Shown here piece after piece: positions 1 to 64,000 of a DNA stretch of 64,000 bases. The first letter of the stretch is position 1, and each line of letters opens with the position of its first letter. This stretch comes from Sulfurimonas sp. HSL3-2 (GTDB lineage: Bacteria > Campylobacterota > Campylobacteria > Campylobacterales > Sulfurimonadaceae). The stretch covers positions 186,001-250,000 of the forward strand of contig NZ_CP147917.1 in assembly GCF_039645965.1 (NCBI RefSeq), in the 5' to 3' direction. A model generated the notes under the pieces. It searched no databases. It saw nothing but the letters and a program-made list of their open reading frames with translations, and had not been told where the DNA came from. The translations under genes were made by a program, and so were the position numbers.

Positions 1-2
1 TC

Positions 3-1157
3 TCATCATTTTCGCCTTTTGTAAAAGATATCCGCGTTGTAATGCGTGACAACTTCCCATTCGCTATCATTTATCCGGATTTTGAAGCACTTCAAGAAGC
101 AAAGATAATCAATATCGAAAATGAACTTCGATGGTATGGGGTAGAGCTTTACAATATGGAAGTCGATGATGCTTATAAAGTACATGGGTATGAGATCGTC
201 CACGAGAAACTGCCCACAGAAGAGGAACCTGACGATGAGGTTTACAGAGTCTTAAAATCATACCTTTCGAGTGTGACAAAAGCGGAGATACTCCCGGCTT
301 CGCATTTGGAACTTGATCTTGGACTGGATTCGCTTGATTATGTGGAGCTGTTTATCTTTGTAGAGAAGAGCTTCGGCGTAGAGATCGACGAAGCGCTATT
401 TTCAAAACTCATGAAGATGAAACTGTTGTATGAATATATAAAAGAACACCAGACACATGCCACGCGCATCGATGAAACGAGAGTTAAGTGGGATGAGGTG
501 CTAAAAGAGGATATAGACGAGAAGCTTATCTATTCGCCGATTGTGATGTTTATATTTAAAACGGTGCTGTTCCCTCTCTTTAAGCTTCTTTTTCGCATGG
601 AAGTGATCGGCCGGGAGAACATCCCTGCAACATCCTGTCTGATCGCTCCAAATCATCAAAGCATGCTTGACGGGTTCTTGATAGAGTCCACTCTGCCTTA
701 TACAATTTTAAAACGCAGTTTTTTTCTTTCTTACAAAGGGGTATTCGGGACTTGGTTCTTAAAGCCTATCGCCATCAACGGACAGAACATTTTGATAGAT
801 GAAGATGAAGATCTCAAACACACGATGCAGTACTGTGCTCTGCCCTTAAAAGAGGGGAACAATCTTGTTATATTTCCCGAGGGAGCAAGAAGCAGGGACA
901 GAAAATTTTTAGAGTTTAAACCCTTTTTCGCGATGCTCTCAAAAACTTTTGACCGACCTGTCGTACCCGTTGTGATCGACGGCAGTTTTGAAGCTTTAAG
1001 GACAGGCAAGATCATCCCGAGTCTAAAAAAAATAAGGGTGACATATTTAAAACCGATCTATCCTGAGGGTATGACATATGCCCAGATGACTGCCAAAGTC
1101 AAAGAGGCGATAGCAACTGAGATGCAGAGGAATCCGGTCTACTCCAAAGCACTTTGA
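3..1157 (+). CDS. AMP-ligase / acyl carrier protein / PlsC acyltransferase fusion (5' end outside window)
   Basis: The frame is open from base 3, so the gene begins upstream; 384 codons are visible. The first ~75 residues resemble the C-terminal lobe of an AMP-forming acyl-CoA/acyl-ACP synthetase. An acyl carrier protein domain follows, with the attachment motif GLDSLDYVEL (serine codon at 330). After a hydrophobic stretch comes a PlsC-type acyltransferase with NHQSMLDG (HX4D, bases 651-674) and FPEGARSR (873-896). By family knowledge this ligase-ACP-acyltransferase order suits acylation of lysophospholipids at the inner membrane, as in Aas, with the acyl group perhaps carried on the built-in ACP; that last point is inference. 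Its 3' end overlaps the convergent MFS gene by 19 bp. Confidence 0.85.
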   Translation, partial: SSFSPFVKDIRVVMRDNFPFAIIYPDFEALQEAKIINIENELRWYGVELYNMEVDDAYKVHGYEIVHEKLPTEEEPDDEVYRVLKSYLSSVTKAEILPASHLELDLGLDSLDYVELFIFVEKSFGVEIDEALFSKLMKMKLLYEYIKEHQTHATRIDETRVKWDEVLKEDIDEKLIYSPIVMFIFKTVLFPLFKLLFRMEVIGRENIPATSCLIAPNHQSMLDGFLIESTLPYTILKRSFFLSYKGVFGTWFLKPIAINGQNILIDEDEDLKHTMQYCALPLKEGNNLVIFPEGARSRDRKFLEFKPFFAMLSKTFDRPVVPVVIDGSFEALRTGKIIPSLKKIRVTYLKPIYPEGMTYAQMTAKVKEAIATEMQRNPVYSKAL

Positions 1158-2404
1158 ACATCATGAGCAACTTTTTTCTCATCTACGAAAAACAGTAAGA
1201 TCGCACCGACGACAAAAAACAGCGAGACCGATGCTATCGCAAGTCGTGAGTTTTCACTGAAAAGTGCAACTACGGCAATAAGTAAAGGCCCGAAGATCGT
1301 GGCGAATTTACCAAGAAAGTTGTAAAAACCGAAAAATTCTGCCGCCTGATCATGGGGGATCATCTTTGAGTAGTAGGAGCGGCTTAGTGCCTGGATGCCA
1401 CCTTGGACAAGAGCGATCATCACCGCCAGAACATAAAACTCATAGACCTCGTTCATTCTAGTCGCCCAAAAGACGATAAAAATATAGATGGCAATAGCAA
1501 GATAGATCGCTTTTTTTGTATCCCAATACTGAGCCAGTTTTGCAAACAAAAGGGTGGCTGGAAAGCCGACAAACTGCACAATCAGAAGCGCAAGTATGAG
1601 GTTGTGCGAGTCAAATCCTAGTGCCATACCGTAGTCAACAGCCATCCTGATGATCGTATCTACACCGTCGATATAAAGCCAGTATGCGATAAGAAACAGC
1701 AACAGTCCTTTGAGCTGTGATATCTTGCTGAACGTGGTTTTGAGTCTCATGTAGCCTTGTTTTATCAGACTCGTTTTTAGTTCGGTTTTTTCTCTTTTTT
1801 CCTCGACGAAGAGAAGCAGTGGAAGGGAGAAAAGTGCCCACCACAATGCTACGCTGACAAATGAGGCTTTAATGGCCGCAGCTTCATCCGTAAAGCCAAA
1901 GAACGCAAAATCCTGCAGCATCCAGACATTGACGCTAAAGAGAACCCCTCCGCCGAGATATCCTAAAGCAAAACCGAGACTCGATACAAAATCGATATTT
2001 TTTTCCGTAGATACGGAGGGAAGCAGGGAGTCGTAAAATGTGTTAGAACCCATAAATCCAATGTTGGCAAGAACATAGACAAAAACTGCCAGCTGCCACT
2101 CTCCTGCACCGATAAGGGATAAAGCCGCACTCATCGCGATACCTAGATAGGCAAATAAAAATAAAAAGCGTTTTTTTATGGAACCGGCATCGGCTATCGC
2201 CCCTAAAAGCGGTGCCAAAAGTACGATAATGAAACTAGACAGAGAGTTAGCAAAACCCAGATGGGCAGTACTTACGGTCACATTTACATCGGCACTGAAA
2301 TACGCTTTGAAAAAGAGCGGGAAAAAACCTGCCATAACGGTAGTAGCATAAGCGGAATTCGCCCAGTCGTAAAGTGCCCAAGAGTAGATGCTTTTTTTAT
2401 TCAT
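1139..2404 (-). CDS. MFS transporter, UMF1 / Atg22-like family
   Basis: A 421-residue very hydrophobic protein with about 12 membrane segments. The N-terminus SWALYDWANSAYATTV is characteristic of the UMF1 branch of the major facilitator superfamily, related to fungal vacuolar effluxer Atg22. The substrate is unknown. A charged cytoplasmic loop near the middle (EEKREKTELKTS) separates the two six-helix halves. Its start codon lies only 20 bp from the divergent glycerophosphodiesterase start, so its own promoter must sit inside that neighbour's coding region. It overlaps the preceding acyltransferase gene tail to tail. Confidence 0.85.
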   Translation of the reverse strand: MNKKSIYSWALYDWANSAYATTVMAGFFPLFFKAYFSADVNVTVSTAHLGFANSLSSFIIVLLAPLLGAIADAGSIKKRFLFLFAYLGIAMSAALSLIGAGEWQLAVFVYVLANIGFMGSNTFYDSLLPSVSTEKNIDFVSSLGFALGYLGGGVLFSVNVWMLQDFAFFGFTDEAAAIKASFVSVALWWALFSLPLLLFVEEKREKTELKTSLIKQGYMRLKTTFSKISQLKGLLLFLIAYWLYIDGVDTIIRMAVDYGMALGFDSHNLILALLIVQFVGFPATLLFAKLAQYWDTKKAIYLAIAIYIFIVFWATRMNEVYEFYVLAVMIALVQGGIQALSRSYYSKMIPHDQAAEFFGFYNFLGKFATIFGPLLIAVVALFSENSRLAIASVSLFFVVGAILLFFVDEKKVAHDVQSALE

Positions 2405-2413
2405 AAAAAATGA

Positions 2414-2419
2414 TACAAT
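2414..2419 (+). promoter_or_regulatory. -10-like box for the glycerophosphodiesterase gene
   Basis: TACAAT (in GATACAATAAT) ends 5 nt before the ATG at 2425. No Shine-Dalgarno sequence is visible between them. If used, transcription would begin at or next to the start codon, giving a leaderless mRNA. Position and sequence only; no start site is mapped. Confidence 0.35.
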
Positions 2420-2424
2420 AATTT

Positions 2425-3195
2425 ATGAAATTTTTGGAACTCTTTTCTCGAACCGGTCTTATAGGTGCTCATCGCGGCGCGCGAACCAAAGCCCCTGAGA
2501 ACACTCTTCGCTCTCTTAAAGCCAGCGTGGGACATTGCGACTTTATAGAGGTCGATGTCCAGCTAAGCCGTGACGGTGTCGCTGTCATTATGCATGATGA
2601 TACGTTGGAGAGGACGACGAACGTCGCTAAGATCGAAGCATATAAAAGCCGTACTCCCTATAATGTTGCCGATTTTACTTTTAAAGAGCTCGACTCACTT
2701 GATTACGGCAGCTGGTTTGACGGAGAATTTGAACCGCTGTTGACTCTAAAGCAAGCACTGCAGTTTATAAAAGAGAACAGGATGTTTTTAAATATAGAGA
2801 TCAAGGATATGCATCAGTTTTTTAGTGATGAACAGGTCATCTCTACAGTGCTTCAAGAGGTAGAGGAACTGCGTGTACAAGAATCGGTGATCTTCTCCTC
2901 GTTTTGGCATGAGTATCTGCCCTTATGCAAAGAGAGACTGCCTTCTGTTCCTACCGCAGCCCTGGTAGAAGACACCCACCCTGACAACCTCATTGAGTAT
3001 CTGCGCTCCTTACATGTAGACGTGTATAACATGAATGATGAACTCGTAGATAAAGAGAGCGTAAACAAGCTGCGTCAGGCTGGCTTTTTTGTGAACATAT
3101 ATACGGTCAACGATCCGCTTCGTGCCAAAGAGCTTTTTGAAATGGGGGTAAACGGGATCTTTACCGATATTCCCTCTTTATACTATCCTCTTTGA
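2425..3195 (+). CDS. glycerophosphodiester phosphodiesterase
   Basis: 256 residues of the GDPD family, which hydrolyses glycerophosphodiesters to glycerol 3-phosphate and an alcohol. The family signature is intact: GAHRGA with H16/R17, PENT with E25/N26, EVDVQLSRDG with E42/D44, and MHDDTLERTT with H57. There is no signal peptide, so it is probably cytosolic (UgpQ-like). The C-terminal part keeps the barrel ending seen as NIYTVNDPLRAKELFEMGV and GIFTDIP. It lies next to the lysophospholipid acyltransferase fusion, which fits a lipid-recycling neighbourhood. No ribosome binding site precedes the ATG. Confidence 0.9.
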   Translation: MKFLELFSRTGLIGAHRGARTKAPENTLRSLKASVGHCDFIEVDVQLSRDGVAVIMHDDTLERTTNVAKIEAYKSRTPYNVADFTFKELDSLDYGSWFDGEFEPLLTLKQALQFIKENRMFLNIEIKDMHQFFSDEQVISTVLQEVEELRVQESVIFSSFWHEYLPLCKERLPSVPTAALVEDTHPDNLIEYLRSLHVDVYNMNDELVDKESVNKLRQAGFFVNIYTVNDPLRAKELFEMGVNGIFTDIPSLYYPL

Positions 3196-3262
3196 TTTTC
3201 CTGATTATTAGTGAATATTAATATTAATTTTACTATCATTAAAAGAAAAAAGGTCAAAGATA

Positions 3263-3706
3263 ATGATGGAATTGAAGATTACAGATGGAGAGATGGGTGT
3301 ACGTCCACCGGTTACAAAGCCCCATCCTGGGTTCCTTCATCAAGTTGGTGAAGAAAGATTTCGTAAGCTTGTAAGTGATCACTACGAACTTATAAGAAAC
3401 AGCGATATAGCGTTTTTATTTCCGGTAAACGATGAGGATGATTTTGAGCAGGCGAAAAAGAATGCTGCTGATTTCTTGATTCAGATATGCGGCGGTCCTG
3501 ATTATTTCAACCAACACCGCGGTGAGCCTAGAATGGTAGGTCGTCATGCACCTTTTCGTATTGATGAACATGCAAGAAGAAGATGGTTGGAGTTTTATGC
3601 AGAGCTTCTTCCAAAACTCGAAGATGAGGGGATAAGCCCTGAGTATATCAAATCGTTTTGGGATTATCTCGATATCTTCTCTATCTGGATGATAAACATC
3701 AAATGA
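3263..3706 (+). CDS. truncated haemoglobin-like globin
   Basis: 147 residues. The segment from GGPDYFNQHRGEPRMVGRHA onward matches group 2-type truncated haemoglobins, with H95 in RHAPFRI as the likely proximal haem ligand and W108 in RRRWLEF as the distal-side tryptophan. The N-terminal ~25 residues (GEMGVRPPVTKPHPG) extend beyond the usual fold. By family knowledge such globins bind O2 or NO and often help in nitrosative or low-oxygen stress; the exact ligand is not visible here. A second ATG at 3266 is equally possible as start. The gene stands alone between a GDPD gene and a convergent hisK-type gene. Confidence 0.78.
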   Translation: MMELKITDGEMGVRPPVTKPHPGFLHQVGEERFRKLVSDHYELIRNSDIAFLFPVNDEDDFEQAKKNAADFLIQICGGPDYFNQHRGEPRMVGRHAPFRIDEHARRRWLEFYAELLPKLEDEGISPEYIKSFWDYLDIFSIWMINIK

Positions 3707-3734
3707 ACTTCAAAGTCTGCACGCAGTATGCTCT

Positions 3735-4514
3735 TTAAAAACTGATCAGTTCTCTGTCTCTGTTTTTAAAGACGGCACACTTTGTGTAGCCGACTTCACG
3801 TGCTAGTGCGATAATGTTTTCGTTATACAGTCCGACTTGTTCGGGTTTGTGTGCGTCTGAGCCGAAAGTTATAGGGATATCTAAAGCATAAGCTTCGCCG
3901 AGAAGCTCTTGTGAGGGATATGTCTGTTCTATCGGCTTTCTAAGTCCCGCCATATTTAACTCTAAAACAGCACCGCTTTTTTTGATCGCTTTTAATGCGT
4001 TTGATGCGATAGACAAGATGTCGCGTTTAGGCATGAACTTAAAAACTTTGATCAGGTCAAGATGCCCTATGATGTCGAATTTTCCAAACTTTGCCATCTC
4101 TTCGATCGCGTCAAAATACTCCTGCCAGATTTTATCGATATCTTCAGTATGGTATCTTCCTATAAACTCAGGATTGTCAAAGCCCCATCCGTCTATAAAG
4201 TGAACCGAACCAATAAGAAAATCCACGTCGGCATTTAAGACTCTTTCATCCATATAGCCTTTGAGATAATCTACCTCATAGCCCAGGAGCACCTCTATCT
4301 TGCCTTGATATTTTATCTTTGCATCGTTTATCCATTTTTCATACACACTCATCTCGTCAAAACTCATGCGGTATTTGGGGTCGAAATCCATAGGTGCATG
4401 GTCGGAAAAACCGAAGTATTTGATCCCTTTTTTTATAGCTGCTTCTATATATTCGTCAACTGTTCCCTCTGCATGATTACAAAGCGTCGTATGATTGTGC
4501 AAATCCACTAACAT
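3735..4514 (-). CDS. PHP-family histidinol-phosphatase
   Basis: 259 residues, likely removing phosphate from L-histidinol phosphate in histidine synthesis. PHP-domain metal ligands are visible: the N-terminal LHNHTTLCNH (H6, H8), GFSDHAP, an IGSVHF segment, IIGHLDL, and GSDAHKPEQVG near the end. No other his gene is in the window. The promoter must lie within the 82 bp shared with the divergent cheZ. A perfect 12-bp palindrome AACTGATCAGTT (3740-3751) overlaps the last codons. Confidence 0.85.
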   Translation of the reverse strand: MLVDLHNHTTLCNHAEGTVDEYIEAAIKKGIKYFGFSDHAPMDFDPKYRMSFDEMSVYEKWINDAKIKYQGKIEVLLGYEVDYLKGYMDERVLNADVDFLIGSVHFIDGWGFDNPEFIGRYHTEDIDKIWQEYFDAIEEMAKFGKFDIIGHLDLIKVFKFMPKRDILSIASNALKAIKKSGAVLELNMAGLRKPIEQTYPSQELLGEAYALDIPITFGSDAHKPEQVGLYNENIIALAREVGYTKCAVFKNRDRELISF

Positions 4515-4596
4515 TTATTCAAATCTCTTTTTTTTTAAAGTTTATCTTGGTATTATAGTACAAAATGTTATTATAAACATATTTTGGAGCAGTTTT

Positions 4597-5301
4597 ATGA
4601 CACAAGAAGAGTTGGATGCTTTGATGAGCGGAGATATGGATTCGGTCGATGATGAAGTATCTGAACTGGATGAATCTAACGAAATCGAAACAGATGAAGA
4701 AGTGGAAGAGTCACCGACAAAAGCAGAGTTAGAAGCGCGTAGAGTGCATCCTAATAAAATGGTACCCCCACCTCCATATGACGATAACAAAGTGGTACAC
4801 CAACTTGATGACGTTACAAAAGAGAGCGAAGAAAAAGCGACTCAGATCTTTGATATCGTAGAAAATATCAGTAACGACTTGATGGAGAAAGAGGAGAACA
4901 TAAACTCTTGTATCCAAGTAATCGAAGATAATATAAAACTGTTTACAAATCTAGCAGAAAAATTCCCGGATATCAAAGCTTTTCAAAAAGCGAAAGATGA
5001 TAATACTGAAGCGCTCTCAAGTGCTCAAGAGGTATTAGAGTCTATGCAGGGAAGCGGTGATGAACTTATGAATGTTATGGACATCATGCAGTATCAAGAT
5101 ATTCACCGTCAAAAAATCGAACGTGTCATCAATGTTATGCGTGCTCTTTCAAACTATATGAACGCACTTTTCGCAGGTAAAATAGATGATGAGAAGCGTG
5201 TAAGTTCTGCAGTTCACCTTCCCGGTGATCAGGGAACAGAGGATGTGGTCAATGCTGATGATATTGAAGCGTTACTTGCACAATTTGGCACAAACGGATA
5301 A
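4597..5301 (+). CDS. cheZ: CheY-P phosphatase CheZ (epsilonproteobacterial type)
   Basis: 234 residues from the ATG at 4597, which follows TTGGAG; an in-frame extension to 4495 would run into the divergent histidinol-phosphatase and is not credible. The segment DIMQYQDIHRQKIERVINVM matches the CheZ catalytic helix with its essential Asp and Gln. The C-terminus NADDIEALLAQFG resembles the CheY-P-tethering tail of E. coli CheZ. The N-terminus TQEELDALMSGD resembles the CheY-binding peptide of FliM. An acidic linker follows. The gene heads the same neighbour set as in C. jejuni (cheZ, U32 protease, purE, DUF3972). Confidence 0.85.
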   Translation: MTQEELDALMSGDMDSVDDEVSELDESNEIETDEEVEESPTKAELEARRVHPNKMVPPPPYDDNKVVHQLDDVTKESEEKATQIFDIVENISNDLMEKEENINSCIQVIEDNIKLFTNLAEKFPDIKAFQKAKDDNTEALSSAQEVLESMQGSGDELMNVMDIMQYQDIHRQKIERVINVMRALSNYMNALFAGKIDDEKRVSSAVHLPGDQGTEDVVNADDIEALLAQFGTNG

Positions 5302-5353
5302 AATTCCAAAAAAATTTAATGCTTTACTTATAAGCATTATAAGATGAGAAGAT

Positions 5354-6646
5354 ATGCAAAAAGTAGAATTACTTTCTCCGGCTGGAAACTTAGAAAAGCT
5401 TCGTATTGCCATTGATTTCGGTGCCGATGCCGTATACGGCGGTGTAAGCCATTTTTCACTTCGTATACGTTCTGGCAAAGAGTTTACGTTTGAGGATTTT
5501 AAAGAGGGGATAGAGTATGCCCACTCAAAAGGAAAAAAAGTCTATGCGACTATAAACGGCTTTCCGTTTAACTCTCAGCTTGAACTTTTAAAAAAACATA
5601 TACTAAAGATGGCGGAACTCGGTCCCGATGCCATTATCGTAGCGACGCCTGGAGTGCTGAAGCTATGTAATGAACTTGCACCGCATATCCCGCTTCATCT
5701 TTCGACTCAGGCAAACGTACTTAACGTCCTTGACGCAAAAGTCTACTATGATATGGGTGCGCGCCGTATCATTGCTGCTCGTGAGATATCTTTAAAAGAC
5801 CTGTGTGAGATAAAAAAAGAGCTTCCTGATCTGGAAGTAGAGGTGTTTGTCCACGGTTCTATGTGTTTTGCGTATAGCGGAAGATGTCTGATATCGACAT
5901 TGCAAAGCGGTCGTGTTCCAAACCGCGGAAGCTGTGCAAATGACTGTAGATTTCCGTATGAGCTCTACGCTGCAAATCCTGAGACGGGAACACTTTTCAG
6001 ACTTGAAGAGGATCCTGGCATCGGGACTTACATCATGAACTCAAAAGATCTGAATTTAGCTTCGCATATCAAAGAGATACTCGATAGCGGATGTGTGGAT
6101 TCACTAAAGATAGAGGGACGTACCAAGACTTCATACTATGCAGCGGTCACGGCGAAAGCCTACCGTATGGCGATAGATGACTACTATGCGGGCTGTTATG
6201 AACCGAGCAAGTATCAGTATGAGTTAGAGAGCATGCAAAACCGCGGATATACTGATGCTTATCTTGTAAGCCGTCCGTTTGAGAAACATGACGGTCAGAG
6301 TCTGGATTTTACGATGCAGATGGGAACACATCAGGTAAGCGGGATGGTCACACTAGAGGGCACGCACTTTATGTGTAAATATAAAACACTGCCAAATGAA
6401 GAGTTGGAGATCGTAGCTCCTCTTGATACAGTATTACACGACGTGGACAACGAGATAGGGACAATCTACCAAAGAGACGGCAGATGGTATATGAAGTTAA
6501 AAAAACTGGTTGCAGAGAATAAAAAAGTCTGGGATGAAGTCCATAGCGGAAACTTAAATCCTATAGAGCTGCCGACAATGCTTCCGTCGTATACTTTTTT
6601 AAGAATACCGGCAGACGGCGATATGGGCACTCACCCTAAAATTTAA
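5354..6646 (+). CDS. U32-family peptidase / TrhP-like tRNA hydroxylation protein
   Basis: 430 residues beginning LLSPAGNLEKL, with GADAVYGG near residue 27, typical of the U32 family. The family's cysteine-bearing core is present in FVHGSMCFAYSGRC and NRGSCANDCRFPYE. E. coli members YegQ (TrhP) and RlhA carry out tRNA and rRNA hydroxylation, so despite the older 'collagenase PrtC' label an RNA-modification role is more likely. Translation begins 52 bp after cheZ, with only a weak GAGAAG upstream of the ATG. Followed 23 bp later by purE. Confidence 0.85.
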   Translation: MQKVELLSPAGNLEKLRIAIDFGADAVYGGVSHFSLRIRSGKEFTFEDFKEGIEYAHSKGKKVYATINGFPFNSQLELLKKHILKMAELGPDAIIVATPGVLKLCNELAPHIPLHLSTQANVLNVLDAKVYYDMGARRIIAAREISLKDLCEIKKELPDLEVEVFVHGSMCFAYSGRCLISTLQSGRVPNRGSCANDCRFPYELYAANPETGTLFRLEEDPGIGTYIMNSKDLNLASHIKEILDSGCVDSLKIEGRTKTSYYAAVTAKAYRMAIDDYYAGCYEPSKYQYELESMQNRGYTDAYLVSRPFEKHDGQSLDFTMQMGTHQVSGMVTLEGTHFMCKYKTLPNEELEIVAPLDTVLHDVDNEIGTIYQRDGRWYMKLKKLVAENKKVWDEVHSGNLNPIELPTMLPSYTFLRIPADGDMGTHPKI

Positions 6647-6669
6647 ATTTAATTGTAAGGAAAAATGGT

Positions 6670-7164
6670 ATGAAATTTGTTTCGATAATAATCGGTAGTA
6701 AAAGTGATTTTGAAGTAATGAAGTCTTGTGCAGATACGTTTGAGGCTTTCGGTGTAAATTATGAGCTTGTTATCTCATCTGCTCACCGTTCTCCTGAACG
6801 TACAAAAGAGTATGTAGAAAAAGCTGAGAAAAAAGGTGCACAAGTGTTCATCGCAGCAGCTGGTATGGCGGCTCACTTAGCAGGTGTACTTGCTTCAAAG
6901 ACTGTTAAACCTATTATCGGTGTTCCTATGAGCGCATCGGCTCTAAGCGGTATCGACGCTCTTCTTTCGACTGTACAGATGCCGGCTGGAATGCCAGTTG
7001 CTACTGTTGCTATAGGAAAAGCAGGTGCAATCAACTCTGCATACCTTGCAATGCAGATATTGGCTCTTGAAAATGAAGATTTAAGAGTGAAGCTAAAAGA
7101 AGATAGAATAGCAAAAGCTAAAAAAGTCGAGATGGATTCTATGGAGATAGAAACTATTCTTTAA
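6670..7164 (+). CDS. purE: N5-carboxyaminoimidazole ribonucleotide mutase
   Basis: 164 residues. PurE converts N5-CAIR to CAIR in purine synthesis. Signature motifs are clear: GSKSDFEVM (substrate phosphate loop), SAHRSPERT with the catalytic histidine, AAAGMAAHLAGV, and MPAGMPVATVAIG. Length is normal for the bacterial class I enzyme. AAGGA precedes the ATG by about 8 nt. PurK is not in the window. Confidence 0.95.
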   Translation: MKFVSIIIGSKSDFEVMKSCADTFEAFGVNYELVISSAHRSPERTKEYVEKAEKKGAQVFIAAAGMAAHLAGVLASKTVKPIIGVPMSASALSGIDALLSTVQMPAGMPVATVAIGKAGAINSAYLAMQILALENEDLRVKLKEDRIAKAKKVEMDSMEIETIL

Positions 7165-7191
7165 TACTTTGAGCTATCAAAAGGGATTACT

Positions 7192-7680
7192 ATGAGTTTT
7201 AATTGGATGAGTATTGAAGAGTATGCGGATTTAACTGGGTTAGAGCTTCTTGCTATCGAAGAACTGATAGCAAGAGACAAGCTGGTAAGCAGAGTCGAGA
7301 ACGGGCAGACATATATCGACCCGTCCAAAGGTACTAGCGAGATAGTCCCGTCGCAGCTTCAAGACGTATCCAAATCAAGCAGTCCAGATATGACAGTCCC
7401 TGCACAATTTGTCGAAAGGACAATAGGTACTATTATCAATCTTCACGAAAGAGTCCTTGATGCAAAAGATGAGACGATAGAGTCGATTAAAAACGAGAAT
7501 ATGTTTTTAAAAGAGGCTCTCTCATCTCTTCAAGAACTTTATGAAGAGGATAGAAAGACCATAGACACTCTTACGACTCAACTAAAACTTTCTCAGCAAG
7601 AGGTTGAGTTTTTAAGAAGAAAATATAAGCTGATGTGGGGGAAAGTCGTTGAGAACTACTCAACAACCGATAAAGAATGA
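7192..7680 (+). CDS. DUF3972 protein, coiled-coil
   Basis: 162 residues of the epsilonproteobacterial DUF3972 type. The N-terminal ~45 residues (MSIEEYADLTGLELLAIEEL) look like a small helix-turn-helix or MerR-like fold followed by a strand that reads a fixed signal. The rest, from about residue 80, is heptad-rich helix (ERVLDAKDETIESIKNEN), a likely coiled coil. Function is unknown. It follows purE in the same order as in C. jejuni. Its stop codon overlaps the next start by four bases (ATGA). Confidence 0.75.
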   Translation: MSFNWMSIEEYADLTGLELLAIEELIARDKLVSRVENGQTYIDPSKGTSEIVPSQLQDVSKSSSPDMTVPAQFVERTIGTIINLHERVLDAKDETIESIKNENMFLKEALSSLQELYEEDRKTIDTLTTQLKLSQQEVEFLRRKYKLMWGKVVENYSTTDKE

Positions 7681-8534
7681 CGATTGATGAAGCATGTATC
7701 GGTTGTATAATCAACCAAAGTCTCAAAGTAGCAAATGCGATAAAGGCCGATGAGGTCTTGACTGAAAAGTTAGTCTCAGAAGTCACGAAAAGTTCCAAAG
7801 ATTTTTCATTCTCACTCACACCTCCCGAAGTAGCGACAGATGTTTACGAGATGATGGCTCTCATCGCAGAAAAACAAGATCTCTATGATGAAGTAAAAGC
7901 ACACTCCACGCAAAAAGCACTCGAATTTGTTCCCTTTTTACAATACAAAATAGATAATTCCAAAGATAAACTTCTAACGGCTGTTAAAGTAGCCATAGCA
8001 GGAAACGTTATTGATCTGGCCGCGGAAGTCGAGTTTGATCTGGCAGACGAGGTGGAAAAGATCTTTGATACTCATTTTGACTATGATGAGTTTGAAAAGT
8101 TAAAAGCCTCTCTTAAAGAAGCACAGACACTGCTCATTATCGGAGACAATGTCGGTGAACACATCTTTGACTATCTCTTCATACAAACACTTAAAGAGCT
8201 TTATCCGCTATTATATATCTCCTACATGGTAAGAGGAAATCCGATCATCAACGACGTGACGATGAAAGAGGCGGAGGAAGCCGGTTTTGACAAGCTGTGT
8301 AATCTCGTCGACAGCGGTGTGAACACTCCCGGATTTACTTATGACAGAGCAAATGAAGAGTCACAAAAACTTTTTGATTCAGCTGATCTGGTCATCACTA
8401 AAGGGATGGGAAACTACGAGTGTTTAAGTCCTGCCAGAAGGACAAATATGGCATATCTTTTAAAAGTAAAATGCAGTGTCGTAGCTTCTTCTCTTGGAAA
8501 GAATATCGGCGATATCGTCTGCAAGATGATCTAA
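7677..8534 (+). CDS. DUF89 / ARMT1-like damage-control phosphatase
   Basis: 285 residues. The protein carries the DUF89 pattern: an N-terminal CIGC pair (residues 8-11, CIGCIINQ), LIIGDNVGEHIFD with a metal-binding Asp-Asn, and KGMGNYECL near the C-terminus. Members of this metal-dependent family remove phosphate from damaged or harmful sugar phosphates; the substrate here is unknown. Translation is coupled to the DUF3972 gene through the ATGA overlap at 7677-7680. A TTACATGTAA palindrome follows 12 bp after the stop. Confidence 0.82.
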   Translation: MTIDEACIGCIINQSLKVANAIKADEVLTEKLVSEVTKSSKDFSFSLTPPEVATDVYEMMALIAEKQDLYDEVKAHSTQKALEFVPFLQYKIDNSKDKLLTAVKVAIAGNVIDLAAEVEFDLADEVEKIFDTHFDYDEFEKLKASLKEAQTLLIIGDNVGEHIFDYLFIQTLKELYPLLYISYMVRGNPIINDVTMKEAEEAGFDKLCNLVDSGVNTPGFTYDRANEESQKLFDSADLVITKGMGNYECLSPARRTNMAYLLKVKCSVVASSLGKNIGDIVCKMI

Positions 8535-8545
8535 AGAAGAATCAT

Positions 8546-8557
8546 CTTACATGTAAG
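8546..8557. repeat. dispersed palindrome CTTACATGTAAG
   Basis: A perfect 12-bp palindrome between the convergent ends of the DUF89 gene and the unknown gene on the other strand. It is followed by GGCTTTT, giving 18 bases identical to the copy at 24474. It is one of six intergenic copies of the TTACATGTAA core in this window. Confidence 0.7.
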
Positions 8558-8586
8558 GCTTTTTCAAAGGAAAGCTTTATAGATTA

Positions 8587-9573
8587 TCACAGCAAAGCAA
8601 GCAGTTCTTCAAGAGGTCTTGTCTTTTTATGCTGCGTATCTAGTATTATCTGAGCCAATTCATTGGCATTGATGGGAACTGTTTTCTTGTCATTGTCCAG
8701 ACTGTTCTGCATCTCTTCAAGTAGTTTTTTCTTAAAATCTGCTACCAGTTTTTCTATCTTGTTCATATTCTCAGGAGAATCTCCAAGCTCTTTGATCAGC
8801 TTATCTTTATACTCTTGGGCCTGTTTCTCGATTTTTTCCGTATTGAGATCAGCTAAGAATTGTGCGGCACCTTTTGTGTGCAGGTCTTTTAAGAACTTCG
8901 ATACATCACTTGATTGCTCATTACTATTATCAGCCTGTAGTTTTTCTCCTTTATATGCAGCGTTAAAAGCATTCCAAAAAGCTGTGATGCTTGCTTTGGC
9001 TTCATCGGAGGTATACGCACCGTTTGTCGGATTTAAATGATTTTGCACCTGTGTACTTAAGTATTCATAATCCATCTTAACGGGGGTGTAGGGTTTGTTG
9101 TTTATTACGGAGTTCAGACGTGCAGTATCAAAGGTGAGTATCATAGCCGTCATCTTGTCTTTGTCACTGAGCGAGTTCATCGCACTTATATAGGCATCTT
9201 TGACATCTTGAGGCATATTTATTGGAACTGCCAGCATTCGTTTGGCCGCTCCGACCTCTGCCGTTCCGTCATTGTTGAAATCAAACTGCTGGTTGTCATG
9301 CATAAGAAGGTTGTATGCACCTTCGTTACTTAGAGAGTTTATATCGATCTTGTCTGCTAGACCCGAGTATTTTTGCAGAGTAGTCAGTTCAGCAGGTGAG
9401 AGGCTATGCAAAAACTCTTTGGCATTGGAAAGTTTTATATCTGCCTCTTGTGCTTTGTTGAAGATGACTTCAAACTTTTGGGCATAAGGAGCTTGGTACT
9501 CTTTACGTCCATTGGACAGCTGATAGTTTTGCATCGTTTGCAAGTAGTTTTGATAAGTCGTTCCCGTCTCCAT
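8587..9573 (-). CDS. unknown protein with a DxNxDG calcium-loop-like motif
   Basis: 328 residues, not recognised. It begins METGTTYQNYLQTMQNYQ, has no signal peptide or membrane segment, and is rich in Asn, Gln, Lys and Ala. QFDFNNDGTAEVG (about residues 96-108) resembles the calcium loop of EF-hand or dockerin repeats, but only one copy is present. The C-terminal third is strongly helical and charged (KIEKLVADFKKKLLEEMQ). The start is well supported: AAAGGAG lies 6 nt before the ATG. It is convergent with DUF89 and divergent from glyQ, so it forms its own transcription unit. Confidence 0.6.
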   Translation of the reverse strand: METGTTYQNYLQTMQNYQLSNGRKEYQAPYAQKFEVIFNKAQEADIKLSNAKEFLHSLSPAELTTLQKYSGLADKIDINSLSNEGAYNLLMHDNQQFDFNNDGTAEVGAAKRMLAVPINMPQDVKDAYISAMNSLSDKDKMTAMILTFDTARLNSVINNKPYTPVKMDYEYLSTQVQNHLNPTNGAYTSDEAKASITAFWNAFNAAYKGEKLQADNSNEQSSDVSKFLKDLHTKGAAQFLADLNTEKIEKQAQEYKDKLIKELGDSPENMNKIEKLVADFKKKLLEEMQNSLDNDKKTVPINANELAQIILDTQHKKTRPLEELLALL

Positions 9574-9666
9574 AATAACTCCTTTTCATAATAAAAAACA
9601 AGCAAAAAAGATTCCAAAAAAGTTTTCTATATAAAGGGCATTTTCTAAAATATAAGCCTTTTTGGC

Positions 9667-9672
9667 TATAAT
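9667..9672 (+). promoter_or_regulatory. -10 box of the glyQ promoter
   Basis: A perfect TATAAT (in GGCTATAATTACG) ends 25 nt upstream of the glyQ ATG at 9698, leaving a short leader with AGAGG as ribosome binding site. No convincing -35 hexamer, which is usual for vegetative promoters in this group. Confidence 0.5.
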
Positions 9673-9697
9673 TACGCAATTTATTTTAGAGGCTGTT

Positions 9698-10579
9698 ATG
9701 ATTACTTTTAGCGAGATGTTACTAAAACTACAAGAGTTCTGGATGAAAGAGGGATGTAATATCGTTCAACCTTACGATATTCCCGCTGGTGCAGGGACAT
9801 TCCATCCTGCTACATTTTTGCGTTCACTCGATTCTACTCCATGGTCTGTCGCGTATGTCGCGCCTTCACGCCGTCCGACAGACGGTCGTTACGGAGAGAA
9901 CCCGAACCGTCTTGGAAGTTACTATCAGTTTCAAGTTCTTATAAAACCAAGCCCTAAAAATATCCAAGAGCTGTACCTCAAAAGTCTGGAGTTCTTAGGC
10001 CTGAACGTAGCAGAACATGATATCCGTTTTGTCGAAGACAACTGGGAATCTCCGACACTCGGTGCATGGGGTCTTGGCTGGGAAGTATGGCTAAACGGTA
10101 TGGAAGTCACTCAGTTCACATACTTTCAACAAGTCGGCGGTGTGGCATGTGACCCTGTCGCTGTCGAGATAACTTACGGGACTGAGCGTCTTGCGATGTA
10201 CCTTCAGGGCGTAGATACTGTGTTTGACATCGTTTGGAACGAGAACGAATACGGTAAGACACTTTACCGCGACATTCATAAAGAGGGTGAGATAGAGTTT
10301 AGTAAATACAACTTTGAAGTAGCAGACACTGCGATGCTTTTTGCAGAGTTTGAAGCAAAATCAGATGAGTGTAAACGTGCACTTGATGCAGGGCTTCCTC
10401 TTCCTGCATATGACCTTTGTATGGCAGCTTCACATACGTTTAACACGCTAGATGCGAGAAAAGCGATCAGCCAGGCAGAGCGTCAAAACTACATCCTAAA
10501 GATCCGTGAACTTTCACGCGGATGTGCTCAAGCTTACAAAGACCAAGAGCAAGAACGCATAGCCAGAGTCAAAGCGTAA
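9698..10579 (+). CDS. glyQ: glycyl-tRNA synthetase alpha subunit
   Basis: 293 residues from the ATG at 9698 ([15 protein letters not shown]). An upstream in-frame TTG at 9662 would place the start ahead of the -10 box and is rejected. The sequence is highly typical of the alpha subunit of the bacterial tetrameric enzyme: [54 protein letters not shown] and [15 protein letters not shown]. It activates glycine for tRNA-Gly together with GlyS, whose gene is not here. Confidence 0.96.
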
Positions 10580-10584
10580 ACCTC

Positions 10585-11274
10585 TTAGTTACATAAGCTT
10601 TTTGCAAACAGTTTCTGACCGAACATCAGTTCGGTTATCTCTCCGCTGTTTTGTCTTATCTTGATGCTCATTCTCGTACTACTTCCATCCTGAAATCGAA
10701 ATACAACACTGTTCCCTTCGATAGTATATGTTCCTGATTGGCTTGGATTACCTCCTTGGCTATATGCATTACCGGCGCTAGAACTAAATGAACTCTCTGA
10801 GCTGAGTGAAAAGTTATTTCCGTTAAAATAGACCCGTTTACTGCTTGAATAGCTGCTTCCGCTGTAACTGCTTGATGACCCGCTCCATGAGCAAAGAGGT
10901 CCTATTATAAAAGAGCCGCCGGTATGTGAAGAAGTTTTAGCTTTTTTAGGACTATGCACGATCTTACGACACACTATCTGTGTCATATCGGGAAAGATGA
11001 TAGTAAGGCTCTTTTTCTTAAAAGTATAAGGATAATCCTCTTCGATACCATAGTCGTTTGGTATCTTTATGATGCCTTTTGTCGTACGGTAGTTCATCTG
11101 TTCCCTGTCATATTCAAGCAGGTTCTTACTTAAGAACTTTAAAGATGAACGATTACCGTAGTTATCGTTACACTGCCATGCTCCTGAAAGTTTATTTGTA
11201 TCCGCATACAGCAGAGTAGAGAATAAATACAGAGCTAAAACTATGATAATGTTTTTGTTAAGATATCTGTTCAT
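10585..11274 (-). CDS. exported protein of unknown function with serine-rich linker
   Basis: 229 residues. It starts with a signal peptide (IIIVLALYLFSTLLYA, cleavage near residue 24). A first small domain contains two cysteines, in GAWQCNDNYG and QIVCRKI. A low-complexity Ser/Tyr/Gly linker follows (SWSGSSSSYSGSSYSSS), then a C-terminal domain with YTIEGNSVVFRFQDGSS, a pattern common to small beta-rich domains that read as 'G-x-Y-x-h-x-G-N'. The start is supported by AAGGAGATTC just upstream. It is convergent with glyQ, 5 bp apart. No function is assigned. Confidence 0.65.
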   Translation of the reverse strand: MNRYLNKNIIIVLALYLFSTLLYADTNKLSGAWQCNDNYGNRSSLKFLSKNLLEYDREQMNYRTTKGIIKIPNDYGIEEDYPYTFKKKSLTIIFPDMTQIVCRKIVHSPKKAKTSSHTGGSFIIGPLCSWSGSSSSYSGSSYSSSKRVYFNGNNFSLSSESSFSSSAGNAYSQGGNPSQSGTYTIEGNSVVFRFQDGSSTRMSIKIRQNSGEITELMFGQKLFAKSLCN

Positions 11275-11368
11275 ATGAATCTCCTTGATAATTAATAATA
11301 CACCTTTTTAAATGAATGTAAACTTTTAAAAAGAGCTGGGTATATCGATCGATTAATACTCGTTTTGT

Positions 11369-11374
11369 TATAAT
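11369..11374 (+). promoter_or_regulatory. -10 box of the mutY-recD2 unit
   Basis: Perfect TATAAT in TTTGTTATAATCC, 16 nt before the first possible mutY start codon (TTG at 11391) and 49 nt before the TTG at 11424. Confidence 0.5.
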
Positions 11375-11390
11375 CCTTTATCATAAATAA

Positions 11391-12359
11391 TTGAAAAGAT
11401 TATTGAGAGGAACTCCTGATACATTGATCGCAAAAGCTCAAAACGCTCTTTTAAAATGGTATGAAAAATATGGAAGACATGAACTTCCATGGCGTAATAC
11501 CGATGATGTGTATCATATCTATGTCAGTGAGATAATGCTTCAGCAGACTCAGGTCAAACGGGTGATGGAGGAGTACTATCCTCAGTTTTTACAAAAGTTC
11601 CCTACCTTGAAAGCCCTCGGCAGTGCAAAAGAGGAAGAAGTCCTCGCAGCTTGGAGCGGGCTTGGGTACTACTCCCGCGCAAGAAACCTGCATGCGACTG
11701 CAAAACTTTGTCCGACTACACTGCCAAAGACACAAAAAGAACTTGTTAGACTTCCGGGCATAGGACGTTACACGGCAAGTGCGATACAGAGCTTTGCATA
11801 CCATCAAAGAGTGGGAGTGGTAGATACAAATATTGCACGCGTGATCAAGCGTTTTTTTGCCCATTACAAGCAAAGTGATGATATTATTTGGAAAAGCGCC
11901 GAAGAGTTTGTTAATCCCGTGTATCCGACTCTACACAATCAAGCCTTGATGGACTTGGGTTCGCTTGTGTGTCTGCCGACAAATCCGAAGTGCACGGAGT
12001 GTCCTTTAAACCTTACATGTAAAGGTAAAGAGGAAGCGGAGTTTTACACTCAAAAGCAGAAAAAAGTGTATGAAGAACTTGAACTGTTTTACGGCATAGC
12101 GCTAAAAGAGGGCAATATCGCTTTAATAGTTTCCAAGGGTCCGATGTATAAAGGTCTTCTTGAACTGCCTGCCGTAGATCCGGTTGATGAGGATTATATC
12201 GCCGAGTTCAAGCACTCCTACACAAAGTACAGGATCACCGTAAAGATATACAGACTCCATGAGCCAAAGAGTGATGTGCAATGGATCTCTTTGGAAGACG
12301 CTAACAACGCACATATCTCTTCGCTTACAAGAAAAGCGCTTAGACATTTAAGAGGATAA
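11391..12359 (+). CDS. mutY: A/G-specific adenine DNA glycosylase
   Basis: Up to 322 residues. MutY removes adenine mispaired with 8-oxoguanine. Motifs: HELPWRN, SEIMLQQTQV with catalytic Glu (residue 47 from the TTG at 11391), the helix-hairpin-helix LPGIGRYTASAI, GVVDTNIARV with catalytic Asp145, and the Fe-S loop C-x6-C-x2-C-x5-C in CLPTNPKCTECPLNLTC. The C-terminal MutT-like recognition domain is present but short. There is no ATG near the N-terminus. The TTG at 11391 lacks a ribosome binding site, while the in-frame TTG at 11424 follows GAGAGGAA and may be the true start. The helicase gene begins 2 bp after the stop. Confidence 0.9.
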   Translation: MKRLLRGTPDTLIAKAQNALLKWYEKYGRHELPWRNTDDVYHIYVSEIMLQQTQVKRVMEEYYPQFLQKFPTLKALGSAKEEEVLAAWSGLGYYSRARNLHATAKLCPTTLPKTQKELVRLPGIGRYTASAIQSFAYHQRVGVVDTNIARVIKRFFAHYKQSDDIIWKSAEEFVNPVYPTLHNQALMDLGSLVCLPTNPKCTECPLNLTCKGKEEAEFYTQKQKKVYEELELFYGIALKEGNIALIVSKGPMYKGLLELPAVDPVDEDYIAEFKHSYTKYRITVKIYRLHEPKSDVQWISLEDANNAHISSLTRKALRHLRG

Positions 12360-12361
12360 AA

Positions 12362-14587
12362 ATGACACTTATCGGACAGATCGACAATATCCTTTTTGAA
12401 GATGACGGCTTTTTCATCGCACGCCTAAAAAGCGGCGATAAGGTGAGCGGGACCTATTACGAGAGTGATGTCTCTCACCTAAAGGGTGCCGCCATAACTC
12501 TAAAAGGGTACTGGGAAGAGCATAAAAAGTACGGTAAGACTTTCAAGTTCGAGTCCCTGCGTGTCAATCAAAATGAACTCTTTTTCTTCTTAAACCGTAT
12601 AGTAAAAGGGTTTACAAAAAAACTCTCAGCCGAACTTATCGAGAAGTTCGGAGAGGAGGGCTTAGTCGATATCTTAGATAACGACATCGAGCGACTCTTA
12701 GAGTTTAGCGGTATCAAAGAGAAGCGCCTTAAAAAGATCCAGGACTCTTGGAAGAAGTTTCGTTCTATGCGCTCTTTAGGAGAGTTCTTAAGTCCTTACG
12801 ATGTAAGTCCCGTACTTCTTACGACCATCGCGACGGCTATGAAAGATGTCCAAGAACCTTCAAAACGTATCAAAGAAAATCCTTACATACTTACAAGCAT
12901 CAGTGGTATCGGCTTTAAGCGTGCAGATGAGCTTGCTCTTAAAATGGGCGTAGAAAAAGAGGCAGATAACCGCATAAGCGCTGCTATGGACTATGCACTT
13001 TTAAACTACTGCGAACAGCAGGGCAACAGCTGTGTGGAAAAAAAGGTACTTTTTGCTTTGCTCGATGAGCTGTTGGAGTTTCATAACAGGGATGCACTGT
13101 ACGAGGCTGCCCTTATCGAGCGCGTGGGTGAGCAGAGTATCGTACTTATGAAAAATGACAGAGTCTCGCCTGCAAGACTTTACGATGCCGAGAAGTTTTT
13201 GTATGATGATTTTACTTCTCGTGCCAAAGCGGATCTCGGTGTTTTAAAAGCCGACTTGGACGAGTTCTTGGCAAAGAGCGATCTGCAGCTGGGCGAGCAG
13301 CAAAAAGAGGCGGTACAGATCATCAACCAAGGTGCGGGGATACTTTTCCTGGTAGGTTACGCGGGAACGGGTAAAAGTACGACATCAAGAACGATACTAA
13401 ACCTTTTAAACACTCGTTACAGCGAGATCATGACGTGTGCTCTCAGCGGTATAGCTTCCCAGCGCATCGCCGATACGACAGGCTATGAGAGTGCGACGAT
13501 CCAGTCGCTTTTGGTGAAGTTTGAAGACAGAGATGAGTTCCCATACTCCGTACTGCTCATAGATGAAGCGTCGATGATAAACTCTACCTTGTTTGCCAGA
13601 CTTGTCTCAAAAGTGAGAAAAGAGTGTGTGCTTATCATCGTCGGCGATGATGCACAGCTCCCGCCGATCGGTGCAGGCAATGTCCTAAGTGATGCGCTGA
13701 CACTCGGTATCGCTCCGATAGTCAAACTGACGAAAATATACCGTCAGAGTGAAGAGCAGGCGATCACACTCATAGCAAACGATATACGTCAGGCGATAGT
13801 CCCTTCTTACAGTCAAAAATATGACGACTTCGAGTTCATCGATGTCTCCATACCAAACTATTATGCTCAAAAGAACTCTCTCTCGCAAGCTGAGTTTTCA
13901 AACCTTCGGGAGCAAAACTCCAGTGACATTCTCGCGACCATCATGCATGAGGTCGTAAAGGTGATAGAAAAAGCCAGACTCAGGCTTACAAACAAAGAGA
14001 TAAGCTCTTATCTGAACTACTTTCAGGTCATCACTCCTATGAAAGGCGGAACTCTGGGAACCGATAATCTCAACAAAGTCCTGCAGGAGTATTTCAACCC
14101 GAACCCTAAAAAGTTTGTCAAACGCGGGGGCGTAGAGTTCCGTCTAATGGACAAGGTCGTGCATACAAAAAATGAGAACATGACCTCATGGAGTGCCGAA
14201 GGGTTTAAAGACAAAGAGGACTCAAATGAGAGAAGAGTCTTTAACGGGATGAGCGGACTGCTGTTTCGTATAGACGAAGATGAGGAGCAGGTCTTTGTCT
14301 ACTATCCCAACGAAGATATGGTGGTACAGTATGAGTATGAACAGCTAAAAAGCCATCTGATGCTCTCATATGCGCTGACCATCCACAAAGTGCAGGGGAT
14401 GGAGTATGACATCGTAGTGATGCCTATAACCTTCTCTCACTACATCATGCATAATACAAAGCTTATCTACACGGCGATCACAAGAGCAAAGCACAGATGT
14501 ATCCTAGTAGGAGAGAGCGGCGCATTTGAGTCTGCGTGTAGAAGGGTAGACGTCACTAAGCGAGATACTGTACTTTTAGAGTTATAA
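12362..14587 (+). CDS. RecD2-like ATP-dependent DNA helicase
   Basis: 741 residues. The N-terminal part has an OB-like start (LIGQIDNILFEDDGFFIARL) and helix-hairpin-helix repeats (SGIKEKRLKKIQ, SGIGFKRADELA) as in RecD2, the RecBC-independent RecD. The motor has Walker A GYAGTGKSTT (about residue 331), Walker B LLIDEAS (about 398), GDDAQLPPIG (about 428) and the C-terminal SYALTIHKVQGMEYD (about 669), all superfamily 1B features. RecD2 proteins unwind 5'-to-3' in DNA repair. The pairing with mutY, 2 bp apart, suggests co-transcription. Confidence 0.88.
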   Translation: MTLIGQIDNILFEDDGFFIARLKSGDKVSGTYYESDVSHLKGAAITLKGYWEEHKKYGKTFKFESLRVNQNELFFFLNRIVKGFTKKLSAELIEKFGEEGLVDILDNDIERLLEFSGIKEKRLKKIQDSWKKFRSMRSLGEFLSPYDVSPVLLTTIATAMKDVQEPSKRIKENPYILTSISGIGFKRADELALKMGVEKEADNRISAAMDYALLNYCEQQGNSCVEKKVLFALLDELLEFHNRDALYEAALIERVGEQSIVLMKNDRVSPARLYDAEKFLYDDFTSRAKADLGVLKADLDEFLAKSDLQLGEQQKEAVQIINQGAGILFLVGYAGTGKSTTSRTILNLLNTRYSEIMTCALSGIASQRIADTTGYESATIQSLLVKFEDRDEFPYSVLLIDEASMINSTLFARLVSKVRKECVLIIVGDDAQLPPIGAGNVLSDALTLGIAPIVKLTKIYRQSEEQAITLIANDIRQAIVPSYSQKYDDFEFIDVSIPNYYAQKNSLSQAEFSNLREQNSSDILATIMHEVVKVIEKARLRLTNKEISSYLNYFQVITPMKGGTLGTDNLNKVLQEYFNPNPKKFVKRGGVEFRLMDKVVHTKNENMTSWSAEGFKDKEDSNERRVFNGMSGLLFRIDEDEEQVFVYYPNEDMVVQYEYEQLKSHLMLSYALTIHKVQGMEYDIVVMPITFSHYIMHNTKLIYTAITRAKHRCILVGESGAFESACRRVDVTKRDTVLLEL

Positions 14588-14614
14588 ATGTTAAAATTCC
14601 ACTCTCTTTTTTAC

Positions 14615-14690
14615 CTCTCTATCGCTTAACAGGATAAAGCAGTCCCCTCCTAAGGGATAGCTCCAGGTTCGAGTCCTGGTGGGGAGACCA
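14615..14690 (+). tRNA. tRNA-Arg(CCT)
   Basis: A 76-nt cloverleaf can be drawn by hand. Acceptor CTCTCTA pairs with TGGGGAG (two G-U pairs, C1-G72). D stem is GCTT/AAGC. Anticodon stem GTCCC/GGGAT encloses the loop CTCCTAA, anticodon CCT, reading AGG. The variable loop has 4 nt. T arm is CCAGG-TTCGAGT-CCTGG. Discriminator A is followed by an encoded CCA. Position 9 is C instead of the usual A. It lies 27 bp after the helicase gene and is followed at once by a terminator hairpin. Confidence 0.88.
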
Positions 14691-14698
14691 CCTATTTT

Positions 14699-14717
14699 AG
14701 GCTATCACAGCCTTTTT
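14699..14717 (+). terminator. Rho-independent terminator after tRNA-Arg
   Basis: AGGCT-ATCAC-AGCCT, a 5-bp stem with a 5-nt loop, runs into TTTTT, starting 8 bp after the encoded CCA. Confidence 0.65.
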
Positions 14718-14787
14718 CGATTTTCTCTTAGTGGCTTCTTTGATCATATTTCTTGTGGTATTGTTAAATAAGGATGTATCAAATATA

Positions 14788-15060
14788 TTATGCTCTTTGC
14801 TGAGATGCAGCGTTGATACTTGAACGCGTATATGTATATGACACTAAGGAACCGATGAAGAATAAGACGATAGTAGCGGTCACAGTAGTGGCTAAAACAG
14901 ATATAGTATCAAAGAGAGTGGCATAGGGTGTGAAATAATGCAAAATTGCTAAAGTGATAGTAAATACCGCAGTAAAGAATGCTGTCAAAGAGGAAGATGT
15001 TTTAAGGTATAAAACCGAAGTCTCGTGAGCAAAGTTGGCACTGAATTGTTCGAGGTTCAT
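14788..15060 (-). CDS. small two-helix membrane protein, unknown
   Basis: 90 residues from the ATG at 15060, which sits 8 nt after a good GGAG. A TTG four codons upstream would overlap that ribosome binding site and is less likely. Two membrane helices are evident: SSSLTAFFTAVFTITLAILH and ISVLATTVTATIVLFFIGSL. The short ends (MNLEQFSANFAHETS and YTYTRSSINAASQQRA) are polar. No homology is recognised. It is the first of several small orphan genes after the tRNA. Confidence 0.55.
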   Translation of the reverse strand: MNLEQFSANFAHETSVLYLKTSSSLTAFFTAVFTITLAILHYFTPYATLFDTISVLATTVTATIVLFFIGSLVSYTYTRSSINAASQQRA

Positions 15061-15162
15061 GGTAAACTCCAAATAAAATAGATTGTTGATGAAAAATATA
15101 TCCTCACAACATTACGATAGAGTTACACTGCCTACTTCTACTTTATAGAACTCTTTTAGTGA

Positions 15163-15459
15163 TTAATTATAATGAAGTTCTTTACTGAAATGTAATCCTG
15201 CAAGATTTTTGTTAGCAGAGGGAGAATTAAGGCGGATGATCTCCTTTGAAGTACATTCCGGACACACTTTTTCCGTCTTTATCATTCTATAAATAGAATA
15301 ACCCAAAGCAAGTAAGAAACTTATACCAAAAGTGAAGAGAGCAGATAATAAGGCTGCTTCCCATATGGCAAGTTCAAGTGTAGATGAACCCGGTGCTTTT
15401 TTCTCTGGAATAACCATAGAGTTACATGCTGTACAAATGTGTGTAGTTTTGCTTGCCAT
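15163..15459 (-). CDS. small membrane protein with split zinc ribbon
   Basis: 98 residues, start at 15459 supported by AAGGAG 8 nt upstream. Two CxxC knuckles, HICTACNS at residue 8 and VCPECTS at about residue 70, flank a membrane-spanning stretch (AALLSALFTFGISFLLALGY). The knuckles could pair as one zinc ribbon only if both face the same side, which would make the middle a hairpin or re-entrant segment. Function unknown. It is transcribed towards the neighbouring two-helix protein gene. Confidence 0.6.
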   Translation of the reverse strand: MASKTTHICTACNSMVIPEKKAPGSSTLELAIWEAALLSALFTFGISFLLALGYSIYRMIKTEKVCPECTSKEIIRLNSPSANKNLAGLHFSKELHYN

Positions 15460-15617
15460 AAATTTCTCCTTATCGGATGTGATAAAATTTATTGTAATAT
15501 TATTTAACTATAGTAATTCTTAAAATTGTGATAAATAAGTGTCTTGATACATTTTTTTCTTAATTATGTCGTTTTTATTTATAAAAATGATGATAATATT
15601 TTTATATCAAAGAGTGA

Positions 15618-15623
15618 TATAAT
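15618..15623 (+). promoter_or_regulatory. -10 box for the 67-residue orphan gene
   Basis: TATAAT in GTGATATAATGTAAAAG, 22 nt before the ATG at 15646; GAAGGAG lies between them. Confidence 0.5.
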
Positions 15624-15645
15624 GTAAAAGAGAAGGAGTAGACAG

Positions 15646-15849
15646 ATGAAAGATATAAATAAATTATTAGAAGAGAACAGTTTGTCGTATTTTCAGTTCG
15701 ATGAAGAAAATAGCAGGTTAGTCTATACTCATGAAGTAGGGACTTCTCAGCACAGAGATGATTTTCACAGATTGATCCAGCTTTTAAAAGAGAATGGAAT
15801 TAAGCACGATGATATCGGTATGGATCTGATACTCATAGAAAAAGATTAA
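15646..15849 (+). CDS. small acidic protein, unknown
   Basis: 67 residues (starting MKDINKLLEENSLSYFQF), strongly supported by a TATAAT box and GAAGGAG 7 nt upstream of the ATG. It is soluble, acidic and predicted helix-strand-helix, with the tail DDIGMDLILIEKD. No family is recognised. The high-quality translation signals argue that it is a real small gene rather than a chance frame. Confidence 0.6.
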   Translation: MKDINKLLEENSLSYFQFDEENSRLVYTHEVGTSQHRDDFHRLIQLLKENGIKHDDIGMDLILIEKD

Positions 15850-15935
15850 CTTTTTATTTTGGAACTTCCTATTCATTTAAAATCTAATGCTAAACTTCCA
15901 GCAGATGTTTTATGCACAATTGTGAAGGATATAGT

Positions 15936-16376
15936 ATGAAAAAAGCGTTGTTATGGGTTTTTGGTATAGCTATTGCGATACAGTTTATCAGACCTGATTT
16001 TAAAAATCCGAAAGTCGATGAGACAGTAGCATTGAATGCAGATACAAAAGTTATGAGCGTACTGAAGACATCATGTTATGACTGCCACTCCAATGAGACA
16101 AAGTATCCTTGGTATCATAATGTCGCTCCGGTCTCATGGATGATGTCGAGTAATATCAATGACGGACGCAAGGCTCTTGACTTTTCAAACTGGGCAAATA
16201 TAGATGCAAAAGTGAAACTAGAACGCCTTAAGCGTGCAAAGCAGCTTGTCAATAATGAACTGATGCCAAAAAGTGAGTATCTCTTGATGCACAAAGATGC
16301 CGATCTGGATAAAGAGAAAAAAGAGACACTTGAACAATTCTTCGATCTACAGATCAAAAAACTCTATAAATCATAA
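15936..16376 (+). CDS. exported haem-binding domain protein (monohaem CxxCH)
   Basis: 146 residues from the ATG at 15936, which follows GAAGGA; an ATG at 15912 is in frame but less well placed. An N-terminal hydrophobic anchor (ALLWVFGIAIAIQFI) precedes one haem c site, SCYDCHSNET (C47, C50, H51). Family features of the 'haem-binding domain' group follow: the W/Y-rich KYPWYHNVAPVSW, and NELMPKSEYLLMHKDADL, the counterpart of the usual MPPxxYxxLHP motif. Probably a membrane-anchored periplasmic monohaem cytochrome; its partner is unknown. Confidence 0.8.
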   Translation: MKKALLWVFGIAIAIQFIRPDFKNPKVDETVALNADTKVMSVLKTSCYDCHSNETKYPWYHNVAPVSWMMSSNINDGRKALDFSNWANIDAKVKLERLKRAKQLVNNELMPKSEYLLMHKDADLDKEKKETLEQFFDLQIKKLYKS

Positions 16377-16636
16377 AATAATCTTATATCGTAATATTCG
16401 ATATTTACCTTGCTAAAGCTTATGGAATGTTACATAAAGTATCATTCTATAAGAAAAATAAATTTTTTCTGAATTTAATCATTCTGCATTAAAATTATAA
16501 GATTTGCTTTAAGATACATGTTTTTAGGGCTACTCCAGATAAAAAGCTTAAAATTTATACAATCCACCTTGTTTTTAACAATTAATAATATTATATTTTA
16601 TGATATTATAATATCGATTTCATGGAAGGATGTGTT
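16377..16636. other. AT-rich intergenic region upstream of the PAS gene
   Basis: 260 bp without a credible gene. It contains an inverted repeat ATATCG-N7-CGATAT near its start and a 14-bp perfect palindrome with a -10 box near its end. No RNA gene was recognised. Confidence 0.5.
16602..16615 (+). promoter_or_regulatory. -10 box inside a 14-bp palindrome, PAS/chemoreceptor unit
   Basis: GATATTATAATATC is a perfect palindrome and contains TATAAT (16607-16612), 24 nt before the PAS gene ATG at 16637. A protein bound there would directly block polymerase, but in such AT-rich DNA it may also be chance. Confidence 0.45.
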
Positions 16637-17020
16637 ATGGAAGAGTATATTCTAAAAAGTGATGACTTTTTGGTATCGCAAACCGATGAAAAAGGCATCA
16701 TTCTATTTGCAAATGATGATTTTTGTAAGATAGCCGGTTATAGTATTGATGAACTGGTCGGAAAAAATCATAATATTGTCAGGCATCCAGATATGCCCAA
16801 AGCGGCGTTTCAAGGTCTTTGGGACACGGTTAAAACTGGACAAGTATGGCATGGATATGTAAAAAATAAGACAAAAAGCGGCGGGCATTACTGGGTTTAT
16901 GCAACAGTGTACCCTATGTATGATGAAGTAAGGCGTGCAAAGACATACTTATCGTGTAGAAGAAAGCCGTCACAAAAAGAGATCGAAGATGCACAAAATC
17001 TATATGCAACTTTGAGATAG
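16637..17020 (+). CDS. CetB/Aer-type PAS sensor protein
   Basis: 127 residues from the ATG at 16637, which follows GGAAGGA; an ATG at 16622 lies ahead of this ribosome binding site. It is a single PAS domain of the Aer family: GIILFANDDF, GYSIDELVGKNHNIVRHPDM, W62, GQVWHGYVKN and SGGHYWVYATVYPMYD. Aer-type PAS domains bind FAD and report redox state. There is no signalling domain; the chemoreceptor gene starts 11 bp downstream, the arrangement of C. jejuni CetB and CetA, where the two proteins act together in energy taxis. Confidence 0.85.
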   Translation: MEEYILKSDDFLVSQTDEKGIILFANDDFCKIAGYSIDELVGKNHNIVRHPDMPKAAFQGLWDTVKTGQVWHGYVKNKTKSGGHYWVYATVYPMYDEVRRAKTYLSCRRKPSQKEIEDAQNLYATLR

Positions 17021-17031
17021 GGTAAACAGGA

Positions 17032-18147
17032 ATGAGTAAAACACAGAAGAATGTAGTATTGGGCATTGCGTTTGGTCTATTGATATTGTCTTTAGTATTT
17101 GTAGAATCTCTGCTGATTCACATAATTTTAGCAATAGCTGTCTTGGTTACAGTTGTATTTATACAAAATATGTCGACCTCCGGAGGGAAGTCGGATATAC
17201 TGGAAAAACTGAATGATATAGATGAGCTTTTAGATTTTGAAAGAAACAGTGTTCATATTGATGAAGCAGCAAAAGATGAAGTTGAAAAAAGTCTCAATAA
17301 ACTGCTTGTGAAGTATGAAAAGACTATTTTAGATGACACAAAAGTCGCAGGTGAAATGGTTCTTTTAGCGGATAAAGTCTCTAAAGGTCATTACTCTTGC
17401 CGTGTTGCAGCCGATACAAAAACGCCGTATGTTCATATCCTAAGAAATAGTATGAACAATATGCTGGACTCTGCGGAAAAAAATCTGGATAATGCAATAA
17501 CAACACTTCAAAACTTTGCACACGGAGATTTTCAGGCGCGCAGTGATGTGAATGTTGAAGCAAAGATGGCTGAACTCTTGCAAAATATCAATAGTCTGGG
17601 ACAGTCACTTGAAGATATGGAGTGTCAAAACAAGGATTCAAATAGCCAGATCATCGAGTCGGCAAACACATTGAACCATACGATAGAGAACATCACTAAT
17701 ACGACGATCGTAGACTTTAAAAATATGATCAACGATATTGTGGAAAGAATCCATAACGTATCACAAAAAGAGAACGAGATGGTCGGTAATCTTCAAGCAT
17801 TGGTTCAAAATGCAAATGACACGAAAGTTATACTGCAGACTATCGGTGACATAGCAGAACAAACGAATCTTTTAGCCCTCAACGCTGCCATCGAAGCGGC
17901 ACGTGCAGGTGAACACGGACGCGGATTCGCCGTTGTAGCAGATGAAGTAAGAAAACTTGCGGAACGCACGCAGAAAAGTCTTGCAGAGACTTCAGCGACG
18001 ACAAACGTACTTATTCAGTCTATCTCAGACAGTTCTGATGCATTAAATAAAAATGCGGATGAGGTAAATGATATCTCTGATGATGTCAGTGCAGTCAGCA
18101 GTAAAATGGATGAGATCATAGATATGTTAAACAGCCTTACCAAATAG
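17032..18147 (+). CDS. CetA-like methyl-accepting chemotaxis protein without sensor domain
   Basis: 371 residues. Two adjacent membrane helices (about residues 8-26 and 28-46) have almost no periplasmic loop. A long cytoplasmic region follows, with the chemoreceptor hairpin tip at 274-312 ([20 protein letters not shown], then [15 protein letters not shown]). It has no ligand-binding domain of its own, so it must take its signal from a partner, most likely the PAS protein encoded just upstream. The C-terminal region after the tip is short (about 60 residues). A strong terminator overlaps the stop codon. Confidence 0.88.
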
Positions 18148-18161
18148 GCTGTTTGTTTTTT
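18129..18161 (+). terminator. Rho-independent terminator of the PAS/chemoreceptor unit
   Basis: AAACAGCCT and AGGCTGTTT form a 9-bp perfect stem with an 8-nt loop, followed by GTTTTTT. The stem includes the last codons and stop of the chemoreceptor gene. It ends at the convergent ribA stop. Confidence 0.8.
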
Positions 18162-18723
18162 AGAGCATATGCCCCATCTCGTCACGTTTTACACCTAAGT
18201 AGCCTTCATTGTACTTATTCGGTTTGATGACGATAGGGATACGTTCTACTATCTCTACATTTTCTATCGAGTTTATCTTTGTCGGATTGTTTGTCAGAAG
18301 TCTTATCTTCTTAATTCCAAAATGGTTGAGTATAAAAGTCACCATCTCATACGTTCTCTCATCTGCGGCAAATCCAAGTTGATGATTCGCTTCTATCGTA
18401 TTTAGTCCCTTATCTTGCAGAGCATAAGCATTTATCTTATTTAAAAGACCGATGTTACGCCCCTCTTGACGAAGATAGATCACCATACCGTTATGCTCTT
18501 CCGCCATCTTTAACGCTACTTCAAGCTGATCCCTGCAGTCGCATTTTAAACTGCCTATAGCATCACCTGTAAGACACTCCGAATGAACGCGGACGATGGG
18601 CGTCTCTTCAAGCGGTTCCTTATAGATGACAAGATGCTCTTTGTTCCCTTCTTTAAAAGCTTTTACTTTAAAGTTTCCAAAGCGGGATGGTAGATTTGCT
18701 ACTTCTGATATGGTTATTTTCAT
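18160..18723 (-). CDS. ribA: GTP cyclohydrolase II
   Basis: 187 residues. RibA opens GTP to start riboflavin synthesis. The zinc site is C-x10-C-x-C in HSECLTGDAIGSLKCDCRDQ; the nucleotide-binding and catalytic motif YLRQEGRNIGLLNKINAY follows; LLTNNPTKI is near the C-terminus. It stands alone as the cyclohydrolase domain, without a fused RibB. Lumazine synthase (ribH) of the same pathway is at 32899. Confidence 0.95.
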   Translation of the reverse strand: MKITISEVANLPSRFGNFKVKAFKEGNKEHLVIYKEPLEETPIVRVHSECLTGDAIGSLKCDCRDQLEVALKMAEEHNGMVIYLRQEGRNIGLLNKINAYALQDKGLNTIEANHQLGFAADERTYEMVTFILNHFGIKKIRLLTNNPTKINSIENVEIVERIPIVIKPNKYNEGYLGVKRDEMGHML

Positions 18724-18767
18724 TTATTTTAACTTTAAATAGATAGAATTAGATAAATATTTTCAAA

Positions 18768-18773
18768 ATTATA
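18768..18773 (-). promoter_or_regulatory. -10 box of ribA
   Basis: On the minus strand, ATTGGATATAATTT contains TATAAT about 45 nt upstream of the ribA ATG. The trpS promoter has the same ATTGGATATAATTT context. Confidence 0.45.
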
Positions 18774-18797
18774 TCCAATAATGATAAAGGTACTATT

Positions 18798-19772
18798 ATG
18801 TTTCAGCGTTTTCGTAGAACAAGATTAAATCCGCATCTTCGCAAATTAGTAAGAGAGACGACTGTCAGTGTCGACGATTTTATTTATCCGCTTTTCGCAC
18901 GCTCAGGAGCAGGGATAAAGACTGAAGTGGCTTCTATGCCCGGTGTTTATCAGATGAGTATCGATGAGATAGTAAAAGAGTGTGCAGAACTAAAATCACT
19001 TGGTATCTACTCGATCATACTTTTCGGTATCCCGGATGTAAAAGACTCTATCGGTTCGGATGCGCTCAGTGAAAACGGCATCATCGCACAAGCGGTCCGT
19101 GCAGTAAAAGCGGCTCATCCGGATATGTTTGTCGTGACGGATCTTTGTTTTTGTGAATACACCGACCATGGACACTGCGGTATTATCGACCATGTTCATG
19201 AAACGGTGGACAATGACGCGACTTTAGAGATCTCTGCGACTCAGGTGCTTGTCCATGCAAAAGCGGGAGCAGATATGATAGCACCTTCAGGGATGATGGA
19301 CGGTATCATAGAGACTCTTCGCAGTGCACTTGATGCTAACGGTTTTGAGAACCTGCCTATAATGAGCTACTCAACAAAGTTCGCAAGCGGATACTATGGA
19401 CCTTTCCGTGATGTAGCTGAGTCGGTTCCATCTTTTGGAGACCGTTCGACGTATCAGATGGATCCTGCAAACAGACGTGAAGCGATCGCGGAAAGCATTG
19501 CAGATGAGATGCAGGGAGCAGACATACTTATGGTAAAACCTGCACTGGCGTACCTTGATATCATAAGAGATATAAAAGAAAATACTTCACTGCCACTTGC
19601 GGTTTATAATGTGAGCGGCGAATATGCGATGTTAAAATTCGCAGGTATGAATAATCTGATAGATTATGAGCGTGTCGTAATGGAAACTATGACAGCTTTT
19701 AAACGTGCCGGAGCGGATATAATCATCTCATATCATGCCAAAGAAGTAGCAAAGATGCTAAGAAACAGATAG
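18798..19772 (+). CDS. hemB: porphobilinogen synthase (delta-aminolevulinic acid dehydratase)
   Basis: 324 residues. HemB condenses two 5-aminolevulinates to porphobilinogen. The catalytic lysines are in [16 protein letters not shown] and [12 protein letters not shown] three-cysteine zinc loop is present, [23 protein letters not shown] is the usual preceding motif. AAGG lies before the ATG. Haem demand is visible nearby: hemJ at 24028, plus several cytochromes and a globin. Confidence 0.96.
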
Positions 19773-19842
19773 ACTTATCTTTATTAAAGTAAGTTATGAA
19801 TAAAATATATCGTATTGATTGGTAATTAAAGGAAATATTTAG

Positions 19843-20763
19843 ATGAAGCATTTTTTAACGCTCAGAGATTTTACAAAAGAAGAAATTTTAGAGATTATAG
19901 ATCTTGGGCTGCAGATAAAAAAAGATCTGAAAAATGGAATCCATAAAGATTATATGCCTAAAAAGACATTGGCGATGATCTTTGAAAAAAGCTCGACAAG
20001 AACACGTGTCAGTTTTGAGACAGGGATATATCAGCTTGGAGGACACGGACTGTTTTTATCAAACCGTGATATCCATTTAGGGCGCGGTGAGCCTGTAAAA
20101 GATACGGCGCGCGTTATTTCAAGCATGTGTGACATGGTCATGATACGTACTTTTGAGCATTCAAAGATCGAAGAGTTTGCTTCTTATTCAAAAGTCCCTG
20201 TCATTAATGGATTGACAGACTCATACCATCCTGTACAGCTTTTAGCTGATTATATGACTATGATCGAGTACGGCGTCGCTGAAAATGCTGTCGTGGCTTA
20301 TGTGGGTGACGGCAATAATATGACACACTCATGGTTGATGCTGGCAAGCAAGCTTGGTTTTGAACTTCGCATTGCAACACCAAAGGGCTACGAAGTCGAC
20401 AGCAAAGTCCTTGAGGATGCATACGCTTTTGCTAAGCTAAGCGGAGCGAAGATATTTGTCACAAATGATCCTAAAGAAGCCGTAAAAGGTGCAAACGTCG
20501 TCACGACGGATACTTGGGCATCGATGGGACAAGAGGATGAAAAAGAGCAGAGAATAAAAGACTTTGCCGGTTACATGGTAGATGACCTTATGATGTGCAT
20601 CGCCGATAAGAATGCTAAGTTCCTGCACTGTCTTCCTGCTTACAGAGGACAAGAGGTAAGTGAGTCGGTTTTAGAAGGACATAGTGATATCGTATTTGAT
20701 GAAGCCGAAAACCGTTTACACGCACAAAAAGGCTTAATGGTTTGGTTAGATCGTCAAAGATAA
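19843..20763 (+). CDS. argF: ornithine carbamoyltransferase
   Basis: 306 residues. The enzyme joins ornithine and carbamoyl phosphate to citrulline in arginine synthesis. Motifs: [13 protein letters not shown] (carbamoyl phosphate), [14 protein letters not shown], the ornithine loop DTWASMGQE, and [11 protein letters not shown] with the catalytic cysteine. AAAGGAAAT precedes the ATG. The pentahaem cytochrome gene starts 18 bp after the stop, an unexpected operon partner. Confidence 0.95.
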
Positions 20764-20781
20764 AATAAAAAGGAATTTCAT

Positions 20782-21969
20782 ATGAAGTATTTAATAGTTG
20801 TTTTACTGCTTGTTGCATCTTTATACTCTGCAGAAGTCGTTGCAGTCGGTGAAAAATATAAAAGTTCATCTGATTGTCAAGCTTGTCATAATCATCTTGT
20901 AAAACAGTGGAGAGAGTCTTGGCACTCAAATTCTCACTATAAAAAAGATGAGTACTTTAGAGCTTCTGTCGATTATGTAAGTAGAAAGACACATAAAAGT
21001 TTAAACGCTATCAAAGTCGAATGTGCGACTTGTCATAACCCTCGTATCTCGGTGACAAGTACGGATACTGATTATGAAATTGCTGCAGTTTTAGGACTCG
21101 ATAAAAATTCTAAAGTCAATAAAGCAGTACACGATAATACTTTAAACGAAGGTATAAACTGTGTCGTTTGTCATAACATCGATCAGATCCATAGTGAACT
21201 GGATGCATCACACAGAGGAATGGACAGAGTCTCTTGGTCAAAAACAGGTCTGATGAGCGGTCCTTTTGATGATGCAAATTCACCGTATCATAAAACAGAA
21301 TACAGAGAATTTATGGATAAAAATCCAAATCAGCTTTGTTTTGTATGTCATGCCAATGACCATACTGCCAAAGGTGAAGCATTTATCAATATGCAAGCTG
21401 AGTATAAAGATTCTACAGAAAAATGTGTCGATTGTCATATGAGCAGTAAAAAAGAGCTTTACGCAGCGACTCTTCCGATAGATCATGGAAAACCTAAAAA
21501 GCGTATGATAAGAGAGCATTGGTTTGACGGCGGTCATATAAAACCAATGTGGAAAGATGCTTTAAAAGTGAAAGCAAAAGTCGACGGCGATAATCTAGTG
21601 ATCACATTAAAAAATGATCTGCCTCATAATATCCCAAGTGGATTCGGTTCACGTGAAATACTTATCGAGATCGAGTATAAAAATAAAGATAAAGATGTCG
21701 GGGTAGAGACAGTATCACTGACAAGACACTATTTGAGTAAATACAAAAAACCGACTATTCCTCATATGGCCGAACAAGCTTCAAAGGATGATTCTGTACC
21801 GGCTAAAGGTGAGAAAAAGGTGAAAGTAAAATATTATAAAAAAGCGACTATGGCCGTCATAACTGTTTCATACAGATTGGTAAATGATGAGGTTAGAGGA
21901 ATCCTTGATCTCAAAGAACCGATCTGGAAAGAGAAGATGCCTATAACAAAAGTATCGGTACGTCTTTAG
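20782..21969 (+). CDS. periplasmic pentahaem cytochrome c
   Basis: 395 residues with a signal peptide (YLIVVLLLVASLYSAEV). Five CxxCH sites are visible: CQACH, CATCH, CVVCH, CFVCH and CVDCH, all in the first ~215 residues, resembling the cytochrome c554 / multihaem family. From about residue 250 a haem-free beta-rich domain follows, with DLPHNIPSGFGSREILIE. A periplasmic electron-transfer role follows from the family; the partner reductase is not seen. AAAAAGGA precedes the ATG. It overlaps the convergent trpS by 4 bp. Confidence 0.85.
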   Translation: MKYLIVVLLLVASLYSAEVVAVGEKYKSSSDCQACHNHLVKQWRESWHSNSHYKKDEYFRASVDYVSRKTHKSLNAIKVECATCHNPRISVTSTDTDYEIAAVLGLDKNSKVNKAVHDNTLNEGINCVVCHNIDQIHSELDASHRGMDRVSWSKTGLMSGPFDDANSPYHKTEYREFMDKNPNQLCFVCHANDHTAKGEAFINMQAEYKDSTEKCVDCHMSSKKELYAATLPIDHGKPKKRMIREHWFDGGHIKPMWKDALKVKAKVDGDNLVITLKNDLPHNIPSGFGSREILIEIEYKNKDKDVGVETVSLTRHYLSKYKKPTIPHMAEQASKDDSVPAKGEKKVKVKYYKKATMAVITVSYRLVNDEVRGILDLKEPIWKEKMPITKVSVRL

Positions 21970-22931
21970 TACGCGATACCTGTAGCTGATCTGACTTTCT
22001 CTATTATATCCGCTGCTGCTGCTCTTGCTTTGGCAGCACCTGCATTTAAAATATCTCTTACTTCGTCTTGATGTTTCTCATAGTATTCGCGTTTTTCTCT
22101 GTATGGCGCGTAGTATTCCCAGATCACTTCTGAAAGGTAAAGCTTGAAGTGCCCATGGCCTTCTCCGCCCTTTTTGTATCTTTGCTCCAGGGCTATACGC
22201 TCTTTGTCTGCTAAAAACAGTTTTGCGATGTTGTAGATGTTACATCCCTCATACTCTTTTGGTTCTTCTAACGCTACGTTTTCGGTTACGATCTTCTTGA
22301 TCACTTTTTGCTGTTTTTTCTCTTCACCGAAAATGTTTATTGTGTTGCCGTAGCTTTTTGACATCTTTTGACCGTCGATCCCCGGAACAGTAGCGACATT
22401 CTCGTCAACTTTATATGTCGGAAGTTTTAAGATATCTCCGTAAGTATTGTTAAACTTGATGGCGATGTCGCGCGCGATCTCGACATGCTGGATCTGATCT
22501 TTTCCTACAGGAACGATATCCGGCGAAAACAGGAGTATATCTGCTGCCATTAAAACAGGATATGAAAACAGAGAATGGTTTGTCGCAAAACCGCGGGCTG
22601 TCTTGTCTTTGTAACTGTGAGCACGCTCTAAAAGTCCCGTCGGTGTAAATGATGACAGTATCCAGTAAAGTTCTAAAACCTCTTTGACGTCTGACTGTAC
22701 CCAAAATGTAGATTTGTCAGGGTCGATGCCAAGTGCTAAAAAGTCGGTTGCTGCCTGCATAGTAAGCTGTTTTAGTTTTTCGCCGTCACTTACCGTAGTC
22801 ATCGCATGGTAGTTAGCGATAAAAGCGAACACTTCATTCTTGTCTTGTTCCTCAATCATAGGTTTTATTGAACCGAAATAGTTCCCGATGTGAAGGTCAC
22901 CGGAAGGTTGGATACCTGTAAAAACTCTCAT
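21966..22931 (-). CDS. trpS: tryptophanyl-tRNA synthetase
   Basis: 321 residues. Class I synthetase signatures: PSGDLHIGNYFGSIKP at the N-terminus and KMSKSYGN in the catalytic loop. ALGIDPDKSTFWVQSD and YPVLMAADILL are typical of TrpS. Full length. AGGATT lies before the ATG. Confidence 0.96.
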   Translation of the reverse strand: MRVFTGIQPSGDLHIGNYFGSIKPMIEEQDKNEVFAFIANYHAMTTVSDGEKLKQLTMQAATDFLALGIDPDKSTFWVQSDVKEVLELYWILSSFTPTGLLERAHSYKDKTARGFATNHSLFSYPVLMAADILLFSPDIVPVGKDQIQHVEIARDIAIKFNNTYGDILKLPTYKVDENVATVPGIDGQKMSKSYGNTINIFGEEKKQQKVIKKIVTENVALEEPKEYEGCNIYNIAKLFLADKERIALEQRYKKGGEGHGHFKLYLSEVIWEYYAPYREKREYYEKHQDEVRDILNAGAAKARAAAADIIEKVRSATGIAY

Positions 22932-22963
22932 AATAATCCTGTATTTATAAAAATGTTTTTGAA

Positions 22964-22969
22964 ATTATA
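22964..22969 (-). promoter_or_regulatory. -10 box of trpS
   Basis: TATAAT on the minus strand within ATTGGATATAATTTC, about 33 nt upstream of the trpS start; the surrounding bases match the ribA promoter. Confidence 0.45.
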
Positions 22970-23039
22970 TCCAATTCAGTTTCGGTGTGCTATTCTTTAG
23001 ATGAATAAAGGTAATTACTACCTATATAAAGGATATATT

Positions 23040-23369
23040 ATGAGTGTACAAATTAGAGCAAAAGATATAACATTGACAGATGCAACTAAAGCGCATATAA
23101 ATGCAGCGATAGATACTTTTCGTAAATATGGCCTTGACACAACAAGTTATAATGTAAATATTCAAAAAGAGAAAAAAGGTGTGAGTGTAGAGTTTGATAT
23201 ACACATAGCTCACGCTCAGCCGGTAGTGATCTCTCAAAGCGATGCAGATCTTGATGTGGCGATAGACCTTGCTATTGAGAGAACGACAAAAGCGCTTCGC
23301 CGTCTTCATGATAAAGTAGTTTCTCACAAAGCGACATCTCTAAAAGATGTAGAGGTTGCCGAAGTTTGA
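23040..23369 (+). CDS. short ribosome hibernation promoting factor (HPF/RaiA family)
   Basis: 109 residues from the ATG at 23040, supported by AAAGGA; a longer frame to 23001 adds a lysine/tyrosine-rich stretch with no ribosome binding site. The sequence SVQIRAKDITLTDATKAHI, the following strands and DLAIERTTKALRRLHD match the HPF N-terminal domain that binds the 30S A/P-site region. It lacks the C-terminal dimerisation domain carried by the long-form HPF at 38454. Confidence 0.85.
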   Translation: MSVQIRAKDITLTDATKAHINAAIDTFRKYGLDTTSYNVNIQKEKKGVSVEFDIHIAHAQPVVISQSDADLDVAIDLAIERTTKALRRLHDKVVSHKATSLKDVEVAEV

Positions 23370-23409
23370 TAGTTATACTATAATACCGCCAAAACTTTTA
23401 GGCGGTATT

Positions 23410-24012
23410 GTGAAAAAAATTCTTCTTCTTTCTTTCTTTTTTATAAATCTTTGGGCACAGAATGACTACGATTTTCGTGTTGCTTACGGTCGTGCCGATT
23501 CAAATGACTTTGGTGAGATAATTAGTTCTCAGATATCTCCTCATCATACAGGTACTCATGTTATGATGCTTGATGCAGGTTATAAACTGGCAGAAAATGT
23601 CCTTGACCTTCCTATAGATATTTATGTAAAAGTAGGATTTGCAAAGTTTTTAGAAAACGGCTACCAAAAAGATGTCTATGAAAATACACTCTATTTGAAG
23701 GCATATTATAATTTTGATTTTCTGGAAAACCGTGTACGCCTTGGTGCCGCAGAGGGTGGATCGTATACATATGGAATCATATATATTGAAAAAGAGGAAG
23801 CTATTGCTAAAAATGGCAAAAACTCACACTTTTTAAATTATCTTGAGTTAAGTCTGGATTTTGATCTTGGTAAACTTGTGAAGTATAAGCCTTTGGAAGA
23901 CACGTATCTCGGGCTAGTATTAAAACATCGTTCGGGTATATACGGAGTTATCAATAATGTAAAGCATGGCGGTTCAAACTATGAAGCTGTCTATATAGAG
24001 AAAAACTTTTAA
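23410..24012 (+). CDS. probable outer-membrane beta-barrel protein
   Basis: 200 residues from a GTG at 23410, chosen because it begins a clean signal peptide (KKILLLSFFFINLWAQ) after AGGCGG; an upstream TTG at 23356 would overlap the hpf gene. Alternating hydrophobic strands such as PIDIYVKVGFAKFLE and TLYLKAYYNFDFLENRVRLG suggest a small barrel. The segment LVLKHRSGIYG followed by GGSNYE resembles the C-terminal part of PagL/acyloxyacyl-hydrolase-like barrels, but I cannot confirm the catalytic residues. hemJ follows 15 bp later. Confidence 0.65.
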   Translation: MKKILLLSFFFINLWAQNDYDFRVAYGRADSNDFGEIISSQISPHHTGTHVMMLDAGYKLAENVLDLPIDIYVKVGFAKFLENGYQKDVYENTLYLKAYYNFDFLENRVRLGAAEGGSYTYGIIYIEKEEAIAKNGKNSHFLNYLELSLDFDLGKLVKYKPLEDTYLGLVLKHRSGIYGVINNVKHGGSNYEAVYIEKNF

Positions 24013-24027
24013 AAAAGGAAAAATGCA

Positions 24028-24471
24028 ATGTATAGTTGGATAATTTGGTTTCATATAGTTTCATTCGTATCATGGTTCGCAGCTATTTTTTATATGCCTC
24101 GTCTATTTGTTTATCATAAAGAGCATGAGGACAATGCAGGCTTCTTAGAAGTCGTAAAGATAATGGAGTACAAGCTGTACAAATACATCGGTGTCCCTGC
24201 TATGTGGGCTACGATACTTAGTGGCGCGGCTTTAATATACTTCTCGACAAGCGAGTATGGTGTCAATCTTTTTAAAACAGGCGGATGGCTGCATGCAAAA
24301 CTGCTTTTTGTTGCGATCTTGATAGCATATTTTGTTTCACTTGATTTTATGCGCAGATCTCTTGCAAACGGTACAAGCAATAAAAGCGGGAAGTTCTTTA
24401 GATTCTATAATGAAGTGCCGACTATTTTACTGCTTATAATAGTCGCAATGGTCATAATAAGACCGTTTTAA
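24028..24471 (+). CDS. hemJ: HemJ-type protoporphyrinogen IX oxidase
   Basis: 147 residues, four membrane helices. The start WIIWFHIVSFVSWFAAIFYM with a conserved His in the first helix, the PRLFVYH segment, and GGWLHAKLLFV with a further conserved His are hallmarks of HemJ, the membrane protoporphyrinogen oxidase of bacteria without HemG/HemY (older label 'CopD-like'). AAGGAAAAA precedes the ATG. Convergent with der, with a hairpin and a TTACATGTAA copy between them. Confidence 0.85.
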   Translation: MYSWIIWFHIVSFVSWFAAIFYMPRLFVYHKEHEDNAGFLEVVKIMEYKLYKYIGVPAMWATILSGAALIYFSTSEYGVNLFKTGGWLHAKLLFVAILIAYFVSLDFMRRSLANGTSNKSGKFFRFYNEVPTILLLIIVAMVIIRPF

Positions 24472-24473
24472 TA

Positions 24474-24485
24474 CTTACATGTAAG
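24474..24485. repeat. dispersed palindrome CTTACATGTAAG
   Basis: Perfect 12-bp palindrome starting 3 bp after the hemJ stop. With the next bases it forms CTTACATGTAAGGCTTTT, identical over 18 bases to the copy at 8546. Confidence 0.7.
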
Positions 24486-24501
24486 GCTTTTATTGCCTTA
24501 C
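24481..24501. terminator. bidirectional terminator-like hairpin between hemJ and der
   Basis: GTAAGGC and GCCTTAC pair perfectly (7 bp) around TTTTATT; the left arm overlaps the palindrome at 24474. TATTTT follows on the plus strand; the T run is modest. Confidence 0.55.
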
Positions 24502-25967
24502 TATTTTCCCCCGCCGCGCTTTTTCGCTTTGAACAGTACAGGAACACCGCTAAAGTTAAATGCCTCACGAAGTTTATTTGTCAGATATCTTCTATATGTA
24601 AAGTGAAGACCTCTTGGTTTATTCATAATAAGAGCGATCCTCGGCGGTCTCGTCTCATACTGAGTCGCATAGTAGATACGGATGATCTGTCCATGCATAG
24701 AAGGCAGCTGGTGACGGCGCATCGCACGGCCAAGTACTTCGTTTAACTGAGATGTCGATATACGCTGAGAAAAGTTCTCATTTATCTCCAATATCATGTC
24801 AAGCAGTTTATTTACACGAAGATGGCTTTTTGCCGAGATCGTTATGATCGGCGCATAGTGAAGGAATTTAAATCTGTCACGTACATCTTGTATGATCTTG
24901 TCATAGTTCTCTCTATCTGCTATATCCCATTTGTTTAAAACGATGATACAACCTAGGAAGTTTTTATCGACAAGACCGGCGATCTTCTCATCAAGATCTA
25001 TAAAAGGGTTTGACGCATCAAGAACGACAAGTGCCATATTTGCACTCTCAAGCATCTGCTCTGTTCTCATAAGTGCAAACTTCTCTATCCCCTCTATCTT
25101 ACCGCGGCGGCGGATACCCGCAGTATCGACAAATGTCAGTGTTTTGCCTTGATAGTCGACACTTTCATCGATCGGATCGATCGTAGTCCCTGCGACATTA
25201 CTGACAACTGATCTGTCTTCTTTGAGAAGAGCATTTAAGAGTGAGCTTTTTCCGACGTTTACACGGCCGATAATCGCTATTTTGATGTGATTCAAGTCTT
25301 CTGGATCAAACTCTTTTATCATGTCGTTCATACCGAATATAGAGTCGTCTTCTACATCCTCTTCATCAAAGTCGACATAACCCTCTTCACTGTCCTCATC
25401 CTCTGGAACGTAGTCATAGACAGTCGGTTCGAACTCATCTTCATCTTCGTCCGTTTCTTCCTCTTCTGCTATCTTGTCTTCATCAGGCAGAAGTTCGTAC
25501 AGCCATTCTATAAGAGGATTAATACTGCGGTTGTGTGCAACAGAGATACCAAATATCAGATCCGTACCGAACTCATAATAATCCCAAAGTTTCTCTTTTA
25601 GACTGTCATTATCTATCTTGTTGACGACGAGTGCTACATCTTTACCGAGAGACTCTAATTGATAAAAAAGTTTTTTGTCATTTGCATCAGGCAGAGTTTT
25701 TCCGTCGACCATATAAAGTATGATGTCGGCTTTCTCGGCAGCTTCAAGTGATTTTTCTTTTATCTTGTCAAAAAGTTCACACCCTTTATCCAATCCGCCT
25801 GTATCAAGAAGTTCTACTTGTTTATCCAGGATCTGTGCAATACGGCGTTTTACGTCACGTGTCGTTCCCGCTTGTTCGGATGTAATGGCATCACGTTTTT
25901 TAAGCAGACGGTTAAACAGTGAGCTCTTTCCAACATTCGGCTGGCCAATTATGGCTATTTTTTTCAT
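24501..25967 (-). CDS. der: ribosome-assembly GTPase Der (EngA)
   Basis: 488 residues with two tandem GTPase domains. The first P-loop is IGQPNVGKSSLFN (near residue 6), with DTGG and VNKID; the second is IGRVNVGKSSLLN, with DTAGIRRRGK and LNKWD. The C-terminal KH-like domain ends in GGGK. A roughly 60-residue acidic linker joins the two GTPase domains, as in E. coli Der. It acts in maturation of the large ribosomal subunit. Confidence 0.95.
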   Translation of the reverse strand: MKKIAIIGQPNVGKSSLFNRLLKKRDAITSEQAGTTRDVKRRIAQILDKQVELLDTGGLDKGCELFDKIKEKSLEAAEKADIILYMVDGKTLPDANDKKLFYQLESLGKDVALVVNKIDNDSLKEKLWDYYEFGTDLIFGISVAHNRSINPLIEWLYELLPDEDKIAEEEETDEDEDEFEPTVYDYVPEDEDSEEGYVDFDEEDVEDDSIFGMNDMIKEFDPEDLNHIKIAIIGRVNVGKSSLLNALLKEDRSVVSNVAGTTIDPIDESVDYQGKTLTFVDTAGIRRRGKIEGIEKFALMRTEQMLESANMALVVLDASNPFIDLDEKIAGLVDKNFLGCIIVLNKWDIADRENYDKIIQDVRDRFKFLHYAPIITISAKSHLRVNKLLDMILEINENFSQRISTSQLNEVLGRAMRRHQLPSMHGQIIRIYYATQYETRPPRIALIMNKPRGLHFTYRRYLTNKLREAFNFSGVPVLFKAKKRGGGK

Positions 25968-26071
25968 AGTATCTCTTTGTAGGTAATTAAAAACATTTTT
26001 ATAAACAGTAAAAATTTAAACGATTTGTAAAAATGTTTTGTTGAAGTTAAATATTTTGTGTAATTATAGCG

Positions 26072-26099
26072 AAAAAAGGAGTTCACCGTTAAGGTGAAC
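26072..26099 (-). terminator. Rho-independent terminator of the lipoprotein operon
   Basis: On the minus strand GTTCACC-TTAAC-GGTGAAC forms a 7-bp perfect stem, followed by TCCTTTTTT. It lies 7 bp after the last lipoprotein stop codon and before der. Confidence 0.75.
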
Positions 26100-26105
26100 A
26101 AAAGT

Positions 26106-26510
26106 TTAATCTAAAACCATCCAAACAAACAGTTCTTTAGTCTTTGGATCGAGGAAAGTCGCTTCTATGTGAGCCGTGACTTTAGAGTTTTTAACTCTTT
26201 GCTGCGTCTGTATATCCATAGTTGAATGTACATCGTCATCTTTGGCAGTCTGCTCTCTTTTTGCGACAAGGTCTATCTCTACTCCTTGTTGCAGTGCGAG
26301 TTCATCTAAAGCTCTGCTGATAGCAAGTTTACGTTGATAGGCAGGACCTTTAAAATGGGGACCGCTGCTCCCGACCGAGCCTGTGACGCCGTCGATGTTT
26401 GGATTGTTTATCCATGCAGGATATACTGTAGTCTGCTCTTTTGCAGGTGCAGCATCTTTGTTACAGCCTGCAAAAAAAACAATAAGCAATGAAAGTAAAA
26501 TTACTCTCAT
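26106..26510 (-). CDS. LPP20-like lipoprotein (third of three)
   Basis: 134 residues. The signal sequence with lipobox, LLIVFFAGCNKD, predicts lipid attachment at Cys15. The short mature domain contains PAWINNPNIDGVTGSVGSSG and ISRALDELALQQGVEID, the pattern of the LPP20 family of epsilonproteobacterial lipoproteins. Translation is coupled to the upstream gene by a TAATG overlap at 26508-26512. A terminator follows. Helicobacter pylori LPP20 also lies in a small cluster with related genes. Confidence 0.75.
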   Translation of the reverse strand: MRVILLSLLIVFFAGCNKDAAPAKEQTTVYPAWINNPNIDGVTGSVGSSGPHFKGPAYQRKLAISRALDELALQQGVEIDLVAKREQTAKDDDVHSTMDIQTQQRVKNSKVTAHIEATFLDPKTKELFVWMVLD

Positions 26511-27094
26511 TATTCAGTAGGAAAATCTTTTTCTAATTGATCAAGTGCTTGTTTTGATTGGAATTGTTGCCATAAAGCATCTTCATTGTTATGAGAGCTT
26601 TTTACAATCTGTTTTTTGACCTCTTCGTTTACAGAGTTTTCAGGAGCACCTACTAGAACATATAGTGTACCGCTCTTAGGATTTTGCCATGATTCAAGTT
26701 GTTTTGTACCGTTTAACTTGATCTTTGCAAGTTGTTTTGAAACCTGAGTAGAAACGCTGTCAACTACTTCGCTATCGCCTACACCCGTACCGCGTACAAA
26801 GTTCTCGACTTTTGCTTTTACTTGTGTTTCGATCTGAAATGCCAGGTCGTTACGAGCCGCTGCCATTGCATTATTTCTTGTAAAGTTCATACCCGCTTTA
26901 CTTTGCGGAGCACTTCCAAGACCTACGATCGCACCTTCATAACTTTGAGGATTACAAGTCCATTTTGGAGCAAGTACACCATCTTGCTTACAACGGAAAT
27001 CACCTTCATCTTGTGCCGGTTGAGGTTTAGCACAACCTACAAATGTAGCCGCTACAACTGCTGCTATCGCTAATGTTTTAAAATTTTTAATCAT
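26510..27094 (-). CDS. LPP20-family lipoprotein (second of three)
   Basis: 194 residues. The lipobox is AATFVGCAKPQ, with Cys20. The mature part includes LAPKWTCNPQSYEGAIVGLG and NNAMAAARNDLAFQIETQVK, the strand-helix pattern characteristic of LPP20, then LYVLVGAPE. Two further cysteines, in FRCKQD and WTCNPQ, may form a disulfide. AGGAG precedes the ATG. LPP20 proteins are surface or vesicle-associated lipoproteins in Helicobacter; the molecular role is unknown. Confidence 0.82.
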   Translation of the reverse strand: MIKNFKTLAIAAVVAATFVGCAKPQPAQDEGDFRCKQDGVLAPKWTCNPQSYEGAIVGLGSAPQSKAGMNFTRNNAMAAARNDLAFQIETQVKAKVENFVRGTGVGDSEVVDSVSTQVSKQLAKIKLNGTKQLESWQNPKSGTLYVLVGAPENSVNEEVKKQIVKSSHNNEDALWQQFQSKQALDQLEKDFPTE

Positions 27095-27139
27095 GCATAA
27101 CTCCTGTTATTTTGTATTAATAATTATACATACCTTTTC

Positions 27140-28123
27140 TTACTTTTTATTTAATCCTAAAAAATCAAATATGCCGAAAGAACGTATTGTTTTCTCTACG
27201 CTTGATTCGGCTTGCAGTCTGGCATCGTTGTTACTTTTTCTTGATTTACCGATAAAGGTATGCATCTTTTCAGATATGATTTTTTTCTCTTTTGTCGCAA
27301 CGATGGTCTTGACTCCTAACGTCGTTTTATAAAACTGATAGTCCATCTTTTCATCTACCGTCGTCATTATAAAGATGTTATAACTGTTCTTTTTCTCAAG
27401 AGTTTTATTTACTAAAAGCGACTCATTGCTTAGTCCTCCTTCAATGTAGCGCACTAAACGTAATGAATTGAAATCACCTAAAACTCTAAGCGCCGTGGAG
27501 TCGTCGATCTTCTCTATCATCTCTTTCGTATTGTTGACAAAGGCAAAGTATTCGTTGGCATCATATCCAGTAGATACCGTTTGCAGTAAGGCTGCCAGTA
27601 CTGCGATCTCATCTAACTTGGATGTGACAGGTTTAAGCACAGCATACTGCTCGATCGGAGTTAAGGTGTCGATCGTCTCTAACTCTTTTTTCAGAGGCTC
27701 GTAGATGGCGTCAAGTTTCTTTTTCTCCTCTTGAAATATCATCTCTCTTGATACGGAGATAAGAATAAGCTGCTGTGAATGAAACTGTGCGCTGTTGATG
27801 GTCTTTATTCCGTGAAATACGATGCTGTTTACGACTTTCATAGATGTCTGCATCAAGTTTTTATACTCTAATTCGTTCTTTATTTCTAAGGGACTATTTG
27901 AAGATTTAAAGAGCTCCATCACTTTTGTATTTAGATCTCTGTTTATTGAAAGAACTGCGATATTACGGGCACTCTGCATCGTCTTAGAAGATGCCGTCGA
28001 ATAGATAAATGTAGTGTCCTTAGGCGGGTTTGTATACCATAACGGAGGTCTGTCCTCCATTTTTTTCAGGCCACAGCCTGTGATGACAAGGGCTAAAATA
28101 AGATAAATAAGAGTTTTAAACAT
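27140..28123 (-). CDS. LPP20-related lipoprotein (first of three)
   Basis: 327 residues. The lipobox is LALVITGCGLKK, with Cys17. The first ~110 residues show a diverged LPP20-like pattern (PPLWYTNPP, FIYSTASSKTMQSARNIAVL); the rest is helical and unrecognised. Its ATG overlaps the end of the upstream mscS gene by 8 bp, so the channel and lipoprotein are translationally linked. A 45-bp gap separates it from the second lipoprotein gene. Confidence 0.72.
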   Translation of the reverse strand: MFKTLIYLILALVITGCGLKKMEDRPPLWYTNPPKDTTFIYSTASSKTMQSARNIAVLSINRDLNTKVMELFKSSNSPLEIKNELEYKNLMQTSMKVVNSIVFHGIKTINSAQFHSQQLILISVSREMIFQEEKKKLDAIYEPLKKELETIDTLTPIEQYAVLKPVTSKLDEIAVLAALLQTVSTGYDANEYFAFVNNTKEMIEKIDDSTALRVLGDFNSLRLVRYIEGGLSNESLLVNKTLEKKNSYNIFIMTTVDEKMDYQFYKTTLGVKTIVATKEKKIISEKMHTFIGKSRKSNNDARLQAESSVEKTIRSFGIFDFLGLNKK

Positions 28124-29294
28124 TAGTATCCTTTGTAGTGTTTTTTTCGATATAGATAGATTGAGACGGGAATGCGAATGATGCCCCGTTGCTTTGTACT
28201 ATCCTCATAAACTCCAGGTTGATCTTTTCTCTGACATTCAGGTACTCTCCCCATACCGTAGTCTTTGTAAAGAAGTAGCAGAAAATATCTAGCGAACTGC
28301 TACTGTACTCCGTGAAGTTTACAAATATGGTTTTTTGATCGATGTCCGGATCGTTTTGCAGAAGTTCTCTCATCTCTTTTAAAATATTTTTCATCTGCTC
28401 CGGTGTAGTTGAGTATGTAAGTCCCAGTGTCATCTTGATGCGTCTTTTTGTCATAGCCGACCAGTTGGTGATAGGTGTATTTGCTACGACACCGTTTGGG
28501 ACACTGATAAGCGAGTCTTCAAAAGTCCTGACTTTGGTAGAACGCATCCCGATCTCCTCTATCGTTCCTTCTGCTTGCGGCGTTTGTATCCAGTCTCCGA
28601 CTTTAAAAGGGGTATCGGCAAATATCATCAATGCACCAAAGATATTTTTTGTCGTATCCTGTGCAGCGAGTGCTACTGCCATACCTACAAGCCCGAGTGA
28701 TGCGATAAGACCGTTTACATTGTATCCCCACAGATCAAGAAAAAAGATGATCGATACAACGGCGATGATAATCTTCACAAATTTCTTAGAAAGGTTCATA
28801 AAGTTGTAAAAGGACTGGTTATGACTTTTTTTAAGGAATACTCGTGAACCGCTGTACAAGAAATCGACGACTAAAAACAGGATCCATGCTATCAAAAATA
28901 TCTTTACGGAGTTGGAAAGACCTATTAAAAAGGTGTCGAACTCTTTGTTAAAACTCAAAGCAGATATGGAGATATTGAATCCGACCAGCAGAATGCTCCA
29001 TCTCAGAGGCTTGTGGATAGTGTTGAAAAACGGTGTGGAGACAGTCGACTGTATGCTGTTTGAGATCTTGTTAAGAATGTTTTGAATGAGTCTTGTTATC
29101 TGTTTTCTTAAAACAAAGAATATTGCAAATATAACTATTGAAAAGATCCATCTTGAAAGAGAGTTCCCTATGATCTCATAAGAGAAAAAGTCCACAACAC
29201 CACTGGGGAGAGTAAACCACTTTGAGAAGAGAAGTTCAAGCAAATGATAGAGCTCTTTTCCCAGTTTCATCGTATAAGTTGCATTATTGTCCAA
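28116..29294 (-). CDS. MscS-family mechanosensitive channel
   Basis: 392 residues. Several membrane helices precede the MscS pore helix and beta domain: NGLIASLGLVGMAVALAAQD, FADTPFKVGDWIQTP, GTIEEIGMRSTKVRTFEDSL and VPNGVVANTPITNWS. It is longer than E. coli MscS by extra N-terminal helices. The start is a TTG at 29294 after AAGGA; an in-frame ATG at 29270 is the alternative. It heads the lipoprotein operon, which suggests a shared envelope role; this is inference. Confidence 0.88.
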   Translation of the reverse strand: MDNNATYTMKLGKELYHLLELLFSKWFTLPSGVVDFFSYEIIGNSLSRWIFSIVIFAIFFVLRKQITRLIQNILNKISNSIQSTVSTPFFNTIHKPLRWSILLVGFNISISALSFNKEFDTFLIGLSNSVKIFLIAWILFLVVDFLYSGSRVFLKKSHNQSFYNFMNLSKKFVKIIIAVVSIIFFLDLWGYNVNGLIASLGLVGMAVALAAQDTTKNIFGALMIFADTPFKVGDWIQTPQAEGTIEEIGMRSTKVRTFEDSLISVPNGVVANTPITNWSAMTKRRIKMTLGLTYSTTPEQMKNILKEMRELLQNDPDIDQKTIFVNFTEYSSSSLDIFCYFFTKTTVWGEYLNVREKINLEFMRIVQSNGASFAFPSQSIYIEKNTTKDTNV

Positions 29295-29405
29295 ATCTAT
29301 TCCTTGGGGGCATTTTTAAAATTCTATCTATAAAATATTGAAAGCAAGCAAAATTACTTTTTTGTTTACCATAATTATATTATTTTAACTTATACTTTAA
29401 TGTGC

Positions 29406-29411
29406 TATGAT
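29406..29411 (+). promoter_or_regulatory. extended -10 box of doxX
   Basis: TGCTATGAT, an extended -10 element (TG-N-TATGAT), ends 21 nt before the ATG at 29433, with AAAAGGAG between. Confidence 0.45.
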
Positions 29412-29432
29412 GTCCGTAAAAAGGAGTTCGTT

Positions 29433-29873
29433 ATGAATCTGAAAGAGTGCTATGCCAAATTTGAAAATTTGGCGGATGGATTAAGATCATTGTCGCTTCT
29501 TGCAGCCAGATTAGTCTTAGCTTACGGTTTTTACGGGCCGGCTATGAGAAAATGGAGTGACATCGGTGCCATAGGTGACTGGTTCGCGTCACTAGGGATC
29601 CCTTTCCCTCAGCTAAATGCTTATATGGCGGCAACGACGGAGATAACGGGTGTAGTGCTTCTGACTCTTGGACTCTTTACCCGTATTATCTCTATCCCTT
29701 TGATAGTCGTTATGCTTGTCGCTATATTTACGGTTCATATAAACAACGGTTTTGAGTGCGGAAACAACGGTTTTGAGATACCGGTTTATTATATGCTGTT
29801 TTTAGTGATCTTTTTATCGCACGGAGCAGGGCGTTTTAGTCTGGATAATTATATTTTTGCTAAAAAAGATTGA
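29433..29873 (+). CDS. DoxX-family membrane protein
   Basis: 146 residues from the ATG at 29433 (AAAAGGAG upstream; an ATG-like frame to 29400 precedes that site). Four membrane helices with LLAARLVLAYGFYGPAMRKW, DWFASLGIPFPQLNAYM, EITGVVLLTLGLFTRI and the C-terminal LFLVIFLSHGAGRFSLD are typical of DoxX. Members are linked to thiol or sulfur redox and oxidative stress; the role here is unknown. A 20-bp inverted repeat lies within codons 8-14. Confidence 0.85.
   Translation: MNLKECYAKFENLADGLRSLSLLAARLVLAYGFYGPAMRKWSDIGAIGDWFASLGIPFPQLNAYMAATTEITGVVLLTLGLFTRIISIPLIVVMLVAIFTVHINNGFECGNNGFEIPVYYMLFLVIFLSHGAGRFSLDNYIFAKKD
29454..29473. repeat. 9-bp-arm inverted repeat inside the doxX start region
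   Basis: GCCAAATTT-GA-AAATTTGGC, perfect arms with a 2-nt centre, 21 bp into the doxX coding sequence. It could fold in the mRNA near the ribosome landing site or be a protein site; no further evidence. Confidence 0.5.
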
Positions 29874-29879
29874 TATAAT
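29874..29879 (+). promoter_or_regulatory. -10 box directly before the phosphoribosyltransferase start
   Basis: TATAAT ends 6 nt before the ATG at 29886 and overlaps nothing but the doxX stop region. No ribosome binding site intervenes, so a leaderless transcript is likely if this box is used. Confidence 0.45.
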
Positions 29880-29885
29880 GCTGCT

Positions 29886-30332
29886 ATGATTTACTATAGC
29901 TACGAAAATTTTAGAGACGATACATGTAAACTTATCGATGAGGTAAGAAGTTTTGACCCTGAGGTCATAGTTGCCGTTGCACGCGGCGGGTTGACACTCG
30001 CTCATGCGATGGCTGAAGGTCTTGACATAAGAGCGGTCGAGTCGATCCGTACGGAACTTTATGACAATGATGTAAAAAGAGACACTATCTGTATCTACGG
30101 TGAATGTAATCTTATGAATCATAAACGTGTCTTAGTCGTGGACGATATCGCCGACAGCGGTGATACACTTTATGCGATCATGGAAAAACTGCAGGGCGAT
30201 AACCCTGATGCGGAGTTTAAGACAGCTACGCTTTTTTATAAAAAGACATCTATCCATCAGCCGGATTTTACAGTAAACGAAGCTCCTGACTGGATAGACT
30301 TTTTTTGGGACAGGGATTTTAAGAAGGCTTAA
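29886..30332 (+). CDS. purine phosphoribosyltransferase (Gpt-like)
   Basis: 148 residues of the type I phosphoribosyltransferase fold. The PRPP-binding motif VLVVDDIADSGDTL (about residues 80-93) and the N-terminal VIVAVARGGLTLAHAMAEGL are clear. The tail DWIDFFWDRDF resembles the tryptophan-containing end of xanthine-guanine phosphoribosyltransferases, so salvage of xanthine, guanine or hypoxanthine is the best guess. It overlaps the convergent djlA-like gene by 4 bp. Confidence 0.8.
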   Translation: MIYYSYENFRDDTCKLIDEVRSFDPEVIVAVARGGLTLAHAMAEGLDIRAVESIRTELYDNDVKRDTICIYGECNLMNHKRVLVVDDIADSGDTLYAIMEKLQGDNPDAEFKTATLFYKKTSIHQPDFTVNEAPDWIDFFWDRDFKKA

Positions 30333-31081
30333 CTTTTAGCTTTTTTTATCATCTCATACGCAGAGTTTATCTCCTGCGTTTTAGCAGTCGCTTCTTTGAG
30401 GTAATTCTCATCTTTGCCTTGGGCTTTGATGATGTCGGGATGATACTCTCTAATTAACTTTCTGTAAGCTTTTTTGATCGTTTCCAAAGAGTCGTTTGGA
30501 CTTACGCCCAGTACTTTGTATGCATCATCGAGAGTCGCTTGCGGATGAGCATTTTTTATCATAGACTCAAACTGGTCAAATATATTGTGGTAGATGTTCG
30601 GGTCTATCTGCAACGCTTCAGCTATGGTGACCAGTATCTCTTCTTCTGATTTACTGACCTCTCCGTCGACAAAAGCAAGCTGGATCAAAAATCCCATCAT
30701 CTGGACTTGTTTGTTTTTATCTCTGTAGATCAGTTTTTGAAGCGTTTGAGCTAAAGTTTCGATGTTTCCTGTGATATCTTTTTGCTCATTAAAGATCTGC
30801 TTTAGGATATCTCTTGTCTTCTCAGGTTCAGGGAATACGCGTGACACATCGGTAAACATATTTCCCACAAGTTCCGCTTCAAGTGCATCGACTTTGCCGT
30901 CGGCTTTAGCGACCTTTGCGGTAAGTGAGACAAATACACCCAGTTCACTGCGCTCCAGTGCTTCTTTTGAGACTGAAAAGTTTTTAAACTGCTCTTCGTA
31001 GTTTGCGGTGTAGGTTTTGTATCCTTTTGATAAATACAAAAATATTCCGACGACTATAATTATTAATAAAATCGTACTCAA
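30329..31081 (-). CDS. DjlA-like membrane co-chaperone (TerB + J domain)
   Basis: 250 residues. An N-terminal membrane anchor (ILLIIIVVGIFLYLSKGY) is followed by a TerB/DjlA-type helical domain (residues ~45-165; KVAKADGKVDALEAELV and LAFVDGEVSKSEEEIL are repeat-like acidic motifs). A C-terminal J domain starts at DDAYKVLGVSPNDS with the HPD tripeptide in YHPDIIK. Its order (TM, TerB, J) is that of DjlA, which stimulates DnaK at the inner membrane. Confidence 0.88.
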   Translation of the reverse strand: MSTILLIIIVVGIFLYLSKGYKTYTANYEEQFKNFSVSKEALERSELGVFVSLTAKVAKADGKVDALEAELVGNMFTDVSRVFPEPEKTRDILKQIFNEQKDITGNIETLAQTLQKLIYRDKNKQVQMMGFLIQLAFVDGEVSKSEEEILVTIAEALQIDPNIYHNIFDQFESMIKNAHPQATLDDAYKVLGVSPNDSLETIKKAYRKLIREYHPDIIKAQGKDENYLKEATAKTQEINSAYEMIKKAKS

Positions 31082-31101
31082 TTAAACTCTCCTTATTTTT
31101 C

Positions 31102-31113
31102 TTTACATGTAAG
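31102..31113. repeat. dispersed palindrome, copy TTTACATGTAAG
   Basis: Core TTACATGTAA at 31103-31112 in the divergent gap between the djlA-like and EamA genes, followed by GGC as in the copies at 8546 and 24474. It sits upstream of both starts, so a regulatory rather than terminator role is possible here. Confidence 0.65.
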
Positions 31114-31143
31114 GCAATTATACGGAAATGAAGCTAACACAGA

Positions 31144-31149
31144 TATAAT
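31144..31149 (+). promoter_or_regulatory. -10 box directly before the EamA transporter start
   Basis: TATAAT ends 7 nt before the ATG at 31157, with no ribosome binding site between; predicts a leaderless transcript. Confidence 0.5.
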
Positions 31150-31156
31150 TTCGCTT

Positions 31157-32044
31157 ATGAAATTTGATATCAAGATCGATGAAGGCGTAAAATATATGCT
31201 CTTTGCATCATTACTGTTTGCCATCATGGGTGCGTTTGCGAAGCTTTCAAGCCAGCATATGAGTTCGCTTGAAGTCGTGTTCTTTAGAAACGTGTTCGGT
31301 GTGCTCATCGTCGGGTTTGCAGTGCTCAGATCCCCTATGAAACATGTTGGCGGAAAACCGCTTTTACTCTTTTTTAGAGGATTTATGGGTTTTACTGCAC
31401 TACTTGCGTTTTTTTACAATATCGCACATATCTCTTTAGGTGACGCAATGACCTTTTCAAAGACGTCACCGATCTTTACCGCTCTTTTTGCTTGGGCGTT
31501 TTTAAGTGAAAAACTCTCTTCAAAGGGGTGGATAGCCGTTTTTATAGGTTTTATAGGGATACTCTTCATCACTCAACCCAGCGGTCTTGGTTTTAGTAAA
31601 TATGATCTCTTAGGGATCTTCAGCGGAGTGGGTGCAGCATTGGCCTACACCTCGGTAAGAGAACTTAAAAAGTTTTACGATACGCGTGCTATAGTGCTCT
31701 CATTTATGGGTGTTGGCACTATAGGACCCGTAATCCTGTTACTTGTCTCGCCTTATGTCCATCTTCCCGAACTGGATTTTATGTTAGGCGAGTTTGTCAT
31801 GCCAAGCGGAGTCGTGTGGCTGTATGTCCTTGCTATGGGAATCTTGGCGACACTTGCGCAGGTCTATATGACAAAAGCATACGGTGCGAGTAAGGCGGGC
31901 ATCATCGGAGCGGTAAGCTATACGAACATCCCTTTTTCCATTTTAGTCGGACTGTTTTTAGGGGATTCTCTGCCAGGGATCATCACGACGGCAGGGATAG
32001 TCTTGATCATAACAGCGGGGATTTTAGTCGCAAAAGCGAAGTGA
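31157..32044 (+). CDS. EamA / DMT-family transporter
   Basis: 295 residues with about ten membrane helices in two EamA repeats (MLFASLLFAIMGAFAKLSSQ and later YDLLGIFSGVGAALAYTSVR). The first half has EVVFFRNVFGVLIVG, the second VAILATLAQ-like MGILATLAQVYMTKAYGASK. Substrate unknown; members export amino acids, metabolites or nucleotides. There is no ribosome binding site upstream and a -10 box lies at 31144. Confidence 0.88.
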   Translation: MKFDIKIDEGVKYMLFASLLFAIMGAFAKLSSQHMSSLEVVFFRNVFGVLIVGFAVLRSPMKHVGGKPLLLFFRGFMGFTALLAFFYNIAHISLGDAMTFSKTSPIFTALFAWAFLSEKLSSKGWIAVFIGFIGILFITQPSGLGFSKYDLLGIFSGVGAALAYTSVRELKKFYDTRAIVLSFMGVGTIGPVILLLVSPYVHLPELDFMLGEFVMPSGVVWLYVLAMGILATLAQVYMTKAYGASKAGIIGAVSYTNIPFSILVGLFLGDSLPGIITTAGIVLIITAGILVAKAK

Positions 32045-32049
32045 TTTAT

Positions 32050-32061
32050 CTTACATGTAAC
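32050..32061. repeat. dispersed palindrome, copy CTTACATGTAAC
   Basis: Core TTACATGTAA at 32051-32060, 6 bp after the EamA stop and 10 bp upstream of the kdsA -10 box, so it would cover the -35 region of that promoter. Confidence 0.65.
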
Positions 32062-32067
32062 TCATTA

Positions 32068-32076
32068 TGCTATAAT
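32068..32076 (+). promoter_or_regulatory. extended -10 promoter of the kdsA operon
   Basis: TGCTATAAT (extended -10) ends 26 nt before the kdsA ATG; AAAGG is the ribosome binding site. The TTACATGTAA palindrome replaces a normal -35 element just upstream. Confidence 0.6.
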
Positions 32077-32102
32077 CACTTACTTATTTTAAAGGCAAAT
32101 AT

Positions 32103-32894
32103 ATGAAATTATTGGCTGGGCCTTGTGTTATTGAAAGTGAAGAAAACATCTTCAAAATAGCGAAGGCGTTAGAGATCTATCAAAACGACCCGACTATCGA
32201 TTTTTATTTTAAATCCAGTTTTGATAAAGCGAACCGTACATCATTAGACAGCTTCCGCGGTCTTGGAATGGATGAGGGACTGCGTATTTTGGAAAAAGTC
32301 AAAAACGATTTTGGCTATAAAGTGGTCACGGATGTACATGAGTCCGCTCAGGTGCCTGCTGTGGCAGAGGTCGTGGATATGCTTCAGATACCTGCTTTTC
32401 TTTGTCGTCAGACGGATCTGCTTGTAGCGTGTGCAAAGACGGATAAAGAGGTAAATATCAAAAAAGGGCAGTTTATCAATCCTCCTGATATGAAATACTC
32501 TGTACTAAAAGTCCTAAAGACTCGCGGATGTGATGAGGTGAGCTATGAGAACTCGGTGAAACACGGAGTTTATCTGTGTGAGAGAGGAAGCTCTTTTGGA
32601 TACGGCAACATAGTCGTAGATATGAGAAGTCTTGTCATCATGAGAGAGTTCGCACCGACGATCTTTGATGCGACTCACTCAGTTCAAGCACCGGGTGCAT
32701 TAGGCGGCAAGACCGGCGGAGACAGTTCGATGGTCCCATACTTAGCAAGTGCGGCTGCGGCTGTAGGAGTCGACGGGTTCTTCTTTGAGACACACTTTGA
32801 CCCGAGCATAGCACTCAGCGACGGTCCAAATATGATAAAACTAGATGAGCTTGAAAAACTCGTTACTAAAATTAAAAAAATAAGGGAGATATAA
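32103..32894 (+). CDS. kdsA: 3-deoxy-8-phosphooctulonate (KDO-8-P) synthase
   Basis: 263 residues. KdsA condenses phosphoenolpyruvate with arabinose 5-phosphate for lipopolysaccharide KDO. Signatures: [69 protein letters not shown] and [13 protein letters not shown]. The Cys in AGPC suggests the metal-dependent subclass. First gene of a kdsA-ribH-nusB run with 4-bp and 1-bp junctions. Confidence 0.96.
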
Positions 32895-32898
32895 TAAG

Positions 32899-33366
32899 AT
32901 GAATTTAATCGAGGGAAAATTAAAAGTCACTAACGGCAAAAAGATCGCGATCGTAAGTACAAGATGGAATCACTTTATAGTCGATAGACTGGTAGAGGGA
33001 GCAAAAGACGCATTCGCACGTCACGGCGGAGACGAAGCTGATCTGACTCATGTACTTCTTCCTGGAGCATTCGAACTTCCGATGGTAGTCGACCAGCTTC
33101 TTGCAAGCGGAAAATATGACGCTATCTGTGCTCTTGGTGCAGTAATAAGAGGTTCTACTCCGCACTTTGATTATGTTGCTGCTGAAGCTACAAAAGGGAT
33201 CGCATCGATGAGCCTAAAATACCAAAAACCGGTATCTTTCGGACTTTTAACGACTGATACTATCGAGCAGGCGATCGAGCGTGCAGGAACAAAAGCGGGT
33301 AACAAAGGTTTTGAAGCTATGACAACTGTGATAGAGATGCTAGACCTGTATGAAGGGATCAAATAA
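32899..33366 (+). CDS. ribH: 6,7-dimethyl-8-ribityllumazine synthase
   Basis: 155 residues. Penultimate step of riboflavin synthesis. Motifs: [41 protein letters not shown] with the catalytic His, and [17 protein letters not shown]. The stop codon overlaps the nusB start by one base (TAATG at 33364-33368). Confidence 0.96.
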
Positions 33367-33770
33367 TGGCTACTCGTCACCAGGCAAGAATGGCAGTTGT
33401 AAGTCTGCTTTATGCGTATGACCTTGGAAACGGGAACATCGCAGAGCATTCAGATGAGATACTAGAAGAGAAAAAGATACGTAACAAGCAACGTGACTTT
33501 GCCTTGACACTTTTTGACGGTGTTATGGAGAACTTAGAACGTGTAGACAGTGCGATCATTAAACATCTCAAAGATTGGGATTTTGAACGTTTAGGTTCAG
33601 TTGAACGTGCTACACTACGTCTTGGAGCTTACGAAATACTTTTTAGCGAACTGGATTCTGCAGTCGTAATCAATGAGGCTATCGAAGTCGCAAAAGCATT
33701 TGCAACTGAACAGTCGCCGAAATTCATCAACGGTGTCCTTGACGCTATATCTAAGGACAAAGAAGCTTAA
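33366..33770 (+). CDS. nusB: transcription antitermination factor NusB
   Basis: 134 residues. All-helical NusB with the start RHQARMAVVSLLYAYDL and the C-terminal ERATLRLGAYEIL ... VVINEAIEVAKAF ... FINGVLDAI. It binds boxA RNA with NusE (S10) in rRNA antitermination. ribH-nusB coupling is common across bacteria. Confidence 0.95.
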   Translation: MATRHQARMAVVSLLYAYDLGNGNIAEHSDEILEEKKIRNKQRDFALTLFDGVMENLERVDSAIIKHLKDWDFERLGSVERATLRLGAYEILFSELDSAVVINEAIEVAKAFATEQSPKFINGVLDAISKDKEA

Positions 33771-33794
33771 TCACTCAATAAAGGGATTATATTC

Positions 33795-34238
33795 ATGAAA
33801 AAGTTTATTCTTTTCACTGCTCTAAGCATCTCGCTTTTTGCCAGCGATATGATTGTAAAAAACAGTATCTGCGGTGTCGATGAGACAATAGATTCTATAA
33901 AAAGTATCGCCACTAGCAAAGGTATGCATGTATTTGCAGTCATAGATCATAGAGATAATGCAAAGAAGATAGGAATGAACTTAAACAGATCAAAGATGAT
34001 AATCTTTGGAAATCCCAAGCTGGGGACAGCATTAATGCAGCAGGATATCACTGCAGGACTTGATCTGCCCATACGTATTTTAGTGTTTAAGAACAGTGAC
34101 GGAGCCGTTAAAATGGCGTACCGAGACGGTACATGGCTTGCATCAAAGCATGCCATCGACGATCCGAGAATGGTGCAGAAGATGAATGATGCACTTGAAG
34201 ATATTACAAATAAAGCCGGACAATGCAAAAACGATTAA
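33795..34238 (+). CDS. exported DUF302-domain protein
   Basis: 147 residues. Signal peptide FILFTALSISLFASDM, then a DUF302 domain: VDETIDSIKSIATSKGMHVFA, IDHRDNAKKIGMNL, MIIFGNPKLGTALMQ and PIRILVFKNSDG. Function of DUF302 is unknown; members are often periplasmic and linked to sulfur or stress genes. AAGGGATT precedes the ATG. Its last 16 bases overlap mqnC. Confidence 0.85.
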   Translation: MKKFILFTALSISLFASDMIVKNSICGVDETIDSIKSIATSKGMHVFAVIDHRDNAKKIGMNLNRSKMIIFGNPKLGTALMQQDITAGLDLPIRILVFKNSDGAVKMAYRDGTWLASKHAIDDPRMVQKMNDALEDITNKAGQCKND

Positions 34239-35275
34239 CAAAAGAGGAAGCTCTAAAACTTATACGTGAAGCTGACCTAAAAGAGCTTGGGCGCCTTGCT
34301 ACTGCAAGAAAAAAAGAGTTGCATCCTGAGGGAATAACGACTTTTGTCATAGACAGAAACATCAACTACACAAATATCTGCTGGGTGGATTGTAAGTTCT
34401 GTGCGTTCTATCGTCATGAAAAAGATGAGGATGCTTACGTACTTACATTTGACGAGATAGATGCAAAGATAGATGAACTTCTGGAAATCGGCGGGACGCA
34501 GATACTTTTTCAAGGCGGGGTCCATCCGAAGCTAAAGATCGAGTGGTATGAGGATCTCGTAGAACATATACATACGAAATATCCTCAGATCACGATCCAT
34601 GGTTTCTCATCTATCGAGATAGACTTCATAGCAAAAGTATCACGTATTAGTGTCGAAGAGGTCTTAGAACGTTTGCATGTAAAAGGTCTGGCTTCCATAC
34701 CGGGTGCGGGAGCTGAGATACTAAGCGACAGAGTGCGCGATATTATCGCTCCTAAGAAGATAGATTCAGAAGTATGGGTAGATATCCATAGAAAAGCACA
34801 TAAACTCGGTATCAAATCGACTGCGACGATGATGTATGGAACAGTCGAGAGCGATGAAGAGATCCTTGACCATTTAGAGATGGTGCGTAATCTTCAGGAT
34901 GAGACAGGCGGTTTTAGAGCTTTCATCATGTGGAGTTTTCAAGGGCAGAATACAGAACTTTTACGCCTGATACCTGACATGGAAAAACAGACACCAAACA
35001 GATATCTTCGTCTTTTGGCAGTCGCGAGACTGTTTTTGGACAATGTACCGAACATCCAAAGTTCATGGGTGACTCAGGGTCCATATATCGGGCAGATGGC
35101 ACTTAACTTCGGCGCGAACGATCTTGGTTCCACAATGATGGAAGAAAATGTCGTTAAGAGTGCAGGAGCAGGTTTTAGAATGGCAAAAGACGAGATGGTG
35201 AATCTTATCCGTGATATCGGTGAGACTCCGGCAGTGCGCAATACGGCGTATGAGACGTTAGAGATTTTTGCATAA
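34223..35275 (+). CDS. mqnC: cyclic dehypoxanthine futalosine synthase (radical SAM)
   Basis: 350 residues. The radical-SAM triad C53-x3-C57-x2-C60 lies in NICWVDCKFCAFYR; ITTFVIDRNINYTN, GGTQILFQGGVHP, GLASIPGAGAEILSDRVR and TATMMYGTVES are typical of MqnC. It makes cyclic dehypoxanthine futalosine in the futalosine route to menaquinone, the route used by Campylobacterota. The start lies inside the DUF302 gene. Its stop overlaps the next start by one base (TAATG). Confidence 0.94.
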   Translation: MQKRLTKEEALKLIREADLKELGRLATARKKELHPEGITTFVIDRNINYTNICWVDCKFCAFYRHEKDEDAYVLTFDEIDAKIDELLEIGGTQILFQGGVHPKLKIEWYEDLVEHIHTKYPQITIHGFSSIEIDFIAKVSRISVEEVLERLHVKGLASIPGAGAEILSDRVRDIIAPKKIDSEVWVDIHRKAHKLGIKSTATMMYGTVESDEEILDHLEMVRNLQDETGGFRAFIMWSFQGQNTELLRLIPDMEKQTPNRYLRLLAVARLFLDNVPNIQSSWVTQGPYIGQMALNFGANDLGSTMMEENVVKSAGAGFRMAKDEMVNLIRDIGETPAVRNTAYETLEIFA

Positions 35276-36549
35276 TGAGATTTTTTTTAACTTTATTTTT
35301 ATTGGGACAGGTGATAATGGCAGCAACTATAAACTATATCGAGGTCAAAGGTGTAAAGATCCCTTTGATCTTTGAAGAGGAAAATCGTTTACCGATAGTG
35401 TCTATGCAGCTTGTCTTTAAAGATGCAGGAAGTATCAGCGACAAGTCAGGTCTTGCAAAACTGAGTTCTAAGATGATGAACGAAGGAACACTTTCACTGG
35501 GGAGCAACGGCTTTGCGACTGCACTGGATGAAAAAGCGATCCATATCAGTTCATCTGTCGGAGCGGAGACGTTCGTGATGGAGTACAGCTCACTTAAAGA
35601 TCAGTTCAAAGAGGGTGTCGATCTGTTCGCATCTCTTTTAAAAGAGCCAAATGTCACAAAGAAGAGTTTAGAAAAAGTCAAGACAGATACCATAGGACAG
35701 TTAAGCGCAAAAGAGAGCGACTATGACTATGTTGCGAACAATGCTTTAAAAGAAGTACTGTTTGAAGGCACTCCTCTTGCAAATCCGGCTTCTGGAACTA
35801 TCTCAAGTGTTGAAAAGATAGACCTTGACGAAGTAGAAGATTTCTTAAAGAAACATCTTGTCTTATCAAATCTCATCATTGTCATCGGAGGAGACCTGAC
35901 TCTTGATGAAGCAAAAGCAAAAGCCGTAGAACTTGCTTCAAACTTGGAAGTGGGCGAAGCAAGCGAAGTGAAGCATTATCTTGCAAGTGCGCAGGAAAAA
36001 GATGTTGTACTCAAACGCGAAACACAGCAGGCATATCTTTACTTCGGTTCACCGTATGATATGAACGATACAGACAGCGAGTATTATAAGGCTCGTGTGG
36101 CTACATACATCTTGGGTACGGGCGGTTTTGGAAGCAGACTTATGGAAGAGATACGCGTTAAAAAGGGACTTGCCTATTCAGCTTATGCCCGCGTGCATGT
36201 AAGTAAATCAAGTTCATACCTTACCGGATATCTGCAGACAAAGCTCGAATCACTTGATGATGCAAAAGCAACGGTAAAAAGCGTTTTTGAGAACTTTGTA
36301 AAGGGCGGTGTGACAGAAGATGAACTGGAACAGACTAAAAAATTTCTGCTTGGAAGCGAACCTTTAAGAGTCGAGACACTTTCACAACGCTTGTCACGTA
36401 CGTTTATGGAGTTTTACAAAGGCGAGGAACTTGGGTACTCTGCAAAAGAGTTAGAGCTTATCAAGGGTCTAAAACTACAGGATCTTAACGATTTTATCAA
36501 AAAACATAAAGAGATCCTTTCACTATCTTATGCGGTAGTGACAAAATAA
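35275..36549 (+). CDS. M16-family peptidase homologue lacking the zinc motif
   Basis: 424 residues. A signal-like N-terminus (FFLTLFLLGQVIMA) precedes two M16-type halves. The position of the HxxEH zinc motif reads KSGLAKLSSKMMNEGT (K62-L-S-S-K66), so both histidines and the glutamate are absent. The second half has GTGGFGSRLMEEIRVKKGLA with the usual R/Y substrate-binding motif (GLAYSAYARV). Probably a non-catalytic M16 protein, periplasmic or membrane-anchored. Translationally coupled to mqnC. recG follows. Confidence 0.85.
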   Translation: MRFFLTLFLLGQVIMAATINYIEVKGVKIPLIFEEENRLPIVSMQLVFKDAGSISDKSGLAKLSSKMMNEGTLSLGSNGFATALDEKAIHISSSVGAETFVMEYSSLKDQFKEGVDLFASLLKEPNVTKKSLEKVKTDTIGQLSAKESDYDYVANNALKEVLFEGTPLANPASGTISSVEKIDLDEVEDFLKKHLVLSNLIIVIGGDLTLDEAKAKAVELASNLEVGEASEVKHYLASAQEKDVVLKRETQQAYLYFGSPYDMNDTDSEYYKARVATYILGTGGFGSRLMEEIRVKKGLAYSAYARVHVSKSSSYLTGYLQTKLESLDDAKATVKSVFENFVKGGVTEDELEQTKKFLLGSEPLRVETLSQRLSRTFMEFYKGEELGYSAKELELIKGLKLQDLNDFIKKHKEILSLSYAVVTK

Positions 36550-36567
36550 TATTGCAATTTGCAATAT
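36549..36567. promoter_or_regulatory. operator-like palindrome upstream of recG
   Basis: ATATTGCAA-T-TTGCAATAT, 9-bp perfect arms with a 1-nt centre, beginning at the last base of the M16 gene's stop codon. The paired TTGCAA half-sites look like a winged-helix repressor site. It has no T run, so it is not a typical terminator. Confidence 0.45.
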
Positions 36568-36617
36568 AAATCTTAACTCTTTTAAACTAATAGTAAACTA
36601 TTGGTAAAGGAGCTAAT

Positions 36618-38417
36618 ATGAGACTTGATAAAGAGGATGAGGCAAGACGTAAAAAGCTTGGCATCACCTCTTATATCGACTTAGCTCTTATCATCCCTCA
36701 TACATATGAGGACCTTCGTTTAAGCAGCAGTTTACAAGTAGGAACTGCCCAGCTGATAGATGCGACTGTAAGCTCTGTTATACGCACTCCAAAATCGATC
36801 AAGATCAATCTCTATGCTCATAATCTTTCACATACTTTAGAAGCCGTTATATTTAAACCCAAACCTTATATGATGAGACAGTTCATAACAGGGGAAAGGT
36901 ACTTTCTTTACGGTGTTGTAAATTGCAGCGGCGGACACTGTACGATGACTCATCCAAAAAAAGTCACAACTGTAGGGGCACTCTTTCCAAAATATAAATC
37001 TGCTCTTAGAAACGATACGATGATGCGTTTTATGCAGAAGCATCTGAGTTGTGAAAACCTCAAGTCAGAAGGTTTGAAAGAGAGTATTATAGAAAAGATA
37101 CAAGACGTACACTTTCCAAAAGAGGTAGCACCTTATCAACCTAAGGCAGGTTTTCATAAAGAGTATATAGACAGTTTTAAATACCTTGAAGTTTATAATA
37201 ATATGAAACAGCTGGCAAGTAAACGAAGATACTTTACATGTAAGCATAGACTAGACTCTTCATATAAGGATTGGGAAGCAACTTTACCTTTTTCATTGAC
37301 AGATGAACAGTTGTTAGCAATAGAAGATATCAGACAAGACTTTTCAAAAGATGTGGCTGCAAAAAGGATGATAGTAGGAGATGTAGGAAGCGGAAAGACA
37401 ATGGTCATACTCGCATCGGTGATGATGGCAAGACCACATAAAGCTGTTTTAATGGCACCGACGACACTACTGGCAAATCAGCTTTATGAAGAATCACTGA
37501 AGTTTCTGCCTGAGATCAAAACAGCTCTTGTGACAAACAAGATCTCGAAAGTCGATCTCAGTGAATATGATTTTATCGTAGGAACACATGCACTTTTGTA
37601 TAGGGAACTTCCTGAGGTCTCACTTGTCATGATCGATGAACAGCATCGTTTTGGGACAGCTCAAAGAAATCTGCTGGAGAAACTTGTAAGCGACGGCAAG
37701 AATAGAGCTCATTTCTTACAGTTCAGTGCAACACCCATCCCTAGAACACAGGCGATGATACAGTCCTCTCACATAGATGTCAGTCTCATAACAAAGACAC
37801 CTTTTAAAAAAGATATCACAACACAGGTGATACATAAAAATGATTTTTCAGATCTTTTGGAACATATAAAAGAGGAGATAGAACAAGACCATCAGGTGCT
37901 TCTAGTCTATCCGCTAGTAGAGGAGAGTGAAGCTTTTAATTACCAAAGTATCAATGAAGCAAGAGCTTACTGGGAAAGTAAATTTGATAATGTCTATGTG
38001 ACACACGGAAAAGACAAAGAGAAAGAGAAAGTCCTGCTGGACTTTAGAGAGAATGGGAACATCTTGATAGCAACGACAGTCGTTGAGGTCGGGATATCAT
38101 TACCGCGTCTTTCCACTGTCGTAATAGTCGGTGCAGAAAGGCTCGGACTTTCGACTCTGCATCAACTCCGCGGTCGTGTTAGCCGTACAGGTCTTAAGGG
38201 TTATTGTTATCTTTTTACATATCAGAACAGTTCTGAGCGGTTGGAACAGTTTTGCAAAACACAAAGCGGTTTTGATATCGCAGAACTAGATCTAAAGTTC
38301 CGTAAAAGCGGAGATCTGTTAAAAGGTGTCCATCAAAGCGGTTCAGAGTATAAATGGATAGACTTCAGTGAAGATATAGAGATAGTTGAAGAGGTGAAAA
38401 AGGATTTGGGTATCTGA
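36618..38417 (+). CDS. recG: ATP-dependent DNA helicase RecG (short form)
   Basis: 599 residues against about 690 in E. coli; the N-terminal helical region is shortened, as in other epsilonproteobacteria. The wedge/OB domain spans roughly 40-125. Helicase motifs: Walker A GDVGSGKT (about 256), DEQHRFGTAQR, QFSATPIPRTQA, TTVVEVGIS and LHQLRGRVSRTG. RecG remodels stalled replication forks and Holliday junctions. AAAGGAG precedes the ATG. Ends convergent with hpf. Confidence 0.94.
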   Translation: MRLDKEDEARRKKLGITSYIDLALIIPHTYEDLRLSSSLQVGTAQLIDATVSSVIRTPKSIKINLYAHNLSHTLEAVIFKPKPYMMRQFITGERYFLYGVVNCSGGHCTMTHPKKVTTVGALFPKYKSALRNDTMMRFMQKHLSCENLKSEGLKESIIEKIQDVHFPKEVAPYQPKAGFHKEYIDSFKYLEVYNNMKQLASKRRYFTCKHRLDSSYKDWEATLPFSLTDEQLLAIEDIRQDFSKDVAAKRMIVGDVGSGKTMVILASVMMARPHKAVLMAPTTLLANQLYEESLKFLPEIKTALVTNKISKVDLSEYDFIVGTHALLYRELPEVSLVMIDEQHRFGTAQRNLLEKLVSDGKNRAHFLQFSATPIPRTQAMIQSSHIDVSLITKTPFKKDITTQVIHKNDFSDLLEHIKEEIEQDHQVLLVYPLVEESEAFNYQSINEARAYWESKFDNVYVTHGKDKEKEKVLLDFRENGNILIATTVVEVGISLPRLSTVVIVGAERLGLSTLHQLRGRVSRTGLKGYCYLFTYQNSSERLEQFCKTQSGFDIAELDLKFRKSGDLLKGVHQSGSEYKWIDFSEDIEIVEEVKKDLGI

Positions 38418-38419
38418 CT

Positions 38420-38447
38420 TTACATGTAAGAGTTCTCTTACATGTAA
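38420..38447. terminator. paired TTACATGTAA hairpin between recG and hpf
   Basis: Two copies of the dispersed palindrome (38420-38429 and 38438-38447) face each other so that TTACATGTAAGAG and CTCTTACATGTAA form 13-bp perfect arms around TT. It lies 3 bp after the recG stop and 7 bp before the hpf stop on the other strand. As RNA it would be a strong hairpin in both directions; T runs are short, so termination is likely but not certain. Confidence 0.6.
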
Positions 38448-38453
38448 GCTATT

Positions 38454-39002
38454 TTAGTACAGACCGAAACGTCCGTCATTTCTTTTATAAAGTACGCGGG
38501 TCTTATCTTCATGATCTAAGAAGATCTCAAACATTTTTCCGCTGTCTTTTAGCTCTTCTAAAACATCACCGACTTCGCGAGGTTTATATAGGTCGAGTTC
38601 AACAGGGACTATCTCATCTTCCAGATTTTCACTCTCTTGGCTTAGATCTATACCGCCGTTTGCTTGTGAATGTGCTTTTGCTTCGTTTATCCCGACTTTA
38701 TGATGATCTGTCTCACGGTCATGCATACGGCGAAGTGCTTTTTGCGCGCGGTCTATCGCTATGTCGATAGCAGCGTAAAGATCCATTTCGTTTTGTTTTA
38801 TAACAACAGAATTCTTACCGGCAAGGTTTATGGTAAACTCGATGCTTACCCCGGTCTTGCCTTTTCTCTCATTAGCCGAAGCAACAGCCGTTACCGATAT
38901 GATATCAAGATGAAATTTTTTAAGTGTCTCTATCGAAGCGTTTAGATGTTGTTTTATTGCGTCTGTAAGTTCTACATGACGTCCTACTAATGATATATTC
39001 AT
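38454..39002 (-). CDS. hpf: long-form ribosome hibernation promoting factor
   Basis: 182 residues. An N-terminal HPF domain (SLVGRHVELTDAIKQHL ... AIDIAIDRAQKALRRMHD) is joined by an acidic linker to the C-terminal dimerisation domain (VPVELDLYKPREVGDVLEEL ... TRVLYKRNDGRFGLY). Long HPF dimerises ribosomes into inactive 100S particles. It is a paralogue of the short factor at 23040. AAAGGATAATAT precedes the ATG. Confidence 0.93.
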   Translation of the reverse strand: MNISLVGRHVELTDAIKQHLNASIETLKKFHLDIISVTAVASANERKGKTGVSIEFTINLAGKNSVVIKQNEMDLYAAIDIAIDRAQKALRRMHDRETDHHKVGINEAKAHSQANGGIDLSQESENLEDEIVPVELDLYKPREVGDVLEELKDSGKMFEIFLDHEDKTRVLYKRNDGRFGLY

Positions 39003-39030
39003 ATATTATCCTTTTGTTCTAAGTATTAAT

Positions 39031-39036
39031 ATTATA
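39031..39036 (-). promoter_or_regulatory. -10 box of hpf
   Basis: TATAAT on the minus strand in GATATAATATT, about 28 nt upstream of the hpf ATG. Confidence 0.45.
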
Positions 39037-39057
39037 TCATTAAAAGTGCTTACAAAA

Positions 39058-39534
39058 TTATAATTTTTGCAGTGTACGTCTAAAATATCTTATAGGTTCA
39101 GTTGCAACACTTGGAACGCTTGTTACGGTTACATCCATTAAGACGGTACCGTTTGATTCGGGAGTTGAAATAGCATTGATATAGTTAAAACCGTTTAAAC
39201 AGTTTAAACCGATATATCGGATATCAACATTTATATTAAATATTGGAGTCGCAGCTGCTGGATATACCGCTGTAACATTGCCAAGACAGTTAGTATTTCC
39301 ACCAGCGCCACGATCATGTCCAGATATTGCTAAAAGTGCTAATTCTGCTCCACTTTTAGCAAGAAGGATAGCTTGTTCTCTTAAATAGAGATCTGTGGTC
39401 TGTTTTGTCGTTTGAGAAGTAAGGTTTAGTGTTAATGCCATAATGGTCGTTAAAACAACGATAACAATAATTGCCATTATCATCGCAAAACCACTTCTCG
39501 CAGAGGATCTTAAAATACTGTTTTTTCTTTGCAT
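39058..39534 (-). CDS. prepilin-like protein without Glu5 (PilX/GspK-like)
   Basis: 158 residues from the ATG at 39534, with GGAGG 9 nt upstream; a longer frame adds no ribosome site. After a basic leader (SILRSSARSG) comes the pilin-type hydrophobic helix FAMIMAIIVIVVLTTIMALT. Cleavage after Gly would leave Phe at +1, but position 5 is Met instead of the usual Glu, as in tip-type minor (pseudo)pilins such as GspK and some PilX proteins. Then a helical stem (TTKQTTDLYLREQAILLAK) and a globular end with two cysteines. Last gene of the operon; overlaps the upstream gene by 25 bp. Confidence 0.72.
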   Translation of the reverse strand: MQRKNSILRSSARSGFAMIMAIIVIVVLTTIMALTLNLTSQTTKQTTDLYLREQAILLAKSGAELALLAISGHDRGAGGNTNCLGNVTAVYPAAATPIFNINVDIRYIGLNCLNGFNYINAISTPESNGTVLMDVTVTSVPSVATEPIRYFRRTLQKL

Positions 39535-39935
39535 ATCGAATATCCTCCACTTGTTGATATATTTGAATCGGTCACACATAATTGGACCTTTATAAGGTCA
39601 CCGACGGAACGAAATCTGAAAGTATCGACATCCTCCATAATTATCTGACTTTTCCCATTTTGATAGGTTTCACCCTTCCACGGTTGATAGTCATAGTATA
39701 GTGTAAGTGTTCCCTGTCTACTATTTTCCATTCCACCGAGTGCCTGGATTCTAGCCTGTCTTAAGCTTTCTATAGATGTGCGTATGGCATTTATCTGTTT
39801 TTTGACTTTTGCTTCTATGGCATCATCTCTCGTAGCAGCAAATTTTGGAATTGCGATCGCTGCTAGTATCCCAAGTACTACTATAACAAAAACCAATTCT
39901 AGCATTGTAAATGCTTTTTTATTACTTACTATCAA
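39510..39935 (-). CDS. prepilin-like protein (type IV pilus / T2SS minor pilin)
   Basis: 141 residues. Class III prepilin leader NKKA followed by FTMLELVFVIVVLGILAAIA, with Glu5 present and Ala at -1. IPKFAATRDDAIEAKVKKQI continues the N-terminal helix as in major and minor pilins. The globular domain has a C-terminal Cys pair (LCVTDSN and YSICKEK) that could make the pilin disulfide loop. The start is a TTG at 39935, overlapping the upstream stop by 4 bp. Confidence 0.82.
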   Translation of the reverse strand: MIVSNKKAFTMLELVFVIVVLGILAAIAIPKFAATRDDAIEAKVKKQINAIRTSIESLRQARIQALGGMENSRQGTLTLYYDYQPWKGETYQNGKSQIIMEDVDTFRFRSVGDLIKVQLCVTDSNISTSGGYSICKEKTVF

Positions 39936-40879
39936 TTTCTTAACCTTCTACAAATTTCGCCTTGCGTAGCGATATCACAGTCAAATGAACCGGTTGCCGG
40001 GTCATATATAAAAGTGACATCTACATTATGTACTCTGACTTTATATGTGTTGTTTGCAGTTTTTGTCCAATCTCCATTTTTTGTTGCACCTGTTACATTT
40101 TTTATGGGTGTTGCCAGAAGGGTAGCTGTTCCGTTTGTACCAAAAAGATATGCAGGGGTTCCCCCTACATCAAGGCTATCGATATACGGAGTATCATTAG
40201 TTCCGGCTGCACCTGTGTAAACTAAAGCGTAAGCAGTCCACGCAAGTTGATAAAACTCATAGATGTCCTGACCTGCAAAATCGTTTGCGCCGGTGTTTGC
40301 TTGAAATAGATTTGCTGCAACAGAGGATTGTATTGGATGCATTGTCTGATTTTGATCAGTTATGACTCCACCCCATCCATAACCGTTTATATAGCTGTTA
40401 GCACCTACAAAAAAGAGGGCACTATCGTTTATACCGCTTGCTGTACCGGAAAGGTTGGAAATAAGAGTATTTTCTGCTCCAGTATCAGTTCCTGGCGAAT
40501 TTAATCTTGCTGTTGTATGTGCAGCATCAAGATCAATCAATCCACTCCATAATGGAGTTGAAGTACCGCGAAGACCGTCTATATCATAGCCGACCCACTC
40601 CAAGATCCTTTCTTGAGGTATATCTAGTGCATCAGAAAGTGATCTATACGCATTATTGTCAATACGTCTCACGATAACAGAAGATTTGATGCGGTATTGT
40701 AAACGGTTTGCTATCTGTTCCAATGCGATCTCGGATTGTGACTGAAGTCTGTTTTGAACAGTTGAGAAGATATACCCGTCATACGCTTTAATAAGAAATT
40801 CAACACCGAATTTTGCAATGATCCCGATGATGACTATGACAAATACAAGTTCCATCATAGTAAAAGCTTTACGTCTCAC
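39932..40879 (-). CDS. prepilin-like protein, large minor pilin
   Basis: 315 residues. Leader MRRKA then FTMMELVFVIVIIGIIAKFG, with Glu5. Much longer than a standard pilin; the Gly/Asn/Thr-rich globular part (residues ~100-300) is unrecognised. Two C-terminal cysteines (FDCDIATQGEICRR) could form a small loop. Starts with GTG at 40879, sharing one base with the upstream stop (TAGTG). Likely a minor pilin of the same structure as its neighbours. Confidence 0.8.
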   Translation of the reverse strand: MRRKAFTMMELVFVIVIIGIIAKFGVEFLIKAYDGYIFSTVQNRLQSQSEIALEQIANRLQYRIKSSVIVRRIDNNAYRSLSDALDIPQERILEWVGYDIDGLRGTSTPLWSGLIDLDAAHTTARLNSPGTDTGAENTLISNLSGTASGINDSALFFVGANSYINGYGWGGVITDQNQTMHPIQSSVAANLFQANTGANDFAGQDIYEFYQLAWTAYALVYTGAAGTNDTPYIDSLDVGGTPAYLFGTNGTATLLATPIKNVTGATKNGDWTKTANNTYKVRVHNVDVTFIYDPATGSFDCDIATQGEICRRLRN

Positions 40880-41559
40880 TAGTATCTCCTCTTGGCAAAA
40901 TCGATCTCGCCGATATTTGCGCTATACGCTCTTAAAAGCGTTAAAGTTCCATCGGTATCACCGATATCTACAGTCACAAGTTTCATACTAGAGGGAGTGT
41001 TATTTCCCCCTGACGGAAATACAAAAGGAGTCCCCGTATCGGCGATATAGCTGACAGTAACATTCATTGTATAGTCCTTTTTATAGCCGGTCGATTTATC
41101 TGCTACAACATTTTCAAAATGTTGGTTTGCTTGACCTCTGTCATCAATAGCATCTACAGTATTGTTGTCATCAGAATTTATTGTTGAGACAGCTGCATTG
41201 GGTGAGAGATAATTATGAAATCTTCTATGCCCGTCTTCAATAATATGTCCGACTCTATAGTTTCCGTTGGCATTGGTATTGCCATACAAATCATATTTTC
41301 TAGCATAAATAGCAGCCCCTCCAGGGATATCAACAACTTTTGTGTATGAACCGATATTTTGAATATTCACAGAATGTTCATCCCAAGGATAACTAAGTAC
41401 TTGCATCATTTTGGCAGAGGAAGCAAATACAGCTTCTTGGACTACATTGTTTTCCATCGCATTTTGATTGACTCTCAACATAACAGGCAGTGAGAGAACC
41501 GTAATTGCGATAACAACAATGGCAAAGATCAGTTCTATCATCGTAAAAGCAGCACGCAT
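40879..41559 (-). CDS. prepilin-like protein, minor pilin
   Basis: 226 residues from the ATG at 41559, which shares one base with the stop of the giant gene (TAATG); a TTG two codons upstream (41565) is the alternative. Very short leader MRAA then FTMIELIFAIVVIAITVLSL, with Glu5. The helix continues into a globular domain with no cysteines and many Asn/Asp. Predicted to be cleaved by a prepilin peptidase, whose gene is not in this window. Confidence 0.8.
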   Translation of the reverse strand: MRAAFTMIELIFAIVVIAITVLSLPVMLRVNQNAMENNVVQEAVFASSAKMMQVLSYPWDEHSVNIQNIGSYTKVVDIPGGAAIYARKYDLYGNTNANGNYRVGHIIEDGHRRFHNYLSPNAAVSTINSDDNNTVDAIDDRGQANQHFENVVADKSTGYKKDYTMNVTVSYIADTGTPFVFPSGGNNTPSSMKLVTVDIGDTDGTLTLLRAYSANIGEIDFAKRRY

Positions 41560-44500
41560 TACCAAAATATCCTTTTACTTGTAGTTTCACTGGCATTTGA
41601 ATCCGTAGTAGTATCTGTATTTTTTACACCTGTCCAGTTACCTCCAGGTTTATAAAATTCAACTTCAAATTCATTAGTGGTCGCCGTATTATCATATTTG
41701 TTATATATGAGCCATCCTGATGAACTCGTTTGCATTGTAGTCTTGTAAGGATAGCCTCCCGTTTGGTCATAGGTGATGACCGCGTGTTCTGGATTTGTCC
41801 ATGTCATGCCTGTTAGGGTGACTTTTGGTATCGATTTCCTTTCTGTTACATTGGTTATATTACCATCTCTAAGGCGAGCATGAAGAACATTATCAAACCA
41901 ATCCAGCTCATCAACACTTTCGACTGGTGATGGAGCATTTGGTAGAAGTGTTGTATTTCCATCAATATCACAGTAAACCTCATAGTATATGAATGCATCT
42001 CCAACATTTGACGGGTATCTGTATCTTGGTGCATGTGTTCTACCGTAGTAATGTTTTACAGTAAGATTTAAGTCTAAGTTAGATGCTTTTGCATCTTTAG
42101 CATAATTTCCTTGCGTCGTTTTTGTCCCTAAATCAGCCGAGAAACTACAGTCAGTTCCAGGGTTTTGGCAATCAATCGTATAGTTATGAAATGTGATGGT
42201 TTTTGGATTTATCGGCTTACTAAGATTTCTATCAAAATTTAAGTTTAATATCGAGTTTATTGATCCAAGCATATTTTTTATAAAGTGAGAACTATCTAAT
42301 GCTATAGGACCAAAGGTATTGTTGATTACATTGGAAGCTGTAGAATTTATTCCGCCTGTTATGTTTAAATCATGATACCTGTAACCATAAGAAGGAGCCG
42401 GTAAAGTATAGTTTGTTTTATTAACATCTATATTGATTGGTTTTGCAAAACAGTTATTAACAAAGTTACTTACCGTCACATTGTTTTCACCGACAGCACT
42501 AATAAATCCATTGAAATGTACCGACATGTTTTCATCTTGAGGTACAGACATATTTGACATATATACAAATGTATTAGTTGTAAAAATACTATCATAATTC
42601 ATACCAAATGTAGGTAATAATGCCCTTAGATCAAATTTATATGGATGAAATGTTATGTCATAATCATTATACTGCAATGATGCATCATTATTATTGTGAG
42701 AACTGCTTATATTACACCCGTTTAGTGTCGTACTTCCTACTGTCTGTGTCGCTGAGGTATTTAGACTACAATCAGCACTTAATAGATAGTATGGCGAAGT
42801 ATGATGTGACATTAATGTCGGATCGTGGTCAACTTTCGTCCAACTTGTATCAATAGCATGAAGTCTATAGTCTCCAACTTGATCAACAGAGGAATTTAGA
42901 TCTACATAACCATTTAAAAATCTAAGTAATATGGATTTATTTGAATCATCATTACAGCCTGTTGTTACGACTCCGCCTCTTGGTTCCCAGATGTATGAAA
43001 CATCGTCATCCGCTATATATCCAAAAGATTTAGTATACCCTGGTGAAGCAGTATTATCCAGATGATTTGTAGCAGTTATTTCCATATCATATTGATATCC
43101 AGAAGATAAGTTGAGGACAGAGCTAACAGGAGCTGCAACACCTGATACATTGTCTGCCAGCCTGGTTTTTAAAGTTGAATTAGATTGATTCTGGTCATTT
43201 ATCTTGATCATAAGTGCTTCTGGACGAAGAGAAAAGTTATCTCTTGAACATGTATAGGGGACATATCGGCCATATATACATTCCATACATACATTCAGTT
43301 CATCTTGCGTCATCGCTGAAGCGGAAGCACTACCGGCATTCGCACACGCTTCAGGAACCTGCGTATATGTTTTTGTATGAACAGCAGCACCCGTGTGTAT
43401 CGTGGCGGTGACAGGCTGGACACAGCTGCTCCCTGCATATCCAGGGAAGTTGATTAGACGAAACTTGCCGGGAGGATCTTCTTTAACGATAATTGACCCG
43501 TTGTCATCTGATGGAGGATAACTTATTCTGAATGCGACGTTTTCTCTAGCAGTTTTATAAAATTTTGCAGCAGCTTGGGGGTCCTCCAGTAAAATATTGT
43601 CTATGATATCCTGTGCGGTAAAACTAGCTGTACTGGAGTTCTTAAATGTGATCCAAATACGATCGCTTATCGCACTGGTAGGCTCATCGCATGATGCCTG
43701 TGAATCGTGAAAAGCAGCCGCATCGATGAGCTCTACACCTACTGACGTGTTTATATCTTTTGGAGTGTCTAAATTAGCCGGATCATACGATACGATCGTG
43801 TAATTATCGGCTCTAGATGTGATCTCAGTCGGTAGATTGTAATAATAATTACCATTACTATATGGATAGTAGATGTTATTTACAACGTTAAATCGTCCCT
43901 TTACAGGTGTATATGTAAAGTTTGCACCCGAACACATCTGCATCTTTGCTCCACCGATTTTTGTACTATATTTTATCAACGATGTTCCAACATTCAAATT
44001 GTAGTCAGCGATTACATTTATTGGCATATCTAATGTTGCTGTAAGAGGATCTACTTGGTAATAAAGATAAAAATAACCGCTTGAAGGCACAGTACCTATC
44101 GGTATATTTAAGATATTAGCATCATTGACGGTTAGTGATGCATCAGGTATTGATTGTGGCAAGAGAGAATTAATAGGAGTTAGCTGTGTAGTATTTCTTA
44201 TGTATGTGACTTGAGATGTATTCATATCAAATACACTGATGTTCATATCTTCAACAGATATATCCGATTCTACAAGATTTCTTATGTATATGGTTAATTC
44301 TATAGGTTCGTGTATTAATGCACCGGCAAGTAGTTTGTCACTTGATAGTTTTGGGTCTACAGTACCATTATTATCTTCGGTAAAATATTGACCTTGTTGT
44401 TTATATGCATAGTCATAACAAAATTTTGGAGCATATAGTTTTGTTGACAGAGCATATAATCCGGGCATATACCCGTCCCCGCTCGTAGAGAATTTTATAT

Positions 44501-45569
44501 TAGTAGTCGTTTGCTTGTTTGAAAGAATAGCACTTGTATCATAAGTGTCAATATCGGCACCTAGCGAGTTCGGCGAATAATAAGGTAAGCCGGAGGTGAC
44601 TGTCACACCGTCTTTAGATATCGTAGCATTCATGATATTTGTAGAAGGATTGAGTGCGTTAAAAAGAGGATGTTCCGTTCCGTTTGCATCTGTAAGAGAC
44701 CCTGAGTCACCTGTCAAACCGATATCACCCTCTCCTGCAAATACGACTAAAGATGAATCGACAATACCGTCTTTAGGAGTTAAAAAGCCTGATAAAGTAG
44801 ATACGACTTGATTTCCTACTCCGGTATTTGAAGTACTACATCCGTTAGCGTTTGCATAAGAGATTGCATTGTTAATATCGCTGGATCCTGCGAATGCCTG
44901 ATATCCGTCATATACGGTGATATTTTTAAAATCTTCATTATAGTCTTCATATACGACTGCTATAGCCCATGCACCGAAACTACCGCCGGCAGGCTGTCCC
45001 TGAGTAGTCGCAATATCGCCTACCCAATAGTATCCGCCTCCGTGAGCGTTGACATAGCTTGTTATATCGACATAGCTTTCATAATACATACGGCTAGAGT
45101 CAAAATAGACCCAGTTCATCTGCGCATTAGTGACTGACTGGTATGAGTCGGTACTGAACTTATATTTTATATTATGACCGGCTTCTTTTTGCGCACTAGT
45201 CCAATTGACCATATACCCCTGCCATACAAGGCCAGCCCATACTACCGTTTTCCCTGCTGGAATATCTAAATAGGCTGCTGAAGAGTTTAAAGTTGTCGCC
45301 GCATTGTCCGTTGTTCCTGTTACATCATCATAATCATTATACATCATATTGATATTATTATTGGTCGAAGTACCAGGATCTCCACATACACCACCGATGT
45401 TGGCACAAAGAGAGGTATTTCCTGCAATGATCAGTTTTCCATACAGATTCGTACTGTAAACAGGTGTAAAAGCTTTTGGATTCGCACAAGTAAAATCAGT
45501 AGCAGAAGCATAAAATGGATAAGACAGTAATATTAAGAATAAATAGAATCTGGATAAAGATACTTTCAT
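41559..45569 (-). CDS. giant exported protein of a minor pilin operon (candidate adhesin)
   Basis: 1336 residues. Signal peptide YLFLILLSYPFYASA. Region ~40-400 has VVWAGLVWQGYM, SYVNAHGGGYYWVGDI and WAIAVVYEDYNEDFKNITVY, a pattern I associate with the N-terminal domain of large secreted DUF11-type surface proteins. Around 400-560 a DUF11-like Ig domain occurs (ELTIYIRNLVESDISVEDMN). The rest is Asn/Thr/Ser-rich, acidic and poor in Lys, with scattered cysteines such as NVCMECIYGRYVPYTCSRDN. No cell-wall or barrel anchor. Head of an operon with four prepilin-like genes, so perhaps tethered to or secreted by a pilus-like machine (PilY1-like logic). Function unproven. Confidence 0.72.
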   Translation of the reverse strand: MKVSLSRFYLFLILLSYPFYASATDFTCANPKAFTPVYSTNLYGKLIIAGNTSLCANIGGVCGDPGTSTNNNINMMYNDYDDVTGTTDNAATTLNSSAAYLDIPAGKTVVWAGLVWQGYMVNWTSAQKEAGHNIKYKFSTDSYQSVTNAQMNWVYFDSSRMYYESYVDITSYVNAHGGGYYWVGDIATTQGQPAGGSFGAWAIAVVYEDYNEDFKNITVYDGYQAFAGSSDINNAISYANANGCSTSNTGVGNQVVSTLSGFLTPKDGIVDSSLVVFAGEGDIGLTGDSGSLTDANGTEHPLFNALNPSTNIMNATISKDGVTVTSGLPYYSPNSLGADIDTYDTSAILSNKQTTTNIKFSTSGDGYMPGLYALSTKLYAPKFCYDYAYKQQGQYFTEDNNGTVDPKLSSDKLLAGALIHEPIELTIYIRNLVESDISVEDMNISVFDMNTSQVTYIRNTTQLTPINSLLPQSIPDASLTVNDANILNIPIGTVPSSGYFYLYYQVDPLTATLDMPINVIADYNLNVGTSLIKYSTKIGGAKMQMCSGANFTYTPVKGRFNVVNNIYYPYSNGNYYYNLPTEITSRADNYTIVSYDPANLDTPKDINTSVGVELIDAAAFHDSQASCDEPTSAISDRIWITFKNSSTASFTAQDIIDNILLEDPQAAAKFYKTARENVAFRISYPPSDDNGSIIVKEDPPGKFRLINFPGYAGSSCVQPVTATIHTGAAVHTKTYTQVPEACANAGSASASAMTQDELNVCMECIYGRYVPYTCSRDNFSLRPEALMIKINDQNQSNSTLKTRLADNVSGVAAPVSSVLNLSSGYQYDMEITATNHLDNTASPGYTKSFGYIADDDVSYIWEPRGGVVTTGCNDDSNKSILLRFLNGYVDLNSSVDQVGDYRLHAIDTSWTKVDHDPTLMSHHTSPYYLLSADCSLNTSATQTVGSTTLNGCNISSSHNNNDASLQYNDYDITFHPYKFDLRALLPTFGMNYDSIFTTNTFVYMSNMSVPQDENMSVHFNGFISAVGENNVTVSNFVNNCFAKPINIDVNKTNYTLPAPSYGYRYHDLNITGGINSTASNVINNTFGPIALDSSHFIKNMLGSINSILNLNFDRNLSKPINPKTITFHNYTIDCQNPGTDCSFSADLGTKTTQGNYAKDAKASNLDLNLTVKHYYGRTHAPRYRYPSNVGDAFIYYEVYCDIDGNTTLLPNAPSPVESVDELDWFDNVLHARLRDGNITNVTERKSIPKVTLTGMTWTNPEHAVITYDQTGGYPYKTTMQTSSSGWLIYNKYDNTATTNEFEVEFYKPGGNWTGVKNTDTTTDSNASETTSKRIFW

Positions 45570-45596
45570 AATGCACCCCTTTTTTTGTTAAAATCA

Positions 45597-45617
45597 GAGC
45601 ACCACACTATGGGGCTC
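45597..45617 (-). promoter_or_regulatory. small hairpin in the leader of the giant gene
   Basis: GAGC and GCTC enclose a 3-bp inner stem (one mismatch) 28-48 nt upstream of the start codon, ahead of the ribosome binding site AGGGGTG. It might influence translation; no known riboswitch was recognised. Confidence 0.3.
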
Positions 45618-45645
45618 GGTAAACTTTTAACATTTACTATTACTA

Positions 45646-45651
45646 ATTATA
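45646..45651 (-). promoter_or_regulatory. -10 box of the giant gene / minor pilin operon
   Basis: TATAAT on the minus strand in GATTATAATTAG, giving a leader of about 70 nt. Confidence 0.45.
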
Positions 45652-45659
45652 ATCACAAA

Positions 45660-45678
45660 TAACCTTTACAATAGGTTA
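45660..45678. promoter_or_regulatory. operator-like inverted repeat near -35 of the pilin operon
   Basis: TAACCT-TTACAAT-AGGTTA, 6-bp perfect arms with a 7-nt spacer, placed where a -35 box would lie for the minus-strand promoter. Confidence 0.4.
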
Positions 45679-45720
45679 ACTTTAAATATTACTTATAAAA
45701 AAACATTCATCTATCTTTGT

Positions 45721-45726
45721 TATAAT
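45721..45726 (+). promoter_or_regulatory. -10 box of the aldo/keto reductase gene
   Basis: TATAAT in TTTGTTATAATGACAG, 32 nt before the ATG at 45759. Confidence 0.5.
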
Positions 45727-45758
45727 GACAGAGATAAGAAATACAAAAAGAGTTTTAG

Positions 45759-46775
45759 ATGAAACATAGATATATCGGAAAAACCGGCCTGCGCGTGAGT
45801 CCTATCTGTATGGGGACTATGACATTCGGTTCACAATGCGACGAAAAAGAAGCCTTTAAGATCATGGACAAAGCGTATGATGCGGGGGTGAATTTTTTTG
45901 ATACAGCCGAGCTTTACTCCATTCCCCCAAAAAAGGAAACGGTCGGGCTCACAGAAGAGATCGTCGGCAGATGGTTAAAGACAAAACCGCGTGAGAGCAT
46001 CATCCTGGCTTCAAAGGTCGCAGGAGCAGCGAACGGATGGTTCGTCCCGCCTGTGCGTCACGGGCTTACAGCCATAGACAGATTCCATATAGAGCGTGCC
46101 GTAGAGGGCTCGCTAAAACGTTTGGGGACTGACTACATCGATCTTTATCAGATGCACTGGCCCGATACGGTCGTGCCTATAGAGGAGTCGCTGCGCGCTT
46201 TTGATTCGCTTGTTCAAAGCGGAAAAGTCCGTTACGTCGGTACATCAAACGACACAGCATACGGAACGTCAAAAGCTTTGATGACCTCAATATATGAAAA
46301 GCTCTCCCGTTTTGAGTCGATACAAAACAACTTTTCGCTTTTAAACAGAAGGTTTTTAGACGAACTTTCCACTTTGGCTAGAAAAGAAAGCATCTCGCTT
46401 CTTCCTTACTCTCCTTTGGCAGGCGGAGTCTTAAGCGGTAAGTACAATCAAGTGAAAGGGGAAAAGGGACGTTTTTCCGAGTATATTCACGCTCCTGAAT
46501 CCCGTCTAAGAGTAATGGCGCAAAGATTTGTCAATGAGAAGACATTGGCATCAACGCAGAAGTACCTCAAAATCGCACATGATTTTGGGATCGATCCCGT
46601 GACGATGGCGATAGCTTGGTCTAAACAGTTTGATTTTGTGGCATCGACTATCATCGGAGCGACACACGCCGGACAGTTGGATGCTTCTTTGGCAGCAATG
46701 GAGCTGACACTGAGTGATGAGGTGTTAAAAGCCTGCGACGCGGTTCATCAAGATATCCTGTATCCTATGGGCTGA
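45759..46775 (+). CDS. aldo/keto reductase (Tas/YghZ-like)
   Basis: 338 residues. NADPH-dependent oxidoreductase with the catalytic tetrad visible as D48 (NFFDTAELY), Y53, K86 (ILASKVAG) and H133 (YQMHWPD). The start RYIGKTGLRVSPICMGTMTFG is typical. Loop sequence and length suit the Tas branch. Substrate unknown. A lipoprotein gene follows after one base. Confidence 0.9.
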   Translation: MKHRYIGKTGLRVSPICMGTMTFGSQCDEKEAFKIMDKAYDAGVNFFDTAELYSIPPKKETVGLTEEIVGRWLKTKPRESIILASKVAGAANGWFVPPVRHGLTAIDRFHIERAVEGSLKRLGTDYIDLYQMHWPDTVVPIEESLRAFDSLVQSGKVRYVGTSNDTAYGTSKALMTSIYEKLSRFESIQNNFSLLNRRFLDELSTLARKESISLLPYSPLAGGVLSGKYNQVKGEKGRFSEYIHAPESRLRVMAQRFVNEKTLASTQKYLKIAHDFGIDPVTMAIAWSKQFDFVASTIIGATHAGQLDASLAAMELTLSDEVLKACDAVHQDILYPMG

Positions 46776-46776
46776 T

Positions 46777-47247
46777 ATGAGGATAGTTTTTCTTTCGCTG
46801 CTCTTTTTGTTTGCCGGCTGCAGTATCAAAAACTATGAGATAAACGAGTCCAAGATCATCGTCATAAAATCTGCGCAGCTCAAATATGCAGACCTTGGGT
46901 ATATCCGCAGCAGCGGGAGTGCTTTGAAGATCGATCTGTATGAGATGGGCAACCTTGTCAAAAGCATCGAGATAAATAACATGATCTGTGTCGACGACGG
47001 CTGTATGCTGAAAAGCTCGTTTAATCAAGAATATCTCAGCAAGCATTATCCTGCGGATATTTTGGAAAACGTGATCTTGGGAAAACAGATATATGAGGGA
47101 AAAAATCTTAAACGTTCAGATTACGGGTTTATGCAGGATATTAAAGATGAATATGTGGACATCCATTATGAAGTAAAAAATGGAGATATAAGGTTTAAAG
47201 ACCGTAAAAACGGTGTCTTGATGAAGATATCCTCTCCATCAAGATAG
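46777..47247 (+). CDS. small lipoprotein, unknown
   Basis: 156 residues. Lipobox [11 protein letters not shown], with Cys15. The mature part contains [20 protein letters not shown] and [12 protein letters not shown], with two cysteines six residues apart (likely disulfide), then [20 protein letters not shown]. It looks like a conserved epsilonproteobacterial lipoprotein but I cannot name it. One base after the reductase; overlaps the convergent chemoreceptor gene by 9 bp. Confidence 0.7.
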
Positions 47248-48678
47248 CTGTTTTGATTTTTCCTCGACAAGCATTTTGTCTAGCAGTTCAAACAGAGTTT
47301 CACTTGCATTTTCCATCTTCTGAAACTCTTTGATAAGAGTTGGGTTGTTTTTCTCGTTATAGCCGTCTTTGGCGATATTTGCCGATGTGATGGCACTGTC
47401 ATGTACTATGGCATGATATTTAGCCATATCTTTGTATGACTGAGTCATACCAAACTTCTCTTTACCTTTGTTTTCATACCATTTTCCGAGTCTGCATTCA
47501 GTATGTGAACTTATGTTATCCGCATTTTTACTCGATATTACTCTGCCGAAAATATCTGATTTAAACAGAATATGATCTATTTTTGCCAAAGTGATCATTA
47601 AAGCACTTTCAAGGTCTTGTGAATTGATTTTCATCTCATTTGCATTTGCGTTAAACCCGTCTAGCACGCTTTTAAAGCTCTCGATCATATGAGTGGCTTC
47701 ATCTGAGACACTGCTCATCATCTCGGCAGAATCAGATATAGAACCGGTTTCCTGCTGAAGTGTCTGGATAGAGATCCCTATCTCGGCAGTTGCTTTAGAA
47801 GTACGTTCGGCAAGTTTGCGCACTTCGTCTGCGACAACGGCAAAACCGCGTCCATGTTCACCTGCACGCGCAGCTTCTATAGCAGCGTTAAGAGAGAGCA
47901 GATTTGTCTGTTCAGCGATATCTTTGATCAGGTTCACGACTTCACCGATCTCGTTTGCTCTGGTCTGAAGAGAGTCTACGGCAGAGTTGTTGTTCTCTAT
48001 ATATTGTGTCAGTGTAGATAATCTCTCTATGACAACACTCGCCTCGTCTATGCTTTGATTTGATGCTATAGCAGTCTCACCTGCCATTCTTGCCGTATCA
48101 TTTAGCTGGTTTACACCCTCTGCCAGCTGGCTTTGGATCATACTGAAGCTGATCGCCAGCGGTTGACCTGTCTTCCCAAGATCGACTGAAAAGTTTTTCT
48201 CTCTTTGCATATTGTATTCATCTTCCATTGAGTCGATGGCTTTATTTATCTTATCAGCTGTTTTTTTGAAGTTATAGTTCAATCCTTCGGCATCTACCCT
48301 TCTAAAAAACTTGTTTCTTGAAGCGTAGTCTATGGCCGTATTGACCTCTCTCATAAAGACTTCTAGCTGATCCATGAAGTTATTGATATCCCATGATAAT
48401 TTGCCCAAAACACCTTGCTCAGTTATGTGTGTGCCGCGGATCTCAAAATGTCCCTGTAAAGCACTTGAAAAGATCTCTTGAGAGTTTTCGATACTTTTTT
48501 CGGTCTTTTGGACATATTTATAAATTAGCAGTGCCAGAATGATATTTAAGGCATTAAAGGTCGCAGTCAAAATATGAAATTCGTAAAATATCGATGTGAG
48601 TGCTGTCGTCCCAAAAACAGTGATCAAGATAGCGACATTGGCATAATGTATCTTAGAGAGAGATGATGAATTCTTCAT
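47239..48678 (-). CDS. CetA-like chemoreceptor with C-terminal CZB zinc domain
   Basis: 479 residues. Two N-terminal membrane helices (about 14-31 and 35-55) with a very short periplasmic loop, a linker, then the chemoreceptor signalling tip at 253-292 ([20 protein letters not shown]). The C-terminal CZB domain (about 362-470) keeps its zinc ligands: H369 in [11 protein letters not shown]395 in [10 protein letters not shown], and H422/H426 in YHAIVHD. CZB domains sense hypochlorous acid or zinc in other bacteria. No sensor domain of its own; the PAS partner lies just upstream and overlaps by 26 bp. Confidence 0.88.
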
Positions 48679-49156
48679 AAGAGACTCCTTTTTCTTTTAG
48701 TAACTCTTGCAGATATTTCATAGATGCTTCCATGCCGCTGCTTTTTTCAATTTGAAGAAGTTTTGTATAAAGATCTTTGATAATATTTAAAGAAGCCTGT
48801 TTCGGTTTTCTTCTGACAGAAAAATAGCCTATGATATTATCTTTTTCATCAAATGACGGTGTAACGTTTGCAAATACCCAGTAATATGAACCGTCTTTAC
48901 AAAGGTTTTTTGCATAGGCATTTATCTCCTCTTTTGACTGAATCGTGTTCCATAACAGTTTAAAGATCGCACGCGGCATATCAGGATGCCTTAAAATGTT
49001 GTGAGGCTGGTCTAAAAGTTCCTCTTCAGAATAACCGCTCATCTGAATGAAAAGTTCATTACAATAAGTGATTCTGCCCTTAGTATCTGTCTTTGAAACA
49101 ATAATGTTGTCTTCTGGAAAAGTGACCTCATTATTGGTTGGTGTCTGTTTTGGCAT
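48653..49156 (-). CDS. CetB/Aer-type PAS sensor protein with C-terminal helix
   Basis: 167 residues from the ATG at 49156, placed 6 nt after GGAG; the ATG four codons earlier (49168) contains that ribosome site and is less likely. An Aer-type PAS domain: [31 protein letters not shown] near residue 83, [17 protein letters not shown] and [10 protein letters not shown] helical tail ([18 protein letters not shown]) extends beyond the shorter PAS protein at 16637. Overlaps the downstream chemoreceptor gene, so the two are surely co-expressed. Confidence 0.86.
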
Positions 49157-49248
49157 TTTATTCTCCATAAAATATGGGTAGAATTTTACTCCTAAAAACT
49201 TTTTATATAGATAAAGTTAGATTAATAATACAAAATACAAGGTGAAAA

Positions 49249-50091
49249 ATGAAATACGTAGGAGCACATACATCAGCCAGTGGCGGTGTTTTTAATGCCA
49301 TATCACATGCACAGGAAATAGGGGCAAAAGCGTTTGCGCTCTTTACAAAAAATCAACGTAGATGGGATGCAAAACCACTTGATACGAAAACAATAGATAC
49401 TTTTAAGAAGAGATTAGAGGATAGCGGGATACTTCCTCGTCATATATTGCCGCATGATTCATATCTTATAAATCTGGGGCATCCAGATGATGAAAAACGT
49501 GCAAAATCAATGGAAGCTTTTTTAGATGAGGTCCAAAGATGTGAACTTTTAGGACTAGACAGACTAAATTTTCATCCTGGCAGCCATTTAAAAGAGATAA
49601 GTGAGGATGAGTGTCTGGGAAGGATTGCAGAAGCTATGAACAGAACACTTGAAAAAACATCAGGGGTATCGCTTGTCCTTGAAAACACTGCAGGTCAGGG
49701 AAGCAATCTTGGCTGGAAATTCGAACATCTGGCACATATTATCGATAAAGTCGAAGATAAAAGCCGTGTGGGAGTATGTATAGATACCTGTCACATGTTT
49801 ACGGCAGGTTATGATATAAGAACACGTGAAGCGTATGATGTCACGATGGCACAGTTTGAAAACATCGTCGGTTTCAAATACCTAAAAGGGATGCATATAA
49901 ATGACTCCAAGCCTGATCTAGGATCACATGTAGACCGTCACGACAGCATTGGAAAAGGAAAGATCGGTATCGATGCATTCAGATTTATCATGAATGATGA
50001 GAGGATGGATGATATTCCGCTTATTTTAGAAACAATAGATGAGAGTATCTGGGCGCAGGAGATAAAACTTTTATACTCTTTGATGGATTAA
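49249..50091 (+). CDS. nfo: endonuclease IV (AP endonuclease)
   Basis: 280 residues. Cleaves DNA at abasic sites. Signatures: [44 protein letters not shown] with a zinc His, [29 protein letters not shown] and LILETIDES. Full length. AGGTG precedes the ATG. mutY and recG in the same window are functionally related but not adjacent. Confidence 0.95.
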
Positions 50092-50164
50092 GCCTATTTG
50101 TATAGTATATTTTGTTAAACTTTGTTTTATTAAACTATCAGGTATTTGAAGGGGAAATGAGAAA

Positions 50165-51328
50165 ATGAGAAAAATTGCTTTGTTATCGATAGTAACAGCG
50201 ACTGCACTGACGGCAGCAGGATATAAAATACCGGAAAACTCGGTCAATGCGGTAGCACTTTCAAATGCCTATGTTGCAAACGCACACGGCGCCGATGCAG
50301 CGTATTATAATCCCGCAAATATGGTCTTTAGCGATAATAGCGGCGGAACTATGGAAGTCGACTTGACCTATGTAGGGCTTTCTGAGATAAATTATAAAAG
50401 TACGGATGCAACGGTTAATATATCATCAAAAGGCGAAAACTTTCTTATTCCCACGTTTCATTATGTCTCACCAAAAGTAGATAATTTTAGATTTGGACTT
50501 TCTATTGTCAGTCCTGCAGGCTTGTCGAAAAAATGGAGTGATGCACCGGCATCTACGACTGCTAAAGAGTTTGCACTTCAAACTATTGAAATAAATCCGA
50601 CTGTAGCATATATGTTGAACGAACAACTGAGTATGGCATTTGGTATCAGGGGGATTTACTCTAACGGTATCGTTAAAAATGCTTATTATGAGATGGAAGG
50701 GAAGAGCTTTGACTGGGGATATAATCTGGCAGTAACGTTAAAACCGAACAAAGACACAAATATCGCATTGACTTACAGATCGGGAGTAGACCTTCATCTA
50801 AGCGGTGATACATCGACAACTGCGACTACGATAAACAGCGGTGTAAAAGTTCTTTTACCGGTTCCCGCTATCATAAGTCTTGGGGTATCACATACTTTTG
50901 GAGAGTCGACGACTCTTGAAGCAGTTTTAGAACATAATGTCTGGTCGGCTTACGATAAACTGGATTTTGATTTTGATAATGCGACAAATGAGACAGTCTT
51001 AGGCGGATCTCATGTAAAGAACTGGAAAGATACAGATACTGTTCGTATAGGAGTGACCCATACGTATGAAAAGGTTACTGCAATGGCAGGCTTTGCCTAT
51101 GATCCTTCACCGATTCCTAATAAGACACTCGGGTACGATCTTCCGGGTTCAGATTCAAAGATCTTTTCGCTTGGAGGACGTTATGACCTTACGAACTCTA
51201 TAAATGTCGGTCTGGCAGGGCTTGTATCTTTAAAAGATGACAGAGAAGTAAATAACTCCTCAATAAACGGAAAATTTACTAATTCACATGCTTATTTGCT
51301 CACCGCAGGTCTGGAGTATAAGTTTTAA
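50165..51328 (+). CDS. FadL/OmpP1-type outer-membrane hydrophobic-compound porin
   Basis: 387 residues. Signal peptide ALLSIVTATALTAAG, then the FadL/TodX hallmarks AYVANAHGADAAYYNPANMV and FGLSIVSPAGLSKKW, followed by an Ala/Tyr-rich beta-barrel ending in aromatic LEYKF. It likely lets fatty acids or other hydrophobic molecules cross the outer membrane. GAAGGGG precedes the ATG. Its stop overlaps the acyl-CoA ligase start (TAATG), which supports uptake coupled to activation. Confidence 0.9.
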   Translation: MRKIALLSIVTATALTAAGYKIPENSVNAVALSNAYVANAHGADAAYYNPANMVFSDNSGGTMEVDLTYVGLSEINYKSTDATVNISSKGENFLIPTFHYVSPKVDNFRFGLSIVSPAGLSKKWSDAPASTTAKEFALQTIEINPTVAYMLNEQLSMAFGIRGIYSNGIVKNAYYEMEGKSFDWGYNLAVTLKPNKDTNIALTYRSGVDLHLSGDTSTTATTINSGVKVLLPVPAIISLGVSHTFGESTTLEAVLEHNVWSAYDKLDFDFDNATNETVLGGSHVKNWKDTDTVRIGVTHTYEKVTAMAGFAYDPSPIPNKTLGYDLPGSDSKIFSLGGRYDLTNSINVGLAGLVSLKDDREVNNSSINGKFTNSHAYLLTAGLEYKF

Positions 51329-52914
51329 TGGTATTAAAATATCCATATAAAAATTTTTATGAGATGGTAGTCTCAAACGCTGCCCTTCTACCGAATAAAA
51401 AAGTGGTCTTTATCGATGATGAGAAGATCACAAATAAAGAGCTCTTGGATAAAGTCGATTCTTGTGCAAGGTTTTTAGAGATCAGCGGTCTGAAAGCTGA
51501 TGACAGGGTGGCTTTGATCCTGCCGAACTCTTTAGAGTTTTTAGTATCCGTTTTTGCTGTTTGTAAACTCGGCGGAGTGGTCGTACCGATAAATAATATG
51601 TTAAAGCGTGACGAATACGAGTATATTTTAAACGACTGTGAAGCGAAGATACTTATAACATCTGTAAATTTTGAAAAAGAGACAAAAGGACTTTCACAGA
51701 CGACACCGGTTCAAAAGACGATCTGGATAGATGAAGCACCCGATATGGATGAAGACAACATACTTTTGGGGAAGGTCGAATATTCTCATCCGCAAAAAGA
51801 GAGCTTAGATGCGGAGTGTCCTGTAGATGTAAGCAAAGAACTGGATGATCTTGCGGTCATATTTTATACATCGGGCACTACTGGAAATCCAAAAGGTGCG
51901 ATGCTTAGCTATAAAAACATCTTTTCAAATCTTGTCGCTGGAAGTATGTTATTTGATATTCGGCAAAAAGACAGGTTCATTATCTATCTCCCTATGTTTC
52001 ATGCTTTTACGTTTTCGATCATGATGCTTCTCCCGATCTTTTCAAGTTCTTCCATTGTCATTGTCCGTAAGCTGCTGCCATTTAGCAATATCATTAAGCA
52101 GACACTTTTAAAACGCGTGACAGTATTCTTAGGTGTTCCGGATATTTATAATGCTCTTATCCGTGCAAAACTGCCTTGGTATTTTTTATGGTTTAACTCT
52201 ATACGCGTGTTTATATCGGGTGCATCGGCACTTAGCGAAGATACGTTAAACAGATATACCAGAGTGTTTAAGCGGGCGAAGATGCTTGAAGGGTATGGTC
52301 TGAGCGAGTGTTCACCGGCTGTTTGTGTAAATACGCTAAAATTTCAAAAAGCATATTCTGTCGGAAGACCCTTACCCGGTTATGAAATAAAGATTGTAGA
52401 TGATGAGATGGTCGAGGTCGCCATTGGTGAAGTCGGTGAGATCATCGTGCACGGGGATTGTGTTATGCAGGGGTATTTGGGCAATCCACAGGCAACAGAT
52501 GAGACGATCATCAACGGCTGGCTTCGTACCGGAGATCTGGGTAAAATAGATGAAGACGGTTTCGTTTATATAGTCGATCGTATAAAAGATATTATAATAT
52601 CCAAAGGGATAAATATTTATCCTCGCCAAATCGAGGAGGAGCTTATGCATCTTCCTTATGTGAAGCTTTGTGCCGTAGTCGCAAAACAGGATGTTCACAG
52701 CGGAGAGATCCCTATAGCATTTATTGTTTTAGATGACGAGGTAGACAAAGCTGAGATAACACAGGCGAAGGTCAAACAGGATCTAAAAGACAGACTGGCA
52801 AATTTTAAAATACCGAGATCATTTCATTTTGTGGAAGATCTACCAAAAACAGCAACAGGAAAGGTTCTTAAACGCCTACTCAAAGAGCGGTTAAGAGAAC
52901 AGGGAAAAATTTGA
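51328..52914 (+). CDS. AMP-forming fatty-acid-CoA ligase
   Basis: 528 residues. The ATP-binding motif VIFYTSGTTGNPKGAMLSYK (about 185-204), GYGLSECSP, GWLRTGDLGKIDEDGFVYIV, and the C-terminal catalytic lysine region LPKTATGKVLKR. Converts a carboxylic acid to acyl-CoA (FadD-like) or acyl-ACP. Translationally coupled to the FadL porin before it and to the AAA ATPase after it (TTGA overlap). No beta-oxidation genes are nearby. Confidence 0.9.
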   Translation: MVLKYPYKNFYEMVVSNAALLPNKKVVFIDDEKITNKELLDKVDSCARFLEISGLKADDRVALILPNSLEFLVSVFAVCKLGGVVVPINNMLKRDEYEYILNDCEAKILITSVNFEKETKGLSQTTPVQKTIWIDEAPDMDEDNILLGKVEYSHPQKESLDAECPVDVSKELDDLAVIFYTSGTTGNPKGAMLSYKNIFSNLVAGSMLFDIRQKDRFIIYLPMFHAFTFSIMMLLPIFSSSSIVIVRKLLPFSNIIKQTLLKRVTVFLGVPDIYNALIRAKLPWYFLWFNSIRVFISGASALSEDTLNRYTRVFKRAKMLEGYGLSECSPAVCVNTLKFQKAYSVGRPLPGYEIKIVDDEMVEVAIGEVGEIIVHGDCVMQGYLGNPQATDETIINGWLRTGDLGKIDEDGFVYIVDRIKDIIISKGINIYPRQIEEELMHLPYVKLCAVVAKQDVHSGEIPIAFIVLDDEVDKAEITQAKVKQDLKDRLANFKIPRSFHFVEDLPKTATGKVLKRLLKERLREQGKI

Positions 52915-54644
52915 AAAACGTAATTAATTTTATAGAAAACGAAGATGTAGTAAAAAGTGAACTATTTGCACAATTAAAATGTAGTGAAGCTGAAGTAAAA
53001 ATCTTGCAGCAGCTAGTTAAAAAATATCTTCAGGGAAATGAAGATATGTTGGTATTGGAGGTTTTACAGGACCTTTACGGTACGGAAGAGTACAGATATC
53101 TTGACCATTTGGCAGACATAAAAGTGCTGCTGGAACTTGGATGGATCAACCAGAGAAGTTTCACTCCCGTAAAGATAAGCGAGGTTACAAACCTTGAACT
53201 TCTAACGGGTGTCGTAGGACTTACTTCATCATTTTTAAAACTGCTTGAAGAGGGAAGCTTGGAAATGTCACTTCCTGACGTCAAGCCATATGCTGATCAT
53301 CTAGAGTATCTCCAAGATCAGTTCTTTAGAATAGAGATGTATCAAAAGATGAGTTCTATCCGTCATAACGTGCATGAACACTCACTCGGTATCGACCGCA
53401 TCCAAAACAAGTTGAAGCTTCTTGAGACTAGAATAGCCGAACGTATCGCGCAGACGGCGGAAGATATAGTGCTTGACAAGTTTTTTAAACAGAAAAAACT
53501 GGAGAAAAAAGAGGAGATCATCTTCTTGGCTCTGCTTCGCGAGGAGTATAATGCAACAGATGCTTCATTACGAGAGATGACGGCATTAATTGATCTGATC
53601 TCATTTGACGATTACGACCGTATCAAAAACCGTTCTCTTTTAGAAGACGGTTCAAAACTGATAAGCGAAGATATCATCGATTATGAAGAGATGTTAAATC
53701 CTTTTGGCGGGATATCAAGATCTTTTTATATAACTGATGAGATCCTTCAGTCGATCATCCACCCTCAAAAGAAGAAAAAGGTCACAAAACTCAAGCTCGA
53801 TATGCTGATAAAAGATCAGGATATTTTTGAACTTATCGATCCTGATACGAATCTTGATGATGTTGTCCTTAATCCGAAGACCAGAGAGACTCTGCACAGT
53901 CTGATGCGCCAAGTCGATAAGGAAGTGGTCGCGCGTCTGGTCTCATGGGGAGTAAAAGATAAAAAAAGCGGCATCGATGCACGTATCATCTTTTACGGTG
54001 CACCGGGAACAGGAAAGACTATGACAGCGCATTCTCTTGCAAAATCCTTAAAACGTCAGGTACTTAGTTTTGACTGTTCAAAGATCCTTTCTATGTATGT
54101 CGGTGAGAGTGAAAAAAATGTGCGTAAGATCTTTGATACATACTATGAGCTAACAGCAAAGACAAAAACGGAGCCGGTACTACTGTTAAATGAAGCAGAC
54201 CAGTTCTTAAGTGCTCGTTCAAGCGGTCCTGGAGGCGGAGCAGAGCAGATGCATAACCAGATGCAGAACATCTTTTTAGAACAGATCGAGAACTTTAAAG
54301 GTATTCTTGTCGCTACGACGAACCTGCTTGAGAACATCGATGTAGCATTTTCAAGACGTTTTAATTATAAGATAGAGTTCAAAAAACCTGATGAGAAACA
54401 GCGTCGTGAACTGTGGAAGAAGATGCTTCCGCATGGTGCCCCTTATGAAGAAGGATTTGATGTAGACAAGCTTGTACGCTATTCATTGACGGGTGGTCAG
54501 ATACATCTGATCATAAAAAATACTGCTTACAGCGTTGCTGTGAAAGAGGATCCTCTTTTTACATTAGAGGACTTTATCGTCCATATCGAGAAAGAGAAAT
54601 CCGGTAATTTCGATAGCGAAAAATCTATGGGATTCCTGATATAA
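52911..54644 (+). CDS. AAA+ ATPase with long helical N-terminal region
   Basis: 577 residues from a TTG at 52911 (AGGGAAAAA upstream), overlapping the ligase stop by 4 bp. The N-terminal ~350 residues are helical and unrecognised. The AAA domain has Walker A FYGAPGTGKT (361-370), second-region YVGESEKNVRKIF, a Walker B reading LLLNEAD (424-430) with Asn in place of the first acidic residue, sensor-1 ATTN, and arginine-finger RR (482-483). Resembles SpoVK/CbbX-like and proteasome-type AAA proteins that remodel partners. Partner unknown; operon with fatty-acid uptake genes. Confidence 0.82.
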   Translation: MKNVINFIENEDVVKSELFAQLKCSEAEVKILQQLVKKYLQGNEDMLVLEVLQDLYGTEEYRYLDHLADIKVLLELGWINQRSFTPVKISEVTNLELLTGVVGLTSSFLKLLEEGSLEMSLPDVKPYADHLEYLQDQFFRIEMYQKMSSIRHNVHEHSLGIDRIQNKLKLLETRIAERIAQTAEDIVLDKFFKQKKLEKKEEIIFLALLREEYNATDASLREMTALIDLISFDDYDRIKNRSLLEDGSKLISEDIIDYEEMLNPFGGISRSFYITDEILQSIIHPQKKKKVTKLKLDMLIKDQDIFELIDPDTNLDDVVLNPKTRETLHSLMRQVDKEVVARLVSWGVKDKKSGIDARIIFYGAPGTGKTMTAHSLAKSLKRQVLSFDCSKILSMYVGESEKNVRKIFDTYYELTAKTKTEPVLLLNEADQFLSARSSGPGGGAEQMHNQMQNIFLEQIENFKGILVATTNLLENIDVAFSRRFNYKIEFKKPDEKQRRELWKKMLPHGAPYEEGFDVDKLVRYSLTGGQIHLIIKNTAYSVAVKEDPLFTLEDFIVHIEKEKSGNFDSEKSMGFLI

Positions 54645-54889
54645 GATTACTAAACGACTCAATTTGCCTCTATTTTTATGTTACAAAACGACACGAAAGT
54701 TAAAATAATATAATTTTTGTGTTTCCCTTTGTGACATTCAACCATCTTCTTTTATTAACACTTCTTGCTTTAAAGCTCTTTTTGCTATAGTGCATCCAAC
54801 TGTTTTTTCAACACTGTGAGTAGTATTACAAAATTTAATGTAAACTGCTTTATAATGTTTGAAAACAAAAATAAACTAAGGTAGGGTGT
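54645..54889. other. intergenic region upstream of the nuo operon
   Basis: 245 bp with several TATAAT-like boxes. The last (54851) best fits the nuo promoter; others near 54705 and 54785 could give longer leaders or a small RNA. No gene is recognised. Confidence 0.5.
54851..54856 (+). promoter_or_regulatory. -10 box of the nuo operon
   Basis: TATAAT in CTGCTTTATAATGTTTG, 33 nt before the nuoA ATG; AAGG lies between. Confidence 0.5.
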
Positions 54890-55279
54890 ATGGAGCATAT
54901 TAACACTGCAAATACATATTTTGGGGTATTTGTACTATTTGCATTAACATTTGGTGCGTTCTTTACTACAACGATTATTGCAAGACTTGCAAGTCGTGCA
55001 ATGGCGACAAAAGATACAGAAAAAATCAAACTTTCTGTGTATGAATGTGGACCTGAGATAACAAAACAGCCAAACAGATTATCTCCGCAATTTTATCTGT
55101 TTGCGTTACTTTTCATACTTTTTGATGTTGAGATCGTTTTCATGTTCCCATGGGCAGTAGATTTTAAATATCTTGGTTGGTTTGGATTCGTCGAGATGAT
55201 GACATTTATCTTATTACTTGCAATCGGTTTTGTATATGCATGGAAAAAAGGAGCCTTAGAATGGCACAACATAAAGTAA
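54890..55279 (+). CDS. nuoA: NADH-quinone oxidoreductase subunit A
   Basis: 129 residues, three membrane helices. Signature [20 protein letters not shown] and [15 protein letters not shown]-type [19 protein letters not shown]. Membrane-arm subunit of complex I at the hinge with the peripheral arm. First gene of the operon; overlaps nuoB by 19 bp. Confidence 0.94.
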
Positions 55280-55770
55280 ATTATACGCAGAATGCCGGAC
55301 TACCGGTAGCTCTCACAACAATAGACAAAGTTGTAAACTGGGGACGTTCAAATTCACTTTGGGCGCTTACATACGGTCTGGCTTGTTGTGGGATCGAGAT
55401 GATGGCTTCAGGTGCATCACGTTATGACTTCGACCGTTACGGAACGATCTTTAGAGCATCTCCTCGTCAGGCTGATGTTATGATAGTTGCAGGGACACTG
55501 ACAAAAAAACACGCTGAGTTTATTAAGCGTCTATACGATCAAATGACTGAACCAAGATGGGTTATCTCTATGGGTTCATGTGCGAATACAGGTGGTATGT
55601 TCAACACTTATGCAACGGTTCAGGGGGCTGACCGTGTTATTCCTGTTGATCTTTATCTTCCGGGTTGTGCACCTCGTCCTGAAACGTTACAGTATGGCGT
55701 GATGCTTCTACAAAAGAAGATCCGTGCTGAAAAAGCGATCAAAAACCAAAAAGCAAAAAGGTTAATGTAA
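55261..55770 (+). CDS. nuoB: NADH-quinone oxidoreductase subunit B
   Basis: 169 residues from the ATG at 55261, inside the nuoA 3' end; a longer frame from 55177 is in nuoA and is rejected. Cluster N2 ligands are present: [10 protein letters not shown] (tandem Cys), [10 protein letters not shown] and PGCAPRPE. N2 passes electrons to quinone. Stop overlaps nuoC start (TAATG). Confidence 0.95.
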
Positions 55771-56576
55771 TGAGAGCATATACACCTAAAGATGACGTAC
55801 AGGCAAAGCCGTACTACACAGATAGATTTTATGTAGCTCCTCAAGTACCAAAGCAAGATGTAGAGAGCGATGAAGTCTTTGCAGCTGATTTAGCGGCTAT
55901 CAAAGCGAAATTCGAAGTTTTAGACGCGTATATCCAAGTTGAGCAGATGGTTGTATACATCAACGCTAAAGACAACTACGGAGTACTTGAACTTTTACGT
56001 GATGAACTTGAATACACACAGCTTTCAGAGATGAGTGCTATTGACTGGATCGCAAAAAGCAGCCAGTTTGAGATCTTTTATCAAATGCTTTCAATGGGGA
56101 AAAGAAAACGTATCCGCATCAAATGTTTCATCGGTAAAGATGAAGCTATCAACAGTGTTGAAAAACTTTTTCGCAGTGCAGACTGGTCAGAGCGTGAGAT
56201 GTATGATATGTTCGGAATCGAAGTAAATAACCATCCATTCTTGAAACGTATCCTTATGCCTTATGACTGGGAAGGTTTTCCACTTCTTAAAACATATCCG
56301 CTTGAGGGTGACGAGTTCGCTCAATGGTATGAAGTTGATAAGATCTACGGAAAAGAAGCTCGTGATGTCATCGGACCTGAAATCCGTGATACTGCACGTG
56401 TAGACCGTTATGATAGTGAGCGTTTCGCTCGTTTAGGACATGAAGTTCCTAAAGGTACTAAGATTACTGGTAACGAACCTAAGACTCCGCTTGGATACCA
56501 AGAAGAGGGCGGTGTATTCTTAATCGATAGATTCGATGAAGAAAAATCAGTAATTATCACAGACAGGGATAGGTAA
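55770..56576 (+). CDS. nuoC: NADH-quinone oxidoreductase subunit C
   Basis: 268 residues. The 30-kDa subunit domain lies in the middle: [20 protein letters not shown] and [20 protein letters not shown]- and C-terminal extensions (the last ~45 residues, [14 protein letters not shown]) make it longer than typical. NuoC and NuoD are separate here, unlike the E. coli fusion. Confidence 0.94.
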
Positions 56577-56580
56577 GCTC

Positions 56581-57819
56581 ATGCAACAACAAAATAGATT
56601 AAGACCGTTTTTTGAAAATATTACGTTTGATCGTGACGACAATGAGATGATCCTTAACTTCGGGCCGCAACACCCGTCTGCGCATGGTCAGTTACGTCTT
56701 ATGCTTCATCTGCAACAAGAGATGATCGTAAAAGCACATCCGGATATCGGATATCTTCACCGCGGTATGGAGAAGATGGCTGAAAACATGATCTACAACG
56801 AGTTTATGCCGACAACAGACCGTATGGACTATATCGCATCAAGTTCGAACAACTACGGATTTGCTCTTGCAGTAGAGAAACTGATAGGTCTAGAAGTTCC
56901 TCGCCGTGCAAAAGTTATCCGTATGATGCTTTTAGAGATGAACAGACTTATGTCTCACCTTTTCTGGTTGGCTACGACTGCACTTGATATCGGTGCTATG
57001 ACAGTGTTCCTATTTGCTTTCCGTGAGCGTGAACATCTTATGGACTTAATAGAAGATTATTGTGGTGCGCGTCTAACTCATGCGGCTATCCGTATCGGTG
57101 GTGTTCCATTGGATATTCCGGATAACTTTATTGCGGATCTAAGAACATTCTTGGACAAACTTCCTGCAAATATCAAAGACTACGAGGATCTTCTTGATTC
57201 TAACCGTATCTGGCGTATGAGAATGGAAGATGTAGGTGTGATCTCTAAAGAGATGGCACTTTCTTGGGGATGTACTGGGCCTATGCTTCGTGCTAGCGGT
57301 GTTGCTTGGGATATCCGCAAAGAGGAGCCATATGAGCTTTATGATGAAGTAGAGTTCAAAGTTCCTGTTTCTGATAAAGGTGACAACTTTGCACGTTACC
57401 GTATCTACATGGAAGAGATGAGACAAACTGCTCATATCTTGTATCAAACGATAGACATGTATGAAGAGACTGTTAAAAACAATCAAACAGAGTTGATGGC
57501 TCATGCACCAAAATATATCTCTGCTCCTAAGCTAGATATCATGACTCAAAACTACTCTTTGATGCAGCACTTTGTGCTTGTCACTCAAGGTATGCGTCCT
57601 CCTGTAGGAGAGGTTTATATTCCGACTGAATCACCAAAAGGTGAACTTGGATATTTCATACACTCAGAGGGCGGTCCATATCCGTACCGTTTAAAACTTC
57701 GTGCGCCGTCTTTCTGGCATACGGGTATTTTAACAGACTTACTTCCTGGACACTATATTCCAGACGTTGTTTCAATTATCGGTACGACTAACATCGTATT
57801 TGGTGAAGTAGATAGATAA
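56581..57819 (+). CDS. nuoD: NADH-quinone oxidoreductase subunit D
   Basis: 412 residues. The 49-kDa subunit lining the quinone site: [71 protein letters not shown] and PSFWHTGIL. All expected quinone-site segments are present. Starts 4 bp after nuoC. Confidence 0.95.
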
Positions 57820-57828
57820 GGATTAGCA

Positions 57829-58053
57829 ATGTTACGTTACGATTTACGTCATCTTAAAGACGATTTTGAACCAAGAATGAAAGAGATACTAAAATCTCAT
57901 CCGGCTGGACAAGTCGGGATATTCTTATTTGAAGTGGGTGATTTTACTCCTGTTCAGCGTTCTGCTGACTTGGTAAAAGAATCAGGGTATGAGCTACTAA
58001 ACTCATTAAAGTTTAACGAAGTCGATTGGACTGTCGTAGTTAAAAAAAGTTAG
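57829..58053 (+). CDS. small cysteine-free protein in the NuoE position
   Basis: 74 residues (MLRYDLRHLKDDFEPRMKEI). It contains no cysteine, so it cannot bind the 2Fe-2S cluster of true NuoE (24-kDa). In H. pylori and C. jejuni two lineage-specific genes (HP1264/HP1265, Cj1575/Cj1574) stand where nuoE and nuoF should be, and this gene corresponds to the first. Role: likely a structural adaptor for the electron-input module (inference). Confidence 0.8.
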   Translation: MLRYDLRHLKDDFEPRMKEILKSHPAGQVGIFLFEVGDFTPVQRSADLVKESGYELLNSLKFNEVDWTVVVKKS

Positions 58054-58062
58054 GAAGTTATT

Positions 58063-60096
58063 TTGAGTAAAGTCTATTTTTCCACTTGGAATGGTGAATT
58101 TATCAACAACATAAACAAACCTGAAGATCAGTGGGAAGAATCAGCATATAACTTGCCGGTGCAGTACGACGCACACCGTGAATCAAAAGCATTCATCGGT
58201 TGGGACGGCGTAGCGGTATTCAATGCAGATGTGGATGTTATACGTCTGGCAACTGAATACGCAGCACAATACCAAGTTTATTCAGAAGCGTGCGGACGCT
58301 GTGCACCTGGAAGATGGGGCGGAAGAATACTTTATGATATGCTTGATAAAATTGCTCGCGGTGAGGGTGACATCTCTGATCTAGATCACTTAAAAGAGAT
58401 CAGTAAAAGTATGCAGATCACTTCAAAGTGTGAGATAGGTAAGACTGTTCCAAATCCTATTTTGGACCTTATGACACATTTTGAAGATGAGTTTATGGCT
58501 TGTATCAACGATAAAAAACCATCGAAACATTACGATGCAGAGATCAACTATATAGCAAAGATTACTGCTCCATGTACTGATGCGTGTCCGGCTCATGTCG
58601 ACATCCCGGGTTATATCGAGGGTGTAAGAGATCTTCGTTTTGACGATTCTCTTATGGCAACGCGTCAGACTATGCCTCTAGCGCATACATGCGGACGTGT
58701 TTGTCCGCATCCTTGTGAAGATGCATGTCGCCGTACAAACCTTGATGAGCCTATATCGATCATGGAACTTAAACGTCTTGGAGCCGACTATGAAACGGAT
58801 CATGGTTTTGGTTTCTTCCACCCGGAAGAACAAAAACCGAAACTTGACAAGAAAGTAGCCGTAATCGGTGCAGGTCCTGCAGGTCTTACGACTGCATATT
58901 ATCTGGCGCTTGAAGGTATCGATGTCGATGTTTATGAAGAACTTCCGGTTCTTGGCGGTGAAGTCGCTGTCGGTGTCCCTGAATACCGTATGCCGATTGA
59001 CAAGTACAACAAAGATATCGAATGTGTCAAAGATCTTGGTGTTAATTTTATCGTTAATACGAAAGTCACTGCGGATATGATGCGTCAGTTTGAAAAAGAC
59101 TATGATGCTGTTATGGTCGCAACGGGTACGAGAATATCTAAGAAAGTATATGCTGATAATGAAAGAGCAGAGATAAAAGGTTACTGGGGAGCGATAGATT
59201 TCCTTGATAAAGTAAATCTTTTTGAAAAATACGGTTATACGATCGATAAAGCTGACCAAGATGAGAACCTTTTAACTACTGATTATGTCGATCTGACTGG
59301 CAAGACAGTCGTTTGTGTCGGTGGTGGTTTTACATCTATGGACGTTGTTCGTTGTTCGATCCGTGCAAATGCAGAAAAAGTATATATGATCTATCGTAGA
59401 GATGAGAGAACTATCATCAACAATACGACATATGAAGAGTATCATGAAGCGGTCGAAGAGGGTGTTGAGTTCCTTTTCCACTCTGCAGTCGCGGAGATAA
59501 AAGATGAGAACGATATCTTAAAATCTCTTATCGTCGATAAGTTCGAACTGGTTCCTGATCCAAATGGAGGACGTGCTCAACTTGTGAAGATAGAGGGTGC
59601 GTCTTACGAGATCAAAGCTGATTATCTTATCCCGGCGGTAAGTCAAAGTGCCGATCTTAAACTTCTTCCTGAAGAGTGGGAGATCGAGATGACTTCATGG
59701 GCGACTATTAAGACAAACGGGAAAGATTATATGACATCTCGCAAAGGCATCTTTGCTTCAGGAGACTGTGAGTATGGTCCGATGACTATCGTTAATGCGG
59801 TCGGTCAGGCAAAACGTGCAGCTTCTGTAATAGCAAGATATGTCCAAACGGGTGAAGTGACTTTGACTGATGATGAGATCATGGAAGACCACCTTCGTAA
59901 ACTTCGTGTCTATGACAAAAAAGAGAAGATCACGGGCTGGCTTCCTGGATTGCCTCGTGAAGTGAGTGTGAAACTTGACGTCGATGACCGTAAGTACAAC
60001 AACAAAGAGGTGAACTTAGGTTTCACTCAAGAAGAAGCTCTAAGTGAAGCTGACAGATGTATGCGTTGCTACTATATTGCAATGACAGCGGTTTAA
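58063..60096 (+). CDS. GltD-like flavoprotein with NuoF-like Fe-S segment, in the NuoF position
   Basis: 677 residues from a TTG at 58063 (AGGA upstream). Residues ~70-150 resemble the C-terminal 4Fe-4S segment of NuoF: SEACGRCAPGRWGG (C77, C80, but Gly83 where the third ligand should be) and C123. No NuoF FMN/NADH domain is present. From ~165 it is GltD-like: Fe-S cysteines C171, C175, C210, C214, C218, C222; FAD site VIGAGPAGLTTAYYL (268-282); second nucleotide site CVGGGFTSMDVVR (418-430) with YRRDERT; and a C-terminal CMRC (666-669). Probably feeds electrons from NAD(P)H or another donor into complex I (inference). Confidence 0.85.
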   Translation: MSKVYFSTWNGEFINNINKPEDQWEESAYNLPVQYDAHRESKAFIGWDGVAVFNADVDVIRLATEYAAQYQVYSEACGRCAPGRWGGRILYDMLDKIARGEGDISDLDHLKEISKSMQITSKCEIGKTVPNPILDLMTHFEDEFMACINDKKPSKHYDAEINYIAKITAPCTDACPAHVDIPGYIEGVRDLRFDDSLMATRQTMPLAHTCGRVCPHPCEDACRRTNLDEPISIMELKRLGADYETDHGFGFFHPEEQKPKLDKKVAVIGAGPAGLTTAYYLALEGIDVDVYEELPVLGGEVAVGVPEYRMPIDKYNKDIECVKDLGVNFIVNTKVTADMMRQFEKDYDAVMVATGTRISKKVYADNERAEIKGYWGAIDFLDKVNLFEKYGYTIDKADQDENLLTTDYVDLTGKTVVCVGGGFTSMDVVRCSIRANAEKVYMIYRRDERTIINNTTYEEYHEAVEEGVEFLFHSAVAEIKDENDILKSLIVDKFELVPDPNGGRAQLVKIEGASYEIKADYLIPAVSQSADLKLLPEEWEIEMTSWATIKTNGKDYMTSRKGIFASGDCEYGPMTIVNAVGQAKRAASVIARYVQTGEVTLTDDEIMEDHLRKLRVYDKKEKITGWLPGLPREVSVKLDVDDRKYNNKEVNLGFTQEEALSEADRCMRCYYIAMTAV

Positions 60097-60105
60097 GGGG
60101 ATTGG

Positions 60106-62358
60106 ATGAGTAATTTGATTAACTTTAAAATTGATGGCAGAGCAGTAATAGCAAAAAAAGGCGAGACTATTTTGACTGTGGCACGTCGCGAGGGGATATA
60201 TATCCCAACGATGTGTTACATCTCTAAGACTACGCCATGTGCATCTTGCCGTATGTGTGTTGTTGAAGCAGAAGGTGTGGATGGTTTAGTGCTTTCTTGT
60301 AATACGCCTCCGACTGAGGGTATCGAGATCACGACTAATAGTGATGTCCTTCATCAAGAACGTACAAACATCATGAAACTTTATGATGTAAACCACCCTT
60401 TAGAGTGTGGTGTATGTGACAAATCTGGTGAATGTGATCTGCAAAATAAGACATTAGAGTTTGGTGTTGCAAAGCAGAACTTTTCAGCACGTGATCAACA
60501 CCGTAAGATAGAGAACTGGGGGCTTATCAACTATGATCCGTCACTTTGTATTCTTTGTGAGAAATGTGTTCACGTATGTAATGAAGTCATCGGTGATGAT
60601 GCGATCGATCTGCAGTTTGGTGGATATAAATCGAAAGTCATTCCTAAAAACTCTGATACGTTAGACTGTACGTTCTGTGGTGAATGTATCGCAGTTTGTC
60701 CTGTGGGTGCACTTGTAAGTTCTGACTTTAAGTACACTGCAAATGCATGGGAACTTTCTCGTGTTCCGGCGACTTGTGCACACTGTTCAGCAGGATGTGC
60801 TCTAGAGTATGAAGTAAAACATACAGGTATCGCATCTACGGCAAACAGTATCTACAGAGTGAAAAACAACTTTGAATTCAGTTCACTTTGCGGTGCAGGA
60901 AGATTTGGTTTTGACTTTGATAACAAAGCATCTAAGAATGAAGCGGCATTTAGCAAAGCTGTTGAAGCTATTAAAGGTACGACAGCTATCAGATTTAGCT
61001 CTATGATAACAAATGAAGAGGCTCTTATCCTTCAAAAGTTAAAAGAGAAACTTGGTATCAAACTTTACAATGAGGATGCAAGAAAATTCGCAGAATTTAT
61101 GAATGCATATGCAAGTGTTAGCGGTAAAAAACATCACAGTGCGACACTTGAAGCTGTTAGAAAATCAGATGCAGTCATCATCATCGGTTCGATGATAGCG
61201 ACAGACAATCCTGTTGTAAGATATGCGATGACGACAGCTGCAAAGCATAACGGTGCGAAGATAGTATATGCACATCCGGTAGAAGATGCATTGATGCAAA
61301 ACACGATCACTCAGTTCTTAAAATATGAAGTAGGGACTGAAGAGGGCGTTGTAGCACTATTGGCAAAATACCTTCTTCGCGATGCAGATCTGAGCGATGA
61401 CGAGAAAAAATACTTTGAAGGTCTTGATGACGGATATCTAAGTGCTGAAAGTAACATCGGTGAAGATGAACTTGAGCTTATGATGAAGTCACTGACAAGA
61501 ACAAAAAACAGAGTACTGATTATCGGAAACGATATTATGGCTCATAAAGAGGCAAAAAATATAGCAAAACTAGCGGCTATGATCGAAAAATACAGTGACT
61601 TCTCGATCCTTGTAGTACCGCGTGATGTAAACACGCTGGGTGTCAGTCTTACATGTGATCTTGATGAAGACGATAACTCTGCTGACGTAGTTGGATATAA
61701 TGCTGTCGGTAATTTTGTTATATCAAGCCTGAATGATGCTGACTTGGCAGTGGCTTCTCTTAACCAGCAAGAGGGGACGTTCGTTACGATTGACAATCGT
61801 GTAGTCCCTACAAATGCAGCACTTGCATTTGATGGTTATGAGTTAAATGATATTGCAAAAGAGTTTGGTATCGGCAAAGCAAATACAGTAGATTTTACGC
61901 AAGAGTTACCTGTAAGTAGTGGATTTAAAGCTGTTGATTTTGATAGTCTTGAAAACTTTTTATCAAATTTAGGGGATGACGTAAGAGGTTATCTGTTGGA
62001 TGAGATCGAAGTTGAGATGAACGGCGTATTAAGTGATGTAGAAGAACTTCCTGAGTTTAACGGAACGATTATCTATAACGTAAATCCTGTGTTACAGTTT
62101 AACGCTTATACAAATCTTACTAAACAGCTTGAAAAGGATACGACTTTAAGGGGATCGGCACAATTTGCAGCTGCTGCAAAAGTAAGTGACGGAGATAAAG
62201 TCGAGATCAGTTTCGGCGGTAAAAGTATCGTTCGTACATTCAAACAAGAGGAATCTTTAAAAGGGACAATCGCTTTAAATCCTACATTTGATTTTGATGA
62301 AAGTACAACTGCATACAGATTTCAAAAATCTAAAATTATGAGAGTGAATCATGAGTAA
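60106..62358 (+). CDS. nuoG: NADH-quinone oxidoreductase subunit G (first copy)
   Basis: 750 residues; AAGGGG precedes the ATG. 2Fe-2S ligands C37, C48, C51, C65; HPLECGVCDKSGECDL (H-x3-C-x2-C-x5-C, N5-type); two 4Fe-4S motifs CILCEKCVHVC and CTFCGECIAVCPVGAL; then CAHCSAGC and SLCGAGRFG, the ligand pattern of the extra cluster N7. A degenerate molybdopterin-type domain follows. Electron wire of the peripheral arm. Overlaps the second nuoG by 8 bp. Confidence 0.93.
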   Translation: MSNLINFKIDGRAVIAKKGETILTVARREGIYIPTMCYISKTTPCASCRMCVVEAEGVDGLVLSCNTPPTEGIEITTNSDVLHQERTNIMKLYDVNHPLECGVCDKSGECDLQNKTLEFGVAKQNFSARDQHRKIENWGLINYDPSLCILCEKCVHVCNEVIGDDAIDLQFGGYKSKVIPKNSDTLDCTFCGECIAVCPVGALVSSDFKYTANAWELSRVPATCAHCSAGCALEYEVKHTGIASTANSIYRVKNNFEFSSLCGAGRFGFDFDNKASKNEAAFSKAVEAIKGTTAIRFSSMITNEEALILQKLKEKLGIKLYNEDARKFAEFMNAYASVSGKKHHSATLEAVRKSDAVIIIGSMIATDNPVVRYAMTTAAKHNGAKIVYAHPVEDALMQNTITQFLKYEVGTEEGVVALLAKYLLRDADLSDDEKKYFEGLDDGYLSAESNIGEDELELMMKSLTRTKNRVLIIGNDIMAHKEAKNIAKLAAMIEKYSDFSILVVPRDVNTLGVSLTCDLDEDDNSADVVGYNAVGNFVISSLNDADLAVASLNQQEGTFVTIDNRVVPTNAALAFDGYELNDIAKEFGIGKANTVDFTQELPVSSGFKAVDFDSLENFLSNLGDDVRGYLLDEIEVEMNGVLSDVEELPEFNGTIIYNVNPVLQFNAYTNLTKQLEKDTTLRGSAQFAAAAKVSDGDKVEISFGGKSIVRTFKQEESLKGTIALNPTFDFDESTTAYRFQKSKIMRVNHE

Positions 62359-64000
62359 TATTACGATTAATATAGATGGTCGCGAAATACAAACGACTGA
62401 AGGGGAGTTTATATTAAATGCTGCACGTGCAAATGACATATTTATTCCGGCAATATGTTATCTTACACGTTGTAGTCCGACTTTAGCATGCCGTATCTGT
62501 CTCGTTGAGGCAGACGGTAAACAGGTATATGCTTGTAATGCTAAAGCAAAAGATGGTATGAACATCACGACATCGACTGAAAATATTGAGACGGAACGTC
62601 GTGCAATAATGGAAGTCTATGATGTAAACCATCCTTTGCAGTGCGGTGTCTGTGACCAATCAGGGGAATGTGAACTTCAAAACTATACATTGGAGATGGG
62701 TGTAGATTCTCAAAGCTATGCTATCAAAGATGTTAAAAGAGAAGTAAAAGACTGGGGACATATACATTACGATCCGGGTCTTTGTATAGTTTGTGAAAGA
62801 TGTGTGACTGTCTGTAAAGATATGATAGGTGACAACTCTTTAAAAACTGTAGCCCGCGGTGCTGATGCTATCGATAACGAGTATAAAGAAAGTATGCCTA
62901 AAGATGCTTATGCAATGTGGAATAAGCTTAACAAATCTGTTATCGGTCTGACAAGCGGCGAAGAGATGCTTGATTGTACATCTTGTGGGGAGTGTGCATC
63001 TGTTTGTCCTGTCGGAGCGCTTGTTGATACTCACTTTATGTATGAGTCAAATGCTTGGGAACTTCGTCAAGTACCTGCAACTTGCGGTCACTGTAGTGCA
63101 GGCTGTCAAATTAACTATGACATCAAACACACAGATATCGAAAACTCAGATGATAAGATATACCGTGTTATGAACGAATGGAACTATGTATCACTATGTG
63201 GAGCCGGACGTTACGGATATGATTATCAAAACACTGTCGAAGGTAAAGATGAGACTGCATTCGCTGCTGCATTAGAAGCGTTCCAAAAAGCGGATACTAT
63301 CGAGTTTACTTCGACTATCACAAATGAAGAAGCATTGATACTTCAATCGTTAAAAGAAAAATTCGGATACAAGCTTGTTAACAACGAAGCAAAATCATTC
63401 CAAACTTTCTTAAATGATTACAGTGAAGTAAGCGGGAAGTCACTTTACGGAAGCGATCTTCATGAAGCTCACGCAGCAGATTTCATTATCTCTGTCGGAA
63501 CAGCGCTAAAATCTGATAATCCGAATGCAAGATATGCATTTAACAACTCTATGACACTTAATAAAGGTGCCGGACTTTATTTCCATCCGGTTAAAGATCC
63601 TGTTATCGAAGGCATGGGTAAAAATGTGATGAGCATCAATCATGCTCCATTGCAAGAAGAAGCGGTTCTATATCTTTTACTTGACCTGTTCGCAGATAAA
63701 TCAAAATTGCCGGCAAGCGTAGCTGAGTATATAGCGTCATTCCATTCAGAAAAGACGATCACGGTAGAAGAGACTATAAAAGAAAAAGTAGTCGAGATCG
63801 TAAAAGTCAAAAAAGTAAATGAAGAGACGGGTGAAGAGGAAGAGGTAGAGGAAGAAAAATCTACTATGGTCCCTAAAAAAGTATCTAAAGAGGTTCAAGT
63901 AGATGAAAACCGTCTTTTAGAGATACTTGGCGCACCAGCAAATTTTACGGAAAGTCTAGAGAAGTTCTTAGCGAAGAAAGAGAATTTCTCACTTATCGTA
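62351..64000 (+). CDS. NADH-quinone oxidoreductase subunit G (second copy, cut by window end)
   Basis: 550 codons visible, open at the window end. ATG at 62351 lies inside the stop region of the first nuoG. 2Fe-2S ligands C36, C47, C50, C62; HPLQCGVCDQSGECEL; CIVCERCVTVC; CTSCGECASVCPVGAL after an insertion of about 20 residues; CGHCSAGC and SLCGAGRYG. All cluster ligands are retained, so it is probably functional. Near the visible end an acidic/basic low-complexity stretch (NEETGEEEEVEEE, around 63820-63860) interrupts the usual domain. It may serve with or instead of the first copy in a complex I variant. Confidence 0.92.
   Translation, partial: MSNITINIDGREIQTTEGEFILNAARANDIFIPAICYLTRCSPTLACRICLVEADGKQVYACNAKAKDGMNITTSTENIETERRAIMEVYDVNHPLQCGVCDQSGECELQNYTLEMGVDSQSYAIKDVKREVKDWGHIHYDPGLCIVCERCVTVCKDMIGDNSLKTVARGADAIDNEYKESMPKDAYAMWNKLNKSVIGLTSGEEMLDCTSCGECASVCPVGALVDTHFMYESNAWELRQVPATCGHCSAGCQINYDIKHTDIENSDDKIYRVMNEWNYVSLCGAGRYGYDYQNTVEGKDETAFAAALEAFQKADTIEFTSTITNEEALILQSLKEKFGYKLVNNEAKSFQTFLNDYSEVSGKSLYGSDLHEAHAADFIISVGTALKSDNPNARYAFNNSMTLNKGAGLYFHPVKDPVIEGMGKNVMSINHAPLQEEAVLYLLLDLFADKSKLPASVAEYIASFHSEKTITVEETIKEKVVEIVKVKKVNEETGEEEEVEEEKSTMVPKKVSKEVQVDENRLLEILGAPANFTESLEKFLAKKENFSLIV

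Follow-up and report, generated by a model that had tools for sequence, protein, structure and literature searches.

The window analysed here is a 64,000-nucleotide stretch of contig NZ_CP147917.1 from Sulfurimonas sp. HSL3-2, and it carries a cheZ gene followed by trhP (Table 1). The cheZ reading frame opens with ATG, and a GGAG at 4586-4589 lies 8-11 bases upstream. The NCBIfam profile NF041271 (Phos_CheZ) aligns residues 1-232 with profile positions 1-241 of 242. Its score of 215 bits is below the curated cut-off of 350, which just 27 matches exceed among the 327 of 397 Campylobacterota genomes that match. The Pfam match is weak (21.5 against a cut-off of 30.7). The protein has near relatives in Sulfurimonas, in Sulfuricurvum and in metagenome-assembled genomes related to them. 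The product is an F3-class CheZ of Sulfurimonas-like Campylobacterota and an ordinary orthologue of the CheZ of the phylum.

Table 1. Features of the cheZ locus, in coordinates of the window
Feature	Position	Strand	Description	Evidence
cheZ	4597..5301	+	234 aa, Campylobacterota F3-type CheY-P phosphatase	NF041271, E 1.1e-63; PF04344, E 2.4e-4
N-terminal FliM-like peptide	4597..4632	+	Residues 1-12 (MTQEELDALMSG)	PSSM; conservation; predicted helix 3-11
Hypervariable acidic disordered arm	4633..4782	+	Residues 13-62	Top-residue frequency 0.35 (11-62); pLDDT <50 at 12-64
Long helical hairpin	4783..5172	+	Residues 63-192	AlphaFold2 helices 63-122 and 127-192; block pLDDT 80-96 over 71-190
Active site	5098..5112	+	D168 to Q172 (QDIHRQ)	Aligns with E. 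coli CheZ QDLTGQ
C-terminal CheY-docking-type helix	5251..5289	+	Residues 219-231 (NADDIEALLAQFG)	PSSM; AlphaFold2 helix 220-231; colinear with E. coli tail
trhP	5354..6646	+	U32 peptidase family; downstream neighbour of cheZ, conserved in the phylum	PF01136, E 1.8e-77

The gene order cheZ, trhP (U32), purE is common to the window and Campylobacter jejuni, and the cheZ-trhP order is described as constant across F3-class Campylobacterota (PMC9321776). A bacterial-like globin gene (PF01152, E 2.1e-20; 3263-3706, plus strand) lies two genes upstream of cheZ. Elsewhere in the window, a 328-residue protein encoded on the minus strand at 8587-9573 has no match above the curated cut-offs of Pfam or NCBIfam. 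A 41-kb C. jejuni sequence filed as a plasmid (pCJ41K-01, NZ_CP048757.1) holds glnA, cheZ, the U32 gene and purE. These genes look chromosomal, and the entry may be an extra-chromosomal copy or a matter of assembly.

In an AlphaFold2 model built from 56 sequences, CheZ is a helical hairpin flanked by two disordered arms, each of which ends in a short helix of the FliM/CheZ-tail type. The first tip helix spans residues 3-11 (block pLDDT 70) and is followed by disorder from 12 to 64; the other spans residues 220-231 (block pLDDT 59). Once dimerised, the hairpin would form a four-helix bundle. The DxxxQ pair is intact and lies within the long second helix. By hhalign, residues 165-231 fall on residues 140-213 of E. 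coli CheZ at low probability (E 0.11), which makes the active site and tail colinear in the two proteins. Structure comparison of the bare hairpin brought up generic helical proteins, with Z up to 11.2 among the matches listed, and is uninformative as to the fold. No solved CheZ stands among those listed matches, Foldseek returned no match below 0.001 for the bare hairpin, and a sequence-profile search run to E 1 did not bring up a solved CheZ. In E. coli the CheZ tail is the established docking site for CheY-P in catalysis. Tail docking of CheY-P in CheZ catalysis is also described in PMC7750401. By analogy, the C-terminal helix is probably a docking site of this classical kind, through which CheY-P is brought to the active site.

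The opposite end of the protein resembles FliM. CheZ begins MTQEELDALMSGD (residues 1-13; residues 1-10 are MTQEELDALM), while FliM of the same genome begins MADILSQEEIDALL, given also as MADILSQEEIDALLDVV, and E. coli FliM begins MGDSILSQAEIDALLNGD. Of the 31 FliM N-termini fetched from Campylobacterota, 30 went into a position-specific scoring matrix (PSSM); the remaining one, beginning MADILTQEEIDALL, was missed by the capture pattern. Against a background of 22,373 10-mers from the window, the N-terminal peptide scores 18.5 bits. The best background stretch reaches 12.0 bits and none of the 22,373 scores as high, which excludes a chance resemblance. The second-best stretch of CheZ is the C-terminal helix (9.6 bits), a score equalled or passed by 2 of the 22,373 background stretches. 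The original prediction had likened the N-terminus to the FliM peptide and the C-terminus to the CheZ tail, and both likenesses hold. The N-terminal match is not exact in kind, as CheZ has L and M at positions mostly taken by I and L in FliM. Three places in the 2.24-Mb genome match a degenerate DNA pattern for [QE]xE[LIVMF]DA[LF]. One is CheZ from residue 3, one is FliM near its N-terminus, and one is an internal stretch of an unrelated 405-residue protein, presumably WaaA/KdtA-like.

The same scoring was applied to CheZ across the phylum, with 54 representatives from 52 genera and 12 families that include the genome of the window and leave out one genome (G231). Their heads score 10.1 to 21.8 bits (median 18.5). 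The head is the top-scoring stretch of the protein in 53 of the 54, and 52 heads exceed the best background stretch. Six CheZ proteins from outside the phylum (E. coli, Cupriavidus, Burkholderia, Halomonas, Aeromonas and Photobacterium) served as an outgroup. The head peptide is absent from all six, with peaks of -0.8 to 6.9 bits over the first 70 residues, and the tail is the best FliM-like stretch in each. In E. coli CheZ the tail scores 14.4 bits and the head has no match. Because that tail is an established docking site, the choice of the outgroup tails by the PSSM acts as a positive control.

N-termini were read for the fetched genomes, a subset of the 327 with CheZ. This gave 151 CheZ frames, 150 of them distinct (L154 duplicates L001); phmmer found no CheZ frame in five loci (L002, L123 and L155-L157). 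Two frames cut at the left end (L096 and L097) were excluded from the head count. The peptide is present in 148 of the 149 left-complete proteins, spanning 12 families. The search pattern finds 146, and two more were recovered by eye (L045, MTQEELDALM; L138, MTQEELETLM), leaving L153 alone without it. The tail pattern misses 2 of 150 (L113 and L126), which by eye carry ADIEALINSL and DNIEALLESF. Conservation of the N-terminal motif, on which the original prediction had hung, is thus borne out, and C. jejuni CheZ (MTQEELDALMNGD) is included. Read from these sequences, the peptide is the usual N-terminus of CheZ in Campylobacterota and a general feature of the protein; the idea that it is special to the Sulfurimonas genome studied here was rejected on the same count.

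The degree of conservation differs sharply along the protein. Across the 54 representatives the most frequent residue at each position has a mean frequency of 0.89 over residues 1-10. This mean falls to 0.35 in the arm (11-62), and is 0.57 in the bundle and 0.71 in the tail helix. Residue 1 is Met by construction, and residues 2-10 average 0.88. The N-terminal peptide is therefore more conserved than the catalytic bundle, despite the hypervariable 50 or so residues that follow it.

In one family, f7, similar peptides also occur inside the arm. This family appears to be Arcobacteraceae-like from its type of CheZ and the account in PMC9321776. Its CheZ arms are 123-202 residues long and carry SNDDIDKLLAETN, SNDDIDDLLKDID, STDDIDELLASID and similar motifs. 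In the 12 genus representatives there are 20 inner core motifs, where shuffling of the composition predicts 1.34 and none of 2000 shuffles gave as many; 4 of the 12 lack any by the core pattern. Sixteen further genomes of the family, related to the first 12, hold 36 against 2.0 expected. The arms of other genera contain none in 37; 5 of the 42 such arms were dropped when the bundle anchor failed (13 with an earlier anchor). By the core pattern an arm has at most three inner copies, and looser look-alikes are present. Many of the arms at L139-L150, L228-L230 and L232-L244 show one to three inner peptides like those of FliM or the CheZ tail, an apparent, putative array of CheY-docking sites. Arcobacter is reported to have five CheY homologues (PMC9321776). 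Some Arcobacteraceae-like genomes also encode a short second CheZ-like protein of about 120-165 residues (L151, L152 and L253; L153 and L254), with both peptides in some and the tail alone in others.

The head and the active site are not always lost together. An additional 29 rows were chosen for weak or family f7 CheZ. Among these, L231 has an altered head (MPQEEFDTLM) and a catalytic Gln changed to Lys; L247 and L248 have an eroded head, and L249-L252 and L254 have none. The genomes of genus g26 show an intact FliM (MADILSQEEIDALL) in 4 of 4 examined, alongside a decaying CheZ. By alignment, L245 has lost both Asp and Gln and L246 has lost Asp alone (g26, G280 and G065). The two proteins retain their heads (NQEELEALM, MNQEELDALM) together with a tail that resembles the docking helix, and could be CheZs for binding only. 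In L247 and L248, also beside an intact FliM, the head has eroded to MRKEERAALM and the frame read contains no tail. The sequences suggest that the head peptide can outlive catalysis, with the reservation that this is one lineage, in which the head may simply lag behind in decay.

Genus g55 shows a more complete loss. Here 3 of 3 genomes without a FliM match have just a short CheZ relic lacking head, active site and tail. The CheZ-related relics at L123, L250 and L251 are about 125-130 residues long and have neither the active site nor the peptides; L123 has an additional U32-family-like frame resembling trhP. Head loss also occurs outside genomes without FliM, because genome G221 still has a diverged FliM alongside a CheZ relic without the head (L252).

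Of the receiver loci fetched, L195 encodes the genome's best CheY, with 52.6% identity to the E. coli protein across 116 residues. The E. coli residues D57, W58, T87, K92, Y106, K109, F111 and K119 are kept in it, among them most of the FliM-binding positions. Position 91 is Gly, with Lys at 92. The FliM-binding residues listed in PMC9321776 are W58, K91, K119 and the Y106-T84 pair. The two CheYs agree at 15 of 33 residues in the alpha4-beta5-alpha5 region (90-122), which is thus no more conserved than the whole protein (62 of 123). Covariation of the peptide with FliM is not visible either, since in genus g32 CheZ has EELNELI while FliM keeps EEIDALL. A protein adjoining FliM, which we take to be FliY-like from its position, begins MEEFIKLFERETV and lacks a FliM-like motif.

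We propose that the head helix mimics FliM and serves the phosphatase as an accessory bait that attracts CheY-P and is not needed for catalysis, and we put the probability of this reading at roughly 0.55. A deletion of residues 1-39 of CheZ in H. pylori G27 leaves phosphatase and biofilm function intact, and the function of this N-terminal region is called unknown there (PMC11237671, 2024). Since phosphatase function survives the deletion, the N-terminal peptide is not needed for catalysis, and its role would instead be placed in capture, retention or competition with FliM. The head helix would bind the same groove of CheY-P as FliM. Within a polar CheZ cluster it could raise the local concentration of CheY-P and retain it near the phosphatase, and it would compete with FliM for CheY-P at the same pole. 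In the Arcobacteraceae-like lineages the bait appears to have been extended into an array. Such a reading is favoured by the PSSM match, near-invariance at the protein level with varied codons, conservation above that of the bundle with a variable arm behind, the retained CheY residues, the motif in FliM and its absence from the FliY-like neighbour, the inner copies, the proteins L245 and L246, and the published role of EIDALL and FliM-N (PMC9126983). Against it stand the H. pylori deletion, Gly91 of CheY, the unexceptional alpha4-beta5-alpha5 region, the lack of covariation, the L and M in place of I and L, and the eroded heads of L247 and L248.

The peptide may have other explanations. It sits at the start codon, where DNA-level constraints act, so a translation-start signal or a chance resemblance without any function in the protein might be proposed, and the Gln and Glu codons, mostly CAA and GAA, would suit a start signal. 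However, the 114 proteins with exact TQEELDAL use 85 distinct 30-nt encodings, and the codons for Thr, Leu, Asp and Ala vary widely. The codon variation therefore points to selection on the protein and against a signal in the DNA. Together with the PSSM background and the occurrence of similar peptides inside long arms, it leaves a start signal or chance strongly disfavoured and very improbable. The original prediction envisaged that each arm of the dimer might capture two CheY-P molecules or compete with FliM. The likeness of the peptide to FliM, the conservation, the tip helices, the CheY residues and the extra copies support this in part. An arm may hold extra CheY-P or compete with FliM; the stronger version, in which both sites feed the active site, is weakened. 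The two tips are alike in sequence and predicted helix, as a second catalytic feeder handing CheY-P to the active site would be, but the phosphatase function of H. pylori CheZ without its N-terminal region makes this improbable (PMC11237671).

The peptide could also bind a receiver domain other than that of CheY. Candidates are the C-terminal receiver of CheA, that of CheV and ChePep, which contains a receiver domain, and such binding would anchor CheZ, either within the array or at the cell pole. There are 38 receiver-domain matches in the genome, and an N-terminal region dispensable for catalysis suits an anchor. The localisation motif of CheZ, however, reportedly lies in its central domain (Lertsethtakarn et al., 2015), and the resemblance to FliM points first to CheY. 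ChePep is important for the polar localisation and function of H. pylori CheZ (PMC11237671). On balance we consider an anchor of this kind unlikely, if the most serious of the alternatives. Still less probable is a non-receiver partner common to CheZ and FliM, or packing of the peptide on the CheZ bundle. CheO of C. jejuni pulls down with CheA, CheZ, FliM and FliY and not with CheY, but is described as found mainly in host-associated genera plus Hydrogenimonas and Sulfuricurvum (PMC9665402), while the peptide occurs throughout the phylum. C. jejuni FliY binds CheO, yet no such peptide is present in the FliY-like protein of the Sulfurimonas genome. On these two grounds CheO was rejected as the common partner. 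As for packing, the model joins the peptide to the bundle only through a stretch with pLDDT below 50.

Returning to the FliM mimic, a wider form of the proposal is more tentative. The head of Campylobacterota CheZ, joined in Arcobacteraceae-like lineages by the array of up to three inner copies, might form a multivalent polar trap for CheY-P that competes with the switch independently of the phosphatase. If this is true, the phosphatase cluster would set the CheY-P level felt by FliM through binding as well as hydrolysis, and the CheZs of L245 and L246 would be pure competitors. A FliM-like docking peptide would be a new reading of the region that PMC11237671 leaves without a function, and we found no description of a FliM-like peptide in CheZ in the open-access literature searched. 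Naming the region in this way makes the gap one that simple experiments on binding and competition can address. If the mimicry is real, titration by a look-alike of the target would join the known ways to end the CheY-P signal, with a bearing on how a phosphatase and a switch share one messenger at the same cell pole.

E. coli CheZ (NP_416395.1) has the colinear DxxxQ and C-terminal QDQVDDLLDSLG helix, as in Sulfurimonas CheZ, but lacks the N-terminal FliM-like peptide, with a best score of -0.7 bits in its first 70 residues. C. jejuni CheZ of the Cj0700 type (WP_002852254.1) shares the head, active site, tail and downstream U32-purE genes. The CheZs above the NF041271 cut-off, which we take to come from Helicobacter (HP0170 type), begin MTQEELDALM or MTQEELDALI among the matches listed with a complete head. 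Sulfurimonas CheZ differs from the H. pylori and C. jejuni proteins in arm length and sequence only. EIDALL is the CheY-P-binding motif of FliM and FliY, and FliM-N is described as a site of high affinity where CheY-P is gathered ahead of its binding to the FliM middle domain (PMC9126983). Both PMC9126983 and PMC7355467 cite PDB 1F4V for the CheY-FliM-N complex. The CheZ head has an EIDALL-like N-terminal sequence and a short predicted helix (3-11) before a flexible linker. It shares with FliM-N the residue pattern of a short helix at the N-terminus, then an acidic stretch; unlike FliM-N, it sits on a phosphatase and not on the motor, and has L/M for the usual I/L of FliM. It would be the same CheY-P-gathering device, placed on the phosphatase. 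In Bacillus subtilis the N-terminus of FliY has a CheY-binding motif (PMC8809382), and FliY has phosphatase activity in some species (PMC9126983). B. subtilis FliY is a CheC-type protein and a motor component unrelated to CheZ. A CheY phosphatase with its own CheY-binding peptide would nonetheless share the design logic of Campylobacterota CheZ.
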